Of a stretch of DNA of 64,000 nt, positions 1 through 64,000 are shown piece after piece. The notes beneath the pieces were generated by a model, which was given only the letters and a program-made list of their open reading frames with translations, was not told where the DNA came from and ran no database searches. How positions within the stretch are numbered: position 1 is the stretch's first letter; each line of letters starts with the position of its first letter. This DNA comes from Actinospineispora spinosispora DSM 44797. GTDB taxonomy: Bacteria; Actinomycetota; Actinomycetes; Mycobacteriales; Pseudonocardiaceae. The DNA is taken from NCBI RefSeq assembly GCF_000429025.1, contig NZ_AUBB01000021.1, positions 1 through 64,000 of the forward strand. The letters run 5' to 3'. A program made the position numbers and the translations under genes.

Positions 1-265
1 TGGACCGACTTCCGTTTCGCACATTGGTTGAGTCCCGGTCCGGCTCCGCCTGATTTTTCTTGTGCCCGAGATGCTCGGTCATTTCCTCGTCAAGCGCCGC
101 TTCCAGCACGTTCTTAGTGAACAGTTTCAGCAGACCGTCCGGGCCAGTCAACGCCAATCCCCGTGCCTTGGCCTCGGCCACCATCGCCGCCGCGGCGGCC
201 TGCTCCGGCGACAACCGCGCCGGCTTCTCGTCACGCTTGCCTGGACTCACAAGGTCCGATGTCAT
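1..265 (-). CDS. IS256-family transposase, N-terminal part (runs off left edge)
   Basis: An ATG at 265 opens a minus-strand frame of 88 codons that continues past position 1 without a stop. The sequence matches the conserved N-terminus of IS256/mutator-type transposases: an LLKLFTKNVLEAALDEEM box, then TEHLGHKK and an NVRNGSRS box. The catalytic DDE residues would lie further downstream, outside the window, so intactness cannot be judged. It shows that a mobile element borders the P450 gene at 373. The terminal inverted repeat should lie between 266 and about 372, but I could not delimit it. The family call is confident; the exact start is likely but unproven. Confidence 0.85.
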   Translation of the reverse strand, partial: MTSDLVSPGKRDEKPARLSPEQAAAAAMVAEAKARGLALTGPDGLLKLFTKNVLEAALDEEMTEHLGHKKNQAEPDRDSTNVRNGSRS

Positions 266-372
266 CACTCACAGTGCCCATCCCGCCGGACCTCAGCCCG
301 GCGTGTCGGGCCGGAAACACCGATCTTGGAACAGTCCCGGCCGGTCGAGGAAGCGGGCGTGGAGCCCTGACG

Positions 373-1650
373 TCATGAGGCTGGCTCGTGGCGATTGCGC
401 GCGGCGAGAGTGACATTCCCGGGTGACAGACCGGGGCCGGTTGAGACCCGCGAGCGACTCAACCGCACCGGCAGCGTGACCAGACCGCGAATCAAGGTGC
501 TATTGCGGTAGACCGGCGACGGCGCGGCCGGGTCGAGGGTCAGACCAGGGAAGCGTTCGATCAGCCTGCCGAGAGCGATCCGGCCTTCGAGCCGAGCGAG
601 CGGGGCGCCGAGGCAGTAATGGATGCCGTGGCCGAACGCCAGGTGGGGATTGCTCGGGCGCCGAGGGTCGACGGTGTGGGGGTCGGGGAAACGGGTGTCG
701 TCGTGGTTGGCCGCGAGCAGGGAGATCAGTACGAGCCGGTTTGCCGGGATGGTGACGTTCCCGATGGTGACCGGCACTGTGGTGTAGCGATTGGTCGCGG
801 TGTTCAGCGGACTGTCGAACCGCAGCAGCTCCTCGACGGCGTCGGGCAGCAGGGTGGGCTCGGTCCGCAGCTGGTCCAATCGGGTCGGGTCGTTCAGCAG
901 GGCGAAGACTCCGTTGCCGATGAGGTTCACGGTGGTCTCGTAGCCGGCGACGATCAGCAGAAAGATCATGTTGATCAGCTCTGTCTCGGTCAGCTGGTCG
1001 CCCTGGTCGGTCGCTCGGATCAGCATGGAGATCAGATCCTCGTCGGGCCGTCCCCGCTTGTCGGCGATCAGCTCAACCAGGTAGACGGCCAGCTCGGTCT
1101 GCGCCTCGACGTACTTCGTCGGATCAGCCTGGTCGACCAGCAACGGGTCGATCCAGTCGCGTAACCGTGGGTGATCGGCCGAGGGTACCCCGAGCATGGC
1201 GCCGATCACCCGGATCGGCAGCGGCAGCGCGTAGGCCTCGATCAGGTCGACGGCCGCGTCCCCGGACATGGCGTCGAGCAGGTCGTCGGCGATGCGCTCG
1301 ATGGCCGGGCGAAGGCGCGTCACGGTGTGAGCGGTGAAGGCCTTGCTGACCAGCCGCCGTAGCCGGGTGTGATCGGGTGGGTCGGCGCTGAGCATGTGCT
1401 CGGACATCGGCGTGGAGTGCGCACCGGCCAGCTCGGGCGGGAACAACCCGATGACGCGGTGGAAGTCCTTGCCGAGCCGGGGGTCGCCCAGCAGCTGCCG
1501 GGCCTCGTCGTAACCGGTGACCAGCCACACCGGCACTCCACCCCAGGCCAGCGCGGGGCTCACCGGTGCATCGGACCGTAGCTCCCGATACAGCTCGTGC
1601 GGATTCTGGACGAACTCCCGGCCCAGCCTTACTCGTTCTGACCGCTGCAT
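373..1650 (-). CDS. Cytochrome P450 (bacterial class I, CYP107-like)
   Basis: This 425-residue protein has all the P450 marks: an AGYETT oxygen-binding motif in the I helix, an EELLR (ExxR) K-helix motif and the haem loop FGHGIHYCLGAPLAR with the ligand Cys near residue 346. It has no membrane anchor, so it is soluble and should need a ferredoxin and reductase, neither of which is seen in this window. The length is normal for CYP107-type enzymes, with about 25 extra C-terminal residues. It is probably the last gene of a minus-strand run with the decarboxylase and flavoprotein upstream, which implies hydroxylation or epoxidation of a small-molecule intermediate. The ATG has no clear Shine-Dalgarno sequence. 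Confidence 0.93.
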   Translation of the reverse strand: MQRSERVRLGREFVQNPHELYRELRSDAPVSPALAWGGVPVWLVTGYDEARQLLGDPRLGKDFHRVIGLFPPELAGAHSTPMSEHMLSADPPDHTRLRRLVSKAFTAHTVTRLRPAIERIADDLLDAMSGDAAVDLIEAYALPLPIRVIGAMLGVPSADHPRLRDWIDPLLVDQADPTKYVEAQTELAVYLVELIADKRGRPDEDLISMLIRATDQGDQLTETELINMIFLLIVAGYETTVNLIGNGVFALLNDPTRLDQLRTEPTLLPDAVEELLRFDSPLNTATNRYTTVPVTIGNVTIPANRLVLISLLAANHDDTRFPDPHTVDPRRPSNPHLAFGHGIHYCLGAPLARLEGRIALGRLIERFPGLTLDPAAPSPVYRNSTLIRGLVTLPVRLSRSRVSTGPGLSPGNVTLAARNRHEPAS

Positions 1651-1747
1651 GAGGTTCAGCGCAACACAACCCGATCAATGATTCGTCAAGACGGTTTCGT
1701 TATCGTGGGCCTGCTCGGAGCGGCCTTCGATACGTTCGTCAGCGAGG

Positions 1748-3211
1748 TCACCTTTCATCGGCCGAGTCCGTGACGCGCTGGTCGAGCGCAACAATCCGAT
1801 CGAGCAGGGATTCCAGGGTGGTGCGGCAGGTGGCCGGGGCCATGACCGTCAGTCGCAGGTAGCGTCGGCCGGCCAGTTCGGTCGAGCTCAGGTGGTAGCT
1901 GCCCTCGTCCATGAGTACCTGACGCAGCCGCGCATGGTCACCTGTGCCGTACCGGAAACAGACGATATTGCTCTGCGGTTCGTAAGGGAGTTCGAATCCG
2001 GCGCGCCGTCGGGCGATATGCCAGAACAGATGAGCGGTCTCGTAGCACTGGGCGACATAGTCTCCGAGACCCCGTTCACCGCGCCAGGCGAGGTTGAGGA
2101 ATATCTTCAGTCCGAGCGCCGCCTTGGTCCCTTCGACCGTCCGCCGAAGCTGGTCGAAACCCTGGTCGCCGTAGAACAGATAGGACGCCTGCTGTCGGAA
2201 CGCCGCATCGAGAGCGGCCTCGTCGCGGACCAGCACCGCGGCGGCCACCCCGGACGTGCGCAGCATCTTGTGTGCATCCCAGACGACCGAGTCGGCGAGC
2301 TCGATCCCGTCGAGCAAGTGCCGATACCGGTCGGACAACAGCGCTGACGCCCCGTGAGCTCCGTCGACGTGGAACCATATGCCGTTCTCACGGCAGAACC
2401 GACCGACGGTGACGAGGTCGTCGTAGAGACCGCTGCCGGTGGTACACGCATTGGCAACCAGCGCGATCGCCGGCTGAGGGTGGTCCAGTATCTCCGGCAG
2501 CCGAGTGGAGTCGATGCGTCCCCATTCGTCCACCGGCAGAGGGCGAACATTGTCCGCGCCGAGCCCGATAATGCCCATCGCCCTGGTCAGCGAGTAGTGC
2601 GTCGCAGGGGACGCCCACAGTACGAACGTGCCCCCGACCGCATCCGTCCAGGCATTCGGCGCCACTGAGGACCGGGCGGCGAGCAACGCCGTCAGATTGG
2701 CCAGCGAACCGCCGTGGGTGAGTACGCCCGCGCCACGGGTGAATCCGACCTTGTCCAGCATCCATCGCAGTACCTCGAACTCGACGGTCGCGGCGGCAGC
2801 GCCCATCTCGTAGATCGACATGACGTTGTTGGTGACGCCGTGGATCAGGTCGCCGAGTGCGGCCGGGAAATCTGGGGACGCGACCTGGTGGGCGAGATAG
2901 GCCGGGTGATGCATGCGGACGCCCTCGTCGAGGTAACGATCGAGGAACCTTTTGTAGGACTCCGCTGTCATGCCGCCCTCGCGCAGGTAGCGGCGGATGT
3001 CCAGGAGCCTCGCAATCTCACCCGGCGGTCTCCGACGCAGCACCGGGGTCTCACCCGCCTCGCTGCGCTCCACATGCCGGGCCAGACGCCGCACCGTCAG
3101 GTGGGCGGACCTCTCGAACGCGTGGGCGTCCCACCGGCCACTCCGAGTCGGTCGGGGCGTGCCGATGTCTCCGTCCGAACCGCCCTGTTCATCCCGCTCC
3201 GCATTGGTCAT
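1748..3211 (-). CDS. PLP-dependent group II amino acid decarboxylase
   Basis: The 487-residue protein matches the glutamate/aromatic-amino-acid/diaminobutyrate decarboxylase family. It shows THGGSLANL near 165, the PLP-ring motif HVDGAHG at 281-287 and the Schiff-base lysine (K315) in VWDAHKMLRTSG. It should decarboxylate an amino acid to an amine in the cytosol; the substrate cannot be told from sequence. I chose the ATG at 3211 because GGAGG lies 5 nt upstream; the frame stays open further upstream, but that part is low-complexity and not homologous. It sits between a flavoprotein monooxygenase and a P450 on the same strand, so its amine may be oxidised by them. Confidence 0.9.
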   Translation of the reverse strand: MTNAERDEQGGSDGDIGTPRPTRSGRWDAHAFERSAHLTVRRLARHVERSEAGETPVLRRRPPGEIARLLDIRRYLREGGMTAESYKRFLDRYLDEGVRMHHPAYLAHQVASPDFPAALGDLIHGVTNNVMSIYEMGAAAATVEFEVLRWMLDKVGFTRGAGVLTHGGSLANLTALLAARSSVAPNAWTDAVGGTFVLWASPATHYSLTRAMGIIGLGADNVRPLPVDEWGRIDSTRLPEILDHPQPAIALVANACTTGSGLYDDLVTVGRFCRENGIWFHVDGAHGASALLSDRYRHLLDGIELADSVVWDAHKMLRTSGVAAAVLVRDEAALDAAFRQQASYLFYGDQGFDQLRRTVEGTKAALGLKIFLNLAWRGERGLGDYVAQCYETAHLFWHIARRRAGFELPYEPQSNIVCFRYGTGDHARLRQVLMDEGSYHLSSTELAGRRYLRLTVMAPATCRTTLESLLDRIVALDQRVTDSADER

Positions 3212-3326
3212 CGCATCCTCCGCGCCGCCTCTTCGGCCCTCGATGGTTCGGCTCAGCCCGCTCGGTTTCGGGCAGCTCGAAGGGCCCCGCGCCACGTCCG
3301 CTGACCGTGCGGTCCGCACCTGTCGA

Positions 3327-4550
3327 TCAGACCAGTGGACTGATCTGATCGGGCCGGTCGAGCATCGCCTTGCCGTGGATCTCATATCCGACGAAGGAGT
3401 TGAGGCCGGCGTGCCGGGCGCCGGTGTTGGCGTCCCGCCAGTAGCGTTGCAGCCGGTTGGACTCGGCGAAGCTGGCGGCGCCGTGTGCGTTGAGCAGGAT
3501 CTGCAGCGTGTGCAGCACTTGCTGGGCGGCATAGCCGAGTTGAGCCCGCATCTCGGCTCGGGCGAGGTACCCGAGGCCTCCGGCATCCGCGTCGGGGCCG
3601 GCGACGAGGCTGGCGTCCAGCTGATCGGCGACGCTGTAGGCGTGCAGCCGGGCCGTCTTGAGATGCAGGGCCGCCTGGGCGATCTGGATCTGGAAGCCGA
3701 CCGACTCGTCCTGGCGGGTGAAGAACGTATGGTGCATGCCTTTGGCCGAGGCCTGCTCCACGACGAGGTCGAGTGCGGCCTGGCCCAGCCCGAGCAACGG
3801 GCCCAGCAGGGCGGCGGTGGCCAGCGTGGCGAAGGGGAGTCGGTACATCGCCTCGTCGCTAGGCGCCGGCCAGGTGCCTTCGACCAGCCGCGTCATGGAC
3901 AGAAACCGGTGTTCGGGGATGAACAGATCCTCGCCCAGCCAGGTGTTGCTGCCGGTGCCGCGCATACCCACGGTGTGCCATGTGTCCTCGAGGGTGAGCT
4001 CGTCGACCGGCACCAGACCCATCCCACCACCGACCGCCGCGCCGTCCTCGTCCGTCAGCAGCAGAGCCACCGTCGCCCAGTCGGCGTGGTGCGCACCGGA
4101 CGCGTAGGACCACCGCCCGCTGACCCGCACCCCACCGGGCACCGGTCGAGCCAGGGCCGGCGTGCCGCCCCCGGCCAGGAACGCGGTCGAGCCCACGCCG
4201 AACAGCTCTTCCTGCGCCTCCCGGGAGATCCGTCCGGCCAGCCACTGCGAGACCGACTCGAGCGCGACCACCCAGGATGCCGAGCCGTCGGCCGTCCCCA
4301 GTGTCTCGGCCACCGCAAGCACGGTGCCGATGGTGCTCTCATGTCCACCCAGCCGCCGAGGCACCAGCATCCGGAACAGACCGGCCTCGGCCAGTGCGTC
4401 CGTCACCACGTCGGGCATGCGCCGGGTCGCCTCGGCCGAGCCGGCCTGCTCGCGCAGTAGCGGCCGCAAGGCTGCCGCGCGCTCCAGCAGGTCGGCCGGG
4501 CTCAACGCGCCCAGGACAACAGGAGAGGTAGTCGCTTCGGCGGCGGTCAC
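3327..4550 (-). CDS. Acyl-CoA-dehydrogenase-fold flavoprotein monooxygenase (HsaA / amine N-hydroxylase type)
   Basis: About 407 residues from a GTG at 4550 (in-frame codons upstream are not homologous). The signature of the flavin-dependent hydroxylase branch of the acyl-CoA dehydrogenase superfamily is clear: LFRMLVPRRLGG near the N-terminus, ASGAHHADW, and VGMRGTGSNTWLGEDLFIPEHRFLS. This branch includes HsaA, the isobutylamine N-hydroxylase VlmH and nitrososugar N-oxygenases. These act as two-component enzymes fed reduced flavin by a separate reductase, which is not seen here. It lies directly upstream of the PLP decarboxylase in the same direction, so N-hydroxylation of the resulting amine is an attractive inference. 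Aromatic C-hydroxylation is the alternative. Confidence 0.85.
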   Translation of the reverse strand: MTAAEATTSPVVLGALSPADLLERAAALRPLLREQAGSAEATRRMPDVVTDALAEAGLFRMLVPRRLGGHESTIGTVLAVAETLGTADGSASWVVALESVSQWLAGRISREAQEELFGVGSTAFLAGGGTPALARPVPGGVRVSGRWSYASGAHHADWATVALLLTDEDGAAVGGGMGLVPVDELTLEDTWHTVGMRGTGSNTWLGEDLFIPEHRFLSMTRLVEGTWPAPSDEAMYRLPFATLATAALLGPLLGLGQAALDLVVEQASAKGMHHTFFTRQDESVGFQIQIAQAALHLKTARLHAYSVADQLDASLVAGPDADAGGLGYLARAEMRAQLGYAAQQVLHTLQILLNAHGAASFAESNRLQRYWRDANTGARHAGLNSFVGYEIHGKAMLDRPDQISPLV

Positions 4551-4677
4551 GGGCCCTCGTCTCGACCGGGTACTGGGGACGACGAGCGAACCACGCGAGG
4601 TTCGACAACGTGTTGATCCGCACGTCCCCGGCGTCCCCCGCCTCCGATCCGCGACGTTCACGGCGCGGCAGACGAGC

Positions 4678-5154
4678 TCACTTGTTCCGTCGCTCGTTCG
4701 GCTTGATCGGTAGGCGGCCACCTGGCTTCACCGTCTTCATGGCGATCTGTGAGGTGATACGGGAAACGGCGGGCAAAGTGGCCAGATGGGTGATGTAGGA
4801 GCGTTCGTAAGCGGCCAGGTCGGCGACCGCGACGCGTAACAGGTAGTCAGGTTTACTGACCATTCGGTGGCACTCGACGATGTCTTCGACGTCTTGGACC
4901 GCCGATTCGAAAGCGGTGATCGTGCTCTCGTCGATGGGGCTCAGGTCGATGTAGACCAGGACGTCGAAGCTGCGGCCGACTGCCCTCGGGTCGATGACGG
5001 CGCGGTAGCCGACGATGATCCGCTCATCTTCGAGGCGTCGTACGCGTCGAAGGCAGGGTGAGGCGCTGAGGCCGACGCGATGTGCAAGCTCCAGGTTCGG
5101 GAGCCGACCATCGGTCTGCAAGAGGTCAAGAATTTCACGATCAAGCGTATCCAT
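4678..5154 (-). CDS. Lrp/AsnC-family transcriptional regulator
   Basis: A 158-residue protein starting MDTLDREILDLLQTDGR, the usual opening of Lrp/AsnC regulators. The N-terminal winged helix-turn-helix includes the LPNLELAHRVGLSASPCLRRVRRLE stretch in two parts, followed by a RAM effector-binding domain (FDVLVYIDL, VECHRMVSKPDYLLRVAV). The full length is typical. The ATG at 5154 was chosen because the family fold begins there; longer in-frame starts add non-homologous sequence. It is divergent from the ThDP enzyme at 5389 with a 234-bp shared promoter region, and upstream of the flavoprotein/decarboxylase/P450 run. Control of one or both by an amino acid or keto-acid effector is likely. Confidence 0.9.
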   Translation of the reverse strand: MDTLDREILDLLQTDGRLPNLELAHRVGLSASPCLRRVRRLEDERIIVGYRAVIDPRAVGRSFDVLVYIDLSPIDESTITAFESAVQDVEDIVECHRMVSKPDYLLRVAVADLAAYERSYITHLATLPAVSRITSQIAMKTVKPGGRLPIKPNERRNK

Positions 5155-5388
5155 GGCATCAGATGCTACGAACGCGGCGCCCCGGCGGCAAACTAGGGGC
5201 CATATTTCAACCTGAGGCACATAAGATGGCTGAGGTAAGCGTGCATCCTCACCGGGAGTGCCACGCTGTCGGGCGCGCCGTGATCGAGCGCGAGATGTGG
5301 GCTTCCTCCTCGGGTATGGCGTTGAGGTGGTCCGAGTGCATTTTTTTGAGAACGGCGGAAGACCCGTGATGGTGAATGGAGAGCTGTT

Positions 5389-6945
5389 ATGGCGGACGAG
5401 CTGACCGGGGCTGAAAGTCTTGTTCATACGCTGGTCAATAACGGTATTGAAGTGTGTTTCGCCAACCCCGGCACTTCGGAGATGCATTTTGTCAGCGCGT
5501 TGGATCGGATCGACGGAATTCGCCCTGTGCTGGGCCTGTTCGAGGGAGTGGTCACCGGGGCCGCCGACGGCTACGCCCGCATGACCGGGCAGCCGGCCGC
5601 CACCCTGACACATCTGGGGCCAGGGATGGCCAACGGGCTCGCCAATCTGCACAACGCTCGTAAAGCCCAGTCACCGGTAGTCAACGTGGTCGGTGACCAC
5701 GCCACCGGCCACCAGCGTTTCGACGCTCCCTTGACCGCCGACGTCGAGGCTTTCGCCCAGCCCGTCTCGCATTGGGTACATGCCGTTCGCAGCGCCCGGA
5801 CCGTCGCGGCCGACGCCGCACGGGCGGTCCGTGCCGCGCGAACCCCGCCCGGACAGATCGCCACGCTGATACTTCCGGCGGACACTGCCTGGAGCCAGGC
5901 GGAGCGTCCCGCGCCCGCCCTACCGGCGCCATCACCGGCGTCCGTGGCCGATACGGCGGTCACCGAATCGGCCCGTGCGCTGCGTCGTGGGCGCTGCGCC
6001 CTGCTGCTTCGCGGTGACGCCTTGCACGGTGCCGGTCTGCGCGCGGCCGGCTCGATCGCCGCGGCCACCGGTGCACGGCTCGTCAGTGACACGTTCGCTC
6101 CCCGGGTCGAGCGTGGCGCGGGCCGCGCGGTGGTCGATCGCATGCCTTACCGGGCGGCTGACGCACTCAGGTACCTGGACGACGTCGAAACCCTGATTCT
6201 CGTGGGCTCCCAGCCGCCCGTCGCCTTCTTCGCCTACCCTGACCAGCCCAGCGAGCTGACCCCCGAACACTGCACGACGCTGACGCTCGCCCATCCCCAC
6301 GAGGACGGCACCGCCGCGTTGAACGCGCTGGCAGACGCCGTCGGTGCCACCGGGATGCGGCCGCCCGCCGAACAGTGCGATCGTCATGAGCCACTCAGCA
6401 GCGGTCCGCTCGACCCATACAAGATCGCCCGGCTGGTCTCCCGCCACCTGCCCGAGAACGCGATCATCAGCGATGAGGCCATCACCAGTAGCTTCGGCGC
6501 CTATCCGCTGCTCGGTCGAGCGGCGCCACACGATGTGCTGCAATGCACCGGCGGCGCGATCGGCGGCGGCCTTCCCTTGGCAACTGGGGCCGCGATCGCC
6601 TGTCCGGACCGCAAGGTCGTCAGCCTCGAAGGCGACGGCAGCGCCCTGTACACCCTGCAGGCGCTATGGACACAGGCACGTGAGCATCTCGACGTACTCA
6701 CCATCATCTACGCCAACCGCTCGTATCAGGTGCTCGAGCAGGAGCTCACGCTGCTCGGCGCGGGCCGGCCCGGGCACAAGGCGCATAGTCTGCTCGACCT
6801 GCACAACCCCGAGCCCAACTGGCTGAAGCTGGCCGAAGGCATGGGTGTCGAGGCCCACCGCGTCGACAACGTCGAAGCCCTCGACAAGGTTCTCCGCACT
6901 GCCATGCGTGATTCGCATCCTCAGCTCATCGAGGCTGTGATCTAG
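5389..6945 (+). CDS. Thiamine diphosphate-dependent enzyme, acetolactate synthase-like
   Basis: A 518-residue protein with the three ThDP-enzyme domains. The PYR domain holds the catalytic glutamate (E52 in GLFEGVVTG). The PP domain has the metal/diphosphate motif EGDGSALYTLQALWTQ ending in YANRSYQ. It resembles the unassigned large-subunit acetolactate synthase-like proteins of actinobacteria and benzoylformate decarboxylase relatives. There is no acetolactate synthase small subunit next to it, so a housekeeping role in branched-chain amino acid synthesis is unlikely. It should decarboxylate a 2-keto acid, or form a C-C bond with one. It is divergent from the Lrp gene at 5154, which probably controls it. 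Confidence 0.88.
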   Translation: MADELTGAESLVHTLVNNGIEVCFANPGTSEMHFVSALDRIDGIRPVLGLFEGVVTGAADGYARMTGQPAATLTHLGPGMANGLANLHNARKAQSPVVNVVGDHATGHQRFDAPLTADVEAFAQPVSHWVHAVRSARTVAADAARAVRAARTPPGQIATLILPADTAWSQAERPAPALPAPSPASVADTAVTESARALRRGRCALLLRGDALHGAGLRAAGSIAAATGARLVSDTFAPRVERGAGRAVVDRMPYRAADALRYLDDVETLILVGSQPPVAFFAYPDQPSELTPEHCTTLTLAHPHEDGTAALNALADAVGATGMRPPAEQCDRHEPLSSGPLDPYKIARLVSRHLPENAIISDEAITSSFGAYPLLGRAAPHDVLQCTGGAIGGGLPLATGAAIACPDRKVVSLEGDGSALYTLQALWTQAREHLDVLTIIYANRSYQVLEQELTLLGAGRPGHKAHSLLDLHNPEPNWLKLAEGMGVEAHRVDNVEALDKVLRTAMRDSHPQLIEAVI

Positions 6946-7214
6946 TGCTCCGCGCCGTGGCATCTCCAACACGTAATCGCGCCCTATCGCGTACCGGCGT
7001 CGAAAAATTGCGGAAACGCCGTTACGAAATGGCGTGACGGCAATTCCACGCCCCACCCATGTCTATGTTATTGCAGTCGTCCGACACTACTGGGCGACTA
7101 CGAACGGGGCGAATGAGTAGTTCTAAGAGTCTGCAAGTTAGGCTGGCTTACACATCGGCAACGAGATGACGTAGTAGGCCGGCGATCGTCACCGTAAAGT
7201 GTAAGGGGACGCAC

Positions 7215-8018
7215 GTGACCGATCCGATTAGATTTGGACTGCTGGGGCCGGTGGAAATGTGGTGTGGCCAGCGGGAGATCTCCGTCGGCTCACCTCAGCA
7301 AAGAGCGCTGCTGGCGATGCTGCTACTGCGGCATGGAGAGCGCCTCGGGCTGGGCGAGATCGTCCGGGCATTGTGGGGCGAGGAGATACCACGCGGTGCG
7401 TATGCCACGGTTCGCACCTACGTCTCCCGGTTACGCCGCATTCTGGCAGGCGTGGCTGACGGAGCCTCCGGACCGCTCGACATCCGCACCGAGGCGGACG
7501 GCTACCGCATGCTGGTGGAGCCGACCGCGATCGATCTACACAATTTCCGGGCAGGCGTCGCTTCAGCCCAGCGAGTATGGGGGCTCGGCCAACCGCACCA
7601 TGCCGCTCGCCAGCTGGCTGGAGCGCTGTCCCTGTGGCGGGGCACCCCGCTGACCGGGCTCGGTCACATCAATGGACCATTCTTCAGCCACCAGCGAACC
7701 TGGCTCGAGCAGCTACTGATCGAGGCCACCGAGGAACGGCTGACGGTGGACATCGAGATCGGCAACTACGCCGACGCCGCCGCCGACCTCAAGGCAGCGG
7801 TGGTGGAGCACCCTTATCGGGAGCGGCTGTGGGAACTGCTCATGCTGGCGTTGTATCGACTCAGCCGCCAGGCTGAGGCATTGGCCGCCTATCGCGAGGT
7901 CAGTGGCAGGCTAGCCAGTGACCTCGGCGTCCGACCCGGTCCCGGCCTGCAACGCATCCACGCCCGCATCCTGGCCACCGATCCGGAGCTGATCACCGGT
8001 CTGCCCTCGGCGGTCTGA
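7215..8018 (+). CDS. SARP-family transcriptional activator (AfsR/BTAD type)
   Basis: 267 residues from a GTG preceded by AAGGGG. The N-terminus (FGLLGPVEMWCGQREI, SPQQRALLAMLLL) is the OmpR-like winged helix of Streptomyces antibiotic regulatory proteins. The rest is the bacterial transcriptional activation domain (FRAGVASAQR, AVVEHPYRERLWELLMLALYR, REVSGRLASDLGVRPGPGL). There is no NB-ARC or TPR extension, so it is a small SARP. It is one of three in the window (also 17172 and 36168), though the other two resemble each other more. Small SARPs usually activate specialised-metabolite genes by binding heptameric direct repeats. Its target could be the neighbouring oxidative genes. Confidence 0.93.
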   Translation: MTDPIRFGLLGPVEMWCGQREISVGSPQQRALLAMLLLRHGERLGLGEIVRALWGEEIPRGAYATVRTYVSRLRRILAGVADGASGPLDIRTEADGYRMLVEPTAIDLHNFRAGVASAQRVWGLGQPHHAARQLAGALSLWRGTPLTGLGHINGPFFSHQRTWLEQLLIEATEERLTVDIEIGNYADAAADLKAAVVEHPYRERLWELLMLALYRLSRQAEALAAYREVSGRLASDLGVRPGPGLQRIHARILATDPELITGLPSAV

Positions 8019-8058
8019 CGAACTCGCGCCAGGACAGCGGCGACCCGGTCGTGCGGTT

Positions 8059-9246
8059 TCACAGGAACGTCGGCCTCGGATCGAGCCCCAGAAGATACTT
8101 CCCGACATCCTCGAAATGCGCTTTACGGCCCTGTGCCTGCTGCGCGAGGGTGTGGATGTCGCGGAACCGTCGCTCAAACGGATGGCTCTCGAAGATGGCC
8201 GACGCGCCGGCGGCGTCGTAGACGATATCCACGGCTTCCTTCGCCTGATGAATTGTGTAGGTCGAGGCGAGCCGAAGGGCGACGCGCTGCTCGAGTGTCG
8301 GCCACATCTGGTCCTCCAGACGGGCGGCGACCTCCGCTACCGTGGTCCGCAGATAGAGACGCGCCGCACGCAGCCTGCCTTCGCATTGCGCCACCTCTGA
8401 CTGGACGACGCTGTCGTCGCGCAGCGCGTGGTCGATGCCGATGCGCGTTTTGTTCTGAGCCAGGTCTAGGAAAGAGTCCACGACGGTGCGAGCGATCCCG
8501 AGAGCGACGCAGGCAAATCCGGAGGAGAACACCATGCCACCGGGGAGTCGGTAGATCGGGCTCGAGTCGAGTTGTTCGGACTCGACGTCGCGCAGGCAGG
8601 TGTAGGCGGCGGGCACGAACAGGTCGCGCAGGACGAAGGAATCGCTGCCGGTCCCGCGCAGGCCCATGACATGCCACACGTCTTTCATCTCGGCCTGTGA
8701 TTTCGGGTAAAGGACGGTACGCCGCTCAATCTCACCCCGTGCATTCCGTCGTGGCGTACCGTCGGGCTCATCGACGAGGCAGTGTGCGCCGAGCCACGTG
8801 GCGTGGCGACTGCCGCTGGCGTATTGGCCTGAATAGTTGACGATGTACCCGCCCTCGACAGCTCGGGCGTGTCCACCGGGGTCGGGGCCCCAGGCGAGCA
8901 CCCCGTCGGGTTTTCCGAATATGTCACGCGCCACGGCGTGATCGAGATAGCCCGAAACCATGGAACAGCCGGCGCTTTGATTGATGCACCACGCGGCGCT
9001 CGCGTCATGTTTTGCGATCTCCTCGACCACGCGCAGGTAGCTGAGAATGCCGAGCTCGCCGCCGCCGAGCCGGCGCGGTAGCAGCATGTGGAACAGGCCG
9101 GCTTCGCGCAACGCGGCGACGACGCCACGCGGCAGCTCGCGCCGGTCCTCTTCCTCGCCCGCCGCCGCGGTAAGTACGGGTGCCAGCGTCTGTACGCGAG
9201 GTAAGTAGTGTTCGGGCGATTGTGACTCGGTAGCTGTGTGCGACAT
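8059..9246 (-). CDS. Acyl-CoA-dehydrogenase-fold flavoprotein monooxygenase (second copy)
   Basis: 395 residues, ATG at 9246 with GGGGGA about 7 nt upstream. It has the same architecture as the flavoprotein at 3327: LFHMLLPRRLGGGELG near residue 55, a mid-domain NYSGQYASGSRHATW, and VMGLRGTGSDSFVLRDLFVPAAYTCL. The C-terminal helical domain is complete and ends with a conserved RRFRDIHTLAQQAQGRKAH stretch. It is therefore a second HsaA/N-hydroxylase-like, FAD- or FMN-dependent oxygenase rather than a true acyl-CoA dehydrogenase; the catalytic glutamate of true dehydrogenases is not evident. It is convergent with the SARP gene and divergent from the R2lox-like gene at 9444. Confidence 0.85.
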   Translation of the reverse strand: MSHTATESQSPEHYLPRVQTLAPVLTAAAGEEEDRRELPRGVVAALREAGLFHMLLPRRLGGGELGILSYLRVVEEIAKHDASAAWCINQSAGCSMVSGYLDHAVARDIFGKPDGVLAWGPDPGGHARAVEGGYIVNYSGQYASGSRHATWLGAHCLVDEPDGTPRRNARGEIERRTVLYPKSQAEMKDVWHVMGLRGTGSDSFVLRDLFVPAAYTCLRDVESEQLDSSPIYRLPGGMVFSSGFACVALGIARTVVDSFLDLAQNKTRIGIDHALRDDSVVQSEVAQCEGRLRAARLYLRTTVAEVAARLEDQMWPTLEQRVALRLASTYTIHQAKEAVDIVYDAAGASAIFESHPFERRFRDIHTLAQQAQGRKAHFEDVGKYLLGLDPRPTFL

Positions 9247-9306
9247 CCGATTTCCCCCACTGTGGACTCCGAGTAGGTCAAGGCAACTGTCTCAGAGGTG
9301 AATCAC

Positions 9307-9338
9307 CGAACTTTAGCGATCGTTGGTCGACGAACTTT
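9307..9338. promoter_or_regulatory. Direct repeat CGAACTTT x2 in a divergent promoter
   Basis: The octamer CGAACTTT occurs at 9307-9314 and again at 9331-9338, 24 nt apart, between the divergent flavoprotein (start 9246) and R2lox-like genes. A partly inverted copy (CTAAAG) follows at about 9344. This region is less GC-rich than its surroundings. The layout resembles an activator site, but the 24-nt period does not fit the 11- or 22-nt spacing usual for SARP sites, so the binding protein is unknown. Confidence 0.35.
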
Positions 9339-9443
9339 CAACCCTAAAGTCATCTGGTGATTGTGGAGTCGCACCATGTTGACAGAATGCTGATCTCGAC
9401 CAGTCAAGCTGGTACACCCAGCTTGCGGAGGAGACCGGTATCG

Positions 9444-10412
9444 TTGTCCATCACCTGGTCGAGGACCTTGTCGATCGAAACACGACAGAACGAGCTCGTC
9501 GGCTTGCCCTCGGGCCGCCTGCGGATCGATTCGTTTCCCATGTATCTACTGCGTCTGGGGAACCAGAAGTTCTGGATTCCCGATCATATTGATTTCACCC
9601 AGGACATCGAGGACTTCGAATCCATGGATGTGTCGGCCCGGCAGACGGTGCGCATGTTGGTGGCCGGGCTGGTGGCTGGCATGGAGCCCGCGACACGGGA
9701 TGTCGAGCCGTTCGCGCGGGCCGCGGCGGCCGAGGGGCGGCTGGCCGACGAACTCTACTTGAGCCAGTACGCCTTCGAGGAGGCCAAGCATGTCCGGGGC
9801 CTTCGGCTGTGGCACGACGCCATCGGGCTGACCGGAGAACTGCACGAGTACGTCGAGGACCGGTCCGACCACACCGCGATCTTCGCGGAGGCCCAATCCA
9901 CGACCGCGTTCGCGCTGCTGGGCGATTCGTCGCCGGCGGCTCAGATTCGCGCATCCGTGGTGTACAGCCAGATCGTCGAGGGGACCCTTGCGCTGGCCGG
10001 CTGCCAGATGTGGCACGAAATTCTGGCCGGAACCGGAGCGTTGCCCGGGATGACGCGGATGCTCAAGAAGATTGCCGGCGATCAGCGCCGTCATACGGCC
10101 TGGGGCACCTTCACGTGCCGCCGGCACGTGGCTGCCGCTGACGCGAACTGGAACGTAGTCCTGAGATGTGTCGAGGAGCTGCGTGAGCCGGCGATCGATC
10201 TGCTCGTGGCGCGCAGGCGCGCGCTGGACGAGGAGAGCGAACGCGGCCTCCCCGGCGCCGACGTCCACGAGCTGGCCACCAGGGTGAACCGCGCCCTGGA
10301 CCACCGTCTGGCGCTGATCCACTCGGCCCTCGGCCGCTCTCCCTGGGAAATCGACGGAGACTGCTCTCCGGTGGAACTCGAGGACCGGCTCGGCGAGGAG
10401 TCAGCTGGGTGA
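9444..10412 (+). CDS. R2-like ligand-binding oxidase (R2lox) homologue, ferritin-like fold
   Basis: From the proposed TTG at 9444 (GGAGGAG 10 nt upstream) the protein is 322 residues; ATG 9387 and GTG 9357 are alternatives. It matches mycobacterial R2lox proteins along its length: FPMYLLRLGNQKFWIPD, DELYLSQYAFEEAKHVRGLRLW in two parts, the VEGTLALAG helix and RRHTAWGTFTCRRHV. The helices for a dinuclear Mn/Fe site are present: E113, H116, E179 and H217. By comparison with my memory of the M. tuberculosis protein, one first-helix ligand is Met80 and the last carboxylate is Gln214. The crosslinking Val appears as Ala83, while Tyr174 remains. It probably forms an operon with the methyltransferase and ABM genes. 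Confidence 0.8.
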   Translation: MSITWSRTLSIETRQNELVGLPSGRLRIDSFPMYLLRLGNQKFWIPDHIDFTQDIEDFESMDVSARQTVRMLVAGLVAGMEPATRDVEPFARAAAAEGRLADELYLSQYAFEEAKHVRGLRLWHDAIGLTGELHEYVEDRSDHTAIFAEAQSTTAFALLGDSSPAAQIRASVVYSQIVEGTLALAGCQMWHEILAGTGALPGMTRMLKKIAGDQRRHTAWGTFTCRRHVAAADANWNVVLRCVEELREPAIDLLVARRRALDEESERGLPGADVHELATRVNRALDHRLALIHSALGRSPWEIDGDCSPVELEDRLGEESAG

Positions 10413-10479
10413 ATCGTCGTTCCGGTTTACGGCAAGGGTCAGAGAAAATCCGGAGCAGGCACTTTCGGGGTGTGGAAAT

Positions 10480-11250
10480 ATGGGTTTCGAGACTGATGAC
10501 ACATCGTATGACCTTTATATGGGCCGCTATTCCCGGGTACTGGCTCCGCCGTTCCTGGAGTTCGCGGGTGGGAACTCCAGGAACGAGCTTCGGCTCGCGC
10601 TGGACGTCGGTTGTGGACCAGGCGCGGTGACGAATGTGTTGGCTCGGCGGCTCGGGCCCGACGCGGTGTCGGCGATCGATCCGTCGGAGTCGTTCGTTGC
10701 GTCGTTGCGCATCGCCCTCCCCGGAGTGGACGTTCGCGCGGGGGTGGCAGAGGAGCTGCCGTTCGTAGAGGGTCGATTCGACCTCTGCGTCGCGCAACTC
10801 GTCGTTCACTTCATGGCCGACCCGGTCGCCGGCCTGGCGGAGATGACGCGGGTGACTCGTTCTGGCGGTACCGTCGCCGCCTGCGTCTGGGATCATGCGG
10901 AGGGCGGTGCGCCGACCAGCCGATTCTGGCGGGCCGTAACAGCACTCGATCCCGGGTGTGCCGGCGAGCCGAGACGGGCCGGGACGTGGCGTGGGCACCT
11001 GGTCCAGCTATTCGAATCAACGCGTCTGACTCGGGTGGAGGCGGGCACGCTCACCGTGCGCGTACGGTACTCGTCCTTCGACGAATGGTGGGAGCCGTAC
11101 CTCCTGGGGATCGGCCGCGCCGGCGAATACGTCTCCAGGCTGAACCAGAGCGGTCGAAACGCCTTGCGAGAAAAGTGCCGGGAGGAGCTACCGGCAGGTC
11201 CGTTCGACATCAGTGCGACGGCGTGGGCGGCCCGAGGTGTCGTCGCCTGA
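10480..11250 (+). CDS. Class I SAM-dependent methyltransferase
   Basis: A 256-residue UbiE/COQ5-like methyltransferase. SAM-binding motif I is LDVGCGPGAVTNVLA; an acidic residue ends strand 2 (SAIDPSESF); motif III-like ELPFVEGRFDLCVAQLVVHF and the MTRVTRSGGTVAACVW strand follow. It contains no membrane segment. The substrate is unknown; O-, N- or C-methylation of a small product of the neighbouring oxidases is likely. It follows the R2lox-like gene by 67 nt on the same strand, and a GGGG stretch lies 9 nt before the ATG. Confidence 0.88.
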   Translation: MGFETDDTSYDLYMGRYSRVLAPPFLEFAGGNSRNELRLALDVGCGPGAVTNVLARRLGPDAVSAIDPSESFVASLRIALPGVDVRAGVAEELPFVEGRFDLCVAQLVVHFMADPVAGLAEMTRVTRSGGTVAACVWDHAEGGAPTSRFWRAVTALDPGCAGEPRRAGTWRGHLVQLFESTRLTRVEAGTLTVRVRYSSFDEWWEPYLLGIGRAGEYVSRLNQSGRNALREKCREELPAGPFDISATAWAARGVVA

Positions 11251-11343
11251 AGCGGAATTATGACTCACGTTGACGGGTGGCGAGCGTCGCGGCGACGGAA
11301 AGTCGTCAATGCCCTGTCAATATCGACACCTAGGATCTCGTTC

Positions 11344-11631
11344 GTGATCATTGAGATTGCCACCCTGGATGTACAGCCCGGACGCGCGGAGGAATTCGCT
11401 CAGGCATACCGGCACGTGCAAGATCTGCTGACTGCGTCAGCAGGTTTTCGGTCGGTCCGCTTGACTCGAGGTGTGGAGAACCCGTCACGATTTGTTGCGG
11501 TGGTCGAGTGGGACTCGGTCGAGGCTCACGAGGAAAACTTCGTCAAGACGGAGCGATTCAGCAAGTTCGCTGCCCATCTGACGCCGTTGATGTCGGCGAT
11601 GCCTGCCGTCGAGCACTTCGCCGACTGCTGA
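11344..11631 (+). CDS. Antibiotic biosynthesis monooxygenase (ABM) family protein
   Basis: A 95-residue protein from the GTG at 11344 with a ferredoxin-like ABM domain: MIIEIATLDVQPGRAEEF, then SAGFRSVRLTRGVENPSRF and VVEWDSVEAHEENF. ABM proteins work without metal or bound cofactor, oxidising quinol-like substrates, or act as small-ligand binding or haem-handling proteins. The in-frame region upstream of 11344 is not homologous. It is the last gene of the R2lox/methyltransferase run and is followed by a long hairpin at 11686. Its small size and position suggest a tailoring or accessory role. Confidence 0.82.
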   Translation: MIIEIATLDVQPGRAEEFAQAYRHVQDLLTASAGFRSVRLTRGVENPSRFVAVVEWDSVEAHEENFVKTERFSKFAAHLTPLMSAMPAVEHFADC

Positions 11632-11685
11632 TCCCAGGAGGCCGATAGCTCCTCGACACCGAATGGACATCCGGCGCCGCCAGGA

Positions 11686-11745
11686 GATCACCACCGCCTG
11701 AGGGTTGTTCCTCGGCCCGAGATCAGCCCTCATGCGGTGGTGATC
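11686..11745. terminator. Long hairpin after the ABM gene (terminator or RNA structure)
   Basis: Arms 11686-11704 and 11727-11745 pair over 19 positions with one C/T mismatch: GATCACCACCGC with GCGGTGGTGATC, then TGAGGG with CCCTCA. The 22-nt loop can form a further small stem. No T-tract follows, so it would be a non-canonical terminator. A small structured RNA or element remnant is also possible. Confidence 0.5.
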
Positions 11746-12436
11746 ATGACCGTGCTGTGGCGAGCAGGTTCAGTTCGATGAGGGACACGGCGCTTCGCCG
11801 CTGTGACAGGGGGAGCGTGATACGCGAGCCCCGGCGCTGCAGACGCCTCACCGGCCGAGTCGAACGAGTTGCGACTGTAGTCGATCTATGCCCCGATTAG
11901 TTAGTCCGTTAATATGACGATATAGCTGGGCAACGGGCAGTGAACATTGGGAGCTGAGGTAGGTGGATCCGCGTCAGGTCAGAGACGAGGGCAACTGCCA
12001 TGACGAGCTGAGGAGCAGTCAAGGACCAGGTAGAACACCAGACGGGGGTCGAGTTCGTCGACCGGTCGGCCACGGTGCCCCGCCGCGGCCGCCGTCCGAC
12101 AGATCTTGCGATGGTCGCCGATCCATGATAGTCATGGAAAATGTCTAATCGACTAGCTGGTGATGGTCCTTGATGTCGGTGGGGTGCCGGTTCGATGCCT
12201 CGTTCGCTCAGGGGTCAACTCTCCGTGAGGGTTGATGCCCGCCGGCGGCGCGGACCGTCCGGGCTCGATCTGGCGGGCGCTCAAGACCATCCGGACGTCG
12301 CGGAGTTCCTGGACGCTGTCGATGTGCAGCGTCTCGGCGGTCATGCCTGCGCGATCGTGTCGGAAGTGCGCGCTTCGCCGCGTCCTGACCGGCACCGTAC
12401 TACCAATCAGATGCGTTCTCGATGTGAGGAGAAGTG
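11746..12436. other. Long intergenic region without a recognisable gene
   Basis: About 690 bp between the hairpin and the YcaC-like gene. An AT-rich stretch at roughly 11880-11930 could hold a promoter. A small inverted repeat, TCAACTCTC with GAGGGTTGA, lies near 12215-12236. Open frames on both strands between about 12150 and 12430 encode nothing I recognise, and no stem-loop clearly precedes the gene. A decayed gene is possible. Confidence 0.4.
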
Positions 12437-13063
12437 ATGTCCGGAAACAAGTTCACCGAGCGGCTGACTCGGGACAACGCCGCGGTGGTGCTGGTGGACC
12501 ACCAGGTGGGTCTGTACAGCGGCGTTCGGGACATCCCGGTGGGCGAGCTGAAGCACAACGTCGTAGGGATGGCCAAGGCCGCCCAGGTGTTGGGGCTGCC
12601 GTTGGTGGTCACCACGACGGCTGCCGAGAGCATGTGGGGTCCGCTGATCCCCGAGCTTGCGGCGGTACTGCCCCAAGAGCTGCAGGTGATTGATCGGTCA
12701 ACGGTGAACGCCTGGGATGACGAGCGGGTGGTGAGCGCGATCCGGGCGACCGGGCGCAAGAAACTGATCATCTCCGGGGTGTCGACCGAGGTGTGTCTGG
12801 CGCTGCCGGCGCTGGCGGCAACGGCCGAGGGCTTCGATGCCTATGCCGCGATCGATGCATCCGGAACGTTCTGGCAGACCAAGCGGGAAGCCGGCCTGGC
12901 CCGGATGGTTCAGGGCGGAGTCATCCCGGTGGACTACTCCAACGTGATGGTCGAGATTCTGGGTGACAATGCCCACCCGTTGTCCGCGGATGTCTACGCG
13001 GCTCTGGACATGCCGTTCGCGGTGCTGGTGGGTCAGATCGCCGACGCCTACACCAAGAACTGA
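12437..13063 (+). CDS. Isochorismatase-family cysteine hydrolase, YcaC-like
   Basis: 208 residues from the ATG at 12437 with GAGGAG 5 nt upstream. The protein has the alpha/beta fold of cysteine hydrolases: the catalytic aspartate in VVLVDHQVGLY, a RSTVNAWDD stretch as in YcaC, and the catalytic cysteine in ISGVSTEVCLALPAL. YcaC proteins are amidohydrolases of unknown physiological substrate that form large rings. It is followed by YceI after 23 nt, so the two are probably one operon. The pair next to a MarR gene suggests a role in a chemical-stress response. Confidence 0.9.
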   Translation: MSGNKFTERLTRDNAAVVLVDHQVGLYSGVRDIPVGELKHNVVGMAKAAQVLGLPLVVTTTAAESMWGPLIPELAAVLPQELQVIDRSTVNAWDDERVVSAIRATGRKKLIISGVSTEVCLALPALAATAEGFDAYAAIDASGTFWQTKREAGLARMVQGGVIPVDYSNVMVEILGDNAHPLSADVYAALDMPFAVLVGQIADAYTKN

Positions 13064-13086
13064 ACTGGGTCGGGGGTCGGCACGAG

Positions 13087-13620
13087 ATGGGTATAGAGAT
13101 TCCGGCCGGCCGTTATGCGGTCGATCCGGTTCATTCCACCGTCGGTTTCGCGACCCGGTTCGTCGCGGCCAGGGTACGCGGCACGTTCCCCGCGTTCACC
13201 GGCGAGATCGAGATCGCCGAGGACCTGACGAAGTCCTCGGTGACGGCCGAGGTCGAGGTCGGTTCGCTCACCACCGGGACCGCGGCTCGGGACGAGCACC
13301 TGCGCAGCGTTGACTACTTCGACGCTGACCGGTACCCGAAGGCGTTTCTGCGCTCCACGGGCTTGGAGGTGGACGGCGAGCGTTACCTGCTGGCCAGTGA
13401 GCTGACCGTTCACGGTGTCACGAGAAACGTGGAGTTCGTGCTGTACTTCCTGGGGGACGGTGAGGACCACTATGGCAATTTCCGCCTGGGGTTCCGTGCA
13501 CACACCCGGGTTCCCCGGTCCACGTTCGGTGTGTCGGGAAATGCCGTGCTGCCCGGGGGTCTGCAGCTGGTCGGCGACGCCACCGACCTGACGTTGGAGA
13601 TCTCGGCGATCCGGCAGTGA
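13087..13620 (+). CDS. YceI-family polyisoprenoid-binding-like protein
   Basis: 177 residues spanning one lipocalin-like YceI domain: GRYAVDPVHSTVGF at the start, then FTGEIEIAEDL, RDEHLRSVDYFDADRYP and LTVHGVTRNVEF. YceI proteins bind isoprenoid chains such as quinone precursors. No signal peptide is present, so this member is cytoplasmic, as is common in actinobacteria. It lies downstream of the YcaC-like gene, with a terminator at 13700 and a convergent MarR gene beyond. MarR-YceI neighbours often form a regulator-target pair. Confidence 0.92.
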   Translation: MGIEIPAGRYAVDPVHSTVGFATRFVAARVRGTFPAFTGEIEIAEDLTKSSVTAEVEVGSLTTGTAARDEHLRSVDYFDADRYPKAFLRSTGLEVDGERYLLASELTVHGVTRNVEFVLYFLGDGEDHYGNFRLGFRAHTRVPRSTFGVSGNAVLPGGLQLVGDATDLTLEISAIRQ

Positions 13621-13699
13621 TGATGAGAGGTGCGTCGCGGCCCGGGCGTAGGGCCGCCGCGCCCGAAGGCATCACCGCGTGACAAAGACGTCCCCAGGA

Positions 13700-13738
13700 G
13701 ACGGGGGCCGGGCGAACTCGACACGCTCGGCCCCCGTC
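13700..13738. terminator. GC-rich hairpin between convergent yceI and marR genes
   Basis: GACGGGGGCC at 13700-13709 pairs with GGCCCCCGTC at 13729-13738, with further pairing towards the loop. It sits 80 nt after the YceI stop and 54 nt from the end of the convergent MarR gene. No long T-tract follows, which is common for actinomycete terminators. Confidence 0.7.
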
Positions 13739-13791
13739 GCTGCATGCCCAGCCGGGAAAGTGGCGCCCGCGCAGCGCTCCGGCCCAGACTG

Positions 13792-14265
13792 TCAGTAGTC
13801 GGGCGAGATATCCTCGTAAGCGGATTGATGTTCGGTAATTTCGAACAAGGTGCGCATGAAGTGTCGGTAGTTCTCAGGTCCGACGAGCTGCGCCAAGCGT
13901 TTCTGCATGGACACCAAGATCGCATCGGCCGCGCGTATCTGAGCTAGGCCATGTTCGGTCGGGTAGACCAGCTTCGCCCGACGATCGCGCGGATCCGGAC
14001 GCCGCTCGGCGTAGCCCAGGGCGACCAGATCATCAACGAGGGTTCCGATGTTCTGTTTGCGCTGACGGGTCAGGCGAGACAATTCACTCAGGCGCACACC
14101 GTCTGTATCCAGGTAGGCGAGGATGGTTCCGTGGCGGTGCTTCAGGTCGTCATACCCCAGGTCGGCCAGTGCGGCGAATAGCTCACGCTGTACGGTGAAC
14201 AGTAGCTGGCCCGCAAGTACTGACAGATCAGGGTCGTCTTCGTGTCGTTCCGCACGGTCCGCCAT
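13792..14265 (-). CDS. MarR-family transcriptional regulator (copy 1)
   Basis: 157 residues from the ATG at 14265 with AGGAG 8 nt upstream. A winged helix lies at VRLSELSRLTRQRKQNIG, with a wing DPRDRRAKLVYPTEHG and flanking dimerisation helices. It is strongly similar over its whole length to the MarR protein at 27975, even in the ribosome-binding-site context. It has no cysteine, so it is not a thiol sensor of the OhrR kind. It is convergent with the YcaC/YceI pair and may control them or the DsbA-like gene at 14459. Confidence 0.92.
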   Translation of the reverse strand: MADRAERHEDDPDLSVLAGQLLFTVQRELFAALADLGYDDLKHRHGTILAYLDTDGVRLSELSRLTRQRKQNIGTLVDDLVALGYAERRPDPRDRRAKLVYPTEHGLAQIRAADAILVSMQKRLAQLVGPENYRHFMRTLFEITEHQSAYEDISPDY

Positions 14266-14458
14266 TCGCTGTACTCCTATCTTTCGTGCGGAACCGTCGC
14301 CAATAACCAACGGCGGTCACTGCCTTCTATAATAGGTCGTATCGGATGATGCGGCTCGCCGAAATCTGGGTTCGATTCTGAGAAAGTCAGTGCGTAAAGC
14401 CATAGCGGGTGGCGGACAGAAATTTCATACCATGTTCAGAGCCGATCGAGCTCACGCC

Positions 14459-15118
14459 TTAGTGCAGGTGTTCGGCGAGGAGCTTTTCGAGCGTCCGTGG
14501 GTCATCGGTGTGGATACGCGGTATCCCCCGAATCCATTCGTGGTCGGTCAGACCCGGGTTGTGGGCCGTGAAACCGTCGGGGAAGAACAGCTGGGGGCTT
14601 CCCTGAATCGGCAAGGTCTTGCTCGTCTCGTAGTCACTCAGTACGTCGGCGCGCACCGGTTCTTCTCGCCAGACGCATAGCACTTCGCCGGCGTCCAGCT
14701 CGCCGTACTGCCGGGCGAGTTCGAGTGCGCGAGTGAGGCCACCGAGGATGCTGACGTCGACGCTGTCGCGGAAGAATGCCAATCGCAGTGCGTAGTCGAC
14801 GTTCTCGGCCCCACGCGCGCCGTGCACTCGACGGGCGGCGGCCACCAGCTCGAACGCGGGCAGGAAGGTCGACGGCCACGACGGGTCGGTGTAAGCGCCG
14901 AAGATCGTCGGTTCATGGTCGGCCAGAACAGCCGTCTCGTGAACCACGATATGCCGAGGGGTGCCTTCGTTGTTGACCAGTTCCAGCGGCCACGGCCTCG
15001 GATCGAGGATCACGCCGGGATGGCCGCCGTCACGGGCCTGCCGAAGCCGATGAACCACGGTGGTCGCCCACGGGCAGTGGATGTCGGACCAGATCGTCAC
15101 CGTGGGGGTGCTTGTCAT
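14459..15118 (-). CDS. DsbA/FrnE-family thioredoxin-fold protein with CPWA motif
   Basis: 219 residues of the DsbA family (2-hydroxychromene isomerase/FrnE branch). The N-terminal strand ends in WSDIHCPWATTVVHRL, and the cis-proline region is seen in the QGSPQLFFPDG stretch. The usual CPWC active site is CPWA, so the resolving cysteine is lost and a normal dithiol cycle is not possible. No signal peptide is present, so it is cytosolic. It may act by a monothiol or glutathione/mycothiol-transferase-like mechanism. An AT-rich promoter with TATTAT lies upstream near 15255-15280. Confidence 0.83.
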   Translation of the reverse strand: MTSTPTVTIWSDIHCPWATTVVHRLRQARDGGHPGVILDPRPWPLELVNNEGTPRHIVVHETAVLADHEPTIFGAYTDPSWPSTFLPAFELVAAARRVHGARGAENVDYALRLAFFRDSVDVSILGGLTRALELARQYGELDAGEVLCVWREEPVRADVLSDYETSKTLPIQGSPQLFFPDGFTAHNPGLTDHEWIRGIPRIHTDDPRTLEKLLAEHLH

Positions 15119-15281
15119 GAACTGTTCCTCCCGCTGGATACGAGGTGTGGTTTGGTCGTTTGCTGCGGCGATGGGGTGTAGCGGTACCGGGCTCCTGATG
15201 TCGGGCGGGCTGGACAGCTCGGCAGGAACGCGGAAAGTACGGATAGAAGCAGACGGTCATAATACTTTACTTAAAATGTGG

Positions 15282-15303
15282 CCGATCTGCCCCCTCAGAT
15301 CGG
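15282..15303 (-). terminator. Hairpin with short T-tract after the TDT transporter gene
   Basis: CCGATCTG at 15282-15289 is perfectly complementary to CAGATCGG at 15296-15303, with a 6-nt loop. On the minus strand it follows the transporter stop by about 45 nt and is itself followed by a TTTT run, so it fits an intrinsic terminator. Confidence 0.6.
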
Positions 15304-15348
15304 GATCAGCGGTCGGCCGATCCGGGTGAGCTCAGGTCGGTGGCGGCG

Positions 15349-16377
15349 TCAGGCTCGTGGAGTCCGTACGAGGAAGCTGCCGAGGGCCAGAGCTCGAATT
15401 GTGCCGATGGTCAGCCCGAGTACCAGCAGCGTTATCGCGGCGAGCACTGTGTCCGCCAGTGGCATCCGGATGCCCGGACGGCTCGCGGCGATCAATCTCA
15501 GGGCCAGCGCGGCGACAGTCGCGTAGGAGAAGCTGAAAGCCCAGAACCCGGCGGAAAAGGCCAGATCTCGGTATATCCGGACGAGTCGCAGCTGAACCAG
15601 CATCATGAGCACGGCATACCCGGTGAGGGCGCCACTGAGAAGGTCCCAGTGGTCGCCGTTGAGTAGCAGGACAGCGTTGGCCGCTACGGCTGGAGGCGCG
15701 GCTTCGATCGCCAACGTGGGCAACAGCGGGGCGGGTAGGAGTGGTCGCACGAACAGTCGTCCCAGGACGACCGAGCCCAGGGAGAGCCAGCAGATCATCC
15801 CGATCCCGAACGCGCACTGGGCCAGCCCGCGCTGACCAACGGCGGCCAGTGGGCCGGCGGCTACCAGGCCGCCCGCGATCGTGGGCAGGAAATAGCCCGG
15901 ATGCCAGTCGTCGAGATGGCCTTCCTCCATGATCCAGCCGGCCGTGAGCCACCCACCTAGACCGAGGGTCAGGAAGGCGAAGACGTCGACGATGACCCGT
16001 CCGGCGTCGGGGGCGACGAGGGCGAGGGCAGCTCCCAGGAGCATCCCCACGATCGGCGGCAATGAGACGAACGGTCCGTACACCGGGTGGCGCAACTCAG
16101 CGCCGAGCCGAAGGCGGCCCGGTCGAAACTGCGCCCCCCACGCGACCACGAGTACGGCCCAGACCAACGCCGATACGCAGAAAAGTGCTGTAGCGGGCCA
16201 GGCCGGCGCCCACCGCTGGGCGTGGGCGAACTGCCAGCAGTTGGCCAGCCCTGCGAACCCGAACGCGATGCTGAAGAGGTTCGGCGTGACGCGAATCCGG
16301 GTCGCTGTGGGCTCGGTGGGTGTCGGGTGGGTTCGGGGTGAATGGTTCTGGTCCGACTCGGCGGTCATCGTGGCCAC
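15349..16377 (-). CDS. TDT-family (TehA/SLAC1-like) membrane transporter
   Basis: About 342 residues with roughly ten hydrophobic segments, beginning with FSIAFGFAGLANCW and including the conserved HPGYFLPTIAGGLVAAG loop-helix of tellurite-resistance/dicarboxylate transporters and SLAC1 anion channels. It should be an inner-membrane exporter or anion channel; the substrate (sulfite, dicarboxylate or other anion) cannot be assigned. I chose the GTG at 16377 because GAGG lies 5 nt upstream; an ATG three codons later is possible. The further upstream in-frame sequence is polar and non-homologous. Confidence 0.82.
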   Translation of the reverse strand: MATMTAESDQNHSPRTHPTPTEPTATRIRVTPNLFSIAFGFAGLANCWQFAHAQRWAPAWPATALFCVSALVWAVLVVAWGAQFRPGRLRLGAELRHPVYGPFVSLPPIVGMLLGAALALVAPDAGRVIVDVFAFLTLGLGGWLTAGWIMEEGHLDDWHPGYFLPTIAGGLVAAGPLAAVGQRGLAQCAFGIGMICWLSLGSVVLGRLFVRPLLPAPLLPTLAIEAAPPAVAANAVLLLNGDHWDLLSGALTGYAVLMMLVQLRLVRIYRDLAFSAGFWAFSFSYATVAALALRLIAASRPGIRMPLADTVLAAITLLVLGLTIGTIRALALGSFLVRTPRA

Positions 16378-17171
16378 CCCATCCTCAGCGATCGATACCG
16401 CGGTGTGATTGTCAACCGAGCTCCTCGACAGGTAGGCCTCAGCGTTCGTCGAGACGGCCGAGAGCGATGGTGGCGCAGCCAGGGGCGTCGAACCGCCGAC
16501 CGAGGGCCAGTGCTCGTTGTCCGGCCCGTGGCCTTCTGTCAAACCACTTGTATACTGATCCTAATACATTACGAGTACGATCCGTTGCGACGCTGTGTGC
16601 GATGGCAACGAACGGTCGCCGGCAGGGTCGGTGACTGTTCTCCGTGACGTGGCGGTAGCCATCTTGGTTAGTCATCGTCTGATGAATTGCCTGCCTGTGG
16701 CGCGTGCAGAGCCGCATCGCGAGGTGCGTGGCCGCGCCGCGAGCTCGGCACGTGATGGCGAGTCGCCGATACCGAGTTGCTCGCCGATCCTAACTCGTTC
16801 GAGTGTTGCCATAGTCATAGATTTTGACCAAAACTGAATCTGAGCCTACCGTCGAGTTCGTATCGATCGAGGAGCCCTGGCCGTATGTCTCGCAGTCGTG
16901 GCCGAGCAGTTGCGGTGTCGTCGGGACGCCGTGGGGCGCTCGGCCGCGCCTCGACGGAGAGTGCGGCCTCGATGGAGATCGACTCAGTGCCGCTGGCCGA
17001 GGGGCCGCCGTTGACGGACCGGCGTGCGAGCGGGGGCCGGGGTGCTCCGTACGGCGTTCCCGATGGTCCGGTCGGTTCTCGAGGTTCGTCCGACCGGTCG
17101 CGGTCGAGCCCGGACGGAGTCGGTCGTTGTGGGCGTCAGCCTGAATCGGGACACGGGGAGGGGACCGGCAG
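16378..17171. other. Intergenic region between the TDT and SARP genes, likely divergent promoters
   Basis: Nearly 800 bp without a supportable gene. An AT-rich patch at about 16550-16585 (around TATACTGATCC and AATACATTACGAG) and another near 16805-16830 could hold promoters for the divergent transporter and SARP genes. Frames in the second half on both strands are shadows without homology. Confidence 0.4.
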
Positions 17172-17987
17172 GTGCTAGAGGACGAGGCCAGGTTCCAGTT
17201 GCTCGGCCCGGTGCGGGCCTGGCGGGGGCACCGGGAGGTGCGCACGGGCAGTCCACAGCAGCGGGCGGTGTTGGCAATGCTGCTGCTGCACGACGGTCGG
17301 TCAGTCTCGTTCGATGCCATCGTCGAGATGTTGTGGGGTGCGCGGATTCCGCCGGCAGCCGCTGGAACCGTTCGGACTTACGTATCGCGGATCCGTTCGA
17401 CGTTCGGTGGTGCGGGTGGGGACGAGGGCAAGGTGCGGCTTGAAGCTTATGGGGACGGGTATCGGCTGATAGTCGATCGCTCCGCTGTCGATGTCGATCT
17501 GTTTCGCGGTCATCTCGCTCAAGCGCGCCTGGATCGGCGATACGGCGATTTGGTCTCGGCGGCTCGGCGGCTGGAGGAAGCGCTCGTGCTGTGGCGCGGC
17601 CGACCGTTGGCCGGCATCGGTAGGCCGGCCGCCGCTGTGGAGCCTTTCGGCGCCACACCGCCCTATTTTCGGGGCCGGATTAGTTGGCTGGAGCAATTGC
17701 GGTCCAGCGCGGTCGAGGAGCGATTTGCGGTGCAGATCGAGCTTGGTGACTTCGCCGGCGCGATCAAGGAGCTCGAGGAGGCGGTAGCCACTGACCCGTA
17801 CCACGAGCGGATGTGGGAGCTGCTGATCTCAGCCCAGCGTGGTGCGGGCCGAATTGATGACGCGATGGCCAGCTTTCGAGTGATATGTCGGCGGCTCGAT
17901 GATGAGTTCGGGTTGGGTCCTGGTCCGGGTTTGCGCGAGCTGTATCGGAGGTTGCGCGCCGATCCGGTCGGTCGGAGTGCGAGATAG
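17172..17987 (+). CDS. SARP-family transcriptional activator (copy 2)
   Basis: 271 residues from a GTG with GGGGAGGGG upstream. The domains are a winged helix (FQLLGPVRAW, RTGSPQQRAVLAMLLLHDG) followed by BTAD (AVDVDLFRGHLAQARL, ATDPYHERMWELLISAQR, LDDEFGLGPGPGLREL). It is closely similar to the SARP at 36168 throughout, far more than to the one at 7215, which points to a local duplication. The next gene, a mycofactocin-coupled SDR, starts 58 nt after it and may be co-transcribed. Confidence 0.93.
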   Translation: MLEDEARFQLLGPVRAWRGHREVRTGSPQQRAVLAMLLLHDGRSVSFDAIVEMLWGARIPPAAAGTVRTYVSRIRSTFGGAGGDEGKVRLEAYGDGYRLIVDRSAVDVDLFRGHLAQARLDRRYGDLVSAARRLEEALVLWRGRPLAGIGRPAAAVEPFGATPPYFRGRISWLEQLRSSAVEERFAVQIELGDFAGAIKELEEAVATDPYHERMWELLISAQRGAGRIDDAMASFRVICRRLDDEFGLGPGPGLRELYRRLRADPVGRSAR

Positions 17988-18045
17988 GCCCAATCGCTCG
18001 GTCGCATCCTGACTCCTGTGTATCCATGACCGACGGAGGATGAGC

Positions 18046-18879
18046 ATGGCAAGGCGGATGGCGGGTAAAGTCGCTCTGATTTCGGGTGCCGCGCGCGGAC
18101 AAGGGCGTCACCACGCGGTGCGGCTGGCCGAGGAAGGCGCCGACATCATCGCGTTCGATATCGCGGGTCCGGTTCGAGCGCAAGGTGCGCCGGCGGCGTC
18201 GCCCGCCGACCTGGCCGAAACTGTGCGTCTGGTCGAAATGCATGACCGCCGTATTCTTGCGACCCAGGCCGACGTGCGCGACTCGGATGCCGTGACCGAT
18301 TTGGTGAACCGTGGCGTGACCGAGTTCGGTGGCCTTGACATCGTCGTTGCGAATGCCGGAATCCAGGGTAATCCAGGACCCGTCGCGGAGCTGCATCCGG
18401 CGGACTGGCGGGCGGTGGTCGAGACAAATCTGAGTGGCGTCTTCCATACGGTGCAGCCCGCCATCCCGCACCTGGTCGCGCGCGGTGGTGGCTCGATCGT
18501 GATCATCAGCTCATCCATCGCTCTGCGAGCGGTGCCGAACCTGGCGCCCTACGGGACCGCGAAGGCCGGCCTCGCCGGGCTCATGCGGACCTTGGCGCTG
18601 GAGTTGGCGGAACACTCGATCCGGGTGAATTCGGTCAACCCGACCACGGTCGGTACGCCGATGTTGCTGAACCCGATCAACTTCGGGCTTTTTCGACCCG
18701 ATCTGGACGATCCGACCGAAGAAGACGTTCGGCCGGTCTACCGCTCTCTCAACGCATTGCCGGTGCCTTATCTGGATCCGGATGACATTAGTAATGCTGT
18801 GCTCTTTCTCGCCTCGGATGAGGGCCGCTACATCACAGGTGTCGCGCTCCCCGTCGATGCCGGATATGCGATCAAGTAA
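18046..18879 (+). CDS. Mycofactocin-coupled short-chain dehydrogenase (carveol dehydrogenase-like)
   Basis: 277 residues. The glycine-rich motif GAARGQGRHHAVRLAEEGAD with the RGQGR variant, and a long insertion with a TVRLVE element after strand 2, mark the mycofactocin-associated SDR family. These hold NAD(H) tightly and pass electrons to the peptide-derived cofactor mycofactocin. Catalytic residues are seen: NAG, a serine in IISSSIAL, and YGTAK. The ATG at 18046 lies 6 nt after GGAGG (the ATG at 18040 touches it). It probably oxidises a secondary alcohol. Mycofactocin biosynthesis genes are not in the window. Confidence 0.9.
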   Translation: MARRMAGKVALISGAARGQGRHHAVRLAEEGADIIAFDIAGPVRAQGAPAASPADLAETVRLVEMHDRRILATQADVRDSDAVTDLVNRGVTEFGGLDIVVANAGIQGNPGPVAELHPADWRAVVETNLSGVFHTVQPAIPHLVARGGGSIVIISSSIALRAVPNLAPYGTAKAGLAGLMRTLALELAEHSIRVNSVNPTTVGTPMLLNPINFGLFRPDLDDPTEEDVRPVYRSLNALPVPYLDPDDISNAVLFLASDEGRYITGVALPVDAGYAIK

Positions 18880-18922
18880 CTGCCTGCTCAGACAATAATC
18901 GACTCAGCGAGGGGAATTCGAA

Positions 18923-20047
18923 ATGAAGATCGCTACCGAAGTTCCGTGGCAGGACCGGCGCTTCAGCGTTCCGGTGGAACGGATTCGACGGTGTGAGCAG
19001 CTGGGATTTGATGCGGTGTTCACGGCCGAAGGAGTAGGCAATGACGGGTTGACGCCGTTGGGGTACCTGGCGGCGGTCACCGAGCGGATGAGCCTGGGTA
19101 CACACATCTCGACGGTGACCGCGCGTCCGCCGACGGTACTGGCCCAGGCCTTGATGACGATCGACGCGATGGCGGGTGGGGGACGGGTCATCGCCGGGCT
19201 CGGGAGCGGATTCCCGAGCTCGTGCGAGGGCTGGCACGGTCGACCTTGGGGGAAGCCGGTTCGACGGATGCGGGACTACGTCGACGTCCTGCGTCAGGTG
19301 TTTCGTACCGCGGGCGCTTATGACGCGGAGGGCGCATCGATCGAGACGACCGAACTGTTCGATGAGAGCACGCGGTCGCGGTTGGCCACCACGGTCCACT
19401 GTCAGAGCCCGGAGTACAGCATCCCGTACGCCGGTCGGGACGCGCTCGGTGTTCGCCCGTGGGTGAGTGCCTTGGATCGCGGGCCGGCTGATCCGCCAGT
19501 GGTGCTGGCCGCGGTCGGCCCGCACATGATCTCGCTGACGGCCGAGATCGCGGATGGGTGGTTCCCGTGGGGTTTCGCCCCCGGCATGATGCCCACCTAC
19601 GAGCCCTATCTCGCGGCTGGGTTTGCCCGCGCGGGAGCGGGCAAACGGCGAGAGGACTTCGATATCTGGGCGATCGTCGACGTGTTGGTCAGCGACGATG
19701 TCCGGGCCGGGATCGATATGTTCCGGCGGTACGTGGTGGAGTGGGCGCCGCAGATGCGGCAGCAGACGGAGGCCCTGGGGTTCGCCGGACTGTGCGACCG
19801 GCTCTCCGAACTGGTCGCGGCGGGGCGCTACGAGGAAGCGCTCGCCTCGGTGCCGGAGGACTACGTCGACCAGTCCTTTCTCATCGGTTCGCACGCGCGA
19901 ATAGCGAAGCGGCTCAAGCCGTGGTTGGAGTCGGGGGCGACCGGCCTGGTCTTCCGTTACGGTCCCCAGGTCCAGGTCGGGGCATTCGACCTGGTCGAGG
20001 ACCTCGATGTGTGGGAGACGATCGCCCGCGCCTCGCACGCCTCCTGA
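18923..20047 (+). CDS. LLM-class (luciferase-like) flavin/F420-dependent oxidoreductase
   Basis: 374 residues with a TIM-barrel luciferase-like fold: RRCEQLGFDAVFTAEGVGNDGL, TERMSLGTHISTVTAR and VIAGLGSGFPSSCEGWHG. The family uses F420 or FMN for hydride transfer or monooxygenation. The N-terminal MKIATEVPW and these motifs fit the mycobacterial F420-dependent group. GAGGGG lies 8 nt before the ATG. It follows the mycofactocin-coupled SDR by 43 nt and precedes the FAD/NAD(P) enzyme by 5 nt, so the three are one operon. The substrate is unknown. Confidence 0.88.
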   Translation: MKIATEVPWQDRRFSVPVERIRRCEQLGFDAVFTAEGVGNDGLTPLGYLAAVTERMSLGTHISTVTARPPTVLAQALMTIDAMAGGGRVIAGLGSGFPSSCEGWHGRPWGKPVRRMRDYVDVLRQVFRTAGAYDAEGASIETTELFDESTRSRLATTVHCQSPEYSIPYAGRDALGVRPWVSALDRGPADPPVVLAAVGPHMISLTAEIADGWFPWGFAPGMMPTYEPYLAAGFARAGAGKRREDFDIWAIVDVLVSDDVRAGIDMFRRYVVEWAPQMRQQTEALGFAGLCDRLSELVAAGRYEEALASVPEDYVDQSFLIGSHARIAKRLKPWLESGATGLVFRYGPQVQVGAFDLVEDLDVWETIARASHAS

Positions 20048-20052
20048 CCTGG

Positions 20053-21498
20053 ATGAGCGAAATGGCGGATGGTAGCTCGAGCGATCCGGGATCACTGACG
20101 GCGACGGTGGCGATCGTCGGAGGGGGAGCCAGCGGGACTCTCACCGCGTTGAACATACTGCGGGCCAGTCGTGACCCGAACCTGCGGATCGTGCTGTTCG
20201 ACGCCGACCCCGGTCGCCACCATCTCGGGGTCGCATACGGTACGACCGACGAGCGGCACCTGCTCAACCTCCGAGCTCTGATGATGAGCGCGTTCCCGGA
20301 CGAGCCTGACCATTTCGCGACCTGGGCGCGCCGCGCCGACCCAAGGTGGGGACCCACCGACTTCCTGCCCAGGATGATGTACGGCCGTTACCTGCGCGAT
20401 CTCGTGCGGGAGCTGGGTGGTGACAGGCTTCGCGTCGTCAGTGTCCGGGTCGAGGATGTGATCACCCTGGAGGGCGGGTTCGAGGTCGTCACCGACGGTC
20501 CGGGTGCCACAGCCTTCGTGCGACACGTGGTGCTGGCGCCCGGCGTCGCCGACCCGCCCCGGCTACGCACGGCCGAGGGAGAACCAGTTCCGGACGCCCG
20601 ATGGCACCAGCCGACTCCCTGGGACCTCGCCGCACTGGCCGGCGTAGCTGAAGACGCCGCGGTCGTGATCGTCGGCAGCGGGCTCACCGCCGTGGATGTG
20701 GCGCTCACGCTGCTGGAGGAGAGTCCTCGGCGTCGGGTGTGCATGGTGAGCCGAGGTGGCGAGCTGCCGAAGGCTCACCTCGACGAGATGCCGGGGGAAT
20801 GGGCGGTCCCCATCCCGTCCGGAGCGCTGACTGCTGACGGGCTCGCCACGCTCGTTCGCGGCCAGATCGCGCTGGCGAAGGAGCAAGGCGTCAACTGGCG
20901 CGCGGTGGTGGACGGCATTCGCCCCCACTCGCAGTCGATCTGGCGTCGGCTGGACGAGAGCCAGCGCCGCCGCTTTCTCGCTGAGTACGTCCGCACCTGG
21001 CTCAGGCACCGCAACCGGATGGCCCCGGCGGTTGCCGCGCGGATCGGGACATTCATCGCGGCCGGGCGTCTGACCGTCCACGATGGTGGCCTGCGGTCGG
21101 TGGCCGACCTGGGCGAGCGCTGTCGGGTGCGCCTCGCCGAGACCACGCTCGAAGCCGACACGGTTGTCAACTGCACCGGACCGATGACCGACATCACGAG
21201 GACCATCGATCCGCTACTGCGAAGCTTGCTCGACAGAGGCACCATCGGGCCCGACTCACTCGGTCTCGGCATGGCCTGTACCGAGCTCGGCGAAGTCATC
21301 GCTAGGGGCGGTCGGATCGTCCCGGGTATGTATGTCGTCGGTCCGCCATCCATCGGCACCGTCTGGGAAGCGATCTCCGTGCCGGAGATCCGAAACCAGA
21401 CCGCCCGGCTTGCCGAGCACCTCACCGGCCCGGTCTCGGGGCATCCACCGTCGGTGCCTGTCGGAGGGCGGGATATCTGGCCGGGCGCGGCTCGCTGA
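20053..21498 (+). CDS. FAD/NAD(P)-binding protein (HpxO/COG4529-like oxidoreductase)
   Basis: 481 residues from the ATG at 20053, just after the LLM stop. There are two Rossmann motifs: VAIVGGGASGTLTALNIL for FAD near residue 18, and AVVIVGSGLTAVDVALTLLEE for NAD(P) near 200. Between them lies FGVAYGT-like sequence (HLGVAYGTTDERHLLNLRA), typical of the FAD-NAD(P)-binding family that includes amine- and Baeyer-Villiger-like monooxygenases. The C-terminal FAD contact is VVGPPSIGTVWE. It is co-directional with the LLM and SDR genes. N-hydroxylation or another oxygenation is possible, but the substrate cannot be read. Confidence 0.85.
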   Translation: MSEMADGSSSDPGSLTATVAIVGGGASGTLTALNILRASRDPNLRIVLFDADPGRHHLGVAYGTTDERHLLNLRALMMSAFPDEPDHFATWARRADPRWGPTDFLPRMMYGRYLRDLVRELGGDRLRVVSVRVEDVITLEGGFEVVTDGPGATAFVRHVVLAPGVADPPRLRTAEGEPVPDARWHQPTPWDLAALAGVAEDAAVVIVGSGLTAVDVALTLLEESPRRRVCMVSRGGELPKAHLDEMPGEWAVPIPSGALTADGLATLVRGQIALAKEQGVNWRAVVDGIRPHSQSIWRRLDESQRRRFLAEYVRTWLRHRNRMAPAVAARIGTFIAAGRLTVHDGGLRSVADLGERCRVRLAETTLEADTVVNCTGPMTDITRTIDPLLRSLLDRGTIGPDSLGLGMACTELGEVIARGGRIVPGMYVVGPPSIGTVWEAISVPEIRNQTARLAEHLTGPVSGHPPSVPVGGRDIWPGAAR

Positions 21499-21544
21499 GA
21501 CGCCGGCCGCCGTGGACCGAGCGGGACCGTTCGGCGGACGATGC

Positions 21545-22921
21545 TCAGCGCACCGGCGGCATGCTGAGAACCTCGTTCAACGCTTCGGTGGAGGACGGAT
21601 GGGTGTAGATCGCGTCGCGCAGCTCGCTCGCCGGCACGTCGTGGCGCATGGCGAAGGCGACGAGGTTGATCACCTCTTGAGCGTCGACACTGAGCAGGGC
21701 GGCGCCGACGAGGCGGTCGGTCTCGCGGTCGATCAGGAACTTCATCAGTCCCCGGGTCTCGCCGACGATCTTGGGGCGCGGCATCGCGGCGATGTCGGCA
21801 ATGGGTTTCTCCAGCACCTTGATCGACAGACCCTGCTCGTGGGCCTCTCGTTCGGTGAGGCCGACGCGCGCGAGTGGGGGGCTCATGAACACGGTGAAAG
21901 GAACGTGCGTGCGGTCCTTGGTGGAACGGGCCCCGGAGCCGAGAAGCTGGTCGGCGACGACGCGGTTGTCGTCCAGCGAGATGTAGGTGAACTGTGGGCC
22001 GCCGTTGACGTCGCCGACCGCGAAGATGTGCGGCTGGCTGGTACGCAGGTGTTCGTCCACCTCGACCGCGCCGAACGATGTGGTGCGCACTCCGGCCCGG
22101 TCCAGGCCGAGGCCTTCGGTCGCGGCTTTGCGGCCGGTCGCGGCCAGTACCTTGTCGGCGGCCAGCGTGTGAGTGCGGCCGTCGCGCTGGTAGGTGATCT
22201 CCACGCCGTTGTCGATATCGCGTACCAGCGTCACGTGGGCGTCGGTCACGAACTCGACGCCGGCGCCTCGGAGGATCTCCGTGGCCGCGGCCGCGATGTC
22301 CTCGTCCTCGCGCGGCATGATCCGCTCGGCGGCGTCGAGCACGGTGACCGCACTGCCGAACTGCGCGTACATCGATGCGAACTCCACACCTACGTAGCCG
22401 CCACCGAGGATCGTCAAGCGCTTCGGTAGGTGATCGATAGCGATGAGGTCGGTGCTGGTGAGCAGGTGCTCACTGTCCGCGAGACCGGGGATGGGCGGAA
22501 CTGTCGGAGCGGCGCCAGTGTTGATCACGATGGTCTCGGCGTGCACCGTCAGGACGTCCTCGCCCCGGGTGACCTGGACCGTCTTGGGATCCAGGAACGC
22601 CGCCCTGCCGGTGATCACCGTGACCGAGTCGATCGTGTCGAGCATGGCGAAGTTCGCAGTGCGCAGTCTGGTGGTGAGCACGCGCGTCGCCTCGATGGCG
22701 GTGCGGTGACGTTCCCCGGGTTTTCCGGTCCCCGGGTGCTCGGCGTGGTGGACGAGTGACTTCGTCGGGACACAGCCGATGTTGATGCAGGTGCCGCCGT
22801 ACATCTCGGCGGATTGCTCGACCATGGCCACACGCTTACCGAGTCGCCCCATCGTGGCGGCCAACGATTTGCCGCCTTTGCCGAATCCGATGACCAGGAG
22901 GTCGACATCTATTGCGTCCAT
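21545..22921 (-). CDS. rclA: RclA-like flavoprotein disulfide reductase (putative hypothiocyanite/Cu(II) reductase)
   Basis: 458 residues. The FAD motif is VIGFGKGGKSLA; the redox pair C45/C50 lies in YGGTCINIGC, matching C43/C48 of E. coli RclA; the NAD(P) site is LGGGYVGVEFAS; the dimer-interface His-Glu pair is in THPSSTEALNE. The IGFGK opening and the FTYISLDD and VFMSPPLARVGLTE stretches follow RclA rather than lipoamide dehydrogenase or MerA, which differ there. RclA of E. coli is a reactive-chlorine defence enzyme reported to reduce hypothiocyanous acid and Cu(II). The 30-bp element at 22970-22999 lies 48 nt upstream and recurs before the Dps/hydratase operon. Mercuric reductase is rejected because the N-terminal HMA and C-terminal Cys pair are missing. 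Confidence 0.85.
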   Translation of the reverse strand: MDAIDVDLLVIGFGKGGKSLAATMGRLGKRVAMVEQSAEMYGGTCINIGCVPTKSLVHHAEHPGTGKPGERHRTAIEATRVLTTRLRTANFAMLDTIDSVTVITGRAAFLDPKTVQVTRGEDVLTVHAETIVINTGAAPTVPPIPGLADSEHLLTSTDLIAIDHLPKRLTILGGGYVGVEFASMYAQFGSAVTVLDAAERIMPREDEDIAAAATEILRGAGVEFVTDAHVTLVRDIDNGVEITYQRDGRTHTLAADKVLAATGRKAATEGLGLDRAGVRTTSFGAVEVDEHLRTSQPHIFAVGDVNGGPQFTYISLDDNRVVADQLLGSGARSTKDRTHVPFTVFMSPPLARVGLTEREAHEQGLSIKVLEKPIADIAAMPRPKIVGETRGLMKFLIDRETDRLVGAALLSVDAQEVINLVAFAMRHDVPASELRDAIYTHPSSTEALNEVLSMPPVR

Positions 22922-22969
22922 GCAACCAGCATGCTTCGGTCGCCGATCCACGACTACGTATGAAGAACT

Positions 22970-22999
22970 CATTTTTCGTCGCGATCGGATCATGGAAGG
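22970..22999 (-). promoter_or_regulatory. Shared 30-bp element, copy A, before rclA
   Basis: Read towards rclA, this element matches 25003-25032 at 26 of 30 positions without gaps; the core TCCATGA, CCGATC and CGACGAAA blocks are identical. The gap to the rclA ATG is 48 nt, exactly as for copy B. It is the likely binding site of the AraC/RclR regulator encoded at 24051-25010. Confidence 0.7.
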
Positions 23000-23066
23000 T
23001 CTCGTGATCGTCGGGCTGTGCGATGCACACCGCGTCGCTACGTGGCGGCGTCCAGGTGTGTAGATC

Positions 23067-23738
23067 TCAGGCGGTCTCAGGCGCTAGCGCGGTGGACAGC
23101 AGACTGCCCGCGAGCTTGATCGACGCCAGGAACTGAGCGCGTCCGCCGGTCCTGTTCTTGATGTCCTCGACCTGGATGACGCCGACCACGATTCCCCAGA
23201 CCACGTCGGCCAGGGGCCCGACCGGGACGTTGCGGATCAGGCCCTTGTCCATCGCCTCGCGCAGGATCGCGCGCGCCAGTCTGAAGTCGGCCCGTCCTTG
23301 CAGGTCCAGTGCCTCGAGGGCGGTACCGTCGAGCGACTCGATGAGCCGAGTTTGGTGAAGCAGATGGGTGAGCCGAAAGCGCTCGGGATCGTCCTGATAC
23401 GACGACAACAATGCGTCGATTAATTCTTCGATTAATTCTTCGGTATTTCCGTAGGCGTTCTCCGACAGACGTTCCAGCAGAACTTCGAGATGCTCTCCGA
23501 TCTGTACGAATATCGGAAGCATCAGATGAAGGAGGATTTCGTCTTTCGTGCGGAAGTAGCCGTAGAGCGTCGGTTTCGTGATCTCCGCCCGCAGTGCGAC
23601 CTCCTCCATTGTGGTGGCGATGAAACCTCGCGCTGCGAAAGAGTCCCGAGCGGCGGCCAAGATGCTTTCCCGACGGGCGTTACGCTCACGCTCACGCCTA
23701 CGGCGGGCCACTGCGGATATCTCGCCGGCGCGAGTCAT
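23067..23738 (-). CDS. TetR-family transcriptional regulator (copy 1)
   Basis: 223 residues from the ATG at 23738 with AGGAG 6 nt upstream. The N-terminal HTH is standard: ILAAARDSFAARGFIATTMEEVA, then ITKPTLYGYFRTKDEIL in separate helices. The C-terminal ligand domain has a tail VWGIVVGVIQVEDIKNRTGGR shared with the TetR at 35230, so the two are paralogues. It lies between rclA and rclR on the same strand. Ligand and target are unknown; a local operator in the 300 bp upstream is likely. Confidence 0.92.
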   Translation of the reverse strand: MTRAGEISAVARRRRERERNARRESILAAARDSFAARGFIATTMEEVALRAEITKPTLYGYFRTKDEILLHLMLPIFVQIGEHLEVLLERLSENAYGNTEELIEELIDALLSSYQDDPERFRLTHLLHQTRLIESLDGTALEALDLQGRADFRLARAILREAMDKGLIRNVPVGPLADVVWGIVVGVIQVEDIKNRTGGRAQFLASIKLAGSLLSTALAPETA

Positions 23739-24050
23739 CGAATCTCCTTGAAATTGGGGAGGATCTCCCTCACGCCGCGGCGGTACCGCCCTGGAACAGA
23801 GCCGTCGGGTCGGGTGCGGCCGAGGCGCTCGATCACCACGGCGTCGACGTCGTTGAGCTGGTGAACGCATTTCTTGTGCTGATGGGGCACGTTCACCTCG
23901 TAATGCGCGGCGCCGATGCGGGCAAAAGCGAGAATAGCACCTGGCACATCTATTGATCGATTCGCTCAGCGACGATCGCGCAGCCGGGCCGGCGTCCGTG
24001 GCACGCAATGTCGGCTGTCCTTGTCCCGGAGGGGCGTCCTCTGCTCGACG
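23739..24050. other. Intergenic region upstream of the TetR gene
   Basis: About 310 bp between the TetR start and the rclR stop, both on the minus strand. It should hold the TetR promoter and operator. I saw no perfect palindrome longer than 10 bp and no open frame with recognisable homology. Confidence 0.35.
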
Positions 24051-25010
24051 TCAGCGCGGCGCCGCGTGCTCGTCCGCGCTGCTCCAACGGTGCTCGCCCG
24101 CCGCGTCCTCGCGTCGTCCAGCAGCGGCGTCTCGCCGGAAGCGCGCGGGTGAGGTCCCCAGCGTGGCGCGGAAGGCTTGCGCGAACGCCGACTCCGATCG
24201 ATAGCCGACCTCGTCGGCCACCCGGGCGATCGAGTGGTCGGAATGCGTCAGCAGGTCGGCGGCCCTCATCATCCGAATCGAGGTGAGCAGTCTGGCCGCG
24301 GTGGTCCCGGTGCTTGCCGTGAAGCGCCGGATGAAGGTGGCGCGTGACATCGCGGCCGTGGCCGCCATGCGGTCGAGGGTCCATTGTTCGTCGGGACGGT
24401 CGATGACGTCAGCGATCACGCGACCGATCACCTCGTCGGCCATGGCGGTCCACAGGGCCGTAGCACCGAGCCGTTGGTCCGGGCGGCTGCGTAGTGCCAT
24501 GACGAGCAGCGCGTCGCACAACGCGGCGACGATGGCGCCCGTGCCCGGTCCATCCATGCAGGCCTCGCCGCGAAGCACGTCCGCCAGGGTGAGCGCCGGG
24601 GTATCCAGCGTGGCGTGAACCATGGGCGGCAGCAGCCGGAACAGTAGCTCGCCCGCGGCCGAATCAAAGTGGTAGTGGCCGCAGAAAAGATCGAGCTCGG
24701 GCTTGGCGTCGGCCGAGCGGCGGATCGGGAAGCTTCCTCCGGCCTCCTCGATGATGCGGTGACGCGGTCCCGAACTCGCCATCACGCGGTGCGCGGCGCC
24801 TTGCGGGAGCAGGAGGAGCTGGCCTGGGCCGAGTGCGACGGTGGAGGCACCCGAAGCCACGGTGCACCAGCCGTCGAGTACCAGGTGAAACGGCACCACG
24901 CCCGGTCCGGCACGCGGATTGTCGAGGGTGAACTGGCCGGCCAGCAGACAGCGTACGTCCACGTCACTGCCCAGCCGGGCCATCCGAACGAGCCTGCTCA
25001 CCCCGTCCAT
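24051..25010 (-). CDS. rclR: AraC-family regulator with cupin_6 sensor domain, RclR-like
   Basis: 319 residues from the ATG at 25010. The N-terminal cupin_6 domain starts MDGVSRLVRMAR like E. coli RclR (MDALSRLLML). Its C21 sits at the same position as the redox cysteine C21 of RclR, and C110 in LFCGHYHF aligns with C89 (VCG). The C-terminus has two AraC helix-turn-helix motifs (MSRATFIRRFTASTGTTAARLL; IARVADEVGYRSESAFAQAFRATLG). RclR of E. coli activates rclA on oxidation by HOCl or HOSCN. It is divergent from the Dps/hydratase operon with only 70 nt between them; the shared element overlaps its own start codon, suggesting autoregulation. Confidence 0.85.
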   Translation of the reverse strand: MDGVSRLVRMARLGSDVDVRCLLAGQFTLDNPRAGPGVVPFHLVLDGWCTVASGASTVALGPGQLLLLPQGAAHRVMASSGPRHRIIEEAGGSFPIRRSADAKPELDLFCGHYHFDSAAGELLFRLLPPMVHATLDTPALTLADVLRGEACMDGPGTGAIVAALCDALLVMALRSRPDQRLGATALWTAMADEVIGRVIADVIDRPDEQWTLDRMAATAAMSRATFIRRFTASTGTTAARLLTSIRMMRAADLLTHSDHSIARVADEVGYRSESAFAQAFRATLGTSPARFRRDAAAGRREDAAGEHRWSSADEHAAPR

Positions 25011-25032
25011 GAACCGATCCCGACGAAAGATG
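25003..25032 (+). promoter_or_regulatory. Shared 30-bp element, copy B, before the Dps/hydratase operon
   Basis: This copy matches the element at 22970-22999 at 26 of 30 positions in the same orientation relative to the downstream gene, and ends exactly 48 nt before the ATG at 25081. It overlaps the first codons of rclR. The match is not explained by coding similarity, because the rclA-side copy is non-coding. It is the likely RclR operator of both promoters. Confidence 0.7.
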
Positions 25033-25080
25033 ATCCGATCACCCGTTGTCCTCCCCATTGAGTCAGTGAACGCTTCAGGT

Positions 25081-25566
25081 ATGACGGGCAGGACTGACGG
25101 ACACGTGCGTTCCGGCGAGTTCACGGCCACGGAGCAGGCGGCGAGTCTGCAACGGGTGCTGGTGAATCTGGTCGCCCTGCGGCTACAGGGTAAGCAAGCG
25201 CAATGGACGACCGTGGCCTCGGGCGGTGGCGCGCTCGGGGGACACCTGGATGAGCTGGTCGACGATCTGGGGAAATCCGGCGACCGGGTTGCCGAACGGA
25301 TCCGTGAGCTCGGTGCGGTCCCCGACGGCAGGGCCCCGACAGTGGTCGCGGGCGCAGGTCTGGATCCCTTCCCCCTTGGCGAGCACACCGGTCCGGTGGC
25401 GGCGCGCCTCGTGGCTGATCGGCTGCGGACCGTGGCGGGTGTCGTGCGCGCCGCGCGGGACGACGTCGACGCGGACGATCCGGCGACCGCGGACCTGTTG
25501 CGTCAGATCGTCGAATCCATCGACAGGCACGCCTCGCTGGTCGGTGCCGAAGCAGAGCAGGTCTGA
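25081..25566 (+). CDS. Dps-like ferritin-superfamily protein with degenerate ferroxidase site
   Basis: 161 residues with a Dps four-helix pattern: LQRVLVNLVALRLQGKQAQW, LDELVDDLGKSGDRVAERI and DDPATADLLRQIVESIDRHASL. Against E. coli Dps, H51 is replaced by Q41 and H63 by G53, while D67, D78 and E82 align with D57, D68 and E72. A normal ferroxidase reaction is therefore doubtful; DNA binding, chaperone or another scavenging role is possible. It is the first gene of an operon with the split hydratase, 33 nt before the next gene, and diverges from rclR. Confidence 0.78.
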   Translation: MTGRTDGHVRSGEFTATEQAASLQRVLVNLVALRLQGKQAQWTTVASGGGALGGHLDELVDDLGKSGDRVAERIRELGAVPDGRAPTVVAGAGLDPFPLGEHTGPVAARLVADRLRTVAGVVRAARDDVDADDPATADLLRQIVESIDRHASLVGAEAEQV

Positions 25567-25599
25567 TGTCCGGAAGCCCGTGCGAGTCCAGGAGAGTGG

Positions 25600-25932
25600 A
25601 TGACTGAGAAGAGCAACCTGGTGGTGCGGCCGCCGCACGACCTGGGTGGGCTGCCCGGAGAGCCGTTGGCCCGGACAGAACACGAGATGACACCGTTCGA
25701 GAAGAACTGTCATGCGCTTCTCAACGTGCTTGCCGTGCACAGACTGGTGAACACCGAGGAGAAGCGGCGGGGAGTCGAGGACCTCGGGTCGGAGATGATC
25801 TCCACGTTGACCTACTACGAGCGGTGGGCGGTCTCGGCGGCGAAGGTCCTCGTGGAGAAGAAGATCCTCACGAACGAGGAACTGGGCAACCGGATGGCCG
25901 AGGTCCGCGCGCGGTTGCTGGCGAACTCGTGA
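25600..25932 (+). CDS. Thiocyanate hydrolase/nitrile hydratase beta subunit, N-terminal half (ScnB/ToyK-type)
   Basis: 110 residues equal to the helical N-terminal half of a nitrile hydratase beta subunit: PPHDLGGLPG, FEKNCHALLNVLA and TYYERWAVSAAKVLVEKKILT. In standard nitrile hydratases this half is fused to the SH3-like half. Here it ends at TGATG, overlapping the next gene, as in the three-subunit thiocyanate hydrolase of Thiobacillus (order scnB-scnA-scnC) and in toyocamycin nitrile hydratase. Its stop overlaps the next start, implying coupled translation and equal dosage. A hydratase activator (P14K-like) function is less likely given the complete set. Confidence 0.8.
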   Translation: MTEKSNLVVRPPHDLGGLPGEPLARTEHEMTPFEKNCHALLNVLAVHRLVNTEEKRRGVEDLGSEMISTLTYYERWAVSAAKVLVEKKILTNEELGNRMAEVRARLLANS

Positions 25933-26240
25933 TGGCGACTCGATTCCGTGAGGGCGACGAGGTACGAATCTCCGATCGGTACGCGCCGGGTCACGTGAGG
26001 ACTCCCGTCTACGTGCGCGGCATGCTCGGCGTGATCGAACGTGTGCTGCCTCGTTTTCTCAACCCCGAGCTCGAGGCGTACGGGGTCAACGAGGGAACCG
26101 AGACGCAGCTCTACCGGGTACGGCTGAGCCAGAACTCGCTGTGGCCCGATTACGACGGCGAGGCATCCGACGTGCTCGAACTGGAGATCTACGAGCACTG
26201 GCTGGAGCCGGTCGCGCCTGCATCGAACGGTAGGGAATGA
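25932..26240 (+). CDS. Thiocyanate hydrolase/nitrile hydratase beta subunit, C-terminal half (ScnA-type)
   Basis: 102 residues forming the SH3-like half of the beta subunit: FREGDEVRISDRYAPGHVRTP, YVRGMLGVIERV, then YRVRLSQNSLWPDYDG and LEIYEHWLEP. The LWPDY and VYVRG segments are hallmarks of the hydratase beta C-terminus. The start overlaps the preceding stop (TGATG), and the gene is followed 2 nt later by the alpha-type subunit. Together with the 25600 product it reconstitutes a beta subunit of about 212 residues, the normal size. Confidence 0.82.
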   Translation: MATRFREGDEVRISDRYAPGHVRTPVYVRGMLGVIERVLPRFLNPELEAYGVNEGTETQLYRVRLSQNSLWPDYDGEASDVLELEIYEHWLEPVAPASNGRE

Positions 26241-26242
26241 CG

Positions 26243-26869
26243 ATGTCAGCACATCTTCACGACGACCCGCACGCTCCGATCGAGGAGAACCCGGAGGAAC
26301 CTGACTACTTCGACGTGTTGCAGACCGCGATCAGGGAGCTCCTCGTCGAGAAGGGCCTGATCGGCGCGGGTGAGGTCCGCGCCATGATCGAGACGCTCGA
26401 CGCGCACGCACCGGCTCTCGGGTCCGCTCTCGTGGCGCGCGCTTGGTCCGACCCGGACTTCAAGGAGCGGTTGCTCGCTGACGGCACCGCCGCCATCGAG
26501 GAATTCGGCATCGACAACTACGACGGTACCGAGCTGATCGTTCTGGAACAGACACCCGACACGCACAACCTGGTCGTCTGCACTCTGTGCTCCTGCTATC
26601 CGCGTCCGGTCCTGGGGTTGCCGCCCGACTGGTACAAGAGCCGTCCGTATCGGACGCGTGCCGTCCGCGAACCGCGAGCGCTCCTGGCGGAGTTCGGCAC
26701 GACCGTGCCCGAGGACGTGACCATCCGCGTCCACGACAGCAACGCGAACATGCGTTACCTCGTCCTCCCGATGCGCCCGCCGGGCACCGAGGACTGGACC
26801 GAGGAGCAACTCGCGGAGCTGGCCACCCGGGACACGATGATCGGTGTGACGACGGCACGCACGCCGTGA
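26243..26869 (+). CDS. Cobalt-type thiocyanate hydrolase gamma / nitrile hydratase alpha subunit
   Basis: 208 residues from the ATG at 26243 (AGGGA 6 nt upstream; ATG 26237 is possible). The metal-binding claw VCTLCSCYP has C113, C116, S117 and C118; threonine at the third position marks the Co(III) type. Conserved LPPDWYKS, YRTRAVREPRALLAEFG and RYLVLPMRP follow. With the two beta halves it would form an enzyme converting thiocyanate to COS and ammonia, or a nitrile to an amide. The sequence alone does not separate these. The split beta favours the SCNase/toyocamycin hydratase group. Its stop overlaps the channel gene start (GTGA). Confidence 0.88.
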   Translation: MSAHLHDDPHAPIEENPEEPDYFDVLQTAIRELLVEKGLIGAGEVRAMIETLDAHAPALGSALVARAWSDPDFKERLLADGTAAIEEFGIDNYDGTELIVLEQTPDTHNLVVCTLCSCYPRPVLGLPPDWYKSRPYRTRAVREPRALLAEFGTTVPEDVTIRVHDSNANMRYLVLPMRPPGTEDWTEEQLAELATRDTMIGVTTARTP

Positions 26870-27951
26870 GGGCGGCCTCGAACCTCCAGGACGGGCGCCG
26901 CGGTCACCACGCCGAGGAATGGCCGCCCTCGGCGTGGGCCGCCGAAGCACTCGGCACCGCGCTGCTCGTCTTCGACGCACTGAGCGCCATCGCCTTGACG
27001 ATGGCTCCTACTGCGCCGTTGCGGGCTTTGCCCGCGGAGGTACGGCTGCTCATCATCGGTGTCGTGGTGGGAGGCACCGTTGCGGTCTTCGCCATCACGA
27101 CCGCCGGCAAGAGATCTGGTGCGCACCTCAACCCCGCGGTGAGCGTGTACATGGCCTTACGCGGAGCGCTGTCCGTTCGCGATGCGGTCGCCTACTCCGT
27201 GGCGCAGCTGGCCGGGTCGGTCGTTGGTGTGCTGGTGGCACGTCTGTGTTGGCGCGGGCCGATGCTCGAGGTGTCCGATGGGCTGATTCAGCCCGGCCCC
27301 GGTGTGGACGCCGGAGGGGTTCTGCTCGGTGAGACGCTCAGTACCGTCGGACTGCTCCTCGTCCTCTCCTGGCTGGTCTCCAAGCCTCGACCGAGGGAGA
27401 CACCGTGGGTGATCGGGGGATTGATCGCCGTCCTGATCGTGATGACCGGCGCGACATCCGGCGGTAGCTTCAATCCGGCGCGTAACTTCGGTCCGTTCGT
27501 GCTGGGGTCCGACTTCGACTTCTTCTGGATCTACATGCTCGCGCCCTGCGGCGGCGCAGTGATCACCGCGGTCGCACTGCACCTGACCGGCGCCTGGACG
27601 CCGCGCACCTGCAAGCTGTGCGGGCCTGCCTTCGACGAGGAACCGATTCGCGGGGAGGACCCCGGGGGCCCCTTCCGGCAGAGGGTGTGCCGGGAGATCG
27701 AGTTGGCCGGTTTCAGCATCTACAGCCAGGGCCCAGGGGGTGGGGTGGAGGTCAGGATGTGTCCCGAAGAGTACGGCGGCGGCGTGCTCGTCAGTTGGGC
27801 CCCGCATTCCGCCGCCTGTGTGCCCCTGAACGAACGAGTGACCGCGGTCGAGAAGGCCATGGCGGATGCACTCGTGGTCGTGATGTCCGAGCTGGGGTTC
27901 AGCGCGTCGCGCCTCGGCGAGTCCTTCGCGGTCCGCGTGGCGGACGCGTGA
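26866..27951 (+). CDS. MIP-family aquaporin/aquaglyceroporin with extra C-terminal domain
   Basis: 361 residues from a GTG that overlaps the hydratase stop. The six-helix channel has two NPA boxes (HLNPAV at 88-92, FNPARN at 202-207). After the last helix, residues about 245-361 form a soluble tail not usual in the family: it starts with CKLC (C249, C252), has further cysteines, and ends in a helix-strand region (VEKAMADALVVVMSELGF). The channel part should pass water, ammonia, small neutral solutes or nitriles; the tail may regulate gating or bind metal. Translational coupling to the hydratase suggests transport of its substrate or product. Confidence 0.85.
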   Translation: MRAASNLQDGRRGHHAEEWPPSAWAAEALGTALLVFDALSAIALTMAPTAPLRALPAEVRLLIIGVVVGGTVAVFAITTAGKRSGAHLNPAVSVYMALRGALSVRDAVAYSVAQLAGSVVGVLVARLCWRGPMLEVSDGLIQPGPGVDAGGVLLGETLSTVGLLLVLSWLVSKPRPRETPWVIGGLIAVLIVMTGATSGGSFNPARNFGPFVLGSDFDFFWIYMLAPCGGAVITAVALHLTGAWTPRTCKLCGPAFDEEPIRGEDPGGPFRQRVCREIELAGFSIYSQGPGGGVEVRMCPEEYGGGVLVSWAPHSAACVPLNERVTAVEKAMADALVVVMSELGFSASRLGESFAVRVADA

Positions 27952-27974
27952 CAGCGACGCGCAGCCGCCCCTGG

Positions 27975-28448
27975 TCAGTCGTCGGTCAGGTGAGAAATAT
28001 AGACGCGTTGGTTCTCCGTGATCTGGAAGAAGACGCGCTTGAAACGTTGATACTCGTCGTGTCCGATGATCTGCGCGTGCCGCCGCTGCATCGCCGCCAA
28101 GATGAGGTCGGCCGCGCGCATCTGTGCGAGACCGCGCTCGGTCGGGCACACGAGCTTCGCTCGCCGGTCACTCGGATCGGGGCGTCGCGTGACGTAGCCT
28201 AGGTCTTCCAGCTCGTCGACGAGTGTGCCGATGTTCTGTTTGTACTGGTGGGACAGCCGGGAGAGCTCACTCGGGCGGACGCCGTCGGCGTCGAGGTAGG
28301 CCAGGACCGCACCGTGTCTGTGCCTCAGATCGTCGAAGCCCAGCTCCGCGAGCGCGGTGAACAGCTCGCGCTGCACCGCGAACAACAGCCGACCCGCGAG
28401 TACGCCCAGGTCAGGGTCGGTCGAGTTCCGTTCCGCGCGAGTCACCAC
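27975..28448 (-). CDS. MarR-family transcriptional regulator (copy 2)
   Basis: 157 residues from a GTG with AGGAG 8 nt upstream. It is a close paralogue of the MarR at 13792, with the same length and register: the HTH VRPSELSRLSHQYKQNIG and a wing DPSDRRAKLVCPTERG. It differs in having a cysteine in the wing region. It is convergent with the MIP gene after 23 nt. An ACCGTC/GACGGT inverted repeat upstream at 28479-28499 could be its operator. Control of the adjacent hydratase operon or of the fusion gene at 28645 is possible. Confidence 0.92.
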   Translation of the reverse strand: MVTRAERNSTDPDLGVLAGRLLFAVQRELFTALAELGFDDLRHRHGAVLAYLDADGVRPSELSRLSHQYKQNIGTLVDELEDLGYVTRRPDPSDRRAKLVCPTERGLAQMRAADLILAAMQRRHAQIIGHDEYQRFKRVFFQITENQRVYISHLTDD

Positions 28449-28478
28449 TCGCTGTGCTCCTATCGCTCGTACGACGCT

Positions 28479-28499
28479 ACCGTCAGTATCGACGACGGT
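28479..28499. promoter_or_regulatory. Inverted repeat before marR copy 2
   Basis: ACCGTC at 28479-28484 and GACGGT at 28494-28499 form a perfect inverted repeat with a 9-nt spacer, 31 nt upstream of the MarR GTG. The arm spacing suits a dimeric regulator such as MarR and may serve autoregulation. Confidence 0.4.
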
Positions 28500-28644
28500 C
28501 GCAGCTTGCGACGATAGGTGCTGCCCGGCCGCGAGCCGTACCCAGTTTAGGAGGCCCGCAGAGCGGGTGCGGTCGGCGAGGAGCTGGTCGGGTGCCCGGC
28601 GGGCGTCGTGGAAGGGTCCGCTGCATGCCGCTGCCGCACGTGGT

Positions 28645-30882
28645 TCACCAGGTCACACGACGGTCCCGTACCGGCGCGAGAGGACCGCGGACGCGACCGG
28701 ACCGCGTGGGAAAGTTCCTGTCGATCGGACGCGGGGTGCCCTCCGGGACGTCAGGGAGCCAGCTGTTGCCCGGCACCGTCCAGCTCCGCTCTTTGATCAT
28801 CAGCCGGGCCGCTTCCGCGTACTCGCCGGTCAACGCCTCCAGGAACAGGTGGCCGTCCAAGTGGTCGACCTCGTGCTGGAAGCAGCGGGCCAGCGTCCCG
28901 GATGCGAGGATCTCGATCGGTGCACCGGTCAGGTCCTGCCCGATCACCTTCGCCCACTCGGCGCGCGCTGTCGGGTAGGTGTCGAACGGAACGGACAGAC
29001 AACCCTCGCTGTCGGTCTCCGGATCAGCGGCTGCCGGTACCCCCGATGTCTGCAGCTGAGGATTGATCACCACGCCCGAGTGCCAGAGCCCGTCGGCGTC
29101 CGGGCAGTCGTAGACGAACACTCGCAGTTCGACGCCGATCTGGTTCGCCGCGAGACCGACCCCGCCGGCCGCGTACATCGATTCGAACATGCCCGCGACG
29201 AGGGCCGTCAGCGCGTCCCCGAAGTCGAGCACCGTGCGGGTCGGGCTGTGCAGGACCGGGTCACCGGCGATCCTGATCGGATAGATGGTCACGTCTCTGG
29301 TGCTCCAACCCCACTTGGCGGGGATGTTCGCGGCTCGGGCCTGGTCGGCCAGCTCCGCGGCGTCGTAGGAGGTCAGCCAGCGGTCCTCGACGAGCCGGTG
29401 AATGTCCGTGCTGACCTTCCGCAGGTAGTCGGCGTGAGTCGGGTACAGAACCTTCAGGTACTCGGGGGAGAACGGGATGTCGTAGCCGGCGTAGTAGCTG
29501 TTGTTGCTGTGTGGGGCTCTCAGACCCCGAGGCACGAAGGTCGCGATGGGCACGTCGACCGCCACGGTCCGGACGCCGCCGACCGGGTTGCCGAGTTGGT
29601 CCAGGTCGGGAACGACCGGCCAGGTGGTCGTGTCGTGAGGGGTGAGCCGGGTGGTGTGCGGCGGCGCGGTACCTGTGCTGACCCAGCTGTCGAGGTTGGC
29701 GAACGCGGCGTCGAGAACGACGTGGAGCGGGAACGAGCTGAGCGGGTAGGTGGTCCGTGCCTCCGGGGCGAACCCGGCGCGGGCGAGCTCGTCGGCGTTG
29801 GGGAAGTACCAGCCCTGATCACCGGGGAGGTGAGAGCCGCCGCCGATCTCGTAGAGACGGATGCGGCGGGTGGGGGTGTCGCTGTCGGCCGGCCGATCGG
29901 TACGTCTGTCGAATGACGCGGCGCTGTAGAAGTCCGTGGGGGTGGTGACCACGATGACCGGGGTTCCCGAGGGCGGGTCGTAGCGGGCTCGTGGATCACC
30001 CGAGGGCGGTAGTGCCGCGCACTGGCTGATCGGAGTGGCGGCATAGCTACCGGCGCCGGGGAGATACCCGTCGAAGATCGGCCGTCCGTCCGGCAGCTGG
30101 ACGTGGCGCGCGATGGCGTCGAGGTAGGTCAGGTCGTACGAGCCGCTCTGGGACCAGCCGGTCAGTGTGCTGATCCGGGGATGCAGGTCGTGCAGAGGAT
30201 TCGCGGGGGAGTCCGTCTTCACCAGTCGCCCCACCTGGCTGAGGACGTCCCAGGCCAGCCCGGTCTCTCCGCTGGTGTCTGTCGAGCCGGGATACGGGGC
30301 GCAGCGGCTGGCGGGTGCCATCGGGCTGGCCATCGACAGACCGCCGTAGCGGGCCGGGTCGAAGCGCTTCAGCGCACCGATGGTGTCCGGCGAGATCGTG
30401 ACACCGACGTAGGCGTCCCCCGAGTGCATGAAGCCGTTGTGGGCGATCTCCCACTCCGCGTCCAGGTCGTGGCCGGATGTGGGGTTGAGCGGTTCCACCC
30501 GCACCGACCCGCTGAACCTGGTCGGGTCCGAGGGGCGGCGGACGAGTATCCGTGTGACGTACGGGCCCGATCCGAGAACCGCCAGCGTTGCCAGGTCGGG
30601 CCAGGAGTAGACGTTGGCCCGGCCGCTGACCAGGAATTCTTGCTCGACGTAGCCGTGCTGCCCGAGATCGACCGGAGTGGCGTCGTGGTCCGAGGCCAGG
30701 AACGGGTAGGACTCACGATTCGAAGGAAGCGAGGCAGATGCAGCCGGCAACGGGGGAACGGTGATCTCGGTCGTCGAGGCCCGGACGGGGGTGCCCGAGT
30801 TGCCGTCGCCAGCCGAGCAGCTCGCCACGCTCAGAGCCAGTGACAGGGCCAGCGCCGCTGCTCGGCAACGTTCGAACGTCAC
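28645..30882 (-). CDS. Exported alpha/beta hydrolase fused to a peptide deformylase domain
   Basis: 745 residues from the GTG at 30882 (a TTG at 30921 overlaps the preceding gene). A lipoprotein signal peptide ends in the lipobox VASC. The first ~520 residues match the alpha/beta hydrolase_10 family (LTGWSQSGSYDLTYLDAIARH with the nucleophile serine, and a typical PTHADYLRKV, VEDRWLT ending). Residues about 530-720 are a peptide deformylase: GVGLAANQIG near 573, EGCLSVP near 625 and QHEVDHLDG near 667, all metal and catalytic residues intact. The join has no stop; an in-frame GTG (VTIYPIRI) could also start the deformylase alone. An exported deformylase is unexpected. Confidence 0.82.
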   Translation of the reverse strand: MTFERCRAAALALSLALSVASCSAGDGNSGTPVRASTTEITVPPLPAASASLPSNRESYPFLASDHDATPVDLGQHGYVEQEFLVSGRANVYSWPDLATLAVLGSGPYVTRILVRRPSDPTRFSGSVRVEPLNPTSGHDLDAEWEIAHNGFMHSGDAYVGVTISPDTIGALKRFDPARYGGLSMASPMAPASRCAPYPGSTDTSGETGLAWDVLSQVGRLVKTDSPANPLHDLHPRISTLTGWSQSGSYDLTYLDAIARHVQLPDGRPIFDGYLPGAGSYAATPISQCAALPPSGDPRARYDPPSGTPVIVVTTPTDFYSAASFDRRTDRPADSDTPTRRIRLYEIGGGSHLPGDQGWYFPNADELARAGFAPEARTTYPLSSFPLHVVLDAAFANLDSWVSTGTAPPHTTRLTPHDTTTWPVVPDLDQLGNPVGGVRTVAVDVPIATFVPRGLRAPHSNNSYYAGYDIPFSPEYLKVLYPTHADYLRKVSTDIHRLVEDRWLTSYDAAELADQARAANIPAKWGWSTRDVTIYPIRIAGDPVLHSPTRTVLDFGDALTALVAGMFESMYAAGGVGLAANQIGVELRVFVYDCPDADGLWHSGVVINPQLQTSGVPAAADPETDSEGCLSVPFDTYPTARAEWAKVIGQDLTGAPIEILASGTLARCFQHEVDHLDGHLFLEALTGEYAEAARLMIKERSWTVPGNSWLPDVPEGTPRPIDRNFPTRSGRVRGPLAPVRDRRVTW

Positions 30883-30910
30883 CGGACAGCGTGCCCTCAG
30901 ACGCCGGGAG

Positions 30911-31957
30911 CTACTGGACAATGGCCTGCGCCTCGATCACTGCCAGTGGTGAGCCGGTGGGATGTACCGCGATGCGCCGCAGCCCGGCCGCTTCGAACAG
31001 CGGGTCGAACATGGACAGCGACCGCTCCCGGCCCTGCAGGACGGCGAGCATGCTGAGGTCCTGACCGGGTACCGCGAACTGCTCCGCGCCGACCTCTCCG
31101 AGCAGCATCTCCAGCACACACACCCGGCCGCCGGGGGCCATCGCCGTCCGACAGTTGCTCAGGATGCGGATGCACTGTTCGTCGTTCCAGTCGTGCAGGA
31201 CATAGCGCAGCAGGTACAGGTCACCGCCGGACGGGACCGAGGCGAAGAAGTCGCCGCCACTCACGCTGAGCCGATCGGAGAGACCGAGCGCCTCAGCGGC
31301 CGCCACCGCGTGCGGCAGCACCGTCGGCACATCCATCACCACCCCGCGCAACGTGGGGTTGACCGCCATGAGGGCATGCATCAGCGTGCCGGTCGAGCCG
31401 CCCACATCGACCGCCAGCGTGCTCCCGGACGTGTCGAGCACGGCGGCTGCCTCGGAACCGGCCACCGCCGTCATACCGTCCAAGCCAGTGGCGAACGCGG
31501 CCTCCTCGTCCGGATGGGTGGTGTAGTAGTCGAAGATGGGCTGGTCAGCCTGGCTCGTCCCGGCGCGGATCGCGGCCGGCAGCTTGCCCCACGGCTGCCA
31601 GTGGCCGGGTGCCGGCAACGACACCGCGAACCCCCACTGGGAGCCCTCGGCGTCCCTGCGCAACGTGTCGAGCAACGCGGTGCCGGTGAAGTGCAGGCCG
31701 TCGTGCGAGGTCGTCAGTCCGACAGCGGCACAGGCCCGCAGGAACCGCGCGGTCGCGGCAGGGTCGGCGGACTCGGCCCGCGCCAGTTCACCGGCCGTCA
31801 CGGTCCCCTCGGCGCAGTGTTCCGCCAGCGAGAACAGTGCGGCGGTGCGCACGATCTGGCTGACCCGGTATGCCGTGATCATGTCCCAGATGACCGCGCG
31901 GGGGTCGGCGGGCGATGAGCCGTCGCGCGAGTGGTGTCGCGGTTCGAAAAGAGTCAT
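30911..31957 (-). CDS. O-methyltransferase, acetylserotonin-type (PF00891-like)
   Basis: 348 residues with an N-terminal dimerisation/winged helix region (AYRVSQIVRTAALFSLAEH) and a SAM domain: AVDVGGSTGTLMHALM, GVVMDVPTVLPHA and LRYVLHDWNDEQCIRIL, with the catalytic-base histidine in HDWND. This is the family of antibiotic O-methyltransferases such as those of anthracyclines. It likely methylates a hydroxyl of a small product. It is transcribed into the hydrolase-deformylase gene and is divergent from the GMC oxidoreductase at 32182. Confidence 0.92.
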   Translation of the reverse strand: MTLFEPRHHSRDGSSPADPRAVIWDMITAYRVSQIVRTAALFSLAEHCAEGTVTAGELARAESADPAATARFLRACAAVGLTTSHDGLHFTGTALLDTLRRDAEGSQWGFAVSLPAPGHWQPWGKLPAAIRAGTSQADQPIFDYYTTHPDEEAAFATGLDGMTAVAGSEAAAVLDTSGSTLAVDVGGSTGTLMHALMAVNPTLRGVVMDVPTVLPHAVAAAEALGLSDRLSVSGGDFFASVPSGGDLYLLRYVLHDWNDEQCIRILSNCRTAMAPGGRVCVLEMLLGEVGAEQFAVPGQDLSMLAVLQGRERSLSMFDPLFEAAGLRRIAVHPTGSPLAVIEAQAIVQ

Positions 31958-32181
31958 GGCTCCTTAGCTCTCGGCCCGGGGTGCCGCCTCGTGCGCCACC
32001 TCGATCCCACTGTGGAGAGGTCGACACCCTGTCAACGCCAGATGAGGATGGAGGCGCGGCCGGCTCGTGGCCGTCCGTTCCGGGACTGCGACGCCGCCGG
32101 CGTTCCGTGTCGACGAGGTGTCCATCCGGCTCTGGTCGACTGACCCCGCGGGAAGACGGTCTCGCGGGGAAGGGGCCTGTG

Positions 32182-33804
32182 ATGTCGGAGCGTTACGACT
32201 ATGTGGTGGTCGGCGCCGGAACAGCTGGTTGCGTTCTGGCGGCGCGGCTGTCGGAGGCCCCGGACGTCCGGGTGTTGCTCGTGGAAGCCGGTGGGCGCGA
32301 GCCGTTGCCGGAGTCGAAGGTGCCCAGCGCGTGGCCCCAGCTACAGGGTTCGTCCATGGACTGGGCGGATCAGGCTCTGCCGTTCGCCGGAACAGGTTCC
32401 ACGATGACATGGCCGGGCGGACGCGGGTTGGGCGGATCGTCGATGATCAACGCCACGTCGTTCCTGCGCGGGCACCGCTCCAGTTACGACGCCTGGGCGG
32501 CGGGTGGCGCCGAGGGCTGGGGCTTCGACGATCTCCTGCCGTTCTTTCGTCGCAGTGAGGCTTTCGTGGGACGAGACCCCCGCTTACGGGGGACCGAGGG
32601 GCCACTGACACCAGCGCCGGTGGCGACACCGCACCCGCTGTCCCGGGCGGCACTGGCAGCAGCCGAAGAGCTCGGTTACCCGGTGGTCTCCGACCCGAAC
32701 AACGGGGTCGAGGAAGGGTTCGGCTATTGCGACCTGAACATCGTCGGCCAGCAGCGGCAGAGCGCGGTCCACGCCTACCTCGGACCCGCCCTGACCAGAC
32801 CCAATCTCACCGTGATCACGGATTCCGTGGTGGAACACCTGCTGCTCGAGGACGACAGGTGCACCGGAGTCCGGTATCGCCCCTCCGAGGCTCACGTGGC
32901 GACGGAACCACCAGGGCGGTCCGAGTCGGATGGAACGCGCCGGGTCTATGCCGAGAGGGAGGTGGTGCTCGCGGCTGGTGCACTCGGGTCGCCCGCGCTC
33001 CTGCTCAGCTCGGGAATCGGGCCGGCGAAGCAGCTACAGGTGGCGGGTGTGCCGACACTCCACGACCGGCCAGGGGTCGGTGCTAACCTCCACGACCATC
33101 CGATGTCGGGAGTGGTGTACCGGTCCGCTCGCCCGGTGCCTCCCGCCGCGCCGGACAGCAATGGGGGCGGCGAGATCAAGGGCCTGCTGCGGGCACTGCC
33201 CGACTCGACGATGCCCGATCTGCAGATGTTCACCGCGATCACGCCGATGGTGTCGCGTACTCTGCCTGGTCCGGACCGCGGCGCCGGTTACAACATCATG
33301 ATTGCCCTGATGCTTCCCCGAAGCCGGGGCTCGGTGCGACTGGCCCCCGCCCACACGGGGTCGTCCGGGCGTCGGAGCCTGCTCATCGAGGCCGGCTACT
33401 ACCAGGAACGACGTGACCTCGATGTCATGGCAGCGGGGCTCGACACCGCCCGGGAGTTCGGCGCCAGCCCCGCCTTCGACGAGTGGCGACGCGAACAGGT
33501 GCAGCCCCGGCCGGGCACACTCGACCGCCGAGAAATCCACGATTATCTTCGACGCAGTCTCGCTACCTACTTCCATTACGCGGGCACGTGCCGAATGGGT
33601 ACCGACGCGATGGCGGTGGTCGACCTCGCGCTGCGGGTACGAGGTGTCTCCGGGCTGCGAGTCGTCGACGCATCGGTCATGCCGGCTCCGGTCTCGGCCA
33701 ACACCAACGCCACGGTCTACGCCATAGCCGAACGCGCGGCCGAGTTGATCTCGCGGCCGGTGGACGCCGTCGCGGTGAGCACCGATCAGTATTCGCCTGA
33801 GTAG
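32182..33804 (+). CDS. GMC-family FAD-dependent oxidoreductase (choline dehydrogenase-like)
   Basis: 540 residues from the ATG at 32182 with an AGGGG stretch about 8 nt upstream. The ADP-binding motif is VVGAGTAGCVLAARLSE; GMC signature 1 is GGRGLGGSSMINAT; signature 2 is GALGSPALLLSSGIGP. The C-terminal catalytic pair lies in FHYAGTCRMG (His) and SANTNATVYAIAE (Asn). It should oxidise an alcohol to an aldehyde or ketone with FAD. It is divergent from the O-methyltransferase, and the AKR-like gene follows it by 136 nt. Confidence 0.93.
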   Translation: MSERYDYVVVGAGTAGCVLAARLSEAPDVRVLLVEAGGREPLPESKVPSAWPQLQGSSMDWADQALPFAGTGSTMTWPGGRGLGGSSMINATSFLRGHRSSYDAWAAGGAEGWGFDDLLPFFRRSEAFVGRDPRLRGTEGPLTPAPVATPHPLSRAALAAAEELGYPVVSDPNNGVEEGFGYCDLNIVGQQRQSAVHAYLGPALTRPNLTVITDSVVEHLLLEDDRCTGVRYRPSEAHVATEPPGRSESDGTRRVYAEREVVLAAGALGSPALLLSSGIGPAKQLQVAGVPTLHDRPGVGANLHDHPMSGVVYRSARPVPPAAPDSNGGGEIKGLLRALPDSTMPDLQMFTAITPMVSRTLPGPDRGAGYNIMIALMLPRSRGSVRLAPAHTGSSGRRSLLIEAGYYQERRDLDVMAAGLDTAREFGASPAFDEWRREQVQPRPGTLDRREIHDYLRRSLATYFHYAGTCRMGTDAMAVVDLALRVRGVSGLRVVDASVMPAPVSANTNATVYAIAERAAELISRPVDAVAVSTDQYSPE

Positions 33805-33940
33805 CGTCGAGATGCTGTCGCTCGGTTGCTCATAATACGTCAACAGATTGTCAAGCACCCGGCACTATCCTTTCGCCACATCTCGCGCTCGCGCTCGCGC
33901 TGGATAATCGCAAAGGTGGCTGCAAGAATTGCAGAGAAAA

Positions 33941-34846
33941 ATGCTGGGGCGGTCCGGAGTCGGGGTCTCTGAGTTTTTCTTCGGAGCCCACTCATCGTGC
34001 GATGCGAACCGCGCGGTCAAGGCCGCGGGAGCCGGCGGTGTTGCGTCGGACGGTATTCAGCGCCTCAGCAGAGCGTATGACATGGGAATTCGCGTTTTTG
34101 ATGCGGGAGGCTGCCGAGGCGCGGGACCGGATGAACGCGCGGTCGGCGACTGGGTGACCCGGGTGCGTCCGAGGGGCGTGGTCGTACAAACCGCGGTCCG
34201 AGCCGGCTACCGAGCCGTAGCCGGGCGCGGCCTGTCTCGGGGGCACATCGCACGACAGCTCGTACGGAGCCTTCAACGGCTTGGCCCGATCGATCTGTAT
34301 GTGGTGCACGCCCCGGACCCTGTCGCGCCCGTCGAGGAGATGCTGTGTGCGTTCGCGGCGGCGCGGGAGGCGGGACTGGTACGGGCGTTCGGTTGCTCCC
34401 ATGTCGATGTGCGGACGGTGGAACGGCTCCTTGAAGCCTCCATGACCCATGGCCTGCCGAGGATTGAATTCGTCCAGAACAGGTTCGACTTGCTTGACCG
34501 TCACGATGAACGAGAAATGTTGTCATTCGTGGCGGCCGAGGAACTCGGTTACGTGGCGATCCCATCCGTGACGAGTCGGACTTATGCGTCCGAACTGTAC
34601 CGTCGAGCACCCCGGTTGAGGCTGCTCTCACGGGTGTCCCGGATTGGAATCGAGGGACTGACGCTCGCCTGGCTGCGCTCTCATCCGAACGTAACCGCGA
34701 CGGCCGTCGTGCCGAGTTCGGACGAACAATGGGGAGCTGTGCGCGATGCGCTGGACTTCGAAGTCGACGACGAGTTGCACGCGGAGCTCGGCGAGTGTTC
34801 CTCGGTCGCCAATCGTGCGGCGGCTCGGCTCGCTGGATCGGTCTGA
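33941..34846 (+). CDS. Aldo/keto reductase-like protein lacking catalytic Tyr and Lys
   Basis: 301 residues from the ATG at 33941, with the (beta/alpha)8 AKR pattern: LGRSGVGVSEFFFG, GIRVFDAGG, a RLGPIDLYVVHAPDP strand and SRIGIEGLTLAWLRSHP near the end. Of the Asp-Tyr-Lys-His tetrad, D54 and the His of VVHAPD are present, but the Tyr position (D+5) is R59 and the Lys position after VVVQT is A85. A normal NADPH ketone reduction is therefore unlikely; it may be a redox-dead or repurposed fold, for instance an isomerase or dehydratase. An in-frame TTG at 33929 is possible. Confidence 0.78.
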   Translation: MLGRSGVGVSEFFFGAHSSCDANRAVKAAGAGGVASDGIQRLSRAYDMGIRVFDAGGCRGAGPDERAVGDWVTRVRPRGVVVQTAVRAGYRAVAGRGLSRGHIARQLVRSLQRLGPIDLYVVHAPDPVAPVEEMLCAFAAAREAGLVRAFGCSHVDVRTVERLLEASMTHGLPRIEFVQNRFDLLDRHDEREMLSFVAAEELGYVAIPSVTSRTYASELYRRAPRLRLLSRVSRIGIEGLTLAWLRSHPNVTATAVVPSSDEQWGAVRDALDFEVDDELHAELGECSSVANRAAARLAGSV

Positions 34847-35229
34847 CCGGACATCGACTGTCGGCCCGCTGCGCGCCATCGGCGCCGCTCCGAGAACTTC
34901 GCTGCCTCCGTTCGGGCGGGGTGGGAAGTGGCCCGACTCATGCGACACGCCTCATCACGGCGGTGGTGCGCCGCACGTCACAGAGTCGGACATCGAGGCA
35001 GGTAGCCAACGATGAGTCGGTTACTTTACGATGTGTTGTATGTACGAAGGATCGGGTCCTTGTCGCCGCGTCGCTCGGTTCTGCGCGGCGCCGAAACGGC
35101 CGGAGTCCCTCACCATCACGCTGACGCGGCGTTCGTACCGATACGGCTCGACGAGATCCCGGGCATCGCCGTCGAGTGGCTCACTCGTCGACAGGTCGGC
35201 CAGGGAACGGACGCTCCGGCAGAGCAGCC
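34847..35229. other. Intergenic region before the TetR gene copy 2
   Basis: About 380 bp between the AKR-like and TetR genes on the plus strand. The sequence near 35020-35045 is less GC-rich and could carry the TetR promoter. No recognisable gene or strong repeat was seen. Confidence 0.35.
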
Positions 35230-35889
35230 ATGTCCCGCACTGAGGTATTGCCGACAGTCCGGCAAAGGCATGAGCGCACGCGTGATGCTCGACGGGCGAG
35301 CATCCTTGCCGCCGCACGTGAAACCTTTGTATCGCGCGGGTTCGTGAGCGCGACGATGGAGGAGATCGCGCTGAGCGCGGACATCGCGAAGCCGACACTC
35401 TACGGCTACTTCCGCACGAAAGACGAACTGTTGCTGCAGTTGATGCTTCCGATCTTCATCGAGATCGGAGAGCAGCTGGAAAGAGTAGTGAGCCGAGTTG
35501 CCGCCGGCACATACCACGATCGCGACGATTTCATTGCTGACTTCATCGAGGCGCTGCTTGTGCCGTACCGAGACGATCCGGACGGGTTCAGGCTCACCCA
35601 GCTGCTGCACCAGAGTCGACTTGTCGAGTCATTGAACTCGGCGGCGCTGGATGCGCTCGATCGGCAAGGGCGAACGGACTTCCGGCTGGCCCGAGCTGCT
35701 CTGGAAGGTGCCATCTGCCAGGGACTGGTTCGGGACGTGGCAGTCGGACCTCTGGCTGACGTGCTCTGGGGGGTTGTGGTAGGTGTCATCCAAGTTGAAG
35801 AAATTAAGCGTAGAACGGGCGGTCGGTCGCAGTTCTCGGCCGCGATTCATCTTGCCAAGCGGGCGCTGTCGGCTGCATTGGTGCCATAG
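35230..35889 (+). CDS. TetR-family transcriptional regulator (copy 2)
   Basis: 219 residues from the ATG at 35230. The HTH region (ILAAARETFVSRGFVSATMEEIA; ADIAKPTLYGYFRTKDELLL) and the C-terminal tail (VLWGVVVGVIQVEEIKRRTGGR) closely match the TetR at 23067. The longer in-frame start at 35176 adds unstructured residues without homology. It lies between the AKR-like gene and the SARP at 36168 and may repress the oxidative genes or the MFS exporter at 37855. Its effector is unknown. Confidence 0.92.
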   Translation: MSRTEVLPTVRQRHERTRDARRASILAAARETFVSRGFVSATMEEIALSADIAKPTLYGYFRTKDELLLQLMLPIFIEIGEQLERVVSRVAAGTYHDRDDFIADFIEALLVPYRDDPDGFRLTQLLHQSRLVESLNSAALDALDRQGRTDFRLARAALEGAICQGLVRDVAVGPLADVLWGVVVGVIQVEEIKRRTGGRSQFSAAIHLAKRALSAALVP

Positions 35890-36167
35890 TGGGCCGCCAG
35901 TCGATCAATTAGTCGGCGGTCGTTGATTCGGTTGTGAAGGCGCATCGTGGCGCTGGCTAGTGTCATATTTCCCGCCTTTCAATTGCTTGACCGGTCTCAG
36001 TCTGGTCTGTTGTGGTTTGCCTGGCCGGCCTTCGCCGGAACTGACTTGTCTGATTCATTCTCCTTATCGACGCAACGCCGATCTCAGGTATCGGCCGGCG
36101 CGTAAAGATATTTGAGGCTCCAAGCGTGAATCTGAGCGGTGTTCGACATGGGAAGGGGTACGGGGTG

Positions 36168-36977
36168 ATGGCAGACGCAGTGAGGTTCCAGCTGCTAGGC
36201 CCGGTCCGGGCTTGGGTGGGGAATCGGGAGGTACGGACCGGTAGCCCGCAGCAACGTGCCGTGTTGGCCATGCTGCTGTTACACGACGGCAGATCAGTGG
36301 CTCTGGACTCGATCATCGAAATGTTGTGGGGCGCCCGTGTCCCGATTGCGGCGGCCGGAACCGTGCGAACATATATTTCACGTATCCGCTCGACATTCGC
36401 GGAAACGGTCGAGGGCGCGAGCAACCTACGGTTGGAAGCCTACGGTGATGGCTACCGGCTCGTGGTTGACCGGTCAGCGGTGGACATCGACCTGTTTCGT
36501 GGTTACCTGACCCGGGCTCGTATGGATCGACGATGCGGGGAGTTGGTCTCGGCGGCTCGGTGGCTTCAGGACGGACTCGGTCTGTGGCGTGGATGCCCGT
36601 TGAGCGGAATCGATGGCTCTACTGGCGCCTTCGGGTCCACGGCGTGCTACTTCTACGGCCGGATCCGTTGGCTGGAGCAACTGCGGTCCAGCGCATTGGA
36701 AGAGTGGCTGGCGATCGAGATCGAGCTGGGGAACTTCGCCAGGGCAATCGAGGAGCTGGAAGAGGCCGTGGCGGCTGATCCATACCATGAGCGAATGTGG
36801 GAGCTGTTGATGTCAGCTCAGCACAGTGCTGGGCGAACCAATGATGCATTGGCAAGTTTTCGCTCGGTGAGTCAACGGCTTGACGATGACTTGGGACTGT
36901 CTCCAGGACCGGGATTGAGCGCCCTATGCCAACGAATGCGTATCGACGAGGTGGGTCGGGATTGCTTGAGACCGTGA
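36168..36977 (+). CDS. SARP-family transcriptional activator (copy 3)
   Basis: 269 residues, ATG at 36168 with GGAAGGGG 9 nt upstream. The winged helix (FQLLGPVRAWVGNREVRTGS, PQQRAVLAMLLLHDG) and BTAD (AVDIDLFRGYLTRARM, AADPYHERMWELLMSAQHS, LDDDLGLSPGPGLSAL) resemble the SARP at 17172 almost position for position. As there, the next gene is an SDR starting within 90 nt. The SARP-SDR unit appears duplicated, although the SDRs belong to different families. Confidence 0.93.
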   Translation: MADAVRFQLLGPVRAWVGNREVRTGSPQQRAVLAMLLLHDGRSVALDSIIEMLWGARVPIAAAGTVRTYISRIRSTFAETVEGASNLRLEAYGDGYRLVVDRSAVDIDLFRGYLTRARMDRRCGELVSAARWLQDGLGLWRGCPLSGIDGSTGAFGSTACYFYGRIRWLEQLRSSALEEWLAIEIELGNFARAIEELEEAVAADPYHERMWELLMSAQHSAGRTNDALASFRSVSQRLDDDLGLSPGPGLSALCQRMRIDEVGRDCLRP

Positions 36978-37062
36978 AGTTCGGCCGAATCAACGGCGGC
37001 TCCCTCGCGCAGCTGGGCCGCGGGCATCTAGCATCTCGCTACAACACGACTAGGGGTCTTAG

Positions 37063-37809
37063 TTGAAGAAGCTCGGCGGGAAGGTTGCCATCGTCACTGG
37101 CGCCTCCAGGGGAATCGGTGCTGAGATAGCGAAGACTCTAGCGGGCGAAGGCGTCGCCGTGGTGGCTCACTATTTCTCGAGGAAAGAAGCCGCAGATCAG
37201 GTCGTGCGAGACATTACGGCGGCGGGTGGGCAGGCGTGTGCGATGCGTGCCGACATTTCCCGAAAAGTCGAGGCGGCGGCCCTGGTCGCTGCGGCGATCG
37301 ACCGGTTCGGGCACCTGGATATCGTCGTGAATAATGGAGGGATCGTCGCGTACGCCAGCATTGAGGAATCGTCCGAGGAGCTATATCGACGCCTGTTCGA
37401 CGCCAATGTACTGGGAATATTCCTGTTAACGCAGGCTGCGCTGAAATATCTCGAGCGTGGAGCGAGCATCATCAATATCAGCTCGGGTTCTACGAAGATG
37501 ACGCCGCCACAGAGCTCCCTTTACAGCGCCACCAAGGGTGCTGTCGATATCTTCAGTCGCGTACTGGCTCGCGAACTGGGCCCGCGTGGAATCCGCGTCA
37601 ATACTGTCAACCCCGGACTGGTGGAGACCGAGGGAACGCGGTCGGGCGGATTTCTTGAGGGTGCCAGCCGATCCTGGGCAGAACAGGCCGCCGCGCTGGG
37701 CCGGATCGGCCAGGTCGACGATATCGCCCCGGTCGTGGCCTTCTTGGCTTCCGACGATGCGCGCTGGCTCACGGGCGAGGTCCTCTATGCCACAGGAGGA
37801 ATGGGCTGA
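37063..37809 (+). CDS. Short-chain dehydrogenase/reductase (3-oxoacyl-reductase-like)
   Basis: 248 residues from a TTG start with a GGGG stretch upstream. The classical SDR marks are the TGASRGIG cofactor motif, NNGG in place of the usual NNAG, a catalytic serine in NISSGSTKM, and YSATK. The C-terminal substrate loop is VETEGTRSGGFLEG and the end is LTGEVLYATGGMG. It probably reduces a ketone with NADPH. It is unlike the mycofactocin-coupled SDRs of the window. It follows SARP copy 3 and converges on the MFS gene. Confidence 0.9.
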   Translation: MKKLGGKVAIVTGASRGIGAEIAKTLAGEGVAVVAHYFSRKEAADQVVRDITAAGGQACAMRADISRKVEAAALVAAAIDRFGHLDIVVNNGGIVAYASIEESSEELYRRLFDANVLGIFLLTQAALKYLERGASIINISSGSTKMTPPQSSLYSATKGAVDIFSRVLARELGPRGIRVNTVNPGLVETEGTRSGGFLEGASRSWAEQAAALGRIGQVDDIAPVVAFLASDDARWLTGEVLYATGGMG

Positions 37810-37854
37810 CGTTCAGCAAGCTGTCGCCGGCCCGGTAGAACGATCGTTATTCTC

Positions 37855-39954
37855 CTAGGCGGGGTTCGTGACGGCTCCAGTGTCCTGGGCGATCATTCGA
37901 CGAGCCATGTGGTCGAGCGCCGAGCTGAGCTCCTCCGGGCTGGGTGAACCGTCGTCGAGCCAGCCGGACAGTTGCGCCCCGAGCCAGGCAGTCCACTGAT
38001 CGATGACCTTGTGAATCTCTCGTTCCCCGGCCATGGTCAATGAGATCCGGGCGTCGTCGACCGTCAGATATCCGAGGGTGACGGCTCGGGCGAACGCCGG
38101 CCACAGTACTGGACCTGGCACTCTGAACTGTTCCGCTATGCCGGCGAGAGTCGCCTGGCCCATCAGGTGGATGCGCAGGTGCACCTGGGTGAGACACCAG
38201 GCGCTCGCCACGTCCAGGTCCGTGTGGGCTGCCGCGAGTATGCCCGGCGCCGCGGCCCGCCCTTCCTTGCCCAGGACTCGAGCGATCGCCTGCTCGAGTA
38301 GCTCGTAGGACGCGCGAGCGTCGGGCATGGCGAATCCGGCACCCACATCGGTTGCTCCCGCACGCACCGCGTCGCACATCGGGATCTGTTTGAGGAACAA
38401 CGAGAGAACCAGGGCCAGCAGCGCGACCGGGACGCCCGCGAGGAACAGCGACTGCACGGTGCTTGCGTACGCATCGACGATGGGCGCCGCCTGGTCGGCG
38501 GGCAAGGCGTGAACCGCCGCCGGTGAGCTGATGGTGTCCGCACTGAGCCCGGGCACGGCGGCCAGTGCACCCGCCATGTTGTCGGTCAGGTGGCTGGCGT
38601 AGATGGTGCCGAACACCGAAGCGCCGAACGAGCTGCCCAAGGTCCGGAAGAACGTCACTCCGGAGGTCGCTACGCCGAGGTCGCGATAGTTCGCGGTGTT
38701 CTGAACGACGATCGTCAGAATCTGCATGGACGAGCCGACGCCCGCTCCGAACACGAGCATGTACACCGAGGTCACCCACACCGATGTCTGGGCATCCATC
38801 CGCGAGAGCAGGAACAAGCCCAGTGCCATCACAGCGCTGCCCACGATCGGGAACGGGCGGTACCTTCCGGTGCGGCTCACCGTCATGCCCGCGAGCGTCG
38901 AGGTGACCAGGAGGCCGATCACCATCGGCAGCGTGCGCAGTCCGGACGAGGTGGCGCTCACACCTTGCACGTACTGCAAGAACGTGGGCAGGAAGGTCAC
39001 CGCGCCGAGCATGGCGAAGCCGACCACGAAGCTGATTGCGCTGGCGAGTGCGAAGACAGGGCCGGTGAACAACCGTAACGGCAGCATGGGCTCCGCGGCG
39101 CGTCGTTCCGCCACCACGAACAATCCGATCGCTGCCACTGAAGCAGCGAACAGCCCGATGATCGTCGGTGAGGTCCACGGGTAGGTGCTGCCACCCCAAC
39201 TGGTGGCGAGCGACAGGGTGGTCGCGCCGACCGAGATGATCACGATGCCCGGGTAGTCGATCAGCGGTTTGACCTTGGTCGGCACAGAGGGCAACGTGCG
39301 CATCGCCACCAGGATGACGGCGACCGCGATCGGTACGTTGACGTAGAACGCCCATCGCCAGGACAGATGGTCGGTGAACAGCCCGCCGAGCAGCGGGCCG
39401 ACGACAGTGATCACTCCGAACACCGCGCCGAGTGCTCCCTGGTAGCGCCCGCGTTCACGCATGGGGATGATGTCCGCGGTCAATGCGGTCGCCGTCACGG
39501 TCAGCCCGCCGGCCCCGATGCCCTGCACCGCCCGCATGGCGATCAACCAGCTCATGCTGTCGGCGAACCCGCAGAAGAACGAACCGATGGCGAACAGCGC
39601 GCAGGACAGCTGGAACACCAGCTTGCGACCGTAGAGGTCGCCGAACTTGCCGGCCAACACGATGGCGATGGTTTCGGTGAGCAGGTAGGCGGTGATCACC
39701 CAGGCCATGTGGTCGACGCCGCTGAGATCGGCGACGATGGTCGGAAGAGCAGTGGACACGATGGTTTGGTCCAGCGCGGCCAGCAGTATGCCCAGCACGA
39801 TGGTTGCGAACGCGACGTTGGTGCGCGCGCGGTCGAGTGCGGCGTTCGGCTCGGTGCTCGACGCGAGCTCAGCCCCTGACTCCTGGCCCACAGAATCTCG
39901 GCCCAGGTCCCGCGCTCCATCCTCGGGCCTGTCTCGGCCGCCGGTCGGCTCCAT
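37855..39954 (-). CDS. MFS drug exporter, EmrB/QacA (DHA2) type, with C-terminal cytosolic domain
   Basis: 699 residues, GGAGGAG 8 nt before the ATG. A 14-helix MFS core contains motif A (GKFGDLYGRKLVFQ) and motif C-like GPLLGGLFTDHLSWRWAFYVNVPI. A long C-terminal part (about 560-699) looks like a winged-helix/MarR-like or dimerisation domain: LRIHLMGQATLAGIAEQFRV, LGYLTVDDARISLTMAGE. Such tails occur in some actinomycete DHA2 exporters. It is a likely efflux pump for the locus product or a toxic compound, and is flanked by the SDR (convergent) and a 550-bp promoter region. Confidence 0.92.
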   Translation of the reverse strand: MEPTGGRDRPEDGARDLGRDSVGQESGAELASSTEPNAALDRARTNVAFATIVLGILLAALDQTIVSTALPTIVADLSGVDHMAWVITAYLLTETIAIVLAGKFGDLYGRKLVFQLSCALFAIGSFFCGFADSMSWLIAMRAVQGIGAGGLTVTATALTADIIPMRERGRYQGALGAVFGVITVVGPLLGGLFTDHLSWRWAFYVNVPIAVAVILVAMRTLPSVPTKVKPLIDYPGIVIISVGATTLSLATSWGGSTYPWTSPTIIGLFAASVAAIGLFVVAERRAAEPMLPLRLFTGPVFALASAISFVVGFAMLGAVTFLPTFLQYVQGVSATSSGLRTLPMVIGLLVTSTLAGMTVSRTGRYRPFPIVGSAVMALGLFLLSRMDAQTSVWVTSVYMLVFGAGVGSSMQILTIVVQNTANYRDLGVATSGVTFFRTLGSSFGASVFGTIYASHLTDNMAGALAAVPGLSADTISSPAAVHALPADQAAPIVDAYASTVQSLFLAGVPVALLALVLSLFLKQIPMCDAVRAGATDVGAGFAMPDARASYELLEQAIARVLGKEGRAAAPGILAAAHTDLDVASAWCLTQVHLRIHLMGQATLAGIAEQFRVPGPVLWPAFARAVTLGYLTVDDARISLTMAGEREIHKVIDQWTAWLGAQLSGWLDDGSPSPEELSSALDHMARRMIAQDTGAVTNPA

Positions 39955-40510
39955 GGCCCAACTCCTCCGCTAGGTGTGGTCGCGGCGGGCTCGAGCCGGC
40001 CACAAAGTAGTCCAGAAATATTATCGCTCTGCCGTGTCATGCGTGGGGGAGCGTAGAAGGGTGAGACCTTCGGTCGGGCGGCGGCCAGGCACTCGCCTCG
40101 TGACTGATGGGTCACTACAGGGTACTTGCACGTCAAGCGCGTGTCTCGTGGAGGCGGATGGTGACGGTCCGGCCGCCGAAGCGCGAAGGGCATGGACGTC
40201 GGAGGAGCTGCGGGTCGACTGACAACGAGTCTAGCTCGACCTGCCTGCGAGGCCATTTAGTCTTTATGTATGACTAGATTAATACTTGTGGGCTCGACAT
40301 GAGTCTGTCTGGATGCGAGCGATGGCTCGAATCGAGTCGTGGGCGAACCGGCAGGGGCCGTGGCGTGTAGCGAGATTGAACTCGTCGGCATTCATTTCAC
40401 GGTTAATCCGTTGAGTTGCTGTCGATCATCCTGGTGTCCAATCGTGAAGGTTCACTGTGCCGCAGTGTGAAAGCACATCGCGGGATCTTGGTATCAGGAA
40501 AGGGGAAGGT
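39955..40510. other. Divergent promoter region of the MFS and mycofactocin-SDR genes
   Basis: About 555 bp without a gene. An AT-rich segment at 40255-40290 contains a TAGTC/GACTA inverted pair and a TTAATACTT patch, suitable for an operator and promoter. No other repeats were recognised. Confidence 0.4.
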
Positions 40511-41332
40511 GTGGGCAAGCTTTCGGGGAAAGTGTGTCTGATTACCGGTGCGGCGCGCGGGCAGGGCCGTAGTCATGCGGTGCGGTTCGCGCAAGAAGGC
40601 GCCGACATCATCGCTGTCGACATCTGCCGCCAGATGGACACGGTGGCGTATTCCATGGCCAGTCCCGAAGATATGGCGCAGACGGTGGCCGAGGTCGAGG
40701 CTCTGGACAGACGTATTGTCCATGCTGAGGTCGATGTACGAGATGTCGCGGCGTTGAAGAAGGTCGTCGAGCACGGCGCCGCGGAGCTGGGAGGGCTGCA
40801 CGTCGTCGTGGCGAATGCCGGTATCTCGACGAACATGGATCCGGATGTGGACCAGGACTTGATGTTCCGCGAGGTCGTCGAGGTCAACCTGCTCGGGACC
40901 TGGAACACCGTGCGTGCGGCCGCGCCACTCATGATCGAGGCTGGTGAAGGTGGGTCTGTCGTCCTGACGAGTTCCGCACTCGGTCTCAGCGGGCGAAACG
41001 GCGACGGTGGTGGCTCGATCAGCGGGTATATCGCCAGCAAGCATGCCATCGTCGGTTTGATGCGAGCGTTCTGCCATTGGCTCGCGCCGCACAATATTCG
41101 TGTGAACAGTGTGCATCCAGCGGTGGTGAACACGCCGATGGCAGTCAACGAGGCGATGGAGAAGTGGAGCGCCGCGAACCCGGCGGTGGCTGAGACCTGG
41201 GTGAACCTGTTGCCCGTACCCATGGTCGAGCCAGTGGATATCAGCAACGCGATCGCTTGGCTGGTGTCAGACGAGGGCCGTTACGTCACGGGCGTCACCC
41301 TGCCGGTCGATGCCGGGTTCGCGGCAAAGTAG
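40511..41332 (+). CDS. Mycofactocin-coupled SDR, carveol dehydrogenase-like (copy 2)
   Basis: 273 residues from the GTG at 40511, preceded by GGAAAGGGG. It carries the mycofactocin SDR hallmark GAARGQGRSHAVRFAQEGAD, the insertion ASPEDMAQTVAEVEAL, VVANAGI, a serine in VLTSSALGLSG, and YIASKHA as YxxxK. The C-terminus is YVTGVTLPVDAGFAAK, as in the copy at 18046. It is the first gene of an operon with the P450 at 41365. The enzyme likely oxidises a hydroxyl with a non-exchanging NAD. Confidence 0.92.
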   Translation: MGKLSGKVCLITGAARGQGRSHAVRFAQEGADIIAVDICRQMDTVAYSMASPEDMAQTVAEVEALDRRIVHAEVDVRDVAALKKVVEHGAAELGGLHVVVANAGISTNMDPDVDQDLMFREVVEVNLLGTWNTVRAAAPLMIEAGEGGSVVLTSSALGLSGRNGDGGGSISGYIASKHAIVGLMRAFCHWLAPHNIRVNSVHPAVVNTPMAVNEAMEKWSAANPAVAETWVNLLPVPMVEPVDISNAIAWLVSDEGRYVTGVTLPVDAGFAAK

Positions 41333-41364
41333 TCCGCTAGGACTCGCGACAGAGAGCTGGGAAT

Positions 41365-42588
41365 ATGGTCGCAGATCTTGACGATGATTTCAATCCGTCG
41401 ATATCGCCGTACCGCGCATCACCTGAAAAGTTCTACGAGATGGCGCGTGGTCGACCCGTGTTCTACAGCGAGACCATGGGTGCGTATCTGGTTACCAGGT
41501 ATTCCGACATCGTCGCGATTCTCCGTGACACCGAGACCTTCTCGTCGTCGGCGTCGGTGCCGCGAATGTACGACGGTCCGCCTGAAGTGGTACATGTTCT
41601 CAGTCGTCATCAGGTACCGGAAGAAGGGTTCATCGTCAATGAGTCCGGCGCCGAGCATGAACGATCTCGCCGGGCATTCGAGACCGCACTGACGCCCTCG
41701 CGACTACGCAAGATAATGCGATCCGTCGAGGCGAGAGCTCACGACGCGATCGACCAGTTCGCTGATCGAGAAGCGGACCTCGTCGCGCAGTACGCGGTGC
41801 CTGTCGCTCGTGCTGCTATCGACGAGTTGATAGGGTTCCCAGACGAGGACGCTGGACGAGTCGCGGTTTGGACGGACGATTTTGTCACCGTGTGCAATGC
41901 GGGCGCCCCGGTAGGAGCAAGGGTCGATGCGGCTCATTCCGTGGCGGAGTACACGCTCTACATCCAGGATCTCATCGAGCGCCGCCGGAAACATCCGGAA
42001 GACGACATGATCTCTGACTTGATTCATGGAACGCGTGACAACCCGCCGATCTCCGATGGCAAGATACACAGCATTATTCGGGGATCAGCGAGGTTGGCAG
42101 GATTTGCTACGAGCTGCAACGCGATATCGACGACCGCCCTGTTGATGCTTCAGAACACAGCCGCCCGGCGCGAAGCAGCCGCCGGGTCTCCCGGCGTGAC
42201 GCGCACGATCGTGGAAGAGTCACTGCGACTCGAAGCTCCTCACCGAGGGCTGTTCCGTTCGGTGACTCGCCCTGTCGAGTTCGGCGGAGCGTCGCTGAGG
42301 GCCGGCGCCATGGTCCTGTTGATGTTCGGCTCCGCGGGCCGGGACGAAGCGGTTTTCCCCAATGCTGACGCTCTGGAGTTCGGACGCAAATCTCGTCCTG
42401 GTCATCTGGCGTTCGGTCATGGTCTTCACGCCTGTCCCGGAGCCGCGATGGCCCGGGGCGAGATCGCCACAGCAGTTCGAGTTCTCTTCGAGCGTCTCCC
42501 GGATCTGAGGCTGATACACGGGGGAGAGCCGGACTGGTCCGCGAACCCGTACTTTCGCGGCCTTGACTCGCTCCCGGTGACCTGGTGA
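41365..42588 (+). CDS. Cytochrome P450 with atypical I-helix
   Basis: 407 residues, 32 nt after the SDR. ExxR is in EESLRL; the haem loop is FGHGLHACPGAAMAR. The I-helix motif is LAGFATSCN, where the usual acidic residue before Thr (AGxET/D-T) is alanine. The threonine is kept. Proton delivery may be altered, as in P450s that catalyse unusual reactions. Its N-terminus (ISPYRASPEKFYEMARGRPVFYSE) resembles CYP families that act on terpenoid, steroid or aromatic carboxylate substrates. Redox partners are not encoded nearby. Confidence 0.92.
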   Translation: MVADLDDDFNPSISPYRASPEKFYEMARGRPVFYSETMGAYLVTRYSDIVAILRDTETFSSSASVPRMYDGPPEVVHVLSRHQVPEEGFIVNESGAEHERSRRAFETALTPSRLRKIMRSVEARAHDAIDQFADREADLVAQYAVPVARAAIDELIGFPDEDAGRVAVWTDDFVTVCNAGAPVGARVDAAHSVAEYTLYIQDLIERRRKHPEDDMISDLIHGTRDNPPISDGKIHSIIRGSARLAGFATSCNAISTTALLMLQNTAARREAAAGSPGVTRTIVEESLRLEAPHRGLFRSVTRPVEFGGASLRAGAMVLLMFGSAGRDEAVFPNADALEFGRKSRPGHLAFGHGLHACPGAAMARGEIATAVRVLFERLPDLRLIHGGEPDWSANPYFRGLDSLPVTW

Positions 42589-42680
42589 GTCACCACCGGA
42601 CGCCGCGTCCTCTCGGCTTGCGAGTTGTCTGCCTCGGACACGGGCCGACCGGCCATCTGGCACAAGAAGACGGTTCTTGA

Positions 42681-43586
42681 ATGGCGAGTCGATGGGAAGC
42701 AATCCTGGGCGAGCGGCTCGACCCCCACGGTCGGGAGTCGGCGGCCGCGGCCGCGTCGCTGGTGCCTTTGTTGGCCGCCAACGCCGGCAGCGCGGACACC
42801 GATCGACGGATCCCGGAAGCGAATCTCGTCGCGTTGCGCGAGGCAGGACTGCTGAGGCTCGCTGTGCCGCGCGCACTCGGCGGACACGGCGCCGGACTGC
42901 GCACGATGATCGCGGCGTGCGCGGAGCTCGGGCGTGGATGCGCATCGACGGCGTGGGTGACCGCGGTCCACGGGGCCGGGAGCACGCTGGCCGGGCGGCT
43001 GGGCGACGACGCTCGTGCCCAGATCTGGGCCGGTTCGCCGGATGTGATCATCAGTGGGGCGCTCGGGGTTCCGCGGCGGGCGCGCCGGGTCCCGGGTGGG
43101 GTCACCGTGGATGGCCGGTGGTCCTGGGTGTCCGGGATCCGCCATGCCGACTGGGTCGGTCTCGACGTTCAGGCCGAGCCGGCTGGTGGGGGTACACCCC
43201 AGCGAGCCATGGCGTTCACGCCGGTCGCGGCCGTGACTGTCGAAGACACCTGGGACATGGCGGGGATGAGGGGCACGGGCAGCGATACCGTCATCGCCGA
43301 GAACTTGTTCGTACCTGACGATCTTGTGCTGAGAACCTGGAGCCCTCCGGCCGAGCGTGCCAAACTCCGGAGATACTCGAACATACGCTCGAAGAGCACA
43401 AGTCGTGGGCGGTGCTCGCCGCCGAGGCCCGGCGGATCTTCGATACCTCCTGGTCGTCGGTCTCAGACCCGGTACCGAAGGCGTTTCCACGACGCCATGA
43501 AGGTCCTGCGGGACGAGCTAGCCTTGACGTTGGGACCGCGCACAGCCGACTGGGCCGTGTCCTGCTGGTTCCTGCAACCAAGCTAG
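42681..43586 (+). CDS. Acyl-CoA-dehydrogenase-fold flavoprotein monooxygenase, truncated
   Basis: 301 residues. The first ~225 residues match the N-terminal and middle domains of the flavoproteins at 3327 and 8059: AGLLRLAVPRALGG, WVSGIRHADW and MAGMRGTGSDTVIAENLFVPDD. After about LRTW the homology stops and is replaced by low-complexity Arg/Pro/Ser-rich sequence, so the C-terminal four-helix domain that completes the flavin site and tetramer is missing. Another frame (from about 43350) reads more protein-like, suggesting a deletion or frameshift. The product is probably non-functional. A GC-rich hairpin follows at 43647. Confidence 0.72.
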   Translation: MASRWEAILGERLDPHGRESAAAAASLVPLLAANAGSADTDRRIPEANLVALREAGLLRLAVPRALGGHGAGLRTMIAACAELGRGCASTAWVTAVHGAGSTLAGRLGDDARAQIWAGSPDVIISGALGVPRRARRVPGGVTVDGRWSWVSGIRHADWVGLDVQAEPAGGGTPQRAMAFTPVAAVTVEDTWDMAGMRGTGSDTVIAENLFVPDDLVLRTWSPPAERAKLRRYSNIRSKSTSRGRCSPPRPGGSSIPPGRRSQTRYRRRFHDAMKVLRDELALTLGPRTADWAVSCWFLQPS

Positions 43587-43646
43587 TCGATCTACGAGGC
43601 TGCCCGCATCGAAGTAGCTGAGCAGTGCCCCTTAAAACACAAGAAT

Positions 43647-43673
43647 GCCCCGGGCCCATTAAGGGCCAGGGGC
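43647..43673. terminator. Hairpin terminator between convergent genes
   Basis: GCCCC-GGGCCC at 43647-43657 pairs with GGGCC-A-GGGGC at 43663-43673 around a short ATTAA-type loop. It lies between the truncated flavoprotein (+) and the DUF397 gene (-) and may serve both. Confidence 0.7.
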
Positions 43674-43693
43674 GTCCTTGGAGTACAGCTAGT

Positions 43694-43894
43694 TCAGTTG
43701 ACGTCGGTGTTGCTCACGTTGACACCAGCCAGGAAGGCCTTCCACTCCTTCTGGCCGAAGCCGAGCATGCCGCCCTGCCGGTCTTTGGTGTCACGAACCA
43801 GTACACCGGCAGTGCTGGCCGCGACCTCGACGCAGTTACCGTCGTTGCCGCTGTAGCTGCTGACCCGCCACGGTGAGATCAACTCAAGGTCCAT
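43694..43894 (-). CDS. DUF397 domain-containing protein
   Basis: 66 residues from the ATG at 43894 (GGGAGG 7 nt upstream). The whole protein is one DUF397 domain: WRVSSYSGNDGNCVEVA and VLVRDTKDRQGGMLGFGQKEW. DUF397 proteins nearly always sit beside an XRE-DUF5753 regulator in actinomycetes, as here, and resemble the BldB/AbaA-associated pairs in development and antibiotic control. They are thought to act as small partners of the regulator. Confidence 0.93.
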   Translation of the reverse strand: MDLELISPWRVSSYSGNDGNCVEVAASTAGVLVRDTKDRQGGMLGFGQKEWKAFLAGVNVSNTDVN

Positions 43895-43910
43895 CGTGCA
43901 CCTCCCAGTG

Positions 43911-44759
43911 TCATAGGTCCGCAATCATACGGTGAACGAGATCAAGGGACCGGGCAGGACTCAGCGCGACGCGCTGCAAGTCGTTGGCCCCTGCCTGGTA
44001 AGTGGCCACCCGCGCGCGGTCTGTCAGATACACCGCGTCGTCCAGCATCTCGACGTACGCAAGCTTGCTAACTGAATCGATCTCCAGAATGACGAAGGCA
44101 CCCGTGGCGTGAACTGCGTGCGTGCCGTCCTCCGGGCGCAGAATCTGGATGGTCACCGTAGGCAAGGAAGCCATCTTGACCAGGTGCTCCAGCTGGGCGC
44201 GACGCATATCGGGCGTACCGATGGCCATTTCAAGCGCCCACTTCGTAGTGATGCAGTGCAGCGTCAACGGTCCATCGGGGTCAGTCAGCCGCTTGCCGCG
44301 AGCTTCCCGGAACTTCACCACGTCCTCGTGCCTGTCAGCCCGGACCATCAGAGACTCAGCTGTCACCGCAGCCGCGTATTCAGGAGTCTGAAGCAAGCCC
44401 GGCACTAGGTGCGGCTCGTACACGAACTCGCGGTCGGCGAGACGCTCCAGGCCGGCAAAGATCGTGAACCAACGAGGAACGGCGTTAGATCGTGTCGTCC
44501 ACCAGTTCGCCTCCTCCGTGCGCTTTGCGAGCGCTGTGAGCCTCAGGATGCTCCGCTGCTCTGCGCCGTACACGGTAAGTAGGCGCCGGATGTCTTCCGC
44601 GCTTGGCGTCTGACGGCCAAGCTCGATGTTGGCGATCTTCGCCTTCGTCACGCCCACTAGCGCAGCGGCCTTGGTCATCGACAGCTTGGACTCAGCCCGC
44701 GCTCGCGCCAGCTCCACGCCGAGAATCCAACGCAAGGGTGGAGTAGGCGGAGTAATCAA
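43911..44759 (-). CDS. XRE-family regulator with DUF5753 domain
   Basis: 282 residues from the TTG at 44759, with AAGGAG 6 nt upstream. The N-terminal helix-turn-helix is ILGVELARARAESKLSMTKAA, ALVGVTKAKIANIELGRQTPS. The C-terminal DUF5753 includes YEPHLVPGLLQTPEYAAAV and MASLPTVTIQILRPEDGTHA. The downstream DUF397 gene begins 16 nt later and is co-transcribed. A perfect 18-bp palindrome just upstream (44776-44793) is the probable autoregulatory site, shared with the divergent small genes at 44873. Confidence 0.93.
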   Translation of the reverse strand: MITPPTPPLRWILGVELARARAESKLSMTKAAALVGVTKAKIANIELGRQTPSAEDIRRLLTVYGAEQRSILRLTALAKRTEEANWWTTRSNAVPRWFTIFAGLERLADREFVYEPHLVPGLLQTPEYAAAVTAESLMVRADRHEDVVKFREARGKRLTDPDGPLTLHCITTKWALEMAIGTPDMRRAQLEHLVKMASLPTVTIQILRPEDGTHAVHATGAFVILEIDSVSKLAYVEMLDDAVYLTDRARVATYQAGANDLQRVALSPARSLDLVHRMIADL

Positions 44760-44775
44760 CAGAGTCTCCTTTTCT

Positions 44776-44793
44776 CCATGCAACGTTGCATGG
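44776..44793. promoter_or_regulatory. Perfect 18-bp palindrome, probable XRE operator
   Basis: CCATGCAACGTTGCATGG is its own reverse complement. It lies 16 nt before the TTG of the XRE gene and 79 nt before the divergent GTG at 44873, so one dimer could control both directions. Confidence 0.75.
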
Positions 44794-44872
44794 TACGGTC
44801 TTGGCAATGCTCTCGGGGTGAAGCGTACTCGCCGGTGCATGCCGCTGAGTCATATAGCGAGGGGGACGCGTC

Positions 44873-45145
44873 GTGCCTGCGCCGATGAACTACACAGTTA
44901 TCACTTCTAACACAGACGGTCTTGATCACTGTGTCTCTGATGTCTTGGTCCGACAGATGTATATGGACAGAGCACGCGCCGGATACCGCGCGGCGTGTGG
45001 AGCCACGGTCCTGCCGACTAATGACGTTCTGACCATGGGCCGAGAGGAGTGCCAGACCTGCACACGGCGATTGCCTGAGGGTGCCCATGTACAAGGCCGC
45101 CCCCGACGAGTCCGCCCCTACGTAGCGGAGGGAGCCAGCTGGTGA
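44873..45145 (+). CDS. Small cysteine-containing protein
   Basis: 90 residues from a GTG with GGGGG 6 nt upstream. It contains a GYRAACGATVLPTNDV segment and an EECQTCTRRLPEG motif, whose spaced cysteines suggest a zinc-binding ribbon. Such small proteins are common next to XRE-DUF5753 genes in actinomycetes, with no known function. It overlaps the next gene by GTGA. It is divergent from the XRE regulator and under the same palindrome. Confidence 0.72.
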   Translation: MPAPMNYTVITSNTDGLDHCVSDVLVRQMYMDRARAGYRAACGATVLPTNDVLTMGREECQTCTRRLPEGAHVQGRPRRVRPYVAEGASW

Positions 45146-45348
45146 GCGCTCTGACGTACGTCAAGGTCAAAGGCAGTCTCCAGATTCATGCTCAGCTGGC
45201 CATCGACGCATCGGACAACCGAACTGCGTGTGGGCGGCTGGCCGGAGATGAGACAGAAGAGCCTCCCTCCGGTCAGCGTTGTGAAGCCTGCTGGCTGGAC
45301 TGGCGCGTACGCCGCGAACTGGCGCGTCCCCGCATCGTCCAGACCTAA
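45142..45348 (+). CDS. Small cysteine-containing protein
   Basis: 68 residues, GTG overlapping the preceding stop, so translation is coupled. It begins with a predicted strand region (TYVKVKGSLQIHAQL), then DNRTACGRLAG and GQRCEACWLDW, again a possible zinc ribbon like its neighbour. No family is recognised. Two terminators follow. Confidence 0.7.
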   Translation: MSALTYVKVKGSLQIHAQLAIDASDNRTACGRLAGDETEEPPSGQRCEACWLDWRVRRELARPRIVQT

Positions 45349-45377
45349 AGCTCCCGCTTAGACACCAAGCGGGTTAG

Positions 45378-45417
45378 CCCGGCCCCCGAGGTCGCCTTCC
45401 ACCCCTCGGGGGCCGGG
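45378..45417 (+). terminator. Strong 14-bp stem terminator
   Basis: CCCGGCCCCCGAGG at 45378-45391 is perfectly complementary to 45404-45417, with a 12-nt loop. It ends the small-protein operon, 30 nt after its stop. Confidence 0.75.
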
Positions 45418-45437
45418 TGTACGTGAGACACAAAAAG

Positions 45438-45466
45438 CCCCCTCACCTGATTTCCCAGGGAGGGGG
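45438..45466. terminator. Bidirectional intrinsic terminator
   Basis: CCCCCTCACCTG at 45438-45449 pairs with CAGGGAGGGGG at 45456-45466 with one unpaired base. It is flanked by an A-run before and a TGTTTTGTTGTT tract after, so it works for both strands, between the small-protein operon and the 45499 gene. Confidence 0.85.
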
Positions 45467-45498
45467 TGTTTTGTTGTTCAACCTGCTCGTACGCCGAG

Positions 45499-45879
45499 CT
45501 AGTCCGCCCGGACCCACTCACCGCCATCGTCCTCGATCTCTGAGGGATCGACGAGTTTGCTCTTGCTTGGGTCTTGCAGAGCTTGGTGAATCTTGGCTGC
45601 GTTGCTCCAAGCCGCCATGATGTTTTCAATCAACTCATCTTGGTGAGGAAGTGCGGCAGCCACCTTCGGATCGCCGTTCGAACCGGTAGCAAGCGCCGTT
45701 GCGTGGGCGGACAGATCACCGCTCAACTGACGTAGACCCCACAGCACGTCCATCAGAGTCGCAGTGCTCTGCTTCAGCTGATCGGCGCTCGGATCCACAA
45801 CGTCCGACGCATTGTCGATCTCGAACACAGCTTTCAACTCGGCGAGACGTCGCTGGGTAAAGCTTGGGTCGTAGCCCAT
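45499..45879 (-). CDS. Hypothetical helical protein
   Basis: 126 residues, MGYDPSFTQRRLAELKAVFE start. It is rich in Ala, Leu, Asp and Gln with long predicted helices (QLKQSTATLMDVLWGLRQLSG; ELIENIMAAWSNAAKIHQAL). This could be an ESX/WXG-like helical bundle or a small adapter, but no signature was seen. It has no signal or membrane segment. An AGGGG lies 10 nt before the ATG, and terminators lie at both ends. The function is unknown. Confidence 0.6.
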   Translation of the reverse strand: MGYDPSFTQRRLAELKAVFEIDNASDVVDPSADQLKQSTATLMDVLWGLRQLSGDLSAHATALATGSNGDPKVAAALPHQDELIENIMAAWSNAAKIHQALQDPSKSKLVDPSEIEDDGGEWVRAD

Positions 45880-45945
45880 TTACTGTCCACCCCTACAGTT
45901 CGTTCTCGAATACGCAGAGTCTACCGGCTCAACCTTGAGTCAATG

Positions 45946-46368
45946 TCAGAGGTGCTTGAGCACCATCCTTTTGTCACACGCGTTTCCATTGGGTGGCCTA
46001 GCGGTGACATTAACCGTGATCGTTACTTCGGGGCCATTTACGGTCACGACCGCGTTGAGAGGACTGAATTCGTCGAATGGCTTGGTGAACGACTCTCTGC
46101 CGTCAGCGTCATCGATAGAGATGTCAGCTATGCCGCTTCGAGCGGGGTAGATAATCGTGTAAAGCTCAGGACCGGTAATGCGTACGACCCATCTATCGAT
46201 AGGTTGCCCAGTTCTGCGGAAGGCCTGCACTGTCATGCCGCACTCAGCACGTGCCGCCAGAACCGGAGCGTGTCCCTGCACTGGTTCGGCCGCCATCGCG
46301 GTTGGGGCGGATATAATTGTAACCGCAACAGCGACTAGGACTGCTAGGAGCGCACTTAGTTGGCGCAT
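45946..46368 (-). CDS. Secreted hypothetical protein
   Basis: 140 residues. A Sec signal peptide MRQLSALLAVLVAVAVTIIS ends at the AMA-AE cleavage site. The mature part is small and has two cysteines (AECGMTV and NACDKRM) that could form a disulfide, with a beta-rich middle (VVRITGPELYTIIYPARSG; VTVNGPEVTITVNV). This suggests an extracytoplasmic beta-sandwich protein. No family is recognised. It may share transcription with the neighbour at 45499. Confidence 0.68.
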   Translation of the reverse strand: MRQLSALLAVLVAVAVTIISAPTAMAAEPVQGHAPVLAARAECGMTVQAFRRTGQPIDRWVVRITGPELYTIIYPARSGIADISIDDADGRESFTKPFDEFSPLNAVVTVNGPEVTITVNVTARPPNGNACDKRMVLKHL

Positions 46369-46523
46369 CTGTTCCCCCTGGGGTCTAGCTCAACTGGATG
46401 CGTTGACCGTAGACAGGACTGATGACCGTGACAGTGTTTCCTCAGAAAGGGTTTGCGATCGCGAACGAACTTCCGATTTGGTAGACACGACGGGCGCCGC
46501 CTGTTACGAGCGGCTACACAAAA

Positions 46524-46556
46524 GCCCCCTCTCTCTAGGATTCTAGGGAGAGGGGC
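46524..46556. terminator. Stem-loop terminator between hypothetical genes
   Basis: 46524-46538 (GCCCCCTCTCTCTAG) pairs with 46543-46556, a 14-bp stem with one bulged base and a GATT loop, preceded by an A-run. It sits just after the end of the 46568 gene on the minus strand. Confidence 0.8.
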
Positions 46557-46567
46557 CTTCGCACCAG

Positions 46568-46834
46568 CTACGGCTTACCGTACCTCTGAGTCCACGCGGC
46601 GTGCCGATACTCCGACAGCGCTGCGTTGTACCGGACGACCTTGCCGGCGTTCTGTTTCTTCTGTATCGCGTGCAAGGGCCACCAAATGAACAGACCCCAC
46701 ATGCCTCCGGTGATCACTGTCAGAGCTACGCGAAGGCCGGTGTTCGTGGTCTTGTAGATCGGCGGTTCTGGAGGCGGATTGTCCGAAGACGGATCAATCG
46801 AGGGTTGGAACCCCGCGATGGGGTCGTTGATCAT
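46568..46834 (-). CDS. Small single-pass membrane protein
   Basis: 88 residues from the ATG at 46834 with AAAGGG 8 nt upstream. A proline-rich N-terminal segment (SSDNPPPEPPIYK) is followed by one transmembrane helix (LRVALTVITGGMWGLFIWW) and a short charged tail (QKKQNAGKVVRYN). No family is recognised. The N-terminus is probably cytoplasmic by the positive-inside rule. It is divergent from the acyl-CoA synthetase at 46963. Confidence 0.65.
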   Translation of the reverse strand: MINDPIAGFQPSIDPSSDNPPPEPPIYKTTNTGLRVALTVITGGMWGLFIWWPLHAIQKKQNAGKVVRYNAALSEYRHAAWTQRYGKP

Positions 46835-46962
46835 CTCGGAACCCTTTCCGTTGCACCCTGGGAACCTCGGCAGGCGGGCTCCGGAGGCGGGGAGAGGTAC
46901 GTCACTCTGCAACGTCACGTCAGATGTAGACACGGACAGTCGGAAACTTTACGGTCCGTTGT

Positions 46963-48675
46963 ATGTGGAACGATACGGTGCGGCTCATGCGTGGGCTGGG
47001 TTACCCGGAGGCTTGGCTCGAGGAAGCGGCTGAGTACGGCGACGAGGATGCCTACGTTGCGTTCGACCCGAGCTGGGTCGGTGAGTTCCCGGAGATCCCG
47101 GAACAGACCGTCGACCAGCTTGTACGCCGACAGGCGGAGAAGTCGCCGAACAGTCCGGCACTCCGTTATCTCGGTCGTACGCTCAGCTATGCCGATTTCG
47201 AGGACCTGATCGGCCGTGCCGCGGGCGTCCTCCGAGCCCAGGGTGTCGGCAAAGGCGACGTGGTGGCCGTCATGGTGCCCACCTCCGCGATGCACTGGGT
47301 GGTGTTCTTCGCTCTCGCCCGTCTCGGAGCTGTGCATTGCGGAGTGAACGTGATGTATCGAGCCGACGAGCTGTCCTACCAGCTGGCCGATGCAGGTGCG
47401 AACGCAATTGTGTGTCTGGATCACTTCCTGCCGTTGGTCGAGGGCCTCCCGCCGGAGGTCAGGCCTACTCACGTCCTGAGCACGACCCTTGGCGATCTCG
47501 CCGACCCGACTTTCCAGCCCTATGGCTCACTCCACGACTGGTGGAAGCCCCACGGGGGGACCGGATCGAGCGCGACGCCACTGCTGGAAGCGATGCGGAG
47601 CGTCGAGCCGATCCGCGAATCGAGCGACGCCGACGTTCGCACGGAGTTAGGTCAGATCGTCTATACCTCGGGTACCACGGGCCGCCCGAAGGGAGTTATG
47701 CAGACTCATTACAACATGATTCACAACGCTCTCACGCATACTCTCGCAATGGTGACGACCACCACGCCGGTGACCTATTCGCCCATGCCGATGTTCCACA
47801 CCGGTGGGTTCTTCGTGTACTCATTGCCGGTATTCGCCCGGGGCGGGGTGGTCGTGCCCCGACCGCTTTTCGATCCATCCGACGCGCTCGCCTGTATAAC
47901 CGAGGAACGAGTCAACGTCCTGTTCGGCCCGCCGACCCTTTTCGCGGCTCTGCTGGCCCATGGCCTCGACGGTTACGACCTGGCCGGCATCGAGATCTGC
48001 GCCACCGGTGCCGCGCCGGTTCCGAAGGACCTGGCACGGCGCTGGAAGGCGGCGACCGGTCTGGTCATGCGATCAGGCTGGGGGATGAGCGAACTCAACA
48101 GCCTCGGTACGTACAACGCGCTGCCCGGGCGTACCGATCTGAACACCGTCGGCGTACCGGTCGTGGGGGAGATGCGCGTCGTGAACGTGTCGCGCGACGT
48201 GGTAGGGCGTGATGAGGTCGGTGAGATCGAGTTCCGAGGTATGCAGGTGTCGCGAGGCTATCTCGGCAAGCCGGACGAAACCGCGATCACCTTCCAGCCT
48301 GATGGCTGGGTGAGGACCGGTGACGCGGGGCTGATCAACCGGAACGGCTTCCTCGAGTACGTGGATCGGATCAAGGACCTCATCATCGTCTCGGGTTACA
48401 ACGTCGCGCCCGCGGAGATCGAGGCGGTGATCCGAGCGGTCCCCGGAGTCACCGAGGTGGCGGTCGTGGGTGAACCGCATGAGTACAAGGGCGAGGTTCC
48501 GGTCGCGTACGTGTCAGGAGACGTGACCGAGCGCGCTGTGTTGGATTTCTGTCAGCAGAAGCTGTCGAAGATCAAAGTTCCGGCCCGCGTTCAGGTGATG
48601 GAAGAACTTCCCAAGAGCTCCATGGGGAAGGTCATGAAAGGGCGGCTCGGGCAACACGCCCGAGATGTGCGCTAG
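46963..48675 (+). CDS. AMP-dependent acyl-CoA synthetase/ligase
   Basis: 570 residues with the ANL-superfamily motifs: YTSGTTGRPKGVMQTH, the A5-like GWGMSELNS, the GDAGLINRNGFLEYVDRIKD hinge and the C-terminal catalytic lysine in LPKSSMGKVMKGRL. It should activate a carboxylic acid with ATP and load CoA. The substrate (fatty, aromatic or terpenoid acid) is unknown. It is followed by an SDR and a crotonase on the same strand, a set fit for CoA-dependent beta-oxidation-like degradation of a side chain. Confidence 0.93.
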   Translation: MWNDTVRLMRGLGYPEAWLEEAAEYGDEDAYVAFDPSWVGEFPEIPEQTVDQLVRRQAEKSPNSPALRYLGRTLSYADFEDLIGRAAGVLRAQGVGKGDVVAVMVPTSAMHWVVFFALARLGAVHCGVNVMYRADELSYQLADAGANAIVCLDHFLPLVEGLPPEVRPTHVLSTTLGDLADPTFQPYGSLHDWWKPHGGTGSSATPLLEAMRSVEPIRESSDADVRTELGQIVYTSGTTGRPKGVMQTHYNMIHNALTHTLAMVTTTTPVTYSPMPMFHTGGFFVYSLPVFARGGVVVPRPLFDPSDALACITEERVNVLFGPPTLFAALLAHGLDGYDLAGIEICATGAAPVPKDLARRWKAATGLVMRSGWGMSELNSLGTYNALPGRTDLNTVGVPVVGEMRVVNVSRDVVGRDEVGEIEFRGMQVSRGYLGKPDETAITFQPDGWVRTGDAGLINRNGFLEYVDRIKDLIIVSGYNVAPAEIEAVIRAVPGVTEVAVVGEPHEYKGEVPVAYVSGDVTERAVLDFCQQKLSKIKVPARVQVMEELPKSSMGKVMKGRLGQHARDVR

Positions 48676-48765
48676 CGCGGGTCGAGAACAGCGATTGGTC
48701 CGCTCCGGGCGAGGTTTGCGGTAAATAAGTTCAGTGCTGGTCGGTACAGAAAGCTGGAGATCGTG

Positions 48766-49599
48766 GTGAGCGAAAAGTGTCTGGAAGGTCAGGTAGCGAT
48801 TGTCACGGGCGCTGCGCGGGGTATCGGTCGGGCCATCGCGGTTCGATTGTCCGCATGGGGTGCTTCGGTGGTGCCGGTGGATCTGGACCTTGCGCCGTTG
48901 GCCGAAGGCGATGGTCACTTCCAGGGGCCGGTGAATCCTGTGGAGGTCGACTTGACACAGCCCGACTCGGGAGACGAGGTGGTCCGGATAGCCCTGGAGG
49001 CCTACGGACGGCTCGACATCGTCGTCAACAACGCAGGTTACACCTGGGACGGTCCACTTCATAAGATGTCGGATAGGCAGTTCCAGGCGATGTTGGACAT
49101 ACATACGATCGCCCCGTTCCGAATCTTGAGGGCGGCGGCCGGTCCCATGCGTGCGGCGGCGAAGCAGGATTCTCGTAGTGGGTCCGCTTCGCATCGCAAG
49201 GTCGTCAACGTCGTATCGCTGTCCGGTCTCATGGGGCAGTCCGGCCAGGCGAACTACTCGGCGGCGAAGGGCGCGACCATTGCTCTGACGAAAGCGCTGG
49301 CGAAAGAATGGGGGCCGCTTCGAATCAATGTCAACGCGGTTGCGCCGGGCTTTATCGATACGCGCCTGACGTCCACGTCGGACGATGCGGGAGAAATATC
49401 TGTTGCCGGCGATACGCACGTTCTGGGGATCAGGCCCGAGGTACGGGATCTCGCTGTGGCGACGAACCCCATGGGTCGGGTCGGAACGGTGGACGAGGTG
49501 GCGAGTGCCGCTGCCTGGTTGGCTTCCCCGGCTTCCGACTATGTGAACGGGCATGTCTTGACAGTGAGTGGCGGGCAGATCGGCGGTATGACCGCCTGA
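48766..49599 (+). CDS. Short-chain dehydrogenase (3-hydroxyacyl-CoA dehydrogenase-like SDR)
   Basis: 277 residues from the GTG at 48766 (GGAG 6 nt upstream; GTG 48763 is possible). Motifs are TGAARGIGRAIA, NNAGYTWDG, a serine in VVSLSGLMG and YSAAK. The insertion between strands and the ASDYVNGHVLTVSGGQ end fit SDRs of fatty-acid-type pathways. It probably oxidises a 3-hydroxyacyl-CoA. It lies between the acyl-CoA synthetase and the crotonase. Confidence 0.92.
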   Translation: MSEKCLEGQVAIVTGAARGIGRAIAVRLSAWGASVVPVDLDLAPLAEGDGHFQGPVNPVEVDLTQPDSGDEVVRIALEAYGRLDIVVNNAGYTWDGPLHKMSDRQFQAMLDIHTIAPFRILRAAAGPMRAAAKQDSRSGSASHRKVVNVVSLSGLMGQSGQANYSAAKGATIALTKALAKEWGPLRINVNAVAPGFIDTRLTSTSDDAGEISVAGDTHVLGIRPEVRDLAVATNPMGRVGTVDEVASAAAWLASPASDYVNGHVLTVSGGQIGGMTA

Positions 49600-49671
49600 G
49601 CGGGTGCGGTGCGGTTGTGTGCGGACTCTCGGACGTCTGCCGAACTTGATCGATGTGAATAGGAGTAGCTG

Positions 49672-50469
49672 GTGAACGACAATCTTGTTTTGTTCGAACG
49701 GCGTGGAAATATCGCACTGGTGACCCTTAATCGGCCGGAGCAGCGAAACGCGTTCGATCCCGATCTGTCCGCCGCGCTCATCGAGACGTGGGACCTGATC
49801 AAGAGGGACAGAGAGATTCGAGCGGTCGTCCTTACCGGCGCGGGTGAGGCTTTCTCGGCCGGGGCCGATCTGAAGAAGCTCATTCCGTCGATCCGAGACG
49901 CATCCGACGAGGAGAACCGTCGACGCGCCTACGAAGGGCCGGGATGGGGTGGAATATCGGGCGGATACCAGTTCCACACGCCGGTGATTGCCGCGATCAA
50001 CGGATCGTGCATCGCCGGAGGGCATGAACTCGCCGAGTTCTGTGATATCCGAATCTGCGTTCCCGAAGCCCGATTCGGGCACCAGGAGATTAGATGGGGG
50101 TTGATGCCTGGAGACGGGGGCTGTTCGCGACTCCCGCGCATCGTGGGGCTCGGGCGAGCGATGGAGCTGATCCTCACCGGTCGAATCTATGACGCTGAGG
50201 AGGCACTTCGAATCGGTTTCGTCACGCAGATTGTGCCGGCTGACGAGCTGCTCGCCACCGCTGTCGGAACTGCCGAGCGTATTGCGGCCAACGGACCGCT
50301 AGCGGTACGTGCGGCAAAGCAGGCAATCCTCCGGGGACTGGGTCGACCGCTCGAGGAGAACATTCCGTTCGAAACCGAGACGTTCAGCTTCCTGTGCAAG
50401 TCCGAAGACTGGCTGGCTGGGCAGGAAGCATTCCTCACCGGATCGACGCCCGAATTCAAAGGCCGCTGA
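49672..50469 (+). CDS. Enoyl-CoA hydratase/isomerase (crotonase family)
   Basis: 265 residues from a GTG with AGGAG 6 nt upstream. Typical motifs are LTGAGEAFSAGADLKKL, the oxyanion hole IAAINGSCIAGGHELAEFCDIRI and FGHQEIRWGLMPGDGG with a glutamate in the second active-site position. It should hydrate or isomerise an enoyl-CoA in the same pathway as the synthetase and SDR upstream. Confidence 0.93.
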   Translation: MNDNLVLFERRGNIALVTLNRPEQRNAFDPDLSAALIETWDLIKRDREIRAVVLTGAGEAFSAGADLKKLIPSIRDASDEENRRRAYEGPGWGGISGGYQFHTPVIAAINGSCIAGGHELAEFCDIRICVPEARFGHQEIRWGLMPGDGGCSRLPRIVGLGRAMELILTGRIYDAEEALRIGFVTQIVPADELLATAVGTAERIAANGPLAVRAAKQAILRGLGRPLEENIPFETETFSFLCKSEDWLAGQEAFLTGSTPEFKGR

Positions 50470-50868
50470 CCGAGTAGTTCCAGAGCTGTACGCAGCTTTC
50501 GCCCGCGTCGAGGGTTACGTACCTCAGGGCGAGGGACGCAGCTCGTAGACAGGCTCTCACCTGAATCGAGTGCGCAAGTCGGGTGCTCCACGGCCAGCTG
50601 GGCGTGCAGCGCCCGACTCGTAGCCTGGATTCCCCGGCCGTCACGCTGTCCTCGAGCGCGTGTTCGGAACGAGTGCGTCGAGGCGGTTGAGCGTGCCGGG
50701 CACGCTGCCGCTTGTCGGCGAGCCGAGCCAGTGGATTCGTTGACCCTGTGTCGATGATCGGGCGCCAGTATGTATTTCGCCGGCCTGGTGTAGCGCCGGC
50801 CCGAGTGCAAGCGACCCCGAAGCGATCGTGTCGTAACGAATGGTCGCCGAGATCGCCACTCGGCAAGG
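50470..50868. other. Intergenic region with no gene seen
   Basis: About 400 bp after the crotonase. Frames here are antisense shadows. There is no recognisable promoter or hairpin of note. Confidence 0.35.
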
Positions 50869-51324
50869 ATGATGGCCCTCACCTACGAAGCAGCGAGCAT
50901 GCATCTCTTATCAGAGCTAGTGTGGGTCGTCAGCCCACGTACCGTCGTGATGTTGCTCGCTTCGGCGGGTGCTGTAGTGGTCGGCATTGCCATTGTGCTG
51001 ATCAACGACGAGCGCGCCTCAGCCCACGCGCCATCTGTTGTGAATCGCCGAACACGGCGGTGGGCTGTACGGCCGTCGGACATACTTCTGTACTTCGGTG
51101 CGCCGTATCAGCCGTCGCATGAAGCCGAGGCTGTACCGCTGAGTTCCCTCGACGTGCAGGGCCTGACGGCGGAGACGGGTGGCCGAACGCCCGATGATCC
51201 GGAGATCGGGGGCGACGAGCTGGAAGAGATGTTCGGTGCTTTCGAAGAGGTCATGACGCTGGAGTGGCATTGGAGCCTCCCGCGCGCACAGACATCCCCC
51301 ACCGAGCTCCCGAGGCACAGCTAG
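50869..51324 (+). CDS. Hypothetical single-pass membrane protein
   Basis: 151 residues with one hydrophobic helix near residues 25-45 (VVMLLASAGAVVVGIAIVLI) and an acidic C-terminal region (DDPEIGGDELEEMFGAFEEV). No family was recognised. The AAGG before the ATG is weak and ATG 50872 or 50899 are alternatives. It overlaps the convergent hydrolase-OsmC gene by 4 nt. Codon pattern and membrane helix support it moderately. Confidence 0.5.
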   Translation: MMALTYEAASMHLLSELVWVVSPRTVVMLLASAGAVVVGIAIVLINDERASAHAPSVVNRRTRRWAVRPSDILLYFGAPYQPSHEAEAVPLSSLDVQGLTAETGGRTPDDPEIGGDELEEMFGAFEEVMTLEWHWSLPRAQTSPTELPRHS

Positions 51325-52526
51325 ACCTCGTCTGTCTCGATCACGACTTCCGATTGCAGGGTGCGGTGTACCGGACAACGATCCGCGATGGCCAGCAGCC
51401 TGGCGCGTTGAGCGTCGTCGAGCGGCCCCTCGAGGCTGATCTCGCGCACGATCCGATCCACGTGACCGGTCCGGCTCTCGCAGTCTTCACAGTCGCGGGC
51501 ATGTAGCCGGTCATGGGTGAGGGTGGCCTTGACGTGCTCCAGCGGTATCCCTTTGCGATTCGCATACATGCGAATCGTCATCGCGGTACAGGCCCCCAAC
51601 GCCGAGAGCAGAAGCTGATAGGGGTCCGGACCGGAGTCAGAACCGACGGGGGTGGGTTCGTCGGCGCGCCACCGGTGACGGGCGGTGGAGATGTCCTGGG
51701 CGTACCCAGCGGCCTCGATCTCGGTGACGACGACGGTCCCGGGCTCGGGGCGCTCGTCGTCGGACGGCGCAGTGTCGGGTAGATAGGGCGAGGCCCAGGT
51801 GTCGATGAGTTGGGTCACGCGATCGGCATCGGAGCTGCGGGAGAGGAGATGATCCGCACCTTCCAGCGGTATCAGCGCCGCTCGGGGCCCGATGGCCTCC
51901 ACGATCCGTAAGGCGTCTGTGTTCGGGACAATGGTGTCGCCGGTCGCGTGCAGCACCAGTGTCGGCCGGTCGATCTGTCCGAGATAGTCGGGGGAGAGCT
52001 GTTCGAGTTCGTCGAGGAACTCCCGACGAAGTCGGATGGGCCGTCCGCCGATGTCGATCGTCGCCTCCCCGTCACGTTCGAGCGCACTCCGGTTCTTGCC
52101 GAGGAGCTCGAGGACGTGCGCCGGTGAGAACGGTGCTCCGATGGTGACCACCACGCGGACCTCCGGAATCCGGGCGGCCGCCGCCAATGCGGCGGCGCCG
52201 CCCAACGAGTGGCCGACAAGTATCTCGGGGGCGTGGCCGTCCTCGCGGAGCCGATCCGCGGCGATGACGAGGTCGGTGACGTCGCCGCAGAAGGACGATT
52301 CTTCCGTTCCTCCTTCGGACTCGCCCAAGCCGGTGAAGTCGACTCGTAGTACACCGATTCCGTGCGAGACCAGACCTCGAGTGATCCGGCTCGCGGCCAA
52401 GCTGTCCTTACTGCAGGTGAAGCAGTGTGCGAACAACGCCTGTGCCCTCGGTGCACTATCAGGCCGGTCCAGACGGGCGGCGAGCTGTGCTCGCCCACCG
52501 GTAATCACCCAGGGTAGGGAAATCAT
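51321..52526 (-). CDS. Bifunctional alpha/beta hydrolase-OsmC family protein
   Basis: 401 residues. The first ~250 residues are an alpha/beta hydrolase (LVGHSLGGAAALAAAA nucleophile elbow; an acid residue in LHATGDTIVP; EGADHLL for the catalytic histidine). The last ~140 residues are an OsmC/Ohr-type domain with cysteines in LGACTAMTIRMYA and ADRCPVHRTL. This fusion is a known architecture; the OsmC part reduces organic hydroperoxides by thiol chemistry. It fits the chemical-stress theme of the window. The start is a clear ATG. Confidence 0.93.
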   Translation of the reverse strand: MISLPWVITGGRAQLAARLDRPDSAPRAQALFAHCFTCSKDSLAASRITRGLVSHGIGVLRVDFTGLGESEGGTEESSFCGDVTDLVIAADRLREDGHAPEILVGHSLGGAAALAAAARIPEVRVVVTIGAPFSPAHVLELLGKNRSALERDGEATIDIGGRPIRLRREFLDELEQLSPDYLGQIDRPTLVLHATGDTIVPNTDALRIVEAIGPRAALIPLEGADHLLSRSSDADRVTQLIDTWASPYLPDTAPSDDERPEPGTVVVTEIEAAGYAQDISTARHRWRADEPTPVGSDSGPDPYQLLLSALGACTAMTIRMYANRKGIPLEHVKATLTHDRLHARDCEDCESRTGHVDRIVREISLEGPLDDAQRARLLAIADRCPVHRTLQSEVVIETDEV

Positions 52527-52915
52527 TTCCGCGACACCTCACTGTGCTCTGGGTCTGGTGAACTTGATCGAGATCCGACGTTCCGGGGTGGGCGCCCCAT
52601 GGGGCGGCGTACCGGCAGGCGGTGCTGTGGCAGGAAACGCACTGTAAGGCCCCCGTTCAGGGCGGGCTCGACCGACACATCTGGTGGTGGCGGTCCGGCA
52701 GAGTCGCCCGGCCCCGGGGCCACGTCAGCCCCGCCAGGATCGTTACCGTCCGGCGGGGCTGACAGGGTGGACACCGCAAGGCTCCCCTGAGGTTCACGGC
52801 GCCGTCACTAGTCAAGCGATCCTGAGTGGACATCGGATCAATACGGAGACCGCCGACGCGTGAGCCGCGGTTCCAGGCTCAGTCCACGGCGCGGACGGTC
52901 GCCGCCCGCCTGTCA

Positions 52916-53019
52916 CCCGCGAGTCGGGGATGTAGGCACACCGAGTCGCGGGTTTCAGCACCCGTGACCCGAAGTGCTGACATGCCCGAACCGGTGTGCT
53001 CAGACTCCCGACTCGCGGG
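52916..53019. repeat. Three nested inverted repeats forming a long stem structure
   Basis: Outer arms CCCGCGAGTCGGG (52916-52928) and CCCGACTCGCGGG (53007-53019) pair perfectly over 13 bp. Middle arms GCACACCG (52936-52943) and CGGTGTGC (52992-52999) pair over 8 bp. Inner arms TCAGCAC (52955-52961) and GTGCTGA (52974-52980) pair over 7 bp. The whole is about 104 nt and lies upstream of the PDC operon promoter. It may be a structured RNA, an attenuator or an element remnant. Confidence 0.6.
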
Positions 53020-53090
53020 ACGACGGCCTGCGGGGGCGAGGGCGTGCGTCGAAGCATCACCACGACACGGCATCCGCATCGGTTCCTATT

Positions 53091-53124
53091 ATCGCGCCAA
53101 GATTGTTGACAATAATGGCGCGAT
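53091..53124. promoter_or_regulatory. Candidate GntR operator upstream of the PDC operon
   Basis: ATCGCGCCA (53091-53099) and TGGCGCGAT (53116-53124) form a perfect 9-bp inverted repeat enclosing ATTGT-TG-ACAAT, the TTGT-NN-ACAA pattern of FCD-type GntR regulators. It lies about 107 nt before the first operon gene. TTGTTGACGA, similar to the core, recurs at 58296-58305 over the GntR start. Confidence 0.65.
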
Positions 53125-53230
53125 GAGTCACGGTGAGACCACGACCTCGAGGAGCCACCATGTTGAGGCTGATGTCAGAGTCGATTCGAGAGGCAGACAC
53201 CGCGATGAGTGAACCGCTGAAGGTGACTCG

Positions 53231-54166
53231 ATGAGCTCTCGGTTCGCCCCGACTCCGGGCTGGTTGGGCTACCACCCCGCTCCGTCCAGACCAGCCTTCA
53301 CGCTGCCGGCCGGTGCGGTCGACGCCCACTGCCATGTCTTCGGCCCTGGCGATGTCTTCCCCTACGCTCCCGAGCGCAAGTACACGCCCTGTGACGCGGG
53401 CAAGGAGCAGCTGTTCGCGCTGCGCGACCACCTCGGCGTCGCCCGCAACGTGATCGTCCAGGCCACCTGCCACGGCGCGGACAACAGCGCGATGGTCGAT
53501 GCGGTGCACGCGTCGGGCGGGCGGGCGCGCGGCATCGCGACGGTGCGCCCGGACGTCTCCGACCAGCAGCTACGAGAGCTGGATGCGGCGGGCGTCCGTG
53601 GGGTGCGGTTCAATTTCGTCACACGCCTGGTCGACGCCGCGCCGAAGGACGACCTCGCGCTGATCGCCGCGAAGATCGCGCCCCTTGGGTGGCACATCGT
53701 CGTCTACTTCGAGGGCGCGGACCTGCCTGAGCTGGAGGGTTTCCTCGGTTCGCTGCCGGTCCCCCTTGTCGTCGATCATCTGGGGCGGCCGGACGTGACG
53801 CGGCCCGTGGACGGCCCGGAGTTCGCCAGGTTCCTGCGTTTCGTCGACGGTCACGACGTGTGGGTGAAGCTCAGCTGCCCGGAGCGGCTGACCGTGACCG
53901 GTCCACCCGCGCTGGACGGTCGGTCACCTGCCTACGTCGACGTGGTTCCCTTCGCCAGGCGGGCGGTGCGGGAGTTCCCCGACCGGGTGCTGTGGGGTAC
54001 CGATTGGCCCCATCCCAACCTGATCGACCACATGCCCGACGACGGGCTGTTGGTCGACCACATACCGGAGATCGCAGTCACCGGGGAACAGCAGCGCAAG
54101 CTCCTCGTGGACAACCCGATGCGTCTCTACTGGCCCGGCGAGGATCTTCGCGGCGCCACGCTCTGA
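53231..54166 (+). CDS. ligI: 2-pyrone-4,6-dicarboxylate (PDC) lactonase, LigI-like amidohydrolase
   Basis: 311 residues of the amidohydrolase superfamily matching LigI: VDAHCHVFGPGDVFPYAPER, GTDWPHPN, and a VVYFEGADL strand with VVDHLGRPD. LigI hydrolyses PDC to 4-oxalomesaconate in the protocatechuate 4,5-cleavage and gallate pathways without a metal. It is the first gene of the operon and is followed by the transporter, GalB, LigK and GalD, which together complete conversion to pyruvate and oxaloacetate. RBS AAGG lies 7 nt before the ATG. Confidence 0.92.
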   Translation: MSSRFAPTPGWLGYHPAPSRPAFTLPAGAVDAHCHVFGPGDVFPYAPERKYTPCDAGKEQLFALRDHLGVARNVIVQATCHGADNSAMVDAVHASGGRARGIATVRPDVSDQQLRELDAAGVRGVRFNFVTRLVDAAPKDDLALIAAKIAPLGWHIVVYFEGADLPELEGFLGSLPVPLVVDHLGRPDVTRPVDGPEFARFLRFVDGHDVWVKLSCPERLTVTGPPALDGRSPAYVDVVPFARRAVREFPDRVLWGTDWPHPNLIDHMPDDGLLVDHIPEIAVTGEQQRKLLVDNPMRLYWPGEDLRGATL

Positions 54167-54201
54167 CCCACCTGCTCGTTCTTCTCGACAAAGGCGTTGA
54201 C

Positions 54202-55563
54202 ATGCAGAGCTCGAACGCGGCCAACCGGCTCGACAGGCTGCCGATCGCCCGCTTCCACCGGACCACGCTGGTGGCCGTGTCCTTCGCGTACTTCTTCGAG
54301 TTCGCGGACATCAACAGCTTCGCGGTCACCGCGCCCCGGCTGATCTCGCTGTGGGGCGTCACGGTCAACCAGATCGCCTACGTCACCTCGGTGTCGTTCG
54401 TGGGGATGTTCCTCGGCTCGGTGGTTGCCGCCTGGATCGCCGACCGATGGGGGCGCAAGAACGCGCTGACCTTCACCACGATGTTCTTCGGGTTCTTCTC
54501 CTTCGCCTCGGTGTTCTCCTGGGGCACGGTGTCGCTGGGTGCGTTCCGGTTCCTGACCTCCGCGGGGCTGTCCGCGATGACGGTGGTGGCGGTCATCTAC
54601 GTCAGCGAGCTGTATCCGGCCGCTCGTCGTGGCAAGTACCAGGCCTACGCCATCACGGTCGGCATCTGTGGCACGCCGGTCACCAACCTGATCGCCAGCG
54701 CGGTCGTTCCGTTGACCGACTGGTCGTGGCGACTGGTGTACCTGTGGGGCGCGCTCGGCATGTTCTTCCTGGTGTTCGTCCGTCAGCTGAAGGAGTCACC
54801 GCGCTGGTACGAGAGTCGCGGGGAGTACGCGCGCGCCGACGCGGTACTGCGGGAGATCGAGGAGCAGGTCGCCGCCGAGACGGGCCCGCTGCCTGAGCCG
54901 GCCGCCCCGGCCGCTGTGCCCGACGTGCCGCCGGCCAAGGCGCGGTTACGGCTACTGCTGCGGAAGAGATACCTCGCGCCGACCCTGCTGCTCACCGTGC
55001 TCTGGGTGACACAGACCATCGGTTTCTTCGGCTATTCCAGCTGGGCACCCACGCTTCTGGCCAAAGAGGGTTTCAGCGTCGAGAAGTCGATCTTCTACGT
55101 CGCGCTCACGACGATCGGTGCCCCGCTCGGCTCCTACCTGGCCTCCCTGGTCACCGACCGGTTCGAGCGCAAGTGGTGCCTCGCGGTCTTCGGCGCGGTC
55201 ATCGCGGTCTGCGGCCTGCTCTACGGGCTGACGTTCAACCCGGTGCTGATCGTCGTGTTCGGCTTCCTGGTGAACCTGATCGAACGCGGCTACACGGCTC
55301 TGGCGTACGCCTACTCCCCGGAGCTGTTCGACACCCACGGCCGCTCGCTGGGCACCGGCATCTCCTACGGGCTGGGCCGTCTGTCGAACGCGGCCGGCCC
55401 GTTGATCATCGCGGTGCTCTACAACGGCAGCGGATACACCAGCGTGTTCGTGTTCATCGCCGCAACCTGGCTGGTCGGGGTTCTCGCCTTGGCCCTGTTC
55501 GGCCCGAGCACCCGACGGATACGGCTCGGAGAGGCCGCGCGTACACGACCGGTGGGTGCCTGA
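54202..55563 (+). CDS. MFS transporter, aromatic-acid/metabolite symporter type
   Basis: 453 residues from the ATG at 54202 with AAAGG 7 nt upstream. Twelve hydrophobic segments; motif A ADRWGRKNALTF between helices 2 and 3 and its counterpart TDRFERKW between 8 and 9. A SELYPAARRGKYQ loop is typical of the sugar-porter/metabolite:H+ symporter branch. The N-terminus is IARFHRTTLVAVSFAYFFEFADINSF. Since the operon breaks down PDC, the imported substrate is probably PDC or a related tricarboxylate. It sits between ligI and galB. Confidence 0.9.
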   Translation: MQSSNAANRLDRLPIARFHRTTLVAVSFAYFFEFADINSFAVTAPRLISLWGVTVNQIAYVTSVSFVGMFLGSVVAAWIADRWGRKNALTFTTMFFGFFSFASVFSWGTVSLGAFRFLTSAGLSAMTVVAVIYVSELYPAARRGKYQAYAITVGICGTPVTNLIASAVVPLTDWSWRLVYLWGALGMFFLVFVRQLKESPRWYESRGEYARADAVLREIEEQVAAETGPLPEPAAPAAVPDVPPAKARLRLLLRKRYLAPTLLLTVLWVTQTIGFFGYSSWAPTLLAKEGFSVEKSIFYVALTTIGAPLGSYLASLVTDRFERKWCLAVFGAVIAVCGLLYGLTFNPVLIVVFGFLVNLIERGYTALAYAYSPELFDTHGRSLGTGISYGLGRLSNAAGPLIIAVLYNGSGYTSVFVFIAATWLVGVLALALFGPSTRRIRLGEAARTRPVGA

Positions 55564-55634
55564 CCCCAGTGCCGCCGGCTCGACAGTTTGATCATGACGA
55601 ATCGTGGCCCCGTTCGGGGCGAGGAGGAGCAGTG

Positions 55635-56408
55635 ATGGCAGAACCGACGTCCGGTGCGGCGGCGCACGGACCGACCACGACGGACGACGGCGGCCTACTG
55701 GTCGTCAGCGCGCACGCCGGTGACTTCGTGTGGCGTGCCGGCGGCGCGATCGCGCTGGCGGCCGAGCGCGGCCGGCGGGCGACCGTGGTGTGCCTGAGCT
55801 TCGGGGAGCGGGGCGAGTCGGCCCGTGCCTGGCGCGAGGGTCGTGGCCTGGACGAGATCAAGACCATGCGCCGTGAGGAGGCGGAGAACGCGGCCGCCGC
55901 GCTGGGCGCCGAGGTCCGCTTCCTCGACGCGGGCGACTACCCGCTGGTGGAGTCCCAGGAGCTCACCGACCGGCTCGTGCGGATCTTCCGCGAGCTCACC
56001 CCGTCGGTCGTGCTCACCCACACGCTGGCCGACCCCTACAACGGTGACCATCCCGCCGCGGCACGCATGGCGCTGCAGGCACGCGTACTCGCCCAGGCCA
56101 TCGGCTACGACGCCCCCGGCGAGCCGCTCGGTGCCCCGCCGGTGTTCTTCTTCGAGCCGCACCAGCCCGAGCAGTGCGACTTCCGCCCCGACGTGCTGCT
56201 GGACATCACGGAGGTGTTCGGGCGCAAACGCAAGGCCATGGAATGCCTCCCGGCCCAGCAGCACATGTGGGATTACTACACCGACCTGGCCCGCCGTCGC
56301 GGGGTACAGCTCAAGCGCAACGCCGGCCCCAACCTCGGCCTGGCACACGCAACCATGGGTGAGGCCTACGTCCGGCTCTACCCCCAGGTCACCGGCGAGC
56401 TCGCATGA
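55635..56408 (+). CDS. galB: 4-oxalomesaconate hydratase, GalB-like PIG-L superfamily protein
   Basis: 257 residues from the ATG at 55635 (GGAGGAG upstream). A PIG-L/LmbE zinc-hydrolase fold is seen: VVSAHAGDFVW (in place of the usual HPDD motif), HTLADPYNGDHPAAA and FFEPHQPEQCDF. GalB of Pseudomonas is a PIG-L-family, zinc-dependent hydratase of 4-oxalomesaconate, and the genes on both sides (LigI, LigK, GalD) carry the adjacent steps. The stop overlaps the next start (ATGA). Confidence 0.88.
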   Translation: MAEPTSGAAAHGPTTTDDGGLLVVSAHAGDFVWRAGGAIALAAERGRRATVVCLSFGERGESARAWREGRGLDEIKTMRREEAENAAAALGAEVRFLDAGDYPLVESQELTDRLVRIFRELTPSVVLTHTLADPYNGDHPAAARMALQARVLAQAIGYDAPGEPLGAPPVFFFEPHQPEQCDFRPDVLLDITEVFGRKRKAMECLPAQQHMWDYYTDLARRRGVQLKRNAGPNLGLAHATMGEAYVRLYPQVTGELA

Positions 56409-57121
56409 GCACCTCGACGGACAAGGTCGTCATCACCGATCCGCCTCGCGCCGATCTCACCGACGTCGACGAGCTGGCCGCACTCGGTGTTGCCACCGTG
56501 CACGAGGCACTCGGCCGAAGCTGCTACCTCGGGCCCGGGCTGCGCCCCATCCAGGACGGAGCACGCATCGGCGGTACGGCGGTCACCGTGCTGTGCTGGC
56601 CGGGGGACAACCTGATGATCCACGCTGCCGTCGAGCAGTGCCGGCCCGGTGACCTCCTCGTCGTGACCACCACCTCGCCGTGCGTGGATGGATTGTTCGG
56701 CGAGCTGTTCGCCACCGCACTGGCTCATCGTGGGGTGCGAGGACTGGTCACCACCACCGGCGTGCGCGACGTGGCGGACCTGCGGACCATGGGCTTTCCC
56801 GCCTGGTCCGCCGCGGTGAGTGCGCAGGGCAGTGTGAAGGCCACCGCCGGCGCGGTGAACGTGCCGATCGTGGTCGGCGGCCAGCTCGTCCGGCCCGGCG
56901 ACGCCGTACTCGCCGACGACGACGGCGTCGTGTGCGTACCGCGCGCGCGGGTCGCCGAGGCACTGGCGGCCGGTCGCGCCCGGCTGGAGAAGGAGGAGGC
57001 CACCCGGCAGGCCTTCCGCCAGGGTCAACTCGGCCTCGACCGCTACCACCTCCGAGTCACCCTCGCGCAGCTCGGTGTCGAGTACCTCAGCGCCGCCGAG
57101 TCGGGGGAGTGGCAGCGATGA
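56405..57121 (+). CDS. ligK: 4-carboxy-4-hydroxy-2-oxoadipate aldolase, LigK/GalC-like RraA-fold protein
   Basis: 238 residues with the RraA/HMG-aldolase fold: ATVHEALGR, GELFATALAHRGVRGLVTTTGVRD (the Arg-Asp metal/substrate motif in TTGVRD) and ADDDGVVCVPRA. Members of this family cleave 4-carboxy-4-hydroxy-2-oxoadipate to pyruvate and oxaloacetate using a divalent metal. It overlaps galB and galD by ATGA at both ends, so the three are translated together. Confidence 0.9.
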   Translation: MSTSTDKVVITDPPRADLTDVDELAALGVATVHEALGRSCYLGPGLRPIQDGARIGGTAVTVLCWPGDNLMIHAAVEQCRPGDLLVVTTTSPCVDGLFGELFATALAHRGVRGLVTTTGVRDVADLRTMGFPAWSAAVSAQGSVKATAGAVNVPIVVGGQLVRPGDAVLADDDGVVCVPRARVAEALAAGRARLEKEEATRQAFRQGQLGLDRYHLRVTLAQLGVEYLSAAESGEWQR

Positions 57122-58188
57122 GTGTCGCGTCGGTGCCGTGCATGCTGATGCGGGGCGGTACGTCCAAGGGACTGTTCTTCCTCGCCGCTGATCTGCCCTC
57201 GGATCCCTCGGGACGCGACGACCTCCTCCTACGGCTCATGGGCAGCCCGGACAGCAGACAGATCGATGGCCTCGGCGGCGCCCAACCGGTGACCAGCAAG
57301 GTCGCCGTGGTGGCACCGTCGACCGAGCCCGACGCCGACGTCGACTACCTGTTCCTGCAGGTGGATATCGAGACGCCGACCGTGTCGGACCGCCAGACCT
57401 GCGGCAACCTGCTCGCCGCCGTGGGGCAGTTCGCCGTCGAGCGTGGCCTGGTCACGCCGGGCGACGTACACACGAGCGTCCGGGTCCGGCTGGTCAACAC
57501 CGGCGGTCTCGCGGTGTCGACGTTCGCCACCCCCGCCGGGCGCATCGACTACAGCGGGAACACCGCGATCGCCGGGGTGCCCGGCACGGCGGCGGCGGTC
57601 GCGCTGGAGTTCACCGACACCGAGGGCGCCGTCTGCGGCAGCCTGCTGCCCACCGGGCGGCTCGTCGACGAGATCGACGGCATCGAGGTGACCTGTGTGG
57701 ACAACGGCATGCCTGTCGTGCTGGCACGTGCCGCCGACCTCGGCCTCACCGGCTACGAGTCACCTGACGAGCTGGGGGCCGACACCACGCTGGCCGAGCG
57801 GATCCAGAGCCTGCGCACCCAGGCGGCGACCTTGATGGGGCTCGGCGACGTCAGATCCAGTTCCGTTCCCAAGACGACACTGCTCGCCGCCGCGCGTGCC
57901 GGTGGCGCCCTCTGCACCCGTACGTTCATCCCGATCCGACCGCACCCGTCGATCGGTGTCCTCGGCGCGGTCAGCGTGGCCACCGCGGCACTGATCGACG
58001 GCGCGGTGGGCCACGAGCTGTTGGCCCTCCCGCCCGACGGCTCCCCGCTCGCCATCGAGCACCCGAGCGGTTCGCTGGAGGTCGACATCACCCTCGACCA
58101 CGACGTCACTCCGCCACGAGTGCGGCGCTCGGCCATCATTCGCACCGCTCGTTCGCTGTTCGACGGCGCGGCTTTCCCCCGCTCATGA
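57118..58188 (+). CDS. galD: 4-oxalomesaconate tautomerase, GalD-like PrpF-family protein
   Basis: 356 residues of the PrpF/diaminopimelate-epimerase-like fold: PCMLMRGGTSKGLFF near the N-terminus, DRQTCGNLLAAVGQFA with the conserved Cys, and GGALCTRTFIPIRPHPS. GalD isomerises keto and enol 4-oxalomesaconate in gallate breakdown, which bridges LigI and GalB. The start overlaps ligK. Confidence 0.9.
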   Translation: MSVASVPCMLMRGGTSKGLFFLAADLPSDPSGRDDLLLRLMGSPDSRQIDGLGGAQPVTSKVAVVAPSTEPDADVDYLFLQVDIETPTVSDRQTCGNLLAAVGQFAVERGLVTPGDVHTSVRVRLVNTGGLAVSTFATPAGRIDYSGNTAIAGVPGTAAAVALEFTDTEGAVCGSLLPTGRLVDEIDGIEVTCVDNGMPVVLARAADLGLTGYESPDELGADTTLAERIQSLRTQAATLMGLGDVRSSSVPKTTLLAAARAGGALCTRTFIPIRPHPSIGVLGAVSVATAALIDGAVGHELLALPPDGSPLAIEHPSGSLEVDITLDHDVTPPRVRRSAIIRTARSLFDGAAFPRS

Positions 58189-58304
58189 CTCGATGTCCGG
58201 CACTGGACACGAACCGGAGCATCGAGGTCCGAGATCGACAGAGAACCGCCAGTACCGTGAGAGCATCATTCTTGTTACCGATCCGCACGCGGAGGTTGTT
58301 GACG

Positions 58305-58994
58305 ATGACGGCGACGGGGGGCCCCGGCCTGGACGGGAACGATCCGGCGGTACCGGTCGTCGACGCGCTCCGTGCTGCCATCGCCGGCGGCGAGTTCGCC
58401 CCCAACCAGCGACTCATCGAGGCTGATCTGTCCGAGCGTTTCGGCGCCAGCCGAGCGAGCGTCCGCACCGCGCTGCTCGAACTGACCAGTGAGGGCCTGA
58501 TCGAACGACTGCAGAACCGAGGCGCGCGCGTGCGGGCTGTCTCGTTGGTCGAGGCGATCGAGATCACCGAGGTCCGGATGGTCCTGGAAGGTCTGTGCGC
58601 GGCGAAAGCAGCGGGACAGCTGACCGAGAACGGCCGTGGCCAACTCCGGGCGATCGGCTCCGCGATGCAGGCCGCGGTAGCGACCGGCAACCTCCTGGAC
58701 TACTCGGATCTGAATAAGCAGCTTCACACTCTGATCCGGGAGCTGGCCGGACAGAGCACAGCGGGCTCCATCCTCGAACGACTACGGGCTCAGAACGTGC
58801 GGCACCAGTTTCAACTGGCCATGCACCCCGGCCGTCCCTCGGTCTCCCTTCCCCAGCACCTGGAGATCATCGAGGCGCTCTGTGCGGGGGATCCGGAGGC
58901 CGCCGAGGCGGCCATGCGGCGTCACCTCCGCAGCGTCATAGACACCCTTCCTGAGGTCGACGCGACCCGAACTCGTCGATTCAACACCCTGTGA
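58305..58994 (+). CDS. GntR-family regulator, FCD (FadR-like) type
   Basis: 229 residues from the ATG at 58305 (GGAGG 9 nt upstream). An N-terminal winged helix (LIEADLSERFGASRASVRTALLEL) is followed by an FCD ligand domain (VRMVLEGLCAAKAAG; DLNKQLHTLIRELAG; HLEIIEALCAGDPEAAEAAMRRH) with His residues suited to metal binding. It is 116 nt after galD on the same strand. It likely binds the operator at 53091 and a half-similar TTGTTGACGA over its own start, in response to PDC or an intermediate. Confidence 0.92.
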   Translation: MTATGGPGLDGNDPAVPVVDALRAAIAGGEFAPNQRLIEADLSERFGASRASVRTALLELTSEGLIERLQNRGARVRAVSLVEAIEITEVRMVLEGLCAAKAAGQLTENGRGQLRAIGSAMQAAVATGNLLDYSDLNKQLHTLIRELAGQSTAGSILERLRAQNVRHQFQLAMHPGRPSVSLPQHLEIIEALCAGDPEAAEAAMRRHLRSVIDTLPEVDATRTRRFNTL

Positions 58995-59136
58995 AGTCGG
59001 ACGGGACTAGTTCCGCGATCCGTTTCGAGTCGGTCACATAGCTCGGGGCTCTGCCACCACCGGTGTCGCTGGGAGCCTCGGCGGAACGCGGTGCATCGTT
59101 GATCGAACGTCGATCGCGGCGACCTACGGTCGCCCG

Positions 59137-60600
59137 ATGATCTGGCGCTCGATAGTGGTTCTTCGGCGACGTGTGAGCTGGCGGGTGGGAGTGCTCGCTA
59201 CGGCCGCTGTGTTGCTGACAGGATTGGCCGGATGCGGGGTGTTCTCCCCCGACGATCTGGCGCTGGACGGCTTGCATGAGTGCTCGAAGGCCGAGCTGGG
59301 AGACATCGGCGCCGACCCACCAGGCGTGCCGCCGAACGTCCCGGTCACCATCGCATTCCACTGTGGCAGCCTGGACGTACCGCTCGACCACGGACTGCTG
59401 CCGGGCCCGAAGACCGATGGCCACCTGAGGCTGCAGGTGTCGGTGGCCGACAACAAGGATGCTCCGCGCGGGGTGCTGGTGTGGCTGGTCGGTGGCCCGG
59501 GTGAACCCGGGGTGCCGCTGACCGCCGATATCACCAGCGGTTTCGATCCGGCGGTGTTGCGCGACTACCGCCTGGTGTTCATCAGCGGGCGCGGAACGGG
59601 CCAGAACGCGTTGCGTTGCCCAGCGCTGCAGGAGGGGGTCGGCGACTCCGACTTCGCGGTGCCGCCGCCCGGTTCGGTTCAGGCGTGCGCCCGGGCGATA
59701 GGGGAGAGCCGGCGGTTCTACGGCACGGCGGACACCGTCGCCGATCTTGACCTGGTACGCCAGGCTCTCGGTGTCGAGAAGCTCAGCCTGGACGGCGCGT
59801 CCTACGGTTCGTTCGTCGCCGAGCGGTATGCGATCACCTATCCGGACCGGGTCAACCGCCTGGTGCTGGATTCGGTCGTGCCCCACGACGGCTTCGACAT
59901 GCTGAACTTCGCCGGCTTCGCCCGCACCGCCGAGGTGCTCGGGACGGTCTGCAAGGAGACCGGCTGCACCACCGACCCGGCCAAGGACCTCAGCGAGCTC
60001 GTGGCGCGCCGCCACGACGGGGTCGAGCTGCTCGACACCATCAGTGGGCTGTCCAGCGGCCACCCGGACCTCGGTGGCGTGCCGGCCGCCCTGCACAGCG
60101 CTGTCCTCGGCGATCCCACCCTGCTCGACGCGATGGTCGCCCAAGGCAAGAAAGACGCGGCCGCTACCGCTGAGCAACTCAGCCAGGGCCTGCACACCGC
60201 CGCGATCTGCCAGGACATGCCAGGGCCGTGGGGCGAGGCGGACACACCGGTGACCGGCCGCGTCGCGGCGGCCGGTGTCGCTGTCAGCCGGCTTCCCGAC
60301 ACGGCGTTCTACCCGTTCGACCGGGACACCGCGCTCGGCAACGGGCAGATCGTGGCCTGCGAGCAGTGGCCGGCCACGCCGATCGTGCGCTTCGCTCCCG
60401 GCCGTGACCTGCCGCCGGTGCCGGTGCTGGTGCTCGCCGGCGACCACGACCTCAACACACCGCTCTCCGATGCCCGGGCCGAAGTCTCCCGCGCGCGCCT
60501 GGGTCGCCTCGTGATCATTCCCGGCTCGGGACACATCACCCAGGACCATGCCAACGGAGCCGCCGGTCGCGAAGCGGTACGACAGTTCCTGTCGAGCTGA
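59137..60600 (+). CDS. Secreted lipoprotein alpha/beta hydrolase (TAP/proline iminopeptidase-like)
   Basis: 487 residues. The signal peptide ends in the lipobox LAGC, so it is membrane-anchored outside the cell. The hydrolase fold shows GGPGEPG oxyanion hole, DGASYGSFVAERYA nucleophile elbow, LAGDHDLNTP (Asp) and GSGHITQDHAN (His), the layout of tripeptidyl aminopeptidases. Two to three disulfides are likely (CSKAELGD, CGSLDVP, CPALQEG, VCKETGCT). It would cleave N-terminal peptides or small esters. It has no operon partner. Confidence 0.9.
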   Translation: MIWRSIVVLRRRVSWRVGVLATAAVLLTGLAGCGVFSPDDLALDGLHECSKAELGDIGADPPGVPPNVPVTIAFHCGSLDVPLDHGLLPGPKTDGHLRLQVSVADNKDAPRGVLVWLVGGPGEPGVPLTADITSGFDPAVLRDYRLVFISGRGTGQNALRCPALQEGVGDSDFAVPPPGSVQACARAIGESRRFYGTADTVADLDLVRQALGVEKLSLDGASYGSFVAERYAITYPDRVNRLVLDSVVPHDGFDMLNFAGFARTAEVLGTVCKETGCTTDPAKDLSELVARRHDGVELLDTISGLSSGHPDLGGVPAALHSAVLGDPTLLDAMVAQGKKDAAATAEQLSQGLHTAAICQDMPGPWGEADTPVTGRVAAAGVAVSRLPDTAFYPFDRDTALGNGQIVACEQWPATPIVRFAPGRDLPPVPVLVLAGDHDLNTPLSDARAEVSRARLGRLVIIPGSGHITQDHANGAAGREAVRQFLSS

Positions 60601-60781
60601 CGATTTCGCGGCGATCCGATTCGGCCGCGGATAATTGATGGGGACGTTCACGATGACGTCCAACAGGCCAACCTGATGACGAGGACCGTTATGGCAACCG
60701 GCCTACTTCGGTGAGGTGTGTTGTTCGACCACCTGGGGATGGTCGGAGTTGCTGGTCGAGATCGAGCCCGCTCCGCTGTCC

Positions 60782-61552
60782 TCAGAAGATGAAGCGTGGC
60801 TGGCCGCTGGTGGCTCCCACCCCGCCGTCGACGCGGATGTGAGCGCCGTTGACGAAGGAGGCGTCGTCGCTGGCCAGGAATGCGATCACGGCCGCGACCT
60901 CTGAGGGCTGGGCGTAGCGACGCATCGGGATCCGTTCCTTGAACGCGTTCAGGACGGGCTCACGATCGATGTTCATCGCCGCCATCTCGGTATCGGTCAG
61001 CGACGGATGTACCGCGTTGACCCGCACACCCTCGGCTCCGTGGTCGACGGCCATCGCGTTGGTCAGGTTGACGACCGCCCCCTTCGCGGTGTTGTAGACG
61101 GCCGCGCCCCAGTCCCCGCCGAACCCGGATGCCGATCCGACGTTGATGATGCAGCCGCCGACCGCGCGCAGGTGCGGCAGGGCGGCCCGGGAGCAGAAAT
61201 AGATGCCATCGACGTCGACCGCCATGACCTCGCGCCAGTCCGCCGGATCGAGCTGCTCGACGGTTCCGATGGCGGCGATGCCGGCGTTGTTGACCAGGAC
61301 GTCGACCCGTCCGTGTCGTGCCGCTGCCCCTTCGATGACGGCCGTGATCGCCTCGCGGTCGGAGACGTCGCCGACCGCGACCTCGACAATCCCTTCCGCG
61401 CTCGCGGCCGTCCTGTGCAGCTTCTCTTCGGTCCGTCCGACCGCGACCACGGTCGCACCCTCGGCCGCGAAGCGGCGCGCCGTGGCCGCTCCGATGCCCG
61501 ATCCGGCGCCGGTCACGATCACAACCTGGTTTGTAAAGCGTCCCTCTGCCAT
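60782..61552 (-). CDS. Short-chain dehydrogenase/reductase
   Basis: 256 residues with GAGGAGG 7 nt before the ATG. Classical SDR marks: VTGAGSGIGAATA, NNAGIAAIG, a serine in NVGSASGFGG, YNTAK and GAHIRVDGG at the end. It probably acts on an alcohol or ketone with NAD(P). It stands alone, convergent with the TAP-like gene. The substrate is unknown. Confidence 0.9.
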   Translation of the reverse strand: MAEGRFTNQVVIVTGAGSGIGAATARRFAAEGATVVAVGRTEEKLHRTAASAEGIVEVAVGDVSDREAITAVIEGAAARHGRVDVLVNNAGIAAIGTVEQLDPADWREVMAVDVDGIYFCSRAALPHLRAVGGCIINVGSASGFGGDWGAAVYNTAKGAVVNLTNAMAVDHGAEGVRVNAVHPSLTDTEMAAMNIDREPVLNAFKERIPMRRYAQPSEVAAVIAFLASDDASFVNGAHIRVDGGVGATSGQPRFIF

Positions 61553-62241
61553 CTCTGCCTCCTCGAACCAGCCGCTGTATGAGCCGACGAAGGTCTCGGG
61601 AACAGCCTTGCCGGACCAGTCGGTCGGTCTCCGGGTCCGGCTGGAGTCAGCCGGACGGCGTCCTCATCGCTCGCCGCCTCCGAACGCACCCTCGCCGCAC
61701 CCCGCGAGCATGCCCAACCGGCATCGACAGGCCATAAACGACGCTCGACCTGGAAACCGCCTCCCCGCGGTACAGCTCGGTCACGCGCGTGACTCGATAG
61801 CTATGGACCCGACCTGGAAACGGAGCCGCGGTCTACCTCGGCATGCCGCTCACCACCGACCACCGGCATCGCCGGCTGCGACAAACCCAGCGGTGGGCGC
61901 TGTTGTGGTCCTCGGCCCGATCTCAACCCGGAGTGATGCTCCCGCTGAGCAGTAAGGGCCGCACAACGCCAGGCAGCGTCATGTCCGAACAGACGCACTG
62001 ACAGGTCCCTCGCCGCGGCATTACGGCCGATCCTCAACGCTCGCTTCAGTGGCGACCACTTCGCTCAAGCCCCGAAGGTTCCACCGTGCTCCAACGTTCG
62101 GCCGAGCTGGTCGGCTGCGCTCATGCGGCCCTGGCACCGGCGCAATCTGGCGCCGCAACGGCCTGAACTCTCGAGTTTCTGGCGGATTCGCTCGCGTGTC
62201 GGGCGGTGACAATGCGCTGATGCGCTCACCCAGCGCGGTGC
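61553..62241. other. Intergenic region with a 14-bp perfect palindrome
   Basis: About 690 bp with no supportable gene. GTCACGCGCGTGAC at 61780-61793 is a perfect palindrome, a possible TetR-type operator or chance. The phrase GACCTGGAAAC occurs twice (about 61746 and 61808). No recognisable protein was found on either strand. Confidence 0.35.
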
Positions 62242-62964
62242 TCAGATCGCGCAGCTGCCGTCGGTGCAGGCCCCACCGTCGTCGGACGGTGCGCCGGGCA
62301 GGGTGACCAGCGGCGACGGATTCGCCTCGGCCCACGCCGTGTCGAGCACCTCGCGCAGCGCGGCGGCGGGCTGCGCACCGGACACCCCGTACTTTTCGTC
62401 GACCACGAAGAACGGGACGCTGGTGATGCCGTAGCGGCGGGCCTGCAGCTCGTCGGCGCGCACCGCGTCGGCGTACCGGTCGCTGAGCAGCACCGCTCGG
62501 GAGCCGTCGGCGTCCAGCCCGACCTCGGCGGCCACTCGCACCAGCGTGTCGGGGTCACCGATGGGCTCGCCCTCGGTGAGGTAGGCACGGAACAACCGCT
62601 CTTTGAGCCGGTCCTGCAGCTGGGGGCCGCCGGTCTCCAGCGCGTGGTGCAGCAGACGGTGGGCATCGAAGGTGTTACCCGGGCGGGCCTTCTCGAAGTG
62701 GAACTCCAGGCCGTCTGCCGCCGCGGTTTCGGTCATCTGCCGATGCCGGCTGAGGGCGTCCTCGACGCTCATGCCGTACTTCGCGGCCAGGTGCTCGACC
62801 AGCGGCCCAGTGCGCTCCCGGGGCGCCTGCCCGTCGAGCTCGAAGCTGTGCCAGCGCACCGTCACCTCGTCCTGGTGCGGGAACCCGGCCAGCGCGGCCT
62901 CGAACCGCGCCCGCCCGATGGCACACCACGGACACACCACGTCAGACCAGATATCCACCTTCAC
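62242..62964 (-). CDS. DsbA-family oxidoreductase, FrnE-like
   Basis: 240 residues from the GTG at 62964; the family fold starts here with VKVDIWSDVVCPWC. CPWC is the redox motif; the cis-proline is in GITSVPFFVVDEKYGVSGAQ. It lacks a signal peptide, so it is cytosolic. FrnE proteins catalyse dithiol-disulfide exchange and act in oxidative stress or polyketide tailoring. The last residues (CTDGSCAI) hold an extra cysteine pair. Unlike the paralogue at 14459, the motif is intact. The RBS is weak. Confidence 0.88.
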   Translation of the reverse strand: MKVDIWSDVVCPWCAIGRARFEAALAGFPHQDEVTVRWHSFELDGQAPRERTGPLVEHLAAKYGMSVEDALSRHRQMTETAAADGLEFHFEKARPGNTFDAHRLLHHALETGGPQLQDRLKERLFRAYLTEGEPIGDPDTLVRVAAEVGLDADGSRAVLLSDRYADAVRADELQARRYGITSVPFFVVDEKYGVSGAQPAAALREVLDTAWAEANPSPLVTLPGAPSDDGGACTDGSCAI

Positions 62965-63501
62965 CCCAGGGTGAACGCGATAGCCGGAACCATCATTCCG
63001 CCGCTGCCCTCGCCTGCAAGTTCGCCGACCCGTCCGACGCACCGGGAACGCTTCCCGCGGGCGCCGGACGGGGTGAGAGCCTGGGGCCTTGCCCTTGTGT
63101 GTGACGGCAACCATAAGAGGCGGCGGCGGGACGGACGTGTCTTTGCAGCACCCTCACCTGACGACGGTGAGAACCGGAGGTGGGTTGCGGCGAGCCGGAT
63201 CTCCGGTCAGGTTCGAGCCTTTCGCGGAGTGACGGTTTCGGGTTGTGGACCGATTTCGGCGAGGCGGCGGGCAACGAGCTGACGAGCACGTCACGATCAC
63301 CGCCGGCGAGGCCGAAACTCGGCCGACGATGCGCCCAGCGGAATCTCCAGTGACACCCCCACCTGATTGGTACCCGTTGCCGAGTCCGAAGTGGACCCAG
63401 GTTTCGTGCTGAGACGGCGTTAGCGTCGACCATCTGGGCCGCCGTGTTCAGGCGGGTTGACGCGATGTCGTTGTGTGTACTGGACGAGGGGAACGTGCGG
63501 G
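62965..63501. other. Intergenic region with no gene seen
   Basis: About 540 bp between the FrnE-like and oxidoreductase genes, divergent. It should contain both promoters. No recognisable protein, strong repeat or terminator was found. Confidence 0.35.
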
Positions 63502-64000
63502 ATGAAGGCGATCGTGGTGTCGGATCAGGCCGCTGGTACGGCCGGGATGACGTTGGCGGAGCGTCAGTTGCCGGAGGCGGCGGGCAACGATGTGCTGGTC
63601 GAGGTCCGCGCGTCGGGGTTCACTCCGGGGGAGCTGGACTGGGACGGGACGTGGACCGATCGTCTTGGTCGTGACCGGACGCCGTCGATTCCCGGGCACG
63701 AGGTTGCGGGTGTGGTGTGCGCTCTCGGCTATGGCACGCGGGGTTTGTCGGTGGGGCAGCGGGTGTTCGGTCTCGCGGACTGGACCCGTGACGGCACGTT
63801 GGCCGAGTACGTGGCCATGGAGGCGCGCAACCTTGCTCCGCTGCCGGGTGATCTGGACTTCACGGTGGGCGCGAGTCTCCCGATCTCGGGTCTGACCGCG
63901 TGGCAGGGTCTGTTCGTGCACGGCCGCCTTCAGGTGGGGCAGAGTGTGCTGGTGCACGGCGCCGCGGGCGGAGTCGGGTCGATGGTGACGCAGCTTGCGC
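63502..64000 (+). CDS. NADP-dependent medium-chain oxidoreductase (quinone reductase-like), partial
   Basis: An ATG at 63502 opens a frame of 166 codons that reaches the right edge. It has the MDR N-terminal domain (MKAIVVSDQAAG, ASGFTPGELDWDG, GHEVAGVV) and the start of the NAD(P)-binding domain (VLVHGAAGGVGSMVTQLA). There is no zinc-ligand pattern of alcohol dehydrogenases in the visible part, so it fits the quinone oxidoreductase/zeta-crystallin branch. The rest is outside the window. A GGGG lies about 10 nt before the ATG. Confidence 0.85.
   Translation, partial: MKAIVVSDQAAGTAGMTLAERQLPEAAGNDVLVEVRASGFTPGELDWDGTWTDRLGRDRTPSIPGHEVAGVVCALGYGTRGLSVGQRVFGLADWTRDGTLAEYVAMEARNLAPLPGDLDFTVGASLPISGLTAWQGLFVHGRLQVGQSVLVHGAAGGVGSMVTQLA

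Follow-up and report, generated by a model that had tools for sequence, protein, structure and literature searches.

The thiocyanate hydrolase (SCNase) of Thiobacillus thioparus is encoded in the gene order scnB-scnA-scnC. ToyJKL, in turn, comprises three genes with a split beta subunit. In Escherichia coli, one study assigns a redox role to residues C21 and C89 of the regulator RclR (PMC7464077). In another, HOSCN induced the cyanate genes cynTSX, an effect that its authors considered unlikely to reflect a genuine response to HOSCN (PMC12096828). Our literature search retrieved no paper joining the RclR/RclA system and a thiocyanate-hydrolase-like enzyme, in agreement with an initial annotation of the DNA studied here, which knew of no description of the two activities as linked.

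We analyzed a locus within a stretch of 64,000 nucleotides (the window) from a soil-type actinomycete. Judged from its sequence, a regulator with a relative that senses bleach-like oxidants appears to act through one DNA site to induce an enzyme that reduces oxidants together with an SCNase-related cobalt enzyme. Such a shared switch suggests that the cell reduces an oxidant and then destroys the leftover cyano compound.

Organization of the locus

The locus contains the following genes and predicted elements (NHase, nitrile hydratase).

21545-22921, minus strand: rclA-like flavoprotein disulfide reductase (458 aa; C45/C50; Pfam Pyr_redox_2 and dimerisation domain)
22952-22999, minus strand: predicted RclR-type operator 5' of rclA (predicted core 22969-22992)
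23067-23738, minus strand: TetR-family gene (TetR_N), putative regulon member
24051-25010, minus strand: RclR-like AraC regulator (319 aa; Cupin_6 and HTH_18; C21, C110-G)
25003-25050, plus strand: second copy of the predicted operator, 5' of the dps-hydratase operon (predicted core 25010-25033)
25081-25566, plus strand: Dps/ferritin-like protein, operon gene 1 (Ferritin, E=2.4e-12)
25600-25932, plus strand: hydratase subunit corresponding to SCNase beta or the N-terminal half of NHase beta (NHase_beta_N)
25932-26240, plus strand: hydratase subunit corresponding to SCNase alpha or the C-terminal half of NHase beta (NHase_beta_C)
26243-26869, plus strand: metal-binding subunit corresponding to SCNase gamma or NHase alpha (NHase_alpha; CTLCSCYPRP)
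26866-27951, plus strand: aquaporin (MIP, by Pfam) fused to an extra C-terminal domain
27975-28448, minus strand: MarR regulator at the operon end (also in Saccharopolyspora soli)

The initial annotation had described a split-beta hydratase in the order scnB-scnA-scnC, together with a channel and a Dps-like protein. The three NHase domains bear out the hydratase, and Pfam identified the channel as an aquaporin (MIP) and a Ferritin domain in the Dps-like protein. The latter has Gln and Asp at positions where, we assume, the ferroxidase site of Dps has His. The C-terminal domain of the aquaporin (~115 aa) is a separate gene in a Streptomyces plasmid and was without a Pfam match at E 1. Its equation with the rhizobial DUF302 protein, whose gene follows that of an aquaporin, was rejected, as the two show no similarity. 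The TetR gene, located between rclA and rclR, had no counterpart in the S. soli stretch that was fetched. An 85% identical copy of the MarR gene lies upstream of another rclA in the same genome.

RclA and the RclR-like regulator

For the reductase, the best NCBIfam model was RclA (NF040477), with 535.7 bits, under the equivalog cut-off of 740. The protein is 47% identical to E. coli RclA, and its C45 and C50 align with C43 and C48; the N-terminal redox CxxxxC is thus present. The regulator had RclR as its best model (NF040475; 122 bits, under the equivalog cut-off of 400) and is ~25% identical to E. coli RclR. Its C21 and C110-G align with C21 and C89-G of the latter, and the C21 and C-G cysteines were kept in 6/6 aligned RclR sequences, that of E. 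coli among them. These comparisons agree with the earlier description of an RclA-like disulfide reductase with C45/C50 and an AraC-type RclR-like regulator with both redox cysteines. The genome also has two more rclA copies (61-63%) and other RclR-like genes.

A candidate operator shared by rclA and the dps-hydratase operon

The candidate operator that precedes rclA and the dps-hydratase operon consists of two half-sites that resemble TGAnCCGATc and are spaced by 21 bp. This spacing was observed without a chance control, and the rclA copy shows it weakly (5/12). The two operator copies are identical at 75% of 48 positions. With a slightly shifted 48-mer, they agree at 34/48 positions, and the next-best match in the window reaches 26/48. 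The second copy adjoins the rclR start, which its 48-nt form overlaps. The initial annotation had noted that both promoters carry one 30-bp element at an equal distance of 48 nt; in line with this, we found 47 nt from core to ATG in both cases.

When the 9.54-Mb genome was searched with the 20-bp core (≤3 mismatches), two occurrences were detected, both at these promoters (controls: 0 when read backwards, 0.05 expected in shuffled windows). A pattern derived from five copies (≤1 mismatch) gave 6 matches in 297 genomes of the family: 2 in the window genome, 3 in the S. soli cluster, and 1 in a genome of another genus (G158). All 6 adjoin rclA, rclR, or the hydratase cluster. Because the pattern was built on five known copies, the matches in genomes G000 and G256 are not independent; the independent results are the G158 match and the absence elsewhere. 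The G158 match lies between divergent rclR (66%) and rclA (75%) genes, 48 nt before the rclA start, and G158 is outside the 34/297 genomes with a beta-N match (genome counts from the separate searches overlap). The matches, including that at rclR/rclA of G158, therefore point to an rclR/rclA site, of which the hydratase operon carries a copy. On contig 3, a weak copy with 5 mismatches in the 20-bp core lies upstream of one RclR paralogue. Other rcl loci were rejected as sharers of the operator: neither the contig-13 rclA stretch nor the second S. soli rclA stretch contains a copy (≤5 mismatches).

The single operator for rclA and the hydratase operon under an RclR-type regulator, as proposed in the initial annotation, is thus supported by the G158 site and the S. 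soli cluster, and we consider the predicted regulatory link between rclA and the hydratase operon to be well supported.

Our preferred reading, to which we give a little less than even credence, is an RclR regulon with two functions, the reduction of oxidants of the HOSCN/HOCl type and the hydrolysis of thiocyanate or a related cyano compound. By analogy to C21/C89 of E. coli, oxidation of C21/C110 would activate RclR, which is predicted to bind the direct-repeat sites observed before rclA and the dps-hydratase operon. RclA would reduce HOSCN or another HOCl-derived oxidant, and the cobalt-type hydratase, which forms a new clade on the SCNase side of its family, would then act on a small cyano compound by hydrating its carbon-nitrogen triple bond. 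The likeliest single substrate appears to be thiocyanate, which, once released by RclA, would be converted to COS and NH3. The aquaporin may pass a small neutral solute, e.g., NH3 or the substrate; it does not suit an anion, which is a point against the thiocyanate reading. More specifically, the locus may encode a two-step HOSCN defence, in which one redox switch controls both the reductase, which would turn HOSCN into thiocyanate, and a new-clade thiocyanate hydrolase, which would break this product down before peroxidases could re-oxidize it. This version is conceivable, and we regard it as doubtful.

Placement of the hydratase

Three separate subunits and the metal motif CTLCSC are present, as in SCNase. 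The best PDB match of the beta-N subunit was SCNase beta (2dd4_B, E=5.5e-13), and beta-C matched NHase beta (1.3e-13) and SCNase alpha (2.7e-11). For alpha, nitrile hydratases were the best PDB matches (2.7e-69; SCNase gamma, 2.6e-54). It scored over the NCBIfam cut-off for nitrile hydratase (TIGR01323; 263.6 vs 249.85 bits) and under that for SCNase gamma (TIGR03887; 235.7 vs 291.45 bits), a model on which the annotated ScnC of Roseomonas reached 359.2 bits. The FYTRT loop of SCNase is absent; beta-C has GHVRTP, corresponding to the NHase-like GHxRxP, and Lys is found at the position of SCNase beta Arg90. Among the 9 clade loci examined for an activator gene, only subunit frames were matched (alpha frames, 12-16 bits). 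Five loci that do not belong to the clade (L036, L042-L045) had an extra beta-N-like frame besides the subunits.

In an alpha tree of 49 rows (references, two nitrile hydratases and one SCNase; L085 left out), a branch (100/99) separated the nitrile hydratases and one further group from the side with the window clade, the SCNases, and a row from Planktothrix. This tree was midpoint-rooted for drawing only and gave long-branch warnings, the Planktothrix row L060 included. The window clade and the characterised-SCNase clade are separate (97/90 and 100/99) on the same tree side, with a branch of 0.79. R123 of the window alpha occupies the position of SCNase gamma R136. Arg at this position was found in 14/14 window-clade rows, 12/12 SCNase rows, and 0/8 nitrile hydratase rows, which have Trp (8/8). 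The Planktothrix enzyme also has Arg136, and Trp occupies this position in one SCNase gamma, PDB chain 3vyg_C. At 15 contrasting columns, the window clade resembled SCNase at 8, nitrile hydratase at 4, and neither at 3. Based on the tree and Arg136, an ordinary nitrile hydratase was rejected as the family placement and kept as a possible activity. By these sequence comparisons, the enzyme is no ordinary nitrile hydratase, nor does it count as a proven SCNase. The thiocyanate hydrolase of the initial annotation thus retains the tree side and Arg136 in its favor, and against it stand the placement outside the SCNase clade, the score under the gamma cut-off, and the lack of a FYTRT loop and of an activator-like frame.

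The same features bear on whether the same regulon handles a different substrate, namely, a neutral nitrile, HCN, or some other cyano product of HOCl attack on amino acids or thiocyanate, with the amide leaving via the aquaporin. HOCl makes nitriles from amino acids. An aquaporin was annotated or matched at 12/15 clade loci, which favors this view together with the position outside the characterised-SCNase clade, the GHxRxP loop, and the preference of NCBIfam and the PDB search for nitrile hydratase. Arg136 and the tree side argue against it, and so does the absence of an amidase from the 10 Pfam-scanned window proteins; on balance, we find it rather unlikely. A toyocamycin-type biosynthetic nitrile hydratase under redox control would share the three-gene layout with split beta of ToyJKL, but biosynthetic genes were absent from the 10 Pfam-scanned proteins and another split-beta group of the family (CYPxALLGP, 13 rows) is far off in the tree. 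We regard it as highly improbable.

Conservation and spread of the module

When genome contigs were scanned with one protein, S. soli was the sole relative found. Its cluster is kept in rearranged form (rclR, 73%; rclA, 79%; three subunits, 77-88%) and retains the aquaporin fusion and marR. Of Dps, there is a fragment only, the match being confined to residues 98-158. The S. soli rclR has an isochorismatase-family gene as its neighbor, and 3.7 kb separate it from rclA. Control of the S. soli hydratase operon is uncertain, because the closest operator copy differs from the core by 4 mismatches and does not share the strand of the hydratase genes.

The hydratase clade also occurs in Streptomyces and Alphaproteobacteria, with modules on plasmids of Rhizobium, Agrobacterium, Azospirillum, Microvirga, Polymorphobacter, and Streptomyces. 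We fetched 15 loci of the clade (L061 is cut by a contig end; 6/18 plasmid matches, H3, H7, and H13-H16, were left out). A NicO or CbtAB transporter was present at 11/15 (PLSDB gene tables are incomplete), and an annotated DUF302 gene was present in 4/9 Alphaproteobacteria modules. L053 has a 36% RclA relative 1.2 kb from the hydratase module. Both rclA and rclR adjoin 2/15 loci, as counted from the hydratase side; a plasmid search with RclA yielded 820 records. In G1229, which belongs to the genus of the window, the module is present, and 19.9 kb contained no rclA/rclR match and no operator copy (≤4 mismatches). A general rule that the hydratase accompanies rcl genes was rejected on the basis of the 2/15 linkage, and the core role of the hydratase therefore need not be HOSCN defence.

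The 13/15 loci at which rclA plus rclR were not seen are in line with a hydratase module that scavenges nitrogen or plant compounds and came under an RclR paralogue by local rearrangement. There would be no joint pathway, and the RclR-like protein would sense some other electrophile. The additional rclA copies (61-63%) and RclR-like genes of the genome also fit. So does a table in a study of the nitrogen regulator PII, which includes two genes from mycobacteria with a thiocyanate hydrolase annotation (PMC11001197). This scenario is improbable in our view: two genera kept operator copies and cluster, even as dps decayed in one of them, and the operator-ATG spacing was retained at rclA.

For the RclR regulon acting on thiocyanate or a related compound, the points against include the 2/15 linkage, G1229 without rcl genes, the uncertain control of the operon in S. 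soli, the NCBIfam and PDB results for alpha, the clade separate from that of the characterised SCNase, Arg136 in the Planktothrix enzyme, Lys at beta Arg90, the RclA and RclR scores under the equivalog cut-offs, and the doubtful cynTSX response of E. coli. The regulon first proposed is thus partly supported, namely, in its RclR-type regulator and shared operator; thiocyanate hydrolase is a putative identity of its enzyme. If the thiocyanate reading is true, bacteria would reduce hypothiocyanite and also clear the thiocyanate from which it is regenerated, and a protein clade now annotated as nitrile hydratase would need a new name. Even with a different substrate, an actinomycete RclR-type regulon with a defined operator would provide a clear test bed.

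Comparison with known systems

The locus resembles the E. coli RclR/RclA system in the CxxxxC of RclA, the two redox cysteines of RclR, and a regulator near rclA. It differs in that the predicted operator also precedes a hydratase operon and in that RclB and RclC had no match in the 64-kb window (E 1e-5). The plasmid hydratase modules share the enzyme clade and the aquaporin; unlike the window locus, they gave no rclR match, and the order in the Alphaproteobacteria modules is beta-C, alpha, beta-N (9/9).

With T. thioparus ScnBAC (PDB 2dd4), the window enzyme has in common the three subunits, CTLCSCYPRP, the basic EExRR in beta, LWPxY...DxLExEI in the alpha subunit, and the side of the gamma/alpha tree. 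In contrast to ScnBAC, it belongs to its own clade and scores under the SCNase gamma cut-off, has GHVRTP in place of FYTRT and Lys at beta Arg90, and is encoded without an activator-like frame and with an aquaporin fusion in the operon. To Co-type nitrile hydratase it is linked by CTLCSC, the GHxRxP loop, YYERW in beta-N, and an alpha subunit that passes the NCBIfam cut-off and has its best PDB matches there. It is set apart from this enzyme by a beta subunit split over two genes, the lack of an activator-like frame, Arg instead of Trp after CSCYP, and its position on the opposite side of the 100/99 branch.

Gene content of the cluster

The window, part of contig 11 in a genome of 9.54 Mb, contains the following genes:

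21545-22921, minus strand: rclA
23067-23738, minus strand: TetR gene, between rclA and the RclR-like gene
24051-25010, minus strand: RclR-like AraC gene
Opposite direction: operon of Dps-like gene, hydratase beta-N, hydratase beta-C (the halves of a split beta subunit), metal-binding alpha, and aquaporin with an extra C-terminal domain
27975-28448, minus strand: MarR gene, where the hydratase operon ends

The initial annotation described an RclA-like reductase with a redox cysteine pair, and this was borne out by comparison with Escherichia coli RclA (47% identity, CxxxxC common to both). It also described an RclR-like regulator with both redox cysteines. Identity to E. coli RclR is approximately 25%, and both cysteines (E. 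coli C21 and C89; PMC7464077) are kept in an alignment of the window protein, two paralogues, E. coli RclR, and the proteins of Saccharopolyspora soli and G158, a family genome of another genus with an rclR-rclA pair. RclA and RclR were the best NCBIfam models for the window proteins, both of which score below the equivalog cut-offs. A second rcl locus of the genome (L080, 8010-14852) has two RclR paralogues flanking an rclA copy.

S. soli K220, which belongs to another genus of the Pseudonocardiaceae, is the nearest relative with the cluster. Its Dps-like gene is a fragment, and thus this gene looks dispensable. The extra domain of approximately 115 aa, which has no Pfam match, is fused to the aquaporin in the window (27598-27951) and has a gene of its own on a Streptomyces plasmid (L049, 11216-11656). 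The window TetR genes at 23067-23738 and 35230-35886 are 62% identical to each other. Three related MarR genes were seen in the genome (window 27975-28448 and 13816-14256; contig-13 rcl locus L081, 9335-9805), of which the one upstream of another rclA is 85% identical to that at the hydratase operon end. A second, MarR-type control of rclA genes is possible. Between the MarR gene and the contig-13 rclA copy, a long inverted repeat was spotted by eye (L081, 9055-9330).

A putative common operator at rclA and the hydratase operon

The reported repeat at both promoters proved to be real. The two 48-nt window copies are 75% alike; for a slightly shifted 48-mer they agree at 34/48 positions, compared with at most 26/48 elsewhere in the window. 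With up to three mismatches, the 20-bp core occurred twice in the window genome (control, 0). Three copies were found in S. soli: one beside the rclR start (one mismatch to the core), one before rclA (four mismatches), and a third in the rclA-hydratase interval, oriented opposite to the hydratase genes (four mismatches). The distance from core to ATG is exactly 47 nt for window rclA, window dps, and S. soli rclA. The copies, in an alignment that also takes in a weaker one upstream of an RclR paralogue, read:

CCaTGAnCCGATcnCGACGaAAaaTGAgCCgnTCATgCGTnGTC

When shifts of 15-29 bp were compared, the 21-bp shift was among the two best self-matches in all six copies and best or tied in four, a tally that has no chance control and in which the window rclA copy is weak. 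Half-sites about two helix turns apart fit an AraC-type protein.

The five close copies were combined into a search pattern. With at most one mismatch allowed, it matched six sites in 297 genomes of the family, namely the five copies already known and one in G158. The reversed pattern gave none. The G158 match lies between divergent rclR (66%) and rclA (75%), 48 nt before the rclA start, and G158 was absent from the family genomes with a beta-N match (E 0.001, 297 genomes). This argues that the putative operator is a site of rclR and rclA, of which the window hydratase operon carries a copy. The proposed control of rclA and this operon by one RclR-type regulator is thereby strengthened.

Distribution of the hydratase clade and its neighbors

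Relatives of beta-N with at least 70% identity are rare. In overlapping draws, they were found in the own genome and S. soli (297 family genomes), in the own genome and G729 (class, 394), in 2/297 genomes of the family of G729, in 1/22 of the S. soli genus, and in 2/62 of the window's genus. At E 0.001, 34 of the 297 family genomes had a match, the other 32 at 42% identity or less; an order draw of 397 (E 1e-15) gave the own genome and two relatives at 39-40%. Among 18 matching plasmid records, one from Streptomyces reached 70% and the others were below 60%.

Fifteen clade loci were compared (window, L035, L041, L049-L058, L061, and L085). The expected co-occurrence of RclA, RclR, and hydratase genes was found in the window and S. 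soli; in the latter, rclR lies 3.7 kb from rclA, divergent from an isochorismatase-family gene. It did not extend further: Agrobacterium cl001 (L053) has only an RclA relative (36%), 1.2 kb upstream, and neither gene was detected at E 1e-4 in the fetched stretches of the other 12 loci (L061 ends at a contig end). An aquaporin was annotated or matched in 12/15 loci (not in L051, L057, or L058). A transporter of the NicO or CbtAB type was seen in 11/15, in a scan that covered all loci but L054 and L061, and L085 in part. No such transporter was seen in the window, whose genome has one NicO elsewhere; the S. soli NicO gene sits between aquaporin and marR.

Placement of the hydratase

The enzyme had been tentatively annotated as a thiocyanate hydrolase (SCNase). 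The alpha subunit fails the NCBIfam SCNase model (235.7 bits; cut-off, 291.45) and passes the nitrile hydratase model (263.6 bits; cut-off, 249.85), and the PDB chains that it matches best are nitrile hydratases. What points the other way is the tree, in which a branch with 100/99 support separates the window clade (14 rows, 97/90), the SCNases (100/99), and a Planktothrix row from nitrile hydratases and a further group, and the residue after CSCYP, which is Arg in 14/14 window-clade and 12/12 SCNase rows and Trp in 8/8 nitrile hydratase rows. The PDB chain 3vyg_C, an SCNase gamma, carries Trp at this aligned position (136), so the residue has already been singled out by others; no paper on SCNase gamma residue 136 was found among the titles listed in our literature search. 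At 15 columns contrasting the two enzymes, the window clade resembles SCNase at eight, nitrile hydratase at four, and neither at three. The best match of beta-N is an SCNase beta, and beta-C has a nitrile-hydratase-like loop and an SCNase-like end. Judged from these comparisons, the window clade is a separate kind within the hydratase family, nearer to SCNase. SCNases and nitrile hydratases have been compared in a published phylogeny (PMC10098168), the consulted passages of which do not mention this clade.

Another hydratase group of the family has CYPxALLGP instead of CYPWP (13 rows; L015-L025, L027, and L031). On a Planktothrix plasmid (L060, 8974-10239), a three-gene hydratase has asnB as its neighbor, and amidase and aminotransferase genes lie close by; this locus is perhaps biosynthetic.

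Proposed function and comparison with known systems

The observation of a cluster with a common element stands: the common operator, the gene content, the related cluster in a second genus, and the placement of the enzyme can be read from the sequence comparisons. In the proposed mechanism, RclR would sense HOSCN/HOCl, RclA would reduce HOSCN, an activity reported for the E. coli enzyme (PMC12096828), and the hydratase would destroy thiocyanate or a related cyano compound, a substrate that is a well-motivated guess. Full-text searches, with subscription journals mostly outside their coverage and novelty thus not proven, returned nothing joining thiocyanate hydrolase with RclA or hypothiocyanite, or nitrile hydratase with hypothiocyanite. 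Among the matches listed, literature pairing nitrile hydratase with hypochlorous acid looks unrelated by title, and a paper matching nitrile hydratase, aquaporin, and operon concerns plant hormones (PMC3557214). The SCNase-type loci L042 (7755-8837), L044 (6094-6939), and L045 (8058-9056) have both beta halves in one open frame. Unlike in these loci, the beta halves are split genes in both the Thiobacillus thioparus SCNase and the window.
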